Shown in pieces: positions 1 through 24,356 of a DNA stretch of 24,356 nucleotides. The position numbers were made by a program, and so were the translations under genes. How positions within the stretch are numbered: position 1 is the first letter of the stretch; every line of letters begins with the position of its first letter. The stretch lies in the IMG/VR virus record IMGVR_UViG_3300010148_000115, positions 1 to 24,356 of that record; one strand, 5' to 3'. This DNA comes from a virus. The notes beneath the pieces were generated by a model. It was not told where the DNA came from. It worked only from the letters and a program-made list of their open reading frames with translations, and did no database searches.

Positions 1-439
1 CAACCGGCTTTTGTGTTGGGTGGATTTTGCGTAGAGTGAAATTGTCCTTTTTAAATAGCGCCGCTGGTTTATTGAATGATGTCCATGCCATCTCCCACTG
101 TGAGAAATTGGTCCACGGTTGACATTTGTCCCATGCAATCACACAACGTGTGGGAAGCAGATCAAAGTAATTTCCACCCCATATGATTTGATTTTTGGAG
201 ACTCTCATCAACTCCTCAAAATACTCCGGTGGAGGTGCTTTGTCCCACTGTTGGATTTTGGTGTCCGTGTTGAGTGCTCTTTTGGCCAATTTACCGGCTC
301 CACGATACGCGCCAACGGTCCCCAACTCATATGGTGGATCTACGATGGCCAGATCCAAACAATCATCCGCCATCTCTCTCATAGCGTCCAGACAATCACG
401 GTGGTGAAGTGGGATGTCATCCATTTGATATGTGCTCAT
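1..439 (-). CDS. Beta-class DNA methyltransferase (partial, C-terminus beyond window)
   Basis: This is an S-adenosylmethionine-dependent DNA amino-methyltransferase (N6-adenine or N4-cytosine), read by hand because the frame is open to the window edge. The 146 visible residues show the catalytic DPPY motif (34-37), a central NQIIWGGNYF segment (83-92) typical of phage adenine methylases, and HPTQKPV at 140-146. The order DPPY first and HPTQKP later, with the SAM-binding FxGxG motif expected after it, is that of the beta class, so motif I lies outside the window. The ATG at 439 is chosen because GGAGG lies 4 bases upstream and the start overlaps the upstream cytosine methyltransferase stop as ATGA. 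It probably protects phage DNA from host restriction. The target base and site cannot be read from the sequence. Confidence 0.9.
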   Translation of the reverse strand, partial: MSTYQMDDIPLHHRDCLDAMREMADDCLDLAIVDPPYELGTVGAYRGAGKLAKRALNTDTKIQQWDKAPPPEYFEELMRVSKNQIIWGGNYFDLLPTRCVIAWDKCQPWTNFSQWEMAWTSFNKPAALFKKDNFTLRKIHPTQKPV

Positions 440-1215
440 TTATCCTCCAAAAGGTCATCCAATAAACCGGATTTTAGTATTTGATCACCCACCCATTGTG
501 AGCACTGTGGGACAATCGCATTACCCAAAGCCTTCAATCGAGCCACCCTATTGGGAATCCCATCATCCACTCCACAAAATGGGGATGGACGAGGAGTTTT
601 TGACCAATAGCCTCCTCCATTGTCACTCCCATGGCCATCGCTATCTCCACACCAAGAATGTGATTGCATACCTTTTCTCGTCTCCAACATCCCTCCTTTG
701 ATGGCTCGTAATTTGTCGCCGCTGTTGGGGTAGGCAACACAAAACCAGCGCTTCCTGACGTGTGGCGCTCCAAATTGTTTAGCGGATATAATCGTCCATT
801 CACAGTCATACCCGATTTGGGCAAGGCTTCCAACAACGTCGGGGCCGCCCACCCGAATGATGTTTGCAACATTTTCCATGATGATGAGTCGTGGTCGAAG
901 TTCGCTAGCAATTCGCCACATCTCCCACCATAAACCAGATTTGTTTTCATTTTCTAATCCTTCCATTTTTCCGGCCAATGAGATGGACTGACATGGGAAG
1001 CCCCCAATCAATACGTCCACCGGCTCCACGTTGTTTTTGTTGATGTTTCTGACATCGTTATAAATTGTTGATTTTGGCCAATGTTTGGAGAGTATCTTTT
1101 GACAATACTTCTCTCTCTCCACTTGCCAAATGGTCTCAGCGTTACCCCATGAGCGCTCCAATCCCAACTCAAAGCCGCCTATTCCGGCAAAAAGTGATCC
1201 AATTTTTACAGTCAT
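436..1215 (-). CDS. C5-cytosine DNA methyltransferase (Dcm family)
   Basis: Transfers a methyl group from SAM to carbon 5 of cytosine in DNA. Motif I (SLFAGIGGFELGL, about 7-19), motif IV with catalytic Cys75 in GGFPCQS, motif VI MENV (113-116), motif VIII around GAPHVRKRWF (149-158) and motif X GNAIVP (231-236) are all present and in the right order. At 259 residues it is compact, so the target-recognition region between motifs VIII and X is short. The start overlaps the primase-like gene stop as ATGA, with GGAG upstream, and its stop overlaps the next methyltransferase, so the three are likely co-translated. It probably modifies phage DNA. An unusual point is a second open frame within it (534-950), described separately. 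Confidence 0.95.
   Translation of the reverse strand: MTVKIGSLFAGIGGFELGLERSWGNAETIWQVEREKYCQKILSKHWPKSTIYNDVRNINKNNVEPVDVLIGGFPCQSISLAGKMEGLENENKSGLWWEMWRIASELRPRLIIMENVANIIRVGGPDVVGSLAQIGYDCEWTIISAKQFGAPHVRKRWFCVAYPNSGDKLRAIKGGMLETRKGMQSHSWCGDSDGHGSDNGGGYWSKTPRPSPFCGVDDGIPNRVARLKALGNAIVPQCSQWVGDQILKSGLLDDLLEDK
534..950 (-). CDS. Candidate overprinted gene inside the C5-methyltransferase (WMMGFPIGW family-like)
   Basis: A 138-codon frame, +1 relative to the C5-methyltransferase, would normally be dismissed as a shadow. However, its ATG has GGAAGGA 7 bases upstream. The protein also carries a run of motifs I recognise from stand-alone phage proteins of unknown function: DHDSSSWKMLQ (about 19-29), SGMTVNGRLYPL, SGSAGFVLPTPTAA, and near the end HFVEWMMGFPIGWLD. 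Those motifs lie on the same bases as methyltransferase motifs VI, VIII and X read in the other frame. Function is unknown. The family resemblance is from memory, not a search. The alternative is that conserved methyltransferase codons create a passive look-alike that is never translated. Confidence 0.42.
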   Translation of the reverse strand: MKTNLVYGGRCGELLANFDHDSSSWKMLQTSFGWAAPTLLEALPKSGMTVNGRLYPLNNLERHTSGSAGFVLPTPTAATNYEPSKEGCWRREKVCNHILGVEIAMAMGVTMEEAIGQKLLVHPHFVEWMMGFPIGWLD

Positions 1216-2096
1216 GATAGCGTCTCCAGTTTACCCCACCAGCCGCATGAGTTCGCATGATTGCATGATGGCCATTTTGTTGAGTGTGCTGTTGATGGGT
1301 CGATTGAAAAGAACACCGACCGCCGGCCACACGATGGACATGGGATGTGTTTGATGTATCCACCCACAATGGATCCACCGGCATTGAGTCCAACCGATTG
1401 TCTCAACTGTGGGTCCATCATAGCACTGTCCAACGATTGTGGTTTTTTTCGGTCAAATGATGGTCTCGGTTTTGGTTTGGGGAGTTTAATATGATCATAC
1501 TTCAACTCCAATGGACGTCCAATCCAATATCCACTCCGGTGATACTGGGATGGATGACATGGATGAGATTTTGGCCATGTCTTTGACCCATCACTCATCT
1601 CCATTTTGGAGTCTCGTGGCCATCCATAACGGAAGTAAATCCGCGCGATGTCTTTGATCGCTTTGGTGTCTGGGACTCCCAACCCCACCACATCCATCCA
1701 CAACTCAAATGAGGCTCTCCACACTCTCTCCCAATCGGATTTTGGAAGTGGGACCGCCAATGGGATGATCACACGATATTTGTGGTGAGGTGGTGAGTGA
1801 CTCGCGCTGGTGTGAGCGATGGTGGTCCATCCACGTTGAGCGAATAGCGCCCACATGTCAAACGATGAATCTCCATCATCCATGTCATACACCAACATTG
1901 AGATGGATTGAGCGTTGGAAGTGGACCGAGTACCATCAAAGGTGGTGGGACTCCAAAGTGGAAGACTGGCTTTGTTCTCAATGGACGTATGGATTGGAAT
2001 TGTTAGACCTTGACAAATGGTCTCCACATCCATGGTGATATTTTGTCCACTCCGTTGGTGGATCGTGTCGAAAAGTGTTATATTGATCTGGGACAT
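1212..2096 (-). CDS. Primase-polymerase-like replication protein with C-terminal zinc ribbon
   Basis: Likely synthesises primers for phage replication. The 294-residue protein resembles archaeo-eukaryotic primase-type phage and plasmid proteins: an acidic motif YDMDDGD (70-76), AHTSASH (94-100), then KYRVIIPL (106-113), and a later IKDIARIYF segment (147-155). The C-terminus has C253-x2-C256 and C278-x5-C284, a zinc-ribbon arrangement as in DNA-binding primase domains. No helicase is visible, so other replication genes probably lie to the left. An open frame continues upstream to a TTG at 2177, but that start has no Shine-Dalgarno and would translate an intergenic hairpin. The ATG at 2096 has GGAG 11 bases upstream and is preferred. 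It overlaps the cytosine methyltransferase start by ATGA. Confidence 0.72.
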   Translation of the reverse strand: MSQINITLFDTIHQRSGQNITMDVETICQGLTIPIHTSIENKASLPLWSPTTFDGTRSTSNAQSISMLVYDMDDGDSSFDMWALFAQRGWTTIAHTSASHSPPHHKYRVIIPLAVPLPKSDWERVWRASFELWMDVVGLGVPDTKAIKDIARIYFRYGWPRDSKMEMSDGSKTWPKSHPCHPSQYHRSGYWIGRPLELKYDHIKLPKPKPRPSFDRKKPQSLDSAMMDPQLRQSVGLNAGGSIVGGYIKHIPCPSCGRRSVFFSIDPSTAHSTKWPSCNHANSCGWWGKLETLS

Positions 2097-2136
2097 TGTG
2101 ATTGATTCTCCAGTGTCTTGATTGATTTGTTGTTTG

Positions 2137-2170
2137 AGTGTGGAGGAAGCCGGCCAGCGTCCTCCACACT
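2137..2170 (+). terminator. 11-bp perfect hairpin with T-run on the plus strand
   Basis: The arms 2137-2147 and 2160-2170 are perfect complements (AGTGTGGAGGA and its reverse complement) around a 12-base GC-rich loop. On the plus strand the stem runs into five T residues, the form of an intrinsic terminator. On the minus strand, the direction of the flanking genes, the stem is followed by CAAACAA and has no U-run. It could stop antisense transcripts, or act in the early mRNA as a stability, processing or attenuation element between the HTH regulator and the primase-like gene. Confidence 0.55.
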
Positions 2171-2177
2171 TTTTCAA

Positions 2178-2690
2178 TTATTGGATTGACTCACTCATGT
2201 CCACCAATGTGGTGTTGATATCTTGGGACATCCATTTGGCATATAACCGAGCGAGCGCGAGATAATTGGGGACGTCTGGGAGTGATTTATTGTTTATCCA
2301 ATCGTATATTGATTGACGTGAGACTTTGAGGTGATGACCGAGTTGGGTTTTGGACATTGACATATCACTCAACATATACACCACATAGGCTCCAAATGAC
2401 TCGTGACGGTTTAACTCCAATCTCTTAAACTCAATCCATTTGTGAGCGTCGTCCCACGTGTTGTGATCCAATCTGGAGGCCGCGAGATAATTTGGAGCAT
2501 TCTCATAGACCACCTCATGGAAGACAACACCAGTGAAAATCCAACATGATCCCAACTCACTCCATTGAGTCTCAATTTGGCCAATCACCTCATCTCCACA
2601 TTGGACCTCATCATATTGTGGTTTACGGCTGGACATGGCCACACGTCCAAATTGTTTGATATATGATCTCTCATTTTTGTTGATTGTCAT
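2178..2690 (-). CDS. HTH (XRE-like) DNA-binding protein, 170 aa
   Basis: Probable transcriptional regulator of the early operon. The last third has a Cro/CI-type helix-turn-helix: SKTQLGHHLKVSRQSIYDWI at about 112-131, followed by LPDVPNYLALARLYA. The N-terminal 100 residues match nothing I recognise and may hold a dimerisation or sensing domain. The ATG at 2690 has GGAG with a 6-base spacer and lies inside the end of the upstream HTH gene (20-base overlap). I cannot tell whether it is a repressor or activator. No integrase is visible, so a lysogeny role is open. Confidence 0.75.
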   Translation of the reverse strand: MTINKNERSYIKQFGRVAMSSRKPQYDEVQCGDEVIGQIETQWSELGSCWIFTGVVFHEVVYENAPNYLAASRLDHNTWDDAHKWIEFKRLELNRHESFGAYVVYMLSDMSMSKTQLGHHLKVSRQSIYDWINNKSLPDVPNYLALARLYAKWMSQDINTTLVDMSESIQ

Positions 2691-2931
2691 GGTTTACTCC
2701 TTCCATGATTGGAGCCACGACGATCTCATGATAGGTGGCCCAATGGTTTGATTGTGGTTGTTTGAGGTTGATTTTGTTGACGATGGTCATGAGTTGATTG
2801 AGTGTGAGTTGATATTCACCTTTGATGGCGGCCTCCAAATCGGAGATGGATATCAGAGTCAACCGGTGGAGGTCAATGACACTCCACCCCAGTTGATCCA
2901 TATACTTTTTGATAGTTTGTCCCGTGGTCAT
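2671..2931 (-). CDS. Small HTH (XRE-like) regulator, 86 aa
   Basis: The first 55 residues look like a compact XRE/Cro helix-turn-helix: QTIKKYMDQLGWSVIDLHRL, then SISDLEAAIKGEYQLTLNQL, with the LG-W-S and L-x-L-x-L spacing of that fold. The tail has no recognisable domain. It starts one base after the stop of the upstream membrane peptide and overlaps the following HTH gene by 20 bases, so the two regulators are co-expressed and may act together. Candidate operators are the palindromes upstream of this operon. The assignment rests on pattern recognition only. Confidence 0.68.
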   Translation of the reverse strand: MTTGQTIKKYMDQLGWSVIDLHRLTLISISDLEAAIKGEYQLTLNQLMTIVNKINLKQPQSNHWATYHEIVVAPIMEGVNHDNQQK

Positions 2932-2932
2932 T

Positions 2933-3040
2933 CTAGGCTCCCAACATCCACACCAAAAGCGCGAATGTGAATGGTACAGTTGAGAAGGCTAGGACCACCA
3001 ACGCGGTCCCAATGATTGTGTCTTTGATACGTTGTCTCAT
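2933..3040 (-). CDS. Single-span membrane peptide, 35 aa
   Basis: A short positively charged N-terminus (MRQRIKD) precedes one long hydrophobic stretch (about residues 9-33), which predicts a small inner-membrane peptide with its N-terminus in the cytoplasm. GGGAG lies 6 bases before the ATG. The start comes one base after the stop of the upstream gene, and the next gene starts one base after its own stop, so it sits firmly within the operon. A longer frame reaching 3259 exists but has no matching start signal. Function is unknown; superinfection exclusion and host membrane modulation are possibilities, not evidence-based calls. Confidence 0.65.
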   Translation of the reverse strand: MRQRIKDTIIGTALVVLAFSTVPFTFALLVWMLGA

Positions 3041-3041
3041 T

Positions 3042-3419
3042 TTACTCTCCCTTCTCAATGATTTGGATGTCGTGGATGTTATCAAAGTCCCAAATGATTG
3101 ACTCCATGTTTTCAAGTGAAAATGGATACCATTTTGTGAGTCCGCTGTGATAGATGACCACGATGATTTTGTTTTTGTCGACAGTTTCTTCGACAGTTTC
3201 TTCGACAGTTTCTTCGACGTGTAATTTCCATTTGTAAACCCATTGCCCTTTTTGTTCATTGTATGAAATTACCATGTCGTAAAGTTCACCAGATGAGTTT
3301 TCCATAACAATATGATGTTGAATTGATGTCGCGTCCGGATCGTTTGAATTGGCTAGATGTTCCATTAATTGTAAAAATTTTGTATAAGTAAATTTATTGA
3401 TATATTCACATTTTGACAT
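3042..3419 (-). CDS. Hypothetical early protein with VEET repeats, 125 aa
   Basis: No family recognised. The ATG at 3419 is chosen over longer frames because GGAG lies 7 bases upstream and the frame further up runs through an intergenic hairpin. The protein is polar and acidic, with aromatic residues in YKWKLHV and KWYPFSLEN. In the middle (about 68-80) the sequence VEET is repeated three times, encoded by three exact 12-bp units. Cytosolic, with no signal or membrane segment. As the second gene of the early leftward operon it may be one of the small phage proteins that act on the host soon after infection, but this is inference from position only. Confidence 0.72.
   Translation of the reverse strand: MSKCEYINKFTYTKFLQLMEHLANSNDPDATSIQHHIVMENSSGELYDMVISYNEQKGQWVYKWKLHVEETVEETVEETVDKNKIIVVIYHSGLTKWYPFSLENMESIIWDFDNIHDIQIIEKGE
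3179..3218. repeat. Three exact 12-bp tandem repeats in an early gene
   Basis: The unit CGACAGTTTCTT occurs three times without a mismatch from 3179 to 3214, with four further matching bases after it. The length of 12 keeps the reading frame and gives the VEET protein repeat on the minus strand. Such a tract can gain or lose units by slippage. Confidence 0.93.
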
Positions 3420-3439
3420 GATAGGCTCCGATTGATTGT

Positions 3440-3463
3440 GGAGAGACTCATTGGAGCCTCTCC
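3440..3463 (-). promoter_or_regulatory. Intergenic hairpin in the early leftward transcript
   Basis: On the minus strand GGAGAG pairs with CTCTCC, continues through a G-U wobble and a CTC/GAG step, and closes on a four-base CAAT loop. The result is a 10-pair stem in RNA. The wobble becomes an A-C mismatch on the opposite strand, so the structure suits the leftward mRNA. It fills the 58-base gap between the 59-aa and 125-aa genes. No U-run follows, so it is more likely an mRNA stability, processing or translational control element than a terminator. Confidence 0.5.
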
Positions 3464-3477
3464 GGTTTGTTGATTGA

Positions 3478-3657
3478 TTATTTGTTGAGAGTTGATTTTT
3501 TGTACTCAACATATTTTTTGAGTTGGTCAATGTCTCCACCTTTGATTTTGTAGAGTGAAACACCATCTTCAAACATGTGGAGAGTATTGGTGAAAATCGC
3601 TTTACAAAGAAATTTTTTGAGTTGAGGCTTTGAAAAGTTGTTGAAACGAGTAGACAT
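3478..3657 (-). CDS. Hypothetical first gene of the early operon, 59 aa
   Basis: A small basic protein with no recognised family. The ATG at 3657 is selected because GGAG sits 7 bases upstream. A longer frame to 3858 crosses the AT-rich promoter region and lacks a Shine-Dalgarno. The composition is Lys- and Phe-rich (KKFLCKAIFTNTLHMFEDG), with a C-terminal LKKYVEYKKS helix, and there is no membrane segment. It is the promoter-proximal gene of the leftward early operon, a position often held by small host-takeover proteins. Nothing in the sequence shows what it does. Confidence 0.65.
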   Translation of the reverse strand: MSTRFNNFSKPQLKKFLCKAIFTNTLHMFEDGVSLYKIKGGDIDQLKKYVEYKKSTLNK

Positions 3658-3689
3658 TTTGTGACTCCATGTTGATTGGTTTGTTTGTT

Positions 3690-3727
3690 CTATAAATAGT
3701 GTAATCTTTTCCTTACAGTTTTGTCCA
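3690..3727 (-). promoter_or_regulatory. Candidate early leftward promoter
   Basis: On the minus strand TGGACA (3727-3722) is followed after 18 bases by TACACT (3703-3698), close to sigma-70 -35 and -10 boxes, about 40 bases ahead of the first early gene. The surrounding 3690-3800 stretch is clearly more AT-rich than the genes on either side. A neighbouring TATTTATAG could serve instead. Confidence 0.38.
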
Positions 3728-3732
3728 GTTTT

Positions 3733-3755
3733 ATTTACATTTTTATTTTGTAAAT
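3733..3755. promoter_or_regulatory. Palindrome ATTTACA-N9-TGTAAAT, candidate operator
   Basis: Perfect 7-base arms 3733-3739 and 3749-3755 lie around a 9-base AT-rich spacer, between the divergent early operon and the exonuclease gene. The centre-to-centre distance of the arms is 16 bases, consistent with a dimeric HTH protein such as the two regulators encoded downstream. It may also be chance in AT-rich DNA. Confidence 0.35.
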
Positions 3756-3805
3756 ACCAAAAGTAGTCCGAGCCAACCGACTCTCCAACAAAAAAGATTT
3801 TTTTG

Positions 3806-3814
3806 TGATATACT
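3806..3814 (+). promoter_or_regulatory. Candidate extended -10 promoter for the exonuclease gene
   Basis: GTGATATACT contains TGA directly before TATACT (3809-3814), the form of an extended -10 element, which can work without a good -35 box. Transcription would begin near 3821, about 24 bases before the ATG at 3845. There is no convincing -35 hexamer at the usual distance. Confidence 0.4.
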
Positions 3815-3844
3815 CCACGCATAAACCTTTTGACGTGGTGCATT

Positions 3845-4504
3845 ATGAAAAACTCCAACTATCCCATCCACTTTGTGGACATTGAGACCACCCATTTTGA
3901 TTGGAGAGTTGGTGAGATCATTGAGGTTTGTATTTGGACCTCGAGAGACGGCGGCCACACCATCTCGGACCGCTATCACACGTACATCAAACCACAACAT
4001 CTCGACCGAGCCAATCCACGGGCTTTGGAGGTCAATGGATATACGGATGAGAGATGGTCCATGGCTCCACTGTGGGAGGATGTATGTGGTGAGATATTCC
4101 GTATTCTGGAATATGGGATTTTTTGCGCTCATAATGTGTCATTCGATTGGTATTGGCTAGACCACCATATCAAATCCACCAGCGGCCAAAAGATCACGTG
4201 GAGGAAGTTGGATACCCAATCATTGGTCTGGGAGCACATACCAACACCGAGCGCGTCCATGTCCAAACTCCGGACTCTCCTTGGATGGTCTCACCATAAC
4301 GCTCACACCGCTCAAAAGGACGTTGAGGACTTGGTCAGGTTGTATAAACTATGTATCATCCCAACCATTGGCCACACTCCCAACATTAAAGCGATCAAAG
4401 AACATGTGGAAGTTGTGAGACGTCGTGGAGATGATCACGTTTATCTCACCATCATGGATGTGGACGCAATGATCAAAATGATCCGACTCTCATCAAATCA
4501 ATAG
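3845..4504 (+). CDS. DEDDh 3'-5' exonuclease (DnaQ/RNase T-like)
   Basis: Removes nucleotides from 3' ends using two metal ions; likely roles are proofreading, repair or breakdown of host nucleic acid. Exo I is FVDIETT with Asp12 and Glu14, Exo II is HNVSFDWYWL with Asp101, and Exo III is HTAQKD with His154 and Asp159, so all DEDDh catalytic residues are there. The length of 219 residues fits a stand-alone exonuclease domain plus a short C-terminal extension (about 170-219) with no recognised domain. A TTG at 3830 is in frame, but the ATG at 3845 has GTGGTG upstream and places the catalytic strand near the N-terminus. It is the only plus-strand gene on this side, diverging from the early operon and overlapping the last lysis-side gene by 7 bases tail to tail. 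Confidence 0.88.
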   Translation: MKNSNYPIHFVDIETTHFDWRVGEIIEVCIWTSRDGGHTISDRYHTYIKPQHLDRANPRALEVNGYTDERWSMAPLWEDVCGEIFRILEYGIFCAHNVSFDWYWLDHHIKSTSGQKITWRKLDTQSLVWEHIPTPSASMSKLRTLLGWSHHNAHTAQKDVEDLVRLYKLCIIPTIGHTPNIKAIKEHVEVVRRRGDDHVYLTIMDVDAMIKMIRLSSNQ

Positions 4505-4638
4505 GATCGCTTGATCTTCTTTTTCTTGGCTTGACTTGCTTTGATGGCCATCATTTGTCTCATGGCGGCTCTTTTTGTTCGATGGACTTTGGTTGTGTTT
4601 TTGACACGATATCCACCACTTACTCTCTCTATTGGCAT
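4498..4638 (-). CDS. Small basic protein at the end of the late operon, 46 aa
   Basis: Read by hand; start and stop fit better than a longer overlapping frame. The ATG shares one base with the holin stop (TAATG), and GGGTGG lies a few bases upstream. The product begins MPIERVSGGYRVKNTTKVHR and continues with Ala, Met and Lys, ending KKKKIKRSY, giving a very high positive charge. Similar short lysine- and arginine-rich proteins occur in many phages, but I know no function for them; nucleic acid binding is a guess. Its stop overlaps the convergent exonuclease gene by 7 bases, which leaves no room for an intrinsic terminator between the two. Confidence 0.65.
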   Translation of the reverse strand: MPIERVSGGYRVKNTTKVHRTKRAAMRQMMAIKASQAKKKKIKRSY

Positions 4639-4958
4639 TATACCACCCTTTGAAATTTGGCTTTGATCTCCTCAACCACTTTGTTGATGATGTCTAATTT
4701 TTGCTCCAATAGACTCATCCGTTTGTCGAGGTCTGATATTTCTTTGACGATATCATTTCTCATGGCATCCTCACGAGCGTACAAATCCCCAATGATCTTG
4801 TCATATCGCTCTCGGAGATCCTTCTCACGTTGCTCATTTTTGGTCTCACGGTCATCCGCTCGCTTTTGTTGTTCTTTGTATTGCCACAACAAAAACACGG
4901 CGAAGGCCACATTGGGCCCGCCTTGCATGAGGAGAGTGATGAGTTGTTCATGAGCCAT
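4638..4958 (-). CDS. BhlA/UviB-like holin
   Basis: Probable holin that opens the inner membrane so the amidase can reach peptidoglycan. A short polar N-terminus is followed by one hydrophobic segment (about 13-27, GPNVAFAVFLLWQYK). After that comes a long charged region rich in Lys, Glu and Arg (28-65) and a predicted coiled coil (70-103). This single-span plus charged-tail plan matches BhlA/UviB-type phage holin-like proteins, though 106 residues is longer than many. It is coupled by TAATG overlaps to genes on both sides and lies two genes after the amidase. AAAGG precedes the start. Confidence 0.72.
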   Translation of the reverse strand: MAHEQLITLLMQGGPNVAFAVFLLWQYKEQQKRADDRETKNEQREKDLRERYDKIIGDLYAREDAMRNDIVKEISDLDKRMSLLEQKLDIINKVVEEIKAKFQRVV

Positions 4959-5164
4959 TACAAACCTTTGATCAAAGGTTCGATTTTGGCTGGGATGTCC
5001 AATAGGTTGTCAAGAATGATTTGTTGACGCTCCTCTTTGGTGATCTTCTCACCACCATCACTCTCTTTGTCTTTGGCCTCAATGATGTCGTCCACCAATG
5101 CCCATATGATGGGTTGGATGGCTTTGAGGATAGCGGCTACCATTTTGATTTTGTTCCAGTCCAT
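4958..5164 (-). CDS. Lysis-cassette protein of unknown function, 68 aa
   Basis: The N-terminal 26 residues are hydrophobic (MVAAILKAIQPIIWALVDDI) and could insert in or lie on a membrane. The remainder is acidic and helical (KESDGGEKITKEERQQ), ending in a second amphipathic stretch. The gene sits between amidase and holin, with GGAG 6-7 bases before the start and a one-base overlap with the holin start. This suggests a second holin, antiholin or spanin-like accessory. No signal peptide or lipobox is present, so a classical outer-membrane spanin is unlikely. Confidence 0.62.
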   Translation of the reverse strand: MDWNKIKMVAAILKAIQPIIWALVDDIIEAKDKESDGGEKITKEERQQIILDNLLDIPAKIEPLIKGL

Positions 5165-5167
5165 GAT

Positions 5168-5734
5168 TTACTCCAATAAAAAAGATTTGATTCCAACAGC
5201 CAAAGAGACACCAATCAACTCACATCCATGAGGTGTCATGAGTTCTTTGTGAGACTCGCAGTCAATAAAAAACGGCTCAAAACAAACGGCCACCGGCGCT
5301 CCAACTCCTTTGATGGTGTTGTATGCGTTGGATGTCCAATGGTCAGGTTTTGCCGCTATGGTTTTTGTTTTGTTGTGGAGAGGTCCACACCACTCATGGA
5401 GCCGTTGACTAATACAATTGGCCAATACCTCACCACTCGTGGATCTATGATCATAGAATACTGATCCATAATCTCCAGCTCCAGCGTTGACATGACATGA
5501 GACATAAACCGAGCGCTCATGGCCTTGGGCGTATTTGTTTACTCTGTCATGACGTTGGGAGTAGTATCCATCAGATATCACCACAACGTCAATCCCATGG
5601 TCTCTCAACTTCCACTCACAATGATGGATATATTGGGACGTCAATCGAGTTTCATGGACACCATCATTGACGGCTCCACAATCACTCCACCGGTTGGGTT
5701 TACCATGGTGTTGACGATCCAAAAATACAATCAT
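5168..5734 (-). CDS. N-acetylmuramoyl-L-alanine amidase (Amidase_3-like endolysin)
   Basis: Zinc hydrolase that cuts the bond between MurNAc and L-alanine in peptidoglycan and lyses the host. Counting from the ATG at 5734, it shows IVFLDRQHHGKPN with the zinc-binding His (9 or 10), GVHETRLTSQ with Glu28, YVSCHVNAG with His81 and VCFEPFF with the catalytic Glu153, in the order of the Amidase_3 fold. The catalytic domain fills the whole protein, with no separate wall-binding domain and no signal peptide, so release depends on a holin. An ATG at 5752 would add six residues but has no Shine-Dalgarno. The ATG at 5734 has GGAG 12 bases and GAG 3 bases upstream, so the exact start is uncertain. It opens the lysis cassette. 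Confidence 0.88.
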   Translation of the reverse strand: MIVFLDRQHHGKPNRWSDCGAVNDGVHETRLTSQYIHHCEWKLRDHGIDVVVISDGYYSQRHDRVNKYAQGHERSVYVSCHVNAGAGDYGSVFYDHRSTSGEVLANCISQRLHEWCGPLHNKTKTIAAKPDHWTSNAYNTIKGVGAPVAVCFEPFFIDCESHKELMTPHGCELIGVSLAVGIKSFLLE

Positions 5735-5775
5735 GGTCTCAATATACTCCATTTTATGTCAATGAGCATCCACGA

Positions 5776-5790
5776 TGACATTGGGTGTCA
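5776..5790. promoter_or_regulatory. TGACA-N5-TGTCA palindrome, copy 1
   Basis: The core is extended to ATGACA-N5-TGTCAT, overlapping the tail-tip gene stop and lying 42 bases ahead of the amidase start. The same core occurs at 13023 and 18124. It is a candidate operator or processing site for the lysis genes; no promoter boxes were convincing next to it. Confidence 0.35.
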
Positions 5791-7431
5791 TTGGCGTGGA
5801 TTCATCTCAAAAGCCAACTCCCATCTCCAATGTGTCCCTCTCCACCGTTTGGAGATGATGATCATTTTGTGGTTTGTCAAATAGATTTTGGGAGCCGTCA
5901 CATCCAACACGTCTCCCACTTGCAGCCATCCCAACTCCATATCCACATCCACCTCAATGGTGTTAACTGGAAGACACCGAGAGCGGACCAGATCCATTGA
6001 GACTTTGATGGCCGTATCCCGATCATAAATGTAATCACTATCCATGGCCATGGGTTTGACTCCATACCGGTTGACCGATAAAATCGAGTAGTCACTCACA
6101 ACATCATAATCCTCCGATTTGATATTGGTGACTCTCAACATAGAGGTATATTCTTGATCAAATCCGCGCTTGGCCCATCGAAGTGTAAATTGGTTCATGA
6201 GTTGAGATGTTGAGCGGATTGTGTTGATGGGTGAGACTTGAGTCACATTGGAGTCATCGTCAACCGTGATGGAAGCCAAAGACGTGACGTGGGTGAGTGC
6301 CCACATTTGTATCAACACCGGTCTCAATCCGTTTGGACCCATTCGGACCGTGATGGGCAAAAATGGAAGGATGTTTCCATTGAGCCAACCCCACGCGGTG
6401 ATCTTTGGATCATTTATGTATCCTTCGAAGTTGTATTGGTTGAGTATTGGAGCGAGATTGGCCCACGCTCCATCATCAATAATTTGTCCACTCCGTTGAA
6501 GCGCCCAACGACAAATATCACCACCACCACGGAGATCTCCCTCACCAAATGGATTGACCAATCCTCCACCGCTAGTCATATACACCCACCACTCACGTGA
6601 CTCACCATTGACAGTGGAGCCAGGGATAGCCACATCATCGGCGGTGTCTAGTTCAATATAACCATATATATTCCCACGGCCATCGTCATCAAATTGGATG
6701 GTCTTTGTGTCTGTGTCATATTTATCATCTTGGATCACTGCGGTTGTGGCGGTTATGGGATGACCAGCCACCATAAAGCGAGCGTCAATACCTTTGGCCG
6801 CGTCAAATTCATTAACACAATAAGAAGGAAGAGAATATATATTTTTAGTTGCTCCGGCGGTGGTCCGGATCGCTCCACCAGCCGATCCCAAAATGATTGG
6901 AAATGGTTTACCATCGGCGGTGTCGATGTGTCTATTTGGAAACCTTGTATCAAGATATTTATTGGAGTCCATCAATAGCCGATTAGAGTCATATGGTTGA
7001 GCCTCAATGGATATGGAGACAAGTTGGTGGAATTGGTTAGGATCTCCAAATTGTGGCTCTTGGATTTGACCACGATATAAAACCACACGATTCTCAAAAT
7101 CCTGTTGAGCCACATCGTATCTCATAAGAACATAGAAAAACTCCGCGTCCAATCCTTCGATGGTGTCACCTTGACTCCATCTCTCCAATAAATCCACATC
7201 ATCCATGATGAGTCCCATGGAAACAATATTGGCCTCCACATTGATGGAAGTCAAATCCGCGCTCTCCACAAAATCAAACTCCATGATGGATGGGAGATAC
7301 TGGATTGGACCGCCGTTTGATTGGAGTGTTATGTTGTGAGTAGCGTATCTATGGACACGGCCACCCCACTCAAACTCCACACAAAACACCGGTGTAGATC
7401 CCATCAATTCTTTGGAAGTAAAACCCAACAT
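5788..7431 (-). CDS. Tail tip / baseplate hub-like protein, 547 aa
   Basis: A large structural protein predicted to sit at the tail end. The N-terminus (TPVFCVEFEWGGRVHRYATH, about 13-32) and the following segment resemble phage tail proteins placed after the tape measure. The C-terminal third, with LRVTNIKSEDYDVVSDYSIL and later LGWLQVGDVLDVTAPK, resembles the beta-rich hub or prophage-tail-endopeptidase region of tail-tip proteins. No catalytic motif is visible. It starts immediately after the stop of the 1094-aa receptor-binding candidate (TAAATG) with GAGAGGTGAG upstream. Position after the tape measure and before lysis supports a baseplate or tip role. The exact family is not certain, and the beta-sandwich call is by eye. 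Confidence 0.6.
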   Translation of the reverse strand: MLGFTSKELMGSTPVFCVEFEWGGRVHRYATHNITLQSNGGPIQYLPSIMEFDFVESADLTSINVEANIVSMGLIMDDVDLLERWSQGDTIEGLDAEFFYVLMRYDVAQQDFENRVVLYRGQIQEPQFGDPNQFHQLVSISIEAQPYDSNRLLMDSNKYLDTRFPNRHIDTADGKPFPIILGSAGGAIRTTAGATKNIYSLPSYCVNEFDAAKGIDARFMVAGHPITATTAVIQDDKYDTDTKTIQFDDDGRGNIYGYIELDTADDVAIPGSTVNGESREWWVYMTSGGGLVNPFGEGDLRGGGDICRWALQRSGQIIDDGAWANLAPILNQYNFEGYINDPKITAWGWLNGNILPFLPITVRMGPNGLRPVLIQMWALTHVTSLASITVDDDSNVTQVSPINTIRSTSQLMNQFTLRWAKRGFDQEYTSMLRVTNIKSEDYDVVSDYSILSVNRYGVKPMAMDSDYIYDRDTAIKVSMDLVRSRCLPVNTIEVDVDMELGWLQVGDVLDVTAPKIYLTNHKMIIISKRWRGTHWRWELAFEMNPRQ

Positions 7432-10400
7432 TTATCTCACCTCTCTCAACAAAACCGTGGAGACTCGAAACACCTCGCCCATATTATTTGGGAGCAACTC
7501 ATCACCAATCACGTGATCAATCTGGATCTCCGTCCCAATGGTGGTCAGGATTTGATTGTGGTATCTATTGAGCACCACCTCCGATGATGGACCGGTGGCG
7601 ATGTTTGGAAGGTATACAATAGCATTTTGAGAGGACTTGAGATATTGGATGAGTCCCATCATGGCCGTTGGAGCGCTACCATTGACGGCGATTGGTTGAC
7701 CGGTGTATAACTCATAATGATCTGGAGCGGCTTGAGCCGCGTTGAGTGACGATGTGTCCACACCGTCGGTCCACGCGATCCTCACCACACGTCCATCACT
7801 TCCACGGCTGGAGGTGTAGATTGTTCCATTTGGCGCGGTGTTCTCAATGACATTGGACTCAATCTGGATGGTCCGTCCACGTCCATATTGTGGACCGGCT
7901 ATGATCAAAGGACCAGCCACCATCGTCCCAATCTCAAAATATCCCTCCGCGGTCTTTTGACTCGTTATATTGAGACGGAATCCACTCAACTCATCTTTGT
8001 TGATTAACACCGTGACACTGTTCGGGATCAAAATCATGGTCCCACTCGCGGGATCGGTCGTTTTGATCCCGAACAGTGTCAAATAGGACTTTTTGGATGA
8101 CGTATTGGCCAACACTCCATCACCATTGGATTGGACTCGACGTTGAACAATATTTCCGGCTCCATCATCCAACAAAACAGACCACCCAGCACACTCATTA
8201 AGGTGGAGATATGGTCCACTGGCTTGAGTTGAGTGGATAGCGGCTCCCACTCGTGTGAAGTTGACAGCGCCTCCAACACTGTTGTCCACCGTGGCCGCTG
8301 TTGACCATGATGTCCCATTGTGCGTCTCAATTAAGAATTGTTTGAAGTTGACACCAGTCAAGTGGACTCCAATCGCTTGAGACTCCGTATGGCTGACCGC
8401 GGTCCCTTTGAGAGTCGTGTCCAGATACCACGCGATTGAGGAGGTGGAGACGGCTGTTGTGTCCGCATTGGCCACCGCGTCCGATCTCCATCCAACGTGT
8501 GGAGATGGTGAGACGGTGTGGAGAGTACGTTGGACCGGTGATCCAAACTGTGGACTCAATGTGTATTCGTCTCCCTCTCTCGCCGGGCCATCCAATGTGG
8601 AGATGGTCAACCCATCACGGATTTGGGTGTCAAATCCACGAGATGAATATTTTTTCGCATTAATATCACCATCAATCCATCCATTACCAACAGTAGATCC
8701 CAATCCATATGAGAAAAAGTGAAAATCTGCTGTCCTATCCGCTCCACCGGCGGTGGGGCATCCCCAATATATTTGTTGAGTTGTATTGGAGTCTGTGGTC
8801 AATGTACCAGTAATTTTTTGATATTGTCGTGGAGAAAAGGCATCACCAAAATAAACGTGGACCTGTCCATTGGAGTTGTCTAGATGACAAAGGATTTGGA
8901 TCCCATTTGTGAGCGTCAACCCAGTAGCACTTCCAACCGCGGAGCCATATCCAGCATGGACATCATATACATGGATGCGATTGGATCCCACCACAATCTC
9001 CAAATGATATGTGTTGGTTGTGGATTGGGTTTGGATTTGGACTCCAATCGCCGTCCCACGTGTAACCGTTCCACCGGTCACATTGGTGATTTTGGTGTGG
9101 AGTGTCACTCCATTTGTTTTGTCTGAGACACCTTGAGAGAAGTAAATAACATCACTCCCCGTGGCGTTGAGTGTGATGTGATCTCCACCCAATATATCCG
9201 TGGCTGCACCGGTCACATTTTTGGTCCACAAAGAATTTTGATCGGGTTTGTCAAATGGAGCCCACGTACTGAGATCATATCCCCATTGACTATCGATTGG
9301 ATATGGTTCCAATCTTCCATATTGTTGAGATGACCAGCCACCCAACGTGATCAAATGAAGACCATCCGCCACGCTATTGGTCCCAATGTTGGTCCAATTA
9401 CAAAAGAGTAATATTTCACCTTGGCCCGCCACGGCTTTTATGTTTTCACATCCTCCACCACTAGAAGTGGGTGTCCTAAAATCAATTACTCGACTGTTGG
9501 CGAATGTTCCAGTTGTATTCCCGTATTGATACCATTTTTTTGCGTATTCCTCCACACTGACACCAGCCAAATCCGAATACCCACCATGGATGATGATTTT
9601 GGAAAGGTTGTTTATATAAATGTATAGTCTCCCATCCGTATCCAACACCAATGTCCAATCACCACCCGTCAACCGGTTGGCTGTACCCGTGGCAAATGAT
9701 CCGGATATCGAGTCCGCCGGAATGAGACCAATTTGATCAAATACACTGTCAAAAGCGTTGGTCACTCGAGTGAATTTAATACTGTCCGCGCTGGATATGT
9801 ATCCAATGATTAAAACTCCATTAAACTCCACTATTTGTGGGAGATAGAAATGAGAACCATCAGCGGCCTCACTGACATCCACAAATTGAAATTTTAGACC
9901 ACCATTGGTGGAGCCATATTGTCTCACGAGTGATCCAAATGTTGGAGTCGTGTCATGTATGTTGAGCGCAGCAAATAACAACACCTGATTGGCCGTGGCG
10001 GCCATGGTGAGCGGTTGAAGTTCAAAACCGAGCGCTCCGGCTCCAAATGTGGAACTCACATCCACATCCTCTGGAAGTGCTCGAGATGAGACCAATGTCC
10101 ACGTGACACCATCATCCGTGGATTTATAAATTTGTACGTTGGCGACTTCCTTGATGTCATCAATTACCCAAACCGCCAAATTGATGGAGCCGTTTGGAAG
10201 TTCCATAACTGTTGGGAATCGTTTATTGGATGACAATGTTGATGAATCTACACTATCAATTTGAACACTGGAAGCCGTGCCATCCACTCCAATCCTGTAA
10301 ACTCTAGTATTGTTTAATGTTACGGTTGTATGTTCCACAGCCACCAAAATGGTCCCAGTGGAGAGACGGATGGTGTGACGTGGAATGTATTTATTATTAA

Positions 10401-10716
10401 CGGCTGGAGTTTGCTCCATGGTTATGTCCATCACTTTGGATGGAGTCTCGTGACCATATTGGAGAGCGTCCGTGGAATACTTCCAAACAAAACCAGCATT
10501 ATCTTGGATGTGACCAGGCTCGTGGGTTTTGATCTGGACGTCTTGAGTTTGTACACCTTTGGACGTCAACACCAAAGGAGAGTTGTTATTTGATTGTGGT
10601 ATCCCAGATAATGATCCATTTTGAGTCAATGTGGACTCTTCACTCCAAAAATGATCCGTTGTGAGTTTAAACGGGACCAAAAATCCTCGTATGCTGTTGG
10701 GTGTTACATTAGCCAT
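7432..10716 (-). CDS. Large tail protein with sialidase-type beta-propeller repeats, candidate receptor-binding protein
   Basis: A 1094-residue virion protein. The N-terminal half has short beta-strand repeats and an exact Asp-box SxDxGxTW (STDDGVTW, about 199-206) plus a degenerate copy STNGGLKF (about 269-276), the hallmark of sialidase-like propellers. A middle region (about 490-660) is Thr-, Gly- and Val-rich and could be a concanavalin-like carbohydrate-binding module. The rest is beta-rich with no known motif. Sialidase catalysis cannot be confirmed: an Arg triad and Glu/Tyr pair were not located. Likely role is glycan binding or cleavage at the host surface. ATG 10716 is preferred over the TTG three bases earlier because GGAGG is 6 bases upstream and it forms TGATG with the tape measure stop. 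A 21-bp inverted repeat lies inside (8013-8081). Confidence 0.68.
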   Translation of the reverse strand: MANVTPNSIRGFLVPFKLTTDHFWSEESTLTQNGSLSGIPQSNNNSPLVLTSKGVQTQDVQIKTHEPGHIQDNAGFVWKYSTDALQYGHETPSKVMDITMEQTPAVNNKYIPRHTIRLSTGTILVAVEHTTVTLNNTRVYRIGVDGTASSVQIDSVDSSTLSSNKRFPTVMELPNGSINLAVWVIDDIKEVANVQIYKSTDDGVTWTLVSSRALPEDVDVSSTFGAGALGFELQPLTMAATANQVLLFAALNIHDTTPTFGSLVRQYGSTNGGLKFQFVDVSEAADGSHFYLPQIVEFNGVLIIGYISSADSIKFTRVTNAFDSVFDQIGLIPADSISGSFATGTANRLTGGDWTLVLDTDGRLYIYINNLSKIIIHGGYSDLAGVSVEEYAKKWYQYGNTTGTFANSRVIDFRTPTSSGGGCENIKAVAGQGEILLFCNWTNIGTNSVADGLHLITLGGWSSQQYGRLEPYPIDSQWGYDLSTWAPFDKPDQNSLWTKNVTGAATDILGGDHITLNATGSDVIYFSQGVSDKTNGVTLHTKITNVTGGTVTRGTAIGVQIQTQSTTNTYHLEIVVGSNRIHVYDVHAGYGSAVGSATGLTLTNGIQILCHLDNSNGQVHVYFGDAFSPRQYQKITGTLTTDSNTTQQIYWGCPTAGGADRTADFHFFSYGLGSTVGNGWIDGDINAKKYSSRGFDTQIRDGLTISTLDGPAREGDEYTLSPQFGSPVQRTLHTVSPSPHVGWRSDAVANADTTAVSTSSIAWYLDTTLKGTAVSHTESQAIGVHLTGVNFKQFLIETHNGTSWSTAATVDNSVGGAVNFTRVGAAIHSTQASGPYLHLNECAGWSVLLDDGAGNIVQRRVQSNGDGVLANTSSKKSYLTLFGIKTTDPASGTMILIPNSVTVLINKDELSGFRLNITSQKTAEGYFEIGTMVAGPLIIAGPQYGRGRTIQIESNVIENTAPNGTIYTSSRGSDGRVVRIAWTDGVDTSSLNAAQAAPDHYELYTGQPIAVNGSAPTAMMGLIQYLKSSQNAIVYLPNIATGPSSEVVLNRYHNQILTTIGTEIQIDHVIGDELLPNNMGEVFRVSTVLLREVR
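8013..8081. repeat. Perfect 21-bp inverted repeat inside the receptor-binding candidate
   Basis: Arms 8013-8033 and 8061-8081 are exact reverse complements (TGACACTGTTCGGGATC at the outer end), separated by 27 bases. On the minus-strand mRNA this is a 21-pair stem. The heptamer CGGGATC also occurs in the loop at 8049-8055, so the arm at 8065-8071 can pair with either partner. The arms encode LTLFGIK and ILIPNSV, about residues 879-902. Confidence 0.95.
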
Positions 10717-12959
10717 CAATATCCTCCACTTCCAGCGCGTTGAGACATCCGTTGGCTCATCGCTCTATTGTACCTATCAAAGTGTTTAAAAGGTTGTATT
10801 ATCACGACCTGTGACCCAACACCACCACCATTTTGGAGCGCTTGGACACCTTGCTGACCTCCCAACCGATCCACGGTGGCTCGATCCAACACGGCCTCTC
10901 CGCGAAGAAGATTGGCATTCACCACATCTGGAGCGCCATCCGATTGACCTACCATTCCACCCACATCGAATTTGGGTGGCTGTTGAGAAGCCACGGACGC
11001 GGTTTGGGCTCCGGCTATAGCCGTTAAAGACGCGATCCGTATCCCACGGGCTATGGGTGGCAGTGTTAACGCTTGAGCAATACCAGCGGCCAATTTGAAA
11101 GCGATGTCCGCCATGGTGGCGGCTTTGTTGCGCTTAAACTCTCTCAACTTCATTTCTTTTTGTTGATCTTGGAATCCCTTTTCAATTGATGATTTCGTCA
11201 CCGCCGCTTCGTTAGCGCTTATCTCGCCACGTTTGTATAACTCATCGATTGCTTTGGTCTCCTCATCCACTTGATTTTTGATTTGTTCGAGTTGACTTTG
11301 ATTGATGTCCGAGAATGCTTGAGAGATGGCTCCAAAAGCCTCAAATATGTTTTGACCCATGGAGGTGATCATAGATATTTTTTCTTGATACTTCTCAATG
11401 ATCATTTGTTGGTTTTGGAGTTCCAAATCCGTCTCATCTTGGATTTGTTCGAGTCGCTTTTGATAGGCCTCATCTCTCAACGCGGTCATCTCATTGATCT
11501 CCGCTTTTCTGTTTTCAGCGCTCAAATCTTCCAAAGTGTTGATCTCATCCACCAGTTGATTTAGTCTCTCTTGCTCCTCAACCGACAACTCACGGGAGGA
11601 CGCTTGATCCAATAGGACTCCCATTTGATAGTCTAATTCTTTGGTTTGATTCTCAATCTCATTTCCAAGTTGGTGGACCGCTCGCCGTTGTTTTTCGTAT
11701 TCTGGAGTTAATCGATCCGATACTTTTAACGTCAAATCATCAATGATGTCCAATGAGTCATTAAAATCAATGTTGAGTTGTTTGTTGAGTTCCATGAGTG
11801 CTTTGGTGGCTGCTGCCATTTTATTGATGTTATTTTGTGCGCGGTCAGCACCTTCCGCGGTCCGCTCCATGGTTTGTGGACCCATTGATATGGATGACAA
11901 CTCATTGAACCGATCCAACTCATCATTGGCGATGACAAACACATTGGAGAGATTGTCAACCGCTGTGGATGTCTCACGTTGGAGATCACCCAACACCACA
12001 CGAGCGCCATCCACATCTCCACTCATGGCCATCGCCATGACTTGGACCATCCCAATTGTATTCTCAAATGATTGAGAGATTCCACCCAATACGGTTCCAA
12101 ATACGGATCCCATAAACACAACGGCTTTGGAAGCCTCTTGGACAGCCATGTTTATACTATTTGGACCAGCAATGGAGGCTATGACATTCTGGAGAGTACC
12201 CATTGAGACGGTCCCAAACTCGGCCATCACTCTTTGGAATTGTGCCATTGAGTTGATCCCATCCTCATTGATGGCCACACCAAACTCACTCGCCAACGCG
12301 CTCATTGATTCGAGGTTTTCCAACGCTCCGGATTGGATGAGCGCTGGTCCACTTTGACGGCCAAATAATTCCATGGCCATCGCATTTCGTTGGGTTTGAT
12401 TCTCCATGGATCCCAAAGCCTTGACGGTCTCATTAAATACCGTATCCGCGTCCCTCAACTCTCCATTGGAGTCTTTGACACTGACACCCAATTGACCAAA
12501 TGTCTCCTCAAGGTTTTTGGAACCACTCGCGGCGGCATCCATCGACCCTTGGAACTTTATCAAACCACCTTCCAGATTAGCAAAGGCCAAACCGGATCCC
12601 TCCGCGGCCAATCTCAACCCGGCCAATGTATCAACGGCGATTCCGGTTTTTGTGGAAGCATCCACCAGCTCATTGGTGAGGTCAGCAAATTTTTGTGATA
12701 ACAACACCACACCACCCGTCACGGCGGCCACACTCACTCCAACCATCGCCATGGATTTGCCAATCTTTTTCATTTTCTTGGAGACGTTTTTGGATGTCTT
12801 GTCCGCGCTGGACTCCATTTTCTTGAAATTTTTGTCCAACTCTCCAGCGGCTTTTGTCGCTTGTTTGTCCGTGATGTTTGGGATCTTCTTAAGTGCTCTC
12901 TCCAATTGCTCGGTTGAAGCACTGTAATTAATCGCTACACTCTTATTGACGTCCGCCAT
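10716..12959 (-). CDS. Tail tape measure protein
   Basis: Sets tail length and probably helps pass DNA through the membrane. The 747 residues start with a basic helical region, followed by a hydrophobic helix (about 70-89, SMAMVGVSVAAVTGGVVLLS). Long helical stretches then carry Gln, Glu and Lys heptads (about 395-570, including LDYQMGVLLDQASSRELSVEEQERL). The C-terminal part is Gly- and Ala-rich (DVGGMVGQSDGAPDV) as in many tape measures. If all residues are helical at about 0.15 nm each, the tail would be near 110 nm. ATG 12959 is chosen over the TTG at 12971 since GGAGAGAGTT precedes it. The stop and the next start share one base as TGATG. Confidence 0.92.
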   Translation of the reverse strand: MADVNKSVAINYSASTEQLERALKKIPNITDKQATKAAGELDKNFKKMESSADKTSKNVSKKMKKIGKSMAMVGVSVAAVTGGVVLLSQKFADLTNELVDASTKTGIAVDTLAGLRLAAEGSGLAFANLEGGLIKFQGSMDAAASGSKNLEETFGQLGVSVKDSNGELRDADTVFNETVKALGSMENQTQRNAMAMELFGRQSGPALIQSGALENLESMSALASEFGVAINEDGINSMAQFQRVMAEFGTVSMGTLQNVIASIAGPNSINMAVQEASKAVVFMGSVFGTVLGGISQSFENTIGMVQVMAMAMSGDVDGARVVLGDLQRETSTAVDNLSNVFVIANDELDRFNELSSISMGPQTMERTAEGADRAQNNINKMAAATKALMELNKQLNIDFNDSLDIIDDLTLKVSDRLTPEYEKQRRAVHQLGNEIENQTKELDYQMGVLLDQASSRELSVEEQERLNQLVDEINTLEDLSAENRKAEINEMTALRDEAYQKRLEQIQDETDLELQNQQMIIEKYQEKISMITSMGQNIFEAFGAISQAFSDINQSQLEQIKNQVDEETKAIDELYKRGEISANEAAVTKSSIEKGFQDQQKEMKLREFKRNKAATMADIAFKLAAGIAQALTLPPIARGIRIASLTAIAGAQTASVASQQPPKFDVGGMVGQSDGAPDVVNANLLRGEAVLDRATVDRLGGQQGVQALQNGGGVGSQVVIIQPFKHFDRYNRAMSQRMSQRAGSGGY

Positions 12960-13059
12960 AACTCTCTCCAATCACCACAAACACGATGGCCATAAGTATC
13001 AATACACCATACACAAAACATTTGACACGTGCTGTCATCATTTTGACAAACTCTCTCAT
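12943..13059 (-). CDS. 38-aa single-span membrane peptide before the tape measure
   Basis: Found by reading the 100-base gap before the tape measure gene. It starts as ATGA on the stop of the previous gene and ends 17 bases inside the tape measure gene. Residues 1-14 are positively charged (MREFVKMMTARVKC) and 15-30 form one hydrophobic span (FVYGVLILMAIVFVVI), then a polar GESYGGRQ. A Shine-Dalgarno is weak (GAAAAAG), so coupled translation is needed. Function is unknown. It could be chance because short hydrophobic frames are common, but the length, overlap and charge pattern fit a real gene. Confidence 0.48.
   Translation of the reverse strand: MREFVKMMTARVKCFVYGVLILMAIVFVVIGESYGGRQ
13023..13037. 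promoter_or_regulatory. TGACA-N5-TGTCA palindrome, copy 2
   Basis: TGACA-CGTGC-TGTCA lies within the small membrane peptide gene, about 64 bases ahead of the tape measure start. Same 10-base core as copies at 5776 and 18124. Confidence 0.35.
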
Positions 13060-13490
13060 ATCTTTTTCAACCGCTTGACGGTATCTTTGGCGATGGCCTC
13101 AACTACCTTTTGAGTACCGCGCCGCGCTGGATCCCACAAAACCACCGCCGCCAATCGTCTTCCCTGACGGATATTGGTGCTTGAGTCCGGTCCCACTTTG
13201 ATCGCCCACGCATAATCCGCCGTGTTCTCCACAAAAGCCTCAATGGTGTATGGTGGAATGATACGGAGTCCGGTTTTGTGTTGTCCTTTGGAGCCTTGAG
13301 ACCGTCCATATTTTGGTTGACGGACCAGCCAACGCTCCTCACTTTTTTTGGCGAGTTGTTCGGTGGTCTCTTCCAACACCTTGACAATCGATGGATCCGC
13401 GGCGCGTATTGTACCCAAAATGAGATCACGTTGAGATCCATCAATCTCAATGGTCCCTCTTCCCTTCCCATATCTCAACACCTTACTCAT
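13056..13490 (-). CDS. Putative minor tail or tail-completion protein, 144 aa
   Basis: A basic mixed alpha/beta protein. An N-terminal acidic helix (about 24-50, IRAADPSIVKVLEETTEQLA) is followed by a positively charged strand region (WLVRQPKYGRSQGSKGQHKTG). The C-terminal helix is basic (KVVEAIAKDTVKRLKKI). The helix plus basic segment layout is reminiscent of HK97 gp10-type head-tail proteins, but no defining motif is certain. ATG 13490 is used, four codons into a longer frame, because GGAG lies 6 bases upstream and the start forms ATGA with the chaperone frame stop. Its place after the chaperone frame and before the tape measure is unusual for gp10-type genes, so another tail function is possible. 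Confidence 0.5.
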   Translation of the reverse strand: MSKVLRYGKGRGTIEIDGSQRDLILGTIRAADPSIVKVLEETTEQLAKKSEERWLVRQPKYGRSQGSKGQHKTGLRIIPPYTIEAFVENTADYAWAIKVGPDSSTNIRQGRRLAAVVLWDPARRGTQKVVEAIAKDTVKRLKKI

Positions 13491-14034
13491 TTTGATCTCC
13501 ATTGTCTTATTTTGTCTTTTTGAGCGTCCACCTTTTTACGCTTGGACACCTGCGGAGACTCATGGGCCATTATAAAATCAACATAGAGACGAGATTGGAG
13601 ATCACTGTCCAAAGATTGGAACCACGTTGGATCTCTATTCCAAAATCTTGAGATGGCGTATCCTGTCCGCTCTATGGATCCACTGGTGGTGGTTCGGTAA
13701 AATTTTCGGTTTCTTGGACCTCGTGTGATGATGGAAGTGATTTGGCCATCACTCCAATACACATCATCCCAATCTCCAAAATCTCATTGACTGGAACACC
13801 AGCGCCCAACAGCGTGTCCAAACACGTTGACCCATATTTGTGGACATCCACGAGATGTCTCACCTTTGGAAGACGGTAGTCATTAAGACAAATACAAAGC
13901 GCCATAGCACAAACACGACCCATGGCCGCGCGTGTTTGTTCATCGCTCCACATTGAGACGATATCAAAACATGTGGAGAGTGGAGGTTTGATCACTTCCA
14001 CCTCTCCAAATGTCGTCATATTGATTTTATCCAT
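13487..14034 (-). CDS. Tail assembly chaperone GT fusion made by -1 ribosomal frameshift
   Basis: Predicted 182-residue product: the first 112 codons from ATG 14034, then a one-base backward slip on A AAT TTT (13705-13699) and 70 more residues in the -1 frame to the stop at 13489-13487. After the slip the sequence reads YRTTTSGSIERTGYAI and continues with WFQSLDSDLQSRLYVDFIM, a compact helical region as in T parts of lambda-like chaperones. In lambda, G and GT coat the tape measure before the tube assembles. The slip frame has no credible start of its own; an ATG at 13762 has no upstream Shine-Dalgarno. The gene lies between tail tube and tape measure, the expected position. Confidence 0.82.
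13672..14034 (-). CDS. Tail assembly chaperone G (unshifted product)
   Basis: The 120-residue unshifted protein ends 8 codons after the slippery site. It starts MDKINMTTFGEVEVIKPP and has helical stretches (DEQTRAAMGRVCAMALCICL, about 31-50, and DTLLGAGVPVNEILEIGMMC, about 73-92), followed by a short acidic and proline-rich tail (EVQETENFTEPPPVDP). GGGAG lies 8 bases ahead of the ATG. It would be made more often than the fusion and help keep the tape measure soluble. The identity rests on size, place and the frameshift, since sequences in this family diverge strongly. Confidence 0.78.
   Translation of the reverse strand: MDKINMTTFGEVEVIKPPLSTCFDIVSMWSDEQTRAAMGRVCAMALCICLNDYRLPKVRHLVDVHKYGSTCLDTLLGAGVPVNEILEIGMMCIGVMAKSLPSSHEVQETENFTEPPPVDP
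13699..13705 (-). promoter_or_regulatory. Programmed -1 frameshift slippery heptamer A AAT TTT
   Basis: In the G frame the codons are GAA AAT TTT ACC, giving a perfect X XXY YYZ site with X=A, Y=T and Z=T. Both tRNAs can re-pair one base back. The -1 frame is open for 70 codons beyond it. Only a weak downstream stem (CCAC-N5-GTGG) could be seen as a stimulator. Confidence 0.85.
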
Positions 14035-14059
14035 GAGTTACTCCCTTTGTTACTCTGGG

Positions 14060-14554
14060 TTATGCTTGGACGTATGCAACACCGCCATAAACCTCTCCAG
14101 TCACCTCTATGGTGTTACCATCGGCGCTCTCACTCAAGTTGGATACTTCGAGATATACTTTGGAATACGTTGCGGTGTACGTTTTACCAGATATCAAACT
14201 GGTGTCCATTTCAAAAACAACAGTTTGGAGGAATTGTTGGAAGCCATCGCCACCAGTTGACGTCAACGGCACTCCAGCATTAAAACCACGGTTGTAGATT
14301 CGATCCATAAGGTTGTCAGCCGTTGTATCCGTCAATGATCTCATGTGTACTGAGAATGATATGTTGATAACAGGATCGTCACCCTCTCTCAGTCCCACGA
14401 TGGCTCCGCGATCTCGAATGACCACGCGATCCGCGCCGGGCTCGGCGCTAGCGAAGTCTCCGACCTCAAACGATACCTCATAACTAGACGCGGCCCCGTC
14501 CGTAATTGTTATTTTACCGTCTCGGCGTGTTGTTACAACTGTACTATCAGCCAT
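14060..14554 (-). CDS. Major tail tube protein
   Basis: Forms the stacked hexameric rings of the tail tube. The 164-residue protein is almost all beta strand (TTRRDGKITITDGAASSYEV, then a central VINISFSVHMRSLTD, and a C-terminal TIEVTGEVYGGV). The length and strand-rich pattern fit siphophage tube proteins. A near-perfect Shine-Dalgarno AAAGGAGG lies 6 bases from ATG, the strongest in the window, as expected for an abundant virion protein. It lies between the tail terminator candidate and the chaperone pair. Confidence rests on position and fold pattern; no unique motif identifies the family. Confidence 0.78.
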   Translation of the reverse strand: MADSTVVTTRRDGKITITDGAASSYEVSFEVGDFASAEPGADRVVIRDRGAIVGLREGDDPVINISFSVHMRSLTDTTADNLMDRIYNRGFNAGVPLTSTGGDGFQQFLQTVVFEMDTSLISGKTYTATYSKVYLEVSNLSESADGNTIEVTGEVYGGVAYVQA

Positions 14555-14579
14555 GATGGCCTCCTTTGTGTGTTTTGTG

Positions 14580-15020
14580 TTAAGTTAGATATAAATAGTG
14601 TAGCACTCTAAAAGCCAATGTGATTGACATCCACTCTCCAGAATCACTCAACTCATTGTCCATCCCACCAAAGCGGATTTGGATCTCATCGTGGAGCGGT
14701 GTGGATCGTTTGGTGATGGCATTGATAACCGTTTGAGCACTGTCCAAACCATCATCAAAACTCTCAATCTGGTCCTTTGGTCTTATCCGGAAGGCATAAC
14801 GGACCATCACCTCCGTGGAAGTCATGACACCCACTCCACGACGTTGACGATCATCGTCACGACTGGACACGGACCGGATCCCAACCGAGAATCTTTTGTG
14901 AGCGATCGTATTTGGTGATCGTCCATATCCGTCAAAGGGATTACGACTCTCATCAAATCCGCTCAAACTGTCAATCATCGTGGCGAATCGTTGACGTATT
15001 GTGGCAAGTGATACGACCAT
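14580..15020 (-). CDS. Putative tail terminator / tail completion protein, 146 aa
   Basis: Located directly before the tail tube gene, the usual place of the ring protein that caps the tail (lambda gpU-like). An N-terminal helix (MVVSLATIRQRFATMIDSL) is followed by beta strands (HKRFSVGIRSV, TEVMVRYAFRIRP) and a helix (DSAQTVINAITKRS), then a C-terminal strand pair. This alpha/beta order fits the small terminator fold. The start follows the upstream stop without a gap (TAGATG), with GGAG about 8 bases upstream. No motif is diagnostic, so a different head-tail adaptor is possible. Confidence 0.55.
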   Translation of the reverse strand: MVVSLATIRQRFATMIDSLSGFDESRNPFDGYGRSPNTIAHKRFSVGIRSVSSRDDDRQRRGVGVMTSTEVMVRYAFRIRPKDQIESFDDGLDSAQTVINAITKRSTPLHDEIQIRFGGMDNELSDSGEWMSITLAFRVLHYLYLT

Positions 15021-15776
15021 CTAGCGTCTCCGATACCATATGGGTGGAGCGCTGGTGTATATGACTCCAAGATTGGCACGGCGGCCATTTTTGTCGTCCA
15101 CTTTGCCATCTTGGTTTTGATCATATGTAAACTTAAGACGCTTGAAATCAAATTCCATCTCTTTCCGATGGGTTTTGGCTAAATCCAAATATCGTCCCTC
15201 TCCCAATCCACTGGAGTCCATGTCCTTGAATATGAGATAAAAGGTGAGATTTTTATGGCATGATCTCAACGATTGTGGAGACATAATCAAATATTCAATA
15301 TTGCCTTGGTCTCTCACCCGTTGGATAAGTTGGACCCAGGCCTCATCAATGTACGTTTGATAACTGGAGCCCAATGATGATGGACGGATGGAAGCCAAAT
15401 CCGAATATTCCGCTTCCAAATCCAAATCACTGATCACCGGATACAAAGCACTTAACGCGATGGCGGTGGGTTTTTTGAAGGTGTGGACCACTCCACCAAT
15501 CGTCAACTCCCAATATTGGAGATATCCGTCATCCAATGAGAGTGTGGTTGGAAGTTCACTGGGGGAGATTGTGTATGTTGCCACGTTGGCGATGATTGAC
15601 ACGGATGTCCGAGATATAACGTCGTTACCATTTGGATCTTGAAGTCTGAAATATGCCGCGGTGGGTGATACCAATGATCCATCCCTGTAAATAGGGAGGT
15701 CCACAGTGCACCCACGCGATCTCTCAAGTACCTCATGGATCCGGATACGCGGCGCATATAGTCTCTCGGTTGCCAT
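15021..15776 (-). CDS. Putative head-tail connector protein with EF-hand-like loop, 251 aa
   Basis: Residues 1-110 are strand-rich (TVDLPIYRDGSLVSPTAAYF), as in an Ig-like or BppU-like beta sandwich. Residues 125-210 are helical, with many aromatics (YIDEAWVQLIQRVRDQGN), resembling gp6-type head-tail connectors. Near the end, DQNQDGKVDD (219-228) matches the DxNxDGxxD calcium-binding loop of EF-hand and dockerin proteins. AAGGAT lies 6-7 bases before the ATG, and the stop abuts the next gene start. Function is inferred from place between the capsid genes and tail tube. A decoration or neck role is an alternative. Confidence 0.5.
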   Translation of the reverse strand: MATERLYAPRIRIHEVLERSRGCTVDLPIYRDGSLVSPTAAYFRLQDPNGNDVISRTSVSIIANVATYTISPSELPTTLSLDDGYLQYWELTIGGVVHTFKKPTAIALSALYPVISDLDLEAEYSDLASIRPSSLGSSYQTYIDEAWVQLIQRVRDQGNIEYLIMSPQSLRSCHKNLTFYLIFKDMDSSGLGEGRYLDLAKTHRKEMEFDFKRLKFTYDQNQDGKVDDKNGRRANLGVIYTSAPPIWYRRR

Positions 15777-15785
15777 CGTCTATCC

Positions 15786-16118
15786 TTAGATGTTGTTAAC
15801 ATTTAAAAGGAGATACCAAACCGTATCCGATGACACCAACACCGCAACTTCATTGGGAGCCAGGTTGACTTTTTCAACGGCGAGATTGTTTTGGACGCTC
15901 AAATTGTTTGTACCACCAACATTGGAGATCACATAAACACGGCCATCCTTTTGAGCTGGAAGGATCACATTTTCATCACTTCCACCACTATCAATGATCT
16001 GAAACAATGAATCTTTGTCTGTTAGTGTGATACCGTCCGAGATTGTCCGGACATCCAATCCACCAGCCAACAAAAGTGGACGGGGGATTTTAAAAAAGGG
16101 TTTTCCGCTATAAGCCAT
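15786..16118 (-). CDS. Small beta-rich virion protein, 110 aa
   Basis: No family identified with certainty. Strands recur through the sequence (LFQIIDSGGSDENVILPA, GRVYVISNVGG, NEVAVLVSSDTVWYLLL), as in small phage head-decoration or neck beta domains. It starts MAYSGKPFFKIPRP and lacks any membrane segment or signal. GGAGACTATC precedes the ATG, and the gene lies within the head-tail connector block. Decoration, head completion or fibre-cap roles are all compatible. Confidence 0.6.
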   Translation of the reverse strand: MAYSGKPFFKIPRPLLLAGGLDVRTISDGITLTDKDSLFQIIDSGGSDENVILPAQKDGRVYVISNVGGTNNLSVQNNLAVEKVNLAPNEVAVLVSSDTVWYLLLNVNNI

Positions 16119-16127
16119 GATAGTCTC

Positions 16128-16274
16128 CTATTTGGATTTTTTGGTGTTTTGTTTTTGGGCTCGTTTGACTACTTCATCACGGACCGTCTCACGTGAGACA
16201 TCTCGGCCGCTTTTCTTTGCGTCGTTATACATTCGATTTGTGACTCGTTCCACTTGCTCTCTAGAAATAGACAT
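16128..16274 (-). CDS. Small basic helical protein, 48 aa
   Basis: Read by hand in the gap between larger genes. The product (MSISREQVERVTNRMYNDAK, then a repeat of Arg, Val, Glu and Lys) is a single charged helix with a basic tail ending NTKKSK. The ATG at 16274 has AAGGGA 8 bases upstream. An ATG six bases earlier (16280) overlaps the upstream stop as ATGA but its Shine-Dalgarno spacing is too short. Function is unknown. It may be a minor head protein or a chaperone. Its position in the connector block is the only functional clue. Confidence 0.62.
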   Translation of the reverse strand: MSISREQVERVTNRMYNDAKKSGRDVSRETVRDEVVKRAQKQNTKKSK

Positions 16275-16276
16275 AA

Positions 16277-16912
16277 TCATGATCCCTTTGATTTTGACTT
16301 TGATTTGGTCTTTGGTTTGTGCATGGCCTCAAAACTCTCTCTCATTTGTTTCTTGAGAGTATACAAACCATCAATCTCCTTTTTGATCTCTGGGATGTGT
16401 TGGAGTTTGAGACGGCGGTCAATCTTGCGATCCAACAAAGCGATTTTGGATTGGATGACTTCGATCTCCGGTTTGTCAATGATACCCAATCCAACCAACT
16501 CGCGTCTCCACTCATTGTATGCATTTGTATCATTGTTCCAAAATACTTTTGATCCGATGACCTTTGGCACATCCCATTTCATACAATAGTAATATCCACC
16601 ATATGTGGTCTCATATCGTGCCACATATCCAAACTCTCGATCAATGACGGTTTGACCGTTGTCCATCAATCTCATCCGACTCATGGTGGAGTCTGGTCCG
16701 TTTGGTGTATCCTCAACACCATTGACCCCAGCAATCTCAAAAAGTTGACCAAATGTTGGCAACCACTCCCAATCTCCCTCCGATACTTCCACGATCTCCC
16801 ATGAAAATGCATGGTGGAGTAAATAAAAAGGAGCGTTTGGAAAAACCTTCAGTTTTGGATTTTGGGTGGCGGATTTTGTTCCGGTCCATGTCGTTGGTGT
16901 AAATGTGCTCAT
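16277..16912 (-). CDS. Hypothetical head-region protein, 211 aa
   Basis: No family recognised. The N-terminal 130 residues are mixed, with many aromatics (HHAFSWEIVEVSEGDWEWLP and YETTYGGYYYCMKWDVP). The C-terminal region (about 150-200, IDKPEIEVIQSKIALLDRKI) is a probable coiled coil, ending with a repetitive KTKSKSKSKGS tail. It follows the capsid gene after a 124-base gap with a hairpin; AAGGGA is about 9 bases ahead of the ATG. It is placed where head-tail joining and capsid-maturation proteins often lie. Confidence 0.65.
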   Translation of the reverse strand: MSTFTPTTWTGTKSATQNPKLKVFPNAPFYLLHHAFSWEIVEVSEGDWEWLPTFGQLFEIAGVNGVEDTPNGPDSTMSRMRLMDNGQTVIDREFGYVARYETTYGGYYYCMKWDVPKVIGSKVFWNNDTNAYNEWRRELVGLGIIDKPEIEVIQSKIALLDRKIDRRLKLQHIPEIKKEIDGLYTLKKQMRESFEAMHKPKTKSKSKSKGS

Positions 16913-16961
16913 ATCGTTTATCCCTTTGTTGATATGTGTTTATGATTTTGATGACACCACC

Positions 16962-16983
16962 CACTCTCCAAAAAAGGAGAGTG
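16962..16983 (-). terminator. Perfect 8-bp hairpin downstream of the capsid gene
   Basis: Arms 16962-16969 and 16976-16983 (CACTCTCC and GGAGAGTG) surround a six-base homopolymer loop. It is located 54 bases after the capsid stop on the minus strand. No U-run follows, so it is either a partial or Rho-assisted terminator, or a 3' stabilising stem that raises capsid mRNA levels. The remaining part of the 124-base gap shows only a weak GGG/CCC stem. Confidence 0.5.
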
Positions 16984-17036
16984 AATGGAAGGACAAAGGG
17001 AATTTAAAACCCTCCACCCACTCATCATTTGACAAA

Positions 17037-17954
17037 TTAAGCGTCTGTAACAATCTTGACAATTCGAGCGTCCTCAGTGATCGCCGCTCCACAGTACAAA
17101 TGTCCTACAACCTCGGTGAGTCCCTTGGATTCGTCACGTTGGAAGCCGATGACAACCGGTGTTCCAGCTGGGCGAATTTCAACACCAGCACCAGCCAACG
17201 GGCGTGGAGTTCCAACAGCGTACGCGATACCACCACGAGACATCATGGCTCCGATTTTGTTACCACCTGTTTCAGTTACATAACTAGATTTGAAAATATC
17301 TACACCACCAAAGCGGCCCGCGAATCCTTGACCCTTGATGGCCAACATGTCTTCGGTTGCTGGTGAAAATGCGAGAGCGTTATTGGACTCACTTCGAAGA
17401 GAATCACGGAGATCACTCAACTGTTGTGGATGGAGGATACAATAAAAGTCTCCATTGTTTGACTCACTCTCTAATTGGAACATTGCATCATAAAAGTCAT
17501 CAACAGACATGTCCACACCACTGGTCCCAACTGAGTTGGTCGCGGCTGCAAAAGTCGCTGTAATGATACCGTTGATACGTGCTTCCGCACTCATAGCCAT
17601 TTTGTTGGCCAATGAAAATGGATCGATGTCCATACCTAGTCCAGTCATAGCGGCGAGATCACTGATATCGTAACGTAAAGCCGAGCGGCCCACGGTGATA
17701 TCTACGGTTGACGGAGTTAATGTGGCTTCAGACACCTCACCACCATCAGTAGCAGTTGCGAAAGGTGTAGCCGCTCCCCAATTGGCGTAACGCATACGCA
17801 TCACTTTTGAGCCGATACCGGCGACATCTCCGGCGAATAGGAGCGCTCCAGAATTACGTATAGATGCTTGATCCGCGAGGATGGCGCGGACTTCGTTTTC
17901 AATCATAGCGGCCAGGCGTAGGTTACCGAGCGCTGAATAATCAATTGCTGACAT
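17037..17954 (-). CDS. Major capsid protein (HK97 fold, predicted)
   Basis: Builds the icosahedral shell. The 305-residue protein begins MSAIDYSALGNLRLAAMIEN and has an Ala- and Gly-rich middle. Segments that recall HK97-type capsid proteins include SEATLTPSTVDITVGRSALR, the helix ANKMAMSAEARINGIITATF, and the terminal VVGHLYCGAAITEDARIVKI. Length and place, after scaffold and before connectors, fit. There is no fused N-terminal scaffold, as expected with a separate scaffold gene. The Shine-Dalgarno is weak (GTGAG), surprising for an abundant protein, so a strong promoter or mRNA stability may make up for it. The gene is separated from the upstream packaging operon by an intrinsic terminator and a 209-base divergent region. 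Confidence 0.85.
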   Translation of the reverse strand: MSAIDYSALGNLRLAAMIENEVRAILADQASIRNSGALLFAGDVAGIGSKVMRMRYANWGAATPFATATDGGEVSEATLTPSTVDITVGRSALRYDISDLAAMTGLGMDIDPFSLANKMAMSAEARINGIITATFAAATNSVGTSGVDMSVDDFYDAMFQLESESNNGDFYCILHPQQLSDLRDSLRSESNNALAFSPATEDMLAIKGQGFAGRFGGVDIFKSSYVTETGGNKIGAMMSRGGIAYAVGTPRPLAGAGVEIRPAGTPVVIGFQRDESKGLTEVVGHLYCGAAITEDARIVKIVTDA

Positions 17955-18080
17955 TGTATTTTCTCACAATATTTGGTTTTGGTTTTGTTTTGGATGGGGC
18001 CGGGTTTTACGCTGTTGACGGTTGCGAACCTATCCGACAAATAACCAACTCCCATCATCCACCGTGGTGGAGATATGTGG

Positions 18081-18117
18081 TTGGGTGTAGTATACCCATT
18101 TTTATGATATGGTGTTA
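18081..18117. promoter_or_regulatory. Divergent promoter region between capsid and plus-strand gene
   Basis: The gap 17955-18163 must start both the capsid transcript (leftward, since a terminator lies upstream) and the 107-aa gene (rightward). Plus strand: TTGGGT 18081-18086, 16 bases, TATGAT 18103-18108. Minus strand: TATACT at 18094-18089 with a poor -35. A TGACA palindrome lies at 18124. The rest of the gap holds a GGTT-GCG-AACC stem and a near-palindrome CCACCGTGGTGG and no gene. Confidence 0.35.
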
Positions 18118-18123
18118 TCGTTA

Positions 18124-18138
18124 TGACACTCTATGTCA
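18124..18138. promoter_or_regulatory. TGACA-N5-TGTCA palindrome, copy 3
   Basis: ATGACA-CTCTA-TGTCAT lies 26 bases ahead of the plus-strand 107-aa gene and 15 bases after its candidate -10 box, a typical place for a repressor. It shares the 12-base extended arms with the copy at 5776. Confidence 0.4.
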
Positions 18139-18163
18139 TTTTCACATCAAAGGGGAGATCACC

Positions 18164-18487
18164 ATGGCCACTCATGACCTGTCAAACGTCAACACATATC
18201 CAAAATTCAAAACAATAACAAATATCAACGATACCGCAACAAAAATTATCCTCCCAAATGGAGCCACGGCGGTCTCCATTGGTAGCCCCGCCGCTTTGTA
18301 TTGTGCCAATGATGGTGATGATGGAGACTCATTTGGGAGCGGTGGTGTGATCGATTATGTATTTATCCCAGCCAACAACCTTTTGGAGATACCCATGGAG
18401 ATTGGTCGCCAATCCAATCGTGTTTTGTTGGTGGCCACCCAATCCGGATCATCCACTCTCCACATCGTCATCAATAGATCGAAGTAA
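18164..18487 (+). CDS. Small beta-rich, probably structural protein on the opposite strand, 107 aa
   Basis: The ATG at 18164 has AAAGGGGAG upstream, so it is preferred over a longer frame from 17945 that crosses the promoter region. The protein follows a pattern seen in small phage structural proteins: TKIILPNGATAVSIGSPAAL (about 26-45), then an Asp/Gly-rich loop (NDGDDGDSFGSGG), VIDYVFIPANN, and VLLVATQSGSSTLHIVI. There is no membrane segment. It is the only plus-strand gene within the late region, flanked by capsid and fibre genes on the other strand, with its own promoter candidate. Decoration or virion-surface use is inferred. A regulatory small protein cannot be ruled out. Confidence 0.72.
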   Translation: MATHDLSNVNTYPKFKTITNINDTATKIILPNGATAVSIGSPAALYCANDGDDGDSFGSGGVIDYVFIPANNLLEIPMEIGRQSNRVLLVATQSGSSTLHIVINRSK

Positions 18488-18520
18488 AAAAACAAAAGGA
18501 GCCACCCAATGAGTGACTCC
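18486..18520 (-). terminator. Intrinsic terminator of the packaging/fibre operon
   Basis: In the minus-strand RNA GGAGUCAC pairs with GUGGCUCC (one U-G wobble) around a 7-base loop, followed by UUUUGUUUUUUU. On the plus strand the wobble is a mismatch and no T-run follows, so it works leftward. It is 26 bases after the fibre stop, and its U-tract overlaps the stop of the convergent 107-aa gene. Confidence 0.85.
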
Positions 18521-18545
18521 AAATGTATAGGACTGAGGGAATCAG

Positions 18546-19919
18546 TTAAAGTGATACGGCGATGTCAATACCAGTCAATCCAACAGTTGATTTTACTGAG
18601 ACTGAGTTGGCGTTGGTATAAGTAATTTCCAACTCTACTTTGTTGCCACTTCCATCCATAGCGCTCACGTGGACCAATTGCTCACCCAAGTTGTGAGTCA
18701 ATGCCAAACCAGTATTGGCTACCAATGTTTGATTCGCGAATGATTTACGAAGTGATGACAAAGCAACCAACACCTGGCCACCTGAAACACTCGCGAGGTT
18801 ACCAGTTGTAGGATCGGCGGTTATAGCGGCTTGGGCTCTCGCGTTGGTGAAATATAACGCGCTTGAGTGCTCGCTCACTTGGGACGTGTCAGCGGTCAAC
18901 GTGATCACACCAGTACCAGAATTATAAGACAAACCAGCAGCGTCAACCGAGATGGCTCCTCTGGATCTTGCATCCGTAAAATATAACGCGCTTGAGTGCT
19001 CGCTCACTTGTGATGTGTTAGCGTTCAATGTGTAAACACCATCCGCATAACTCAGACCGGTTCCGGCTGCGAATTGTGCAAATACATCACTGGCCTCAAC
19101 CTTAAACTCACCAGTTGAGGAGTTGTATTGGAGGAGTTGAACATCTGGAGACGATACCGCGCCCAATGAGACCGATCCACGGGCTCTGGCTTGAGTAAAG
19201 TAGAGCGCGCTGGTGTCCTCGCTCACGTGTGACGTGTCAGCCGTTAAGGTGATCACACCAGTTGAGGAGTTGTAATTCAAACCAGCCGCATCTACTGAGA
19301 TACTAGCGCGAGCGCGAGCGGTCGTATGGAATAAGTTATTGGACCCTTCGGATATTTGATCCGAGTTGGCCGATAATGAAAATGCACCGGTCGCGGCATT
19401 ATAAGCCAATCCAGTTCCAGCCGAGAAAAATCCTTTGATCTCGGTTTGGTCTGCTGTAAATTCACCAGTAGAAGAGTTGTAGTTGATCCCAGCACTTGCT
19501 GAAAACTTCGCGCGGATTTGTGCATCACTCAAACCACTGTTGATTAGTTCCCAGTCTCCAGCTGTTCCAGCTGTTCCACCGTTGTGGATGTATGACTCAA
19601 TTGGAGACGTCGCCGCCAAAAATACAATATCACCTTCTTGAAAATTGGATCCAGTGTACACATTGGAGATGAAGTTGGCCAATGATGTTTGAGATGAGTC
19701 AACGGTGACATCCGTCACGGTCAATGGCTTGACCTTCAGTTTATTGATTCCACCGTCGCTGACAACTTCCAAATAATTGGCGCTGTCCGCGTGGATTGCG
19801 TTGAGTACGTTTGAATGAAGATATCCACGAGTGATTAAATGTTCATCGTGTGATACTGTTCCTTTTTGTTTAATTACACCTTCGGCGATTAGTTCGGGAG
19901 CCAAAAATCTTTGAGCCAT
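18546..19919 (-). CDS. Repetitive fibre protein, likely head or tail fibre
   Basis: A 457-residue structural protein. After a 140-residue N-terminal region it contains at least four beta repeats of about 43 residues. Each joins GLNYNSSTGVITLTADTS-like strands with a VSEHSSALYFTDARSRG-like segment, a pattern seen in phage fibre proteins. The end (about 405-457, ALTHNLGEQL, ELEITYTN) matches the 72-aa protein next to it and may be a trimerisation or cap domain. No enzyme motif was found. GAGGTAGACCC precedes ATG. The gene lies in the head block before the capsid gene, not after the tape measure, so a head fibre is as likely as a tail fibre. Confidence 0.68.
   Translation of the reverse strand: MAQRFLAPELIAEGVIKQKGTVSHDEHLITRGYLHSNVLNAIHADSANYLEVVSDGGINKLKVKPLTVTDVTVDSSQTSLANFISNVYTGSNFQEGDIVFLAATSPIESYIHNGGTAGTAGDWELINSGLSDAQIRAKFSASAGINYNSSTGEFTADQTEIKGFFSAGTGLAYNAATGAFSLSANSDQISEGSNNLFHTTARARASISVDAAGLNYNSSTGVITLTADTSHVSEDTSALYFTQARARGSVSLGAVSSPDVQLLQYNSSTGEFKVEASDVFAQFAAGTGLSYADGVYTLNANTSQVSEHSSALYFTDARSRGAISVDAAGLSYNSGTGVITLTADTSQVSEHSSALYFTNARAQAAITADPTTGNLASVSGGQVLVALSSLRKSFANQTLVANTGLALTHNLGEQLVHVSAMDGSGNKVELEITYTNANSVSVKSTVGLTGIDIAVSL
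18850..19010. repeat. 32-bp exact direct repeat, 129-bp period
   Basis: The 32 bases at 18850-18881 recur exactly at 18979-19010, 129 bases (43 codons) apart, in the fibre gene. A diverged copy lies near 19195. The fixed in-frame period points to recent unit duplication. Confidence 0.92.
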
Positions 19920-19970
19920 GGGTCTACCTCTTGGGGGATAAAGTTAATTCGAATCCATCATGGATGTGGA

Positions 19971-20189
19971 TCATCTGTAATATATCACCCCAGTTTCCAC
20001 CGTCTCGAAAATGACTGTAAATGTCAAAAGATTATTATAGGTGATCTCACCAAACACAACCTCTCCATCAATGACGATCCAAATATTGGGAGTATAGCCC
20101 AATCCATGAGTCACGGAGATGGTGGAGAGGTTTGTAAAATCATGACGGTTGGGTATCCCAGCACCGTCCGAATATTTAAACGTGGCCAT
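19971..20189 (-). CDS. Stand-alone fibre-cap-like domain protein, 72 aa
   Basis: A short beta-rich protein, MATFKYSDGAGIPNRHDFTN, then SVTHGLGYTPNIWIVIDGEV and a strand-rich end. It shares the order THxLG, DG, EITYxN and TG with the last 50 residues of the adjacent fibre, so the two probably descend from one domain. GAGAGGTGATGG lies before the ATG. It lies between scaffold and fibre genes, so it may assemble on the capsid or compete with or cap the fibre. Fifty bases of gap follow with no further gene. Confidence 0.68.
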   Translation of the reverse strand: MATFKYSDGAGIPNRHDFTNLSTISVTHGLGYTPNIWIVIDGEVVFGEITYNNLLTFTVIFETVETGVIYYR

Positions 20190-20199
20190 CCATCACCTC

Positions 20200-20865
20200 T
20201 CAAAACTTGTGTGGAGTTTGACCCAATCGCGAATAATAGGCCTCTCGAATTGCTTCTCTATTTTGAGAGTAAAATGTTGGATCCGTGGCCCGGCTCAATA
20301 AATCATTTGGAGCCGCGGTGGGTTGACTTTGGACACCACGGTTGGAGGATGGTGGGGGAGTGAGTTGTGGTTGTGTCTGTTGGAGTCCTTGAGACGGCTG
20401 TGGAGACTCGTTTGAGGTTGTATTGGTTTGAGTATCCGTTTGAGTCTCAAAGAATGGTCTCAACGTGCTTGGAGCGGTTGTGGGATCCGTTTTGATTGTC
20501 TCCAACCATTGTCCCAAATCGACTCGATCTTTTTTGGGGAGGTTGCTCATTGCCCTGTCATATTGCCACTCAACCATATCTCTCACATCACCGTCATTGA
20601 TTCCAAACTGTGAAATGGTGGTGTGGCGCTCATATCGTGAGTTTGACGTTTTTAGTTCACCTTGTAAGGACTCCACTTGACTTGTGAGATTGTCCACCAA
20701 TCCCATTTTGGATTTGGCCTCGTCCAATTGTGACTCGTACTCTCCCAACTTGGACTCTGTTTGGGCTAGTCGCTCGGAGTATTTGGCGATACGTTGACGG
20801 ACTATCTCGTCCACATGTTCTTTTTGGATGTATTCTACACCCTCAATGATTTTGGTTTTACTCAT
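20200..20865 (-). CDS. Capsid scaffolding protein, putative
   Basis: Guides shell assembly and is then removed. Residues 15-85 form a long charged helix or coiled coil (RIAKYSERLAQTESKLGEYE, then SQVESLQGELKTSNSRYERH). After a helical middle there is a Gln/Thr/Pro-rich linker (about 142-186), and a basic C-terminal helix (REAIREAYYSRLGQTPHKF) of the type that binds capsid subunits. The length of 221 and the location after portal fit. No protease domain or catalytic Ser is seen, so processing, if any, comes from elsewhere. AAAGGGAT precedes ATG. Confidence 0.72.
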   Translation of the reverse strand: MSKTKIIEGVEYIQKEHVDEIVRQRIAKYSERLAQTESKLGEYESQLDEAKSKMGLVDNLTSQVESLQGELKTSNSRYERHTTISQFGINDGDVRDMVEWQYDRAMSNLPKKDRVDLGQWLETIKTDPTTAPSTLRPFFETQTDTQTNTTSNESPQPSQGLQQTQPQLTPPPSSNRGVQSQPTAAPNDLLSRATDPTFYSQNREAIREAYYSRLGQTPHKF

Positions 20866-20888
20866 GGCTTATCCCTTTTGTGAGTTTG

Positions 20889-22346
20889 TTAAAATGTTAG
20901 ATTCTCTTGTTGGATCTTTAACAACATCCGTTTGGCGTCGATGTCGTCAAGGTCTGGATGGAGGATTTTGATCGCGTCCACTTTGGAGATTAGACCGGCC
21001 GCCAACAGTGCCAACATATTCTCACGTTGCTCTTTGGACTCCGTTGGTGAGAGTGGGATGGCGTGGTATTCAATTCTATACCCATGTTCCGGATATGATG
21101 TACCCAAATACCGATTGGCGATTTTGGCGGTGATCTCCATCGTGTGGATGTCTGCTATTCGGAAGGACGGCGCGAATTTTCTTTGGGCTTCTCTCAATGA
21201 GGAGCGTGAGATGGCGATGGCGTAACCACTGCGAGGATCTCCAGACATCTTTTGAACATCCGCTGGGTTGATACCCGCATACGTGGCCAACCGTCTCTCA
21301 TAAACTGTGATAGCCTCCAACATTTGTGAGACATCTCCACCAGCCTGAAATTGTCCAATCTGTGGATTTTGACCGGCCAATAAATCTGGATCTGGTGAAA
21401 ATACCAAAATGGAAGCCGGATCCGTGGCGATGGCTGCGCGACGTGAGTCCAGATTGTTATCCAATACATCCATTCCGGCCGGCATGGCTCCCAAAATATA
21501 ACGCTGTGGGTGTGAACAATCGCGTGAGAGGTGTAAAAAATATGTGTACAACACGCTTGCATTTAATGCGCCTTCGACGACTTCTCTCCCATTATATGGA
21601 TCGAATAGTCCACCATGGATCTCCGCATGATACAAAGAATATGGAAGGAAGGGAGCCCCATTGGAGTCACGATATGGATATGACTCTCCACTCATATTGG
21701 ATGTCAAATACTTTTCGGTGACATCCTCATCACGCTCACCATTTGAGTTGATAGTGTATATCTCATAGATTGGATTTTTTGGATCCTCAATGGAGAGATG
21801 GTCAACCGTCCACTCATATTTTGTGCACAACTCACAAAATCTCAACCGGGTCTCTTTGATGGTGTGAGGTCTGGAAGGATCTCCAGCGCTTGAGTTCGCT
21901 TCCACCATTTCCGGTGTGACGATTCGATACAATAGCCCATTCCCATCATCGGTGATGTCCACTCTCAAAAATGTCTCTCTCAATCCCAATGTATAAAATT
22001 GGACACGTTGCATGAGAGGCCAGAGACCGGCTTTATTTACCAATCCATTACGTCCAACCAAACCATCCGTCTCACCGGCGGTGGTCTCATTGACTCCAAT
22101 GGATGGCGGCTCCATATACAAACCACAAAGAGCACTGGTGGCGGCCTTGAATATATTGGAAGACATGTCTGGAACACCCCAAGCGGCTTGACGTGATTGG
22201 GGGATATGATCTCCAATAGCGTCAATCAAATCTTGCAGCCACATCCCCGTCAACATCCTTTTGCGTAGCGCGGTGTGCTCAACTCTCCTTTGGGTAGCTG
22301 GATCTTTTTGGACTGGGAGAGGAGGGATATTGGATTGGGTGATCAT
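20889..22346 (-). CDS. Portal protein
   Basis: Forms the dodecameric ring at the head vertex through which DNA enters and leaves. The 485-residue protein has an N-terminal helical part (ALRKRMLTGMWLQDLIDAIG), a strand-rich core with GLVNKAGLWPLMQRVQFYTL and GLRETFLRVDITDDGNGLLY, and the long helix YERRLATYAGINPADVQKMS. A typical portal segment follows, with GYAIAISRSSLREAQRKFAP. The ATG at 22346 overlaps the large terminase stop as ATGA, with GAG upstream. A longer frame reaching 22439 is unlikely because it would lie within terminase. Neighbours support the call. Confidence 0.85.
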   Translation of the reverse strand: MITQSNIPPLPVQKDPATQRRVEHTALRKRMLTGMWLQDLIDAIGDHIPQSRQAAWGVPDMSSNIFKAATSALCGLYMEPPSIGVNETTAGETDGLVGRNGLVNKAGLWPLMQRVQFYTLGLRETFLRVDITDDGNGLLYRIVTPEMVEANSSAGDPSRPHTIKETRLRFCELCTKYEWTVDHLSIEDPKNPIYEIYTINSNGERDEDVTEKYLTSNMSGESYPYRDSNGAPFLPYSLYHAEIHGGLFDPYNGREVVEGALNASVLYTYFLHLSRDCSHPQRYILGAMPAGMDVLDNNLDSRRAAIATDPASILVFSPDPDLLAGQNPQIGQFQAGGDVSQMLEAITVYERRLATYAGINPADVQKMSGDPRSGYAIAISRSSLREAQRKFAPSFRIADIHTMEITAKIANRYLGTSYPEHGYRIEYHAIPLSPTESKEQRENMLALLAAGLISKVDAIKILHPDLDDIDAKRMLLKIQQENLTF

Positions 22347-23773
22347 CGGAATCTCAATTTGGAGGTTTTTGGAGAGCGATATTGGACATCTATGATGGGC
22401 ATGACCGCATATCTCAAAGCGTCTATGGTATGCTTCCACTCACTCATTGTATCCATAACGCCCGAATTTTTCAATGCCCAATATTTGAGGGATTTGATTG
22501 TCCTCTCACATCGTGGGAATATTTGGAACCGGTTGTCACACATCAACTCATGGATGGATTGACATCCATAATATACACTAAATTTTGGTTTATGTGCTGT
22601 TCGAATCGTGAATGGAAGTTGACCTTTGGGATACTTTAAAACGTGATTAAAACCGGCCATCAACATCGTATTGGACATCCGTCCTCCGTTTTGTTTTGAC
22701 CCACCATGAGAGCGGTCACCGGTCCACCGTTGGATATTGGCCAACTCCAATCCATTACGTTTGATCATGGCCAAAATGGATTTGGCGTGTTTTTCGGCTT
22801 TGGCGCCACTCGCTATGTATTCATCCACCACATAGATCGCCGGCTTGGATTGATTGGTTACATCCACAGCACAAAGGAGAGCGACTTGAGACGCGATGTC
22901 ATGACCGTGGTCAATGCCAATGGTCCAAATATACTCACGATCTGGATCCGGTGTGAGGTCACTTATCATATCATCAGTAAATTTATCGAAGATCCGGCCC
23001 TCTGGGACTCCACCATCCCAGTCTCCATTGATCCGAGCGTCACGATCGATTGGGAGATATGACATCCTCAATGAGTCGATCTCCTCCTCCGTCATCATCG
23101 GCTTGCATCCCTTTGGTGTGGTGTTCTCCACACTCATGACTCCAACATGCTCCGATATCACACCATCTTTGACCATTTGTTTGAGATAGTGGACCGGCGC
23201 TCCAATGGGTGTCAGTGTAAACAACATCCGTCCATTGGTGCGAGTGATACGGGCTCTCAACTCTCCAAAGACCACCGGCGGTGGAGGCTCGTCAACCCAT
23301 ATATAGTCGACGGAACCGGAAGCCAATCCAAGAGTCCCTTGATTGGTGGTTTTGAACCGGACCAAACTGTTGTTTTTAAAACGGACTATTGGCGCGCCGG
23401 TTCCTCGGTAGCCCTTCCCATGGACAAACTCAACATCCGGATGAAGTTCCGATTTTGGGACCAACTCGTGGAATTTTCCCATGATGGTCCGTGATTGCTC
23501 CCATGAATGACAAATCACCCAGGCTTCGATTGGAGGTGGTGGTATTTGTTTGTATGGATGGCGACCAATACAATGACATATTGTCTCATACGCTCCAACC
23601 GCCGTTTTTCCGATTTGGTTCCCACCTCGAAGGAGTACCAAACGGGCTGGATCTCTCAATACTCTCTCCTGAACGGAAGTTGGTCTCCAAAAGGTCATCG
23701 GATTGGCTTTGGACTCCTCCAACAGTTGGGACGTTCCTTTGGCGATGGCTTTGAGTTTGGAGAGATCCATCAT
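22343..23773 (-). CDS. terL: Terminase large subunit
   Basis: ATP-driven packaging motor with a nuclease that cuts concatemers. Walker A is GGNQIGKT (50-57) and Walker B is DYIWVDEP (156-163, catalytic Glu162). The RNase H-like nuclease acidic residues appear as GIDHG (Asp288), TGDRS (Asp353) and IDALRYA (Asp451). The length of 476 is normal. The start overlaps the small subunit stop as ATGA, with a second ATG three bases on (23770). It acts with the small subunit and docks on the portal encoded next. Whether packaging is headful or cos-type is not shown. Confidence 0.95.
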   Translation of the reverse strand: MMDLSKLKAIAKGTSQLLEESKANPMTFWRPTSVQERVLRDPARLVLLRGGNQIGKTAVGAYETICHCIGRHPYKQIPPPPIEAWVICHSWEQSRTIMGKFHELVPKSELHPDVEFVHGKGYRGTGAPIVRFKNNSLVRFKTTNQGTLGLASGSVDYIWVDEPPPPVVFGELRARITRTNGRMLFTLTPIGAPVHYLKQMVKDGVISEHVGVMSVENTTPKGCKPMMTEEEIDSLRMSYLPIDRDARINGDWDGGVPEGRIFDKFTDDMISDLTPDPDREYIWTIGIDHGHDIASQVALLCAVDVTNQSKPAIYVVDEYIASGAKAEKHAKSILAMIKRNGLELANIQRWTGDRSHGGSKQNGGRMSNTMLMAGFNHVLKYPKGQLPFTIRTAHKPKFSVYYGCQSIHELMCDNRFQIFPRCERTIKSLKYWALKNSGVMDTMSEWKHTIDALRYAVMPIIDVQYRSPKTSKLRFR

Positions 23774-24297
23774 GATCCACGATTGAGGTGGATGATTTTT
23801 GGATCACCACCCAACATCGACTCCAACCGGTCTCTCAATATTGGTGGAAGACCTTGGACGGCCATGGCGATTTGATGGAGTACCTCATCCGGATTGGTCA
23901 TATTGTCAAACTCCTCCATCTCCTTTTTGAGTTGGACCCACTCATCATGGACTTGAAGGTGGAGACGGTGGAATTGTGGGAGAGCGTGATGAGATCCACG
24001 TTGACGGGTGGCCTCAATGTCTTGACTTATCTCCCATAGTTTATATTGACGAAACAAAACCGGATCCACTTCCACATCTCCATCATCGTTGGTGGTGATT
24101 GGCTGTTGTGGTGTGGTGTTCGTGTCCAATGTGGAGACGATTGGTTTGGGTCGTTTGAGTATTCGAGCCACGGTGGATTTGTGAACCTTGAATTGGTCGG
24201 CGATGGATTGATATGTTTGTCCACCTTTCTCATAGAGTTTGATTATTTGGCTCCTCTCCTCTGGAGTGAGTCGTCCGCGTTCGGTATTGCGTCCCAT
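23770..24297 (-). CDS. terS: Terminase small subunit
   Basis: Recognises phage DNA at the start of packaging and recruits the large subunit. The N-terminus has a helix-turn-helix (about 11-48, LTPEERSQIIKLYEKGGQTY, then SIADQFKVHKSTVARILKRP) as in resolvase- or homeodomain-like terminase small subunits. A disordered Thr/Pro/Asp-rich linker (about 50-75) is followed by helices (FRQYKLWEISQDIEATRQ, WVQLKKEMEEF). AAGGGATCAAC leads the ATG. It is the first gene after the candidate late promoter. The family is inferred from position and fold. Confidence 0.82.
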   Translation of the reverse strand: MGRNTERGRLTPEERSQIIKLYEKGGQTYQSIADQFKVHKSTVARILKRPKPIVSTLDTNTTPQQPITTNDDGDVEVDPVLFRQYKLWEISQDIEATRQRGSHHALPQFHRLHLQVHDEWVQLKKEMEEFDNMTNPDEVLHQIAMAVQGLPPILRDRLESMLGGDPKIIHLNRGS

Positions 24298-24320
24298 GTT
24301 GATCCCTTTGTTGCAGTTTT

Positions 24321-24326
24321 ATTATA
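24321..24326 (-). promoter_or_regulatory. Candidate late promoter -10 box before terminase
   Basis: On the minus strand TATAAT, the consensus -10, lies 24 bases ahead of the terS ATG and fits a leader of about 17 bases with AAGGGA. The -35 region has no good hexamer at 17 bases, and the window ends 30 bases upstream. An activator or phage sigma factor may be needed. Confidence 0.5.
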
Positions 24327-24356
24327 TATGGAGAGAAAAAATGTCGTGGTCAGCAC

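Follow-up and report, generated by a model that had tools for sequence, protein, structure and literature searches.

M.EcoHK31I was reportedly described as a two-polypeptide C5-cytosine DNA methyltransferase (C5-MTase) by Lee, Kam and Shaw in 1995. Its small chain is read in another frame, nested inside the gene of the large chain. In C5-MTases of the M.HhaI type, motifs I-VIII and X make up the large domain, while the small domain consists of the recognition region together with motif IX (PMC3404938). The large chain of M.EcoHK31I (YGGCCR) holds motifs I-VIII and X, and the small chain motif IX, with the recognition domain described in the large chain; a further two-polypeptide enzyme, M.AquI (CYCGRG), is split within the variable region (PMC3404938). 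Long gene overlaps are uncommon in cells and large phages and frequently turn out to be artefacts, as a reviewer has remarked (PMC2174442). We searched the literature on phage MTases with overlapping frames and found none beyond the work on M.EcoHK31I and M.AquI.

In the present study we describe a C5-MTase gene, here called alpha, with an open reading frame (ORF) nested in its +1 frame, here called beta, in a viral DNA stretch of 24,356 nucleotides (the whole of which is referred to as the window). A sequence-only reading had claimed a 138-codon +1 ORF inside this gene, with GGAAGGA 7 bases before its ATG; both are present, and the correspondences it listed between the motifs of beta and the MTase motifs read in the other frame are correct. 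We consider it likely that the two frames encode two polypeptides of one split C5-cytosine methyltransferase, with the small domain in the +1 frame, as in M.EcoHK31I.

Results

Arrangement of the two reading frames

The features of the locus are collected in Table 1. The motif order along the DNA is canonical, with motifs I-VIII in frame 0, the variable region and motif IX in the +1 frame, and motif X again in frame 0. Alpha has the same large domain as M.HhaI and other one-chain C5-MTases, and the order of I-VIII, recognition region, IX and X is kept, but in the window the +1 frame holds both the recognition region and motif IX. The domain composition of M.HhaI-type enzymes thus matches the contents of the two frames, which therefore split the enzyme at its domain boundary. 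The window pair shares with M.EcoHK31I, as described in the literature, the distribution of motifs (I-VIII and X in the large chain, IX in the small chain), and also a small chain nested in the gene of the large chain. The two may differ in the recognition domain, which is described in the large chain of M.EcoHK31I; in the window, constraint on the variable region favours the frame of the small chain, though both frames are constrained there.

Table 1. Features of the nested methyltransferase locus (window coordinates).
Feature	Position	Strand	Basis
Alpha: frame-0 C5-cytosine DNA methyltransferase of 259 aa, with motifs I-VIII and X but no motif IX	436..1215	-	
Beta: 138-aa ORF nested in alpha, +1 frame; start codon ATG at 950, stop at 534	534..950	-	
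Shine-Dalgarno-like GGAAGGA, 7 bases 5' of the beta ATG	958..964	-	
Beta N-terminal part (YD.DSSSW+M, P+SGM..NG..Y.L), over alpha motifs IV-VIII	714..950	-	
Beta variable region from LPTPTA onward, candidate target-recognition region	588..737	-	substitution pattern in relatives
Beta C-terminus HPHFVEWMMGFPIGWLD, putative motif IX equivalent	537..587	-	alignment via longer relatives
Alpha residues 171-225, read over the beta variable region, predicted disordered; frame stays open to motif X	541..705	-	
Alpha motif X (RLKALGNAIVPQ), starting at the end of beta	466..534	-	

Directly after alpha, a DPPY-type DNA methyltransferase gene (window 2-439, minus strand) begins in a 4-base ATGA start-stop overlap, which suggests coupled translation of two methyltransferases. 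Elsewhere in the window, a short tandem repeat lies where two minus-strand ORFs in different frames (2933-3259 and 3042-3572) overlap; one of them reads it as SKKLSKKLSKKLS, the other as EETVEETVEETV. Two minus-strand genes have moderately long open runs in +1, namely 10716-12971 (96 codons, reached in 13/200 shuffles) and 15021-15776 (90 codons, reached in 9/200).

Alpha is a large domain without motif IX

Alpha carries motifs I, IV (PCQ), VI (ENV), VIII and X in one chain, the set by which a C5-MTase is recognised. Its match to PF00145 (E=2.6e-46) is confined to residues 4-167, and its profile matches residues 12-181 of M.HhaI, which was also the best Foldseek match of the alpha model (about 170 columns). 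Among 68 alpha sequences, G72, P74, C75, E114, N115, R154, R156 and N232 are invariant, and Q76 nearly so; in the motif X segment, N232 and V235 are invariant and G231 and P236 nearly invariant. AF2 predicted residues 1-160 (motifs I-VIII) with pLDDT 90-98 and residues 231-250 (motif X) with 85-96, and residues 171-225, over the beta variable region, with 39-53. The recognition domain and motif IX of a one-chain enzyme were not found in alpha, in which the PF00145 match stops at residue 167 and residues 171-225 are predicted to be disordered. The alpha frame must nevertheless stay open across the variable region, because motif X follows in frame 0.

The C-terminus of beta resembles motif IX

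Beta matches phrog_1008 (E=2.5e-18) and neither a Pfam nor an NCBIfam entry. The phrog_1008 label, 'DNA methyltransferase', hides the fact that its matches here are +1 readings of MTase genes. The C-terminal consensus of beta is [N/H]P.FVEW.MGFP.GW. The equivalent segment of longer relatives aligns with phrog_116 (437-498, E=1.5e-10), in a region that the canonical motif IX-X of two other loci (L188 and L027) covers as well (433-498), and gives a weak match to PF00145 (270-316). Through these longer relatives we infer that the short beta of the window also carries motif IX. The +1 protein had been put down as of unknown function; since its C-terminus aligns with motif IX of C5-MTases, beta most likely serves as a second subunit of the enzyme to which alpha belongs. 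Its N-terminal part has no counterpart in one-chain enzymes.

AF2 modelling of beta alone was weak (mean pLDDT 63.5, pTM 0.30), the best stretch being residues 101-138 (pLDDT 75-85), and no credible PDB fold was found for beta with either its sequence profiles or its model. A match to a glycolipid transfer protein in the PDB search (E 0.01) was judged to be due to chance. The poor prediction in isolation might fit one half of a domain pair, without being positive evidence for it.

Beta is constrained as a coding frame

In synonymous shuffles of the dcm gene, which kept the alpha protein and its codon usage, the +1 open run of the window (139 codons) was reached in 1/100 and 4/200 cases. Beta profile scores of the window (128.7 and 52.1 bits) exceeded all 20 shuffles (best 72 and 17), the window sequence being among those used to build the profile. 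For the other loci, which were not used to build it, the N-terminal profile gave a median of 76.5 bits for real and 29.8 for shuffled genes, with all 20 shuffles beaten in 232/249 loci, and the C-terminal profile 43.9 and -2.5 bits, with all shuffles beaten in 230/249. Part of the +1 similarity is a shadow of the alpha codons, as shuffled genes keep ~30 bits in the N-terminal part, and this explains less than half of it. Openness of the +1 frame beat all shuffles in 188/272 alpha genes as against 5/230 flanking genes.

Fourfold-degenerate sites differed at 0.47 outside the overlap and at 0.30 within it (paired test over 46 disjoint pairs, p=1.3e-6), the reduced synonymous change that dual coding was expected to leave. 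Along the gene, in 85 disjoint pairs, the value was 0.448 upstream of beta, fell to 0.270 where beta overlaps motifs IV-VIII and to 0.168 in the variable region, and was 0.421 downstream of beta. Earlier figures for the variable region used alpha-frame alignments, and the test was redone on ungapped DNA. In 13 disjoint ungapped pairs of equal length, differences fell at alpha positions 1, 2 and 3 in 347, 187 and 166 cases; alpha position 1 is the third (wobble) position of beta. Position 1 exceeded position 3, and identity was higher in the beta frame, in 12/12 informative pairs, with overall identities of 0.795 (beta frame) and 0.670 (alpha frame). Changes in the variable region are thus found at the wobble position of beta, and beta is therefore the leading frame there, and alpha over the catalytic motifs.

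The ATG and the Shine-Dalgarno-like site are kept in 17/18 members of the window clade, against an expectation of 8.1 under synonymous shuffling. The beta frame is already open within 8 codons of the aligned alpha start in 94 loci, and in the MSWLFSQ clade the beta ATG lies 4 bases after the alpha start codon. By chance, alpha would be open across the variable region in ~14/258 loci (beta-synonymous shuffles). A count of 258/258 open alpha frames is circular by construction, and the observed number was instead taken from a set of 269 loci, fetched by alpha and, independently, by beta. In 251/269 of these, a single alpha ORF spans motifs I-VIII and X and a single +1 ORF contains both ends of beta, each matching its own profile. 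A sequencing frameshift or a pseudogene was rejected, as both frames are intact in hundreds of loci.

The nested arrangement is widespread

A tblastn search of phages with beta returned 370 records. All inspected matches were the +1 frame of a C5-MTase gene, and included Sulfitobacter, Mycobacterium, Paenibacillus, Salmonella, Synechococcus, Pseudomonas, Acinetobacter and Bacteroides phages, among others. Both frames are annotated in Paenibacillus phage Jacopo, as two methyltransferases, and only the +1 frame in a Microcystis phage, as a hypothetical protein. With the +1 sequence as query, 80 viral and 80 bacterial loci were retrieved, and essentially all had an MTase in the -1 frame over beta. 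We also drew 398 species genomes evenly from the phylum to which an Acinetobacter locus belongs; 27 of them matched phrog_1008, nearly all again with a +1 ORF within an alpha gene.

No stand-alone beta was found in viral contigs, genome contigs, phages, or the 398-genome draw. The motifs that the sequence-only reading had attributed to 'independent phage proteins' are therefore +1 readings of methyltransferase genes. One candidate (L265) was rejected as a chimera without the catalytic half: a PAPS-reductase-like N-terminus runs in frame into an alpha C-terminus (L265:1592-2281 and 1851-2210), a recombinant that has no catalytic domain but retains motif IX and the recognition units of beta in +1.

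Variants of the arrangement

Split pairs in a +1 relation occur in Mycobacteriophage Kampy (78/77), Streptomyces phage Sebastisaurus (34/35) and Arthrobacter phage KBurrousTX (79/80). The second gene of each holds motifs IX and X, and these actinophage pairs are annotated as two 'DNA methylase' genes. M.AquI, with a catalytic chain of motifs I-VIII and a second chain carrying motif IX, is like Kampy 78/77 and Sebastisaurus 34/35; it differs from the window in that its small subunit has both IX and X, whereas the window keeps X in frame 0 and has an overlap of 138 codons. Philonius, MidnightRain and Fushigi have a frame-0 protein into which IX and X are fused, with the N-terminal part of beta still in +1. 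With IX and X in a second gene in actinophages and fused into frame 0 in other phages, the module therefore moves between chains. Beta may do more than complete the enzyme, as its N-terminal part persists in +1 beside in-frame IX and X.

One-chain phage C5-MTases with an in-frame motif IX (L313-L335, with L027/L312) have a +1 ORF of 155-208 codons over motifs I/II-VIII, which ends in CSLSDILEEEVPEKYFLSEE and holds no motif IX. In other C5-MTases LSDILEEEVPEKYFLS follows motif VIII in frame, so that the two segments would be +1 readings of each other. In these one-chain enzymes, fourfold sites differ at 0.16 inside the +1 ORF and 0.27 downstream, and openness beats all shuffles in 17/29 control genes. 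This constrained +1 ORF is a part of the story that lies outside the subunit explanation.

Two nearly identical genes (L014 and L015) have 1 difference in 97 overlap codons, yet their variable regions of 103 codons differ at 54 positions, as though the recognition regions had been swapped. In two other loci (L237 and L241), beta is intact over >430 codons, and stops interrupt the alpha frame after motif VIII and before motif X.

Discussion

The proposed split enzyme would work as follows. Frame 0 would yield alpha, with the catalytic large domain (motifs I-VIII), an unstructured linker and motif X, and the internal Shine-Dalgarno site and ATG would start translation of beta in the +1 frame. 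Beta would supply the small domain, with the variable target-recognition region and motif IX, and the two chains would associate into an active enzyme, as in M.EcoHK31I, which would probably protect phage DNA from host restriction. Overprinting may have given rise to beta, or a one-chain enzyme may have been split through a frameshift.

Beta could instead be a real overlapping gene for an independent protein, e.g. an anti-restriction or regulatory one, and no enzyme subunit. Whatever the arrangement, motifs IV-VIII are overlain in +1 by its conserved N-terminal part, even where IX is in frame 0, and a shorter +1 ORF occurs in one-chain enzymes as well. We nevertheless find such a protein unlikely, with no stand-alone copy found, an alpha that has no motif IX, and a beta C-terminus that aligns to motif IX and, in several phages, continues into motif X. 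A programmed +1 frameshift close to motif VIII, yielding a single fused chain, would suit five loci (L004, L180, L182, L270 and L273) in which alpha ends soon after motif VIII and IX and X then follow in +1; it has a small chance of being correct, given that beta is constrained far upstream of any such site and has its own Shine-Dalgarno site and ATG in the window clade, and an ATG 4 bases after the alpha start in the MSWLFSQ clade.

That the +1 ORF is an untranslated shadow of conserved MTase codons draws on the bits that shuffled genes keep in the N-terminal part of beta. Real scores, however, lie far above shuffles, fourfold sites are slowed, changes in the variable region follow the beta frame, and flanking genes have no excess openness. 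On the shuffles, codon positions and flanking-gene controls we ruled this explanation out, and grant it hardly any weight. Dual coding is thus supported, with homologues beyond the shadow expectation, constraint on both frames, and a start and Shine-Dalgarno site conserved in the window clade, while the other half of the sequence-only reading, a separate stand-alone family of unknown function, was not supported.

The nested arrangement is common to many phages and bacteria, mostly unannotated, with one characterised enzyme known before. What is new here is the breadth, the long overlap, and the placement of the recognition region in the +1 frame. A wider reading, of which we are doubtful as a whole and which we offer tentatively, is that a long same-strand overlap (about 140 to over 400 codons) was anciently kept across phages and many bacterial phyla as the standard encoding of one class of split C5-MTase, in which the second frame carries the recognition region and IX, IX and X change frames from one lineage to another, and the N-terminal part of beta has its own function, kept also in one-chain enzymes.

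The alpha/beta overlap exists in hundreds of copies, with a homology-based function for both frames. If the split enzyme is real, many phage 'dcm' proteins annotated as one-chain enzymes would be without motif IX, and probably without a recognition domain, and the matched, mostly unannotated beta ORFs would be needed to predict or express 'dcm' specificity.
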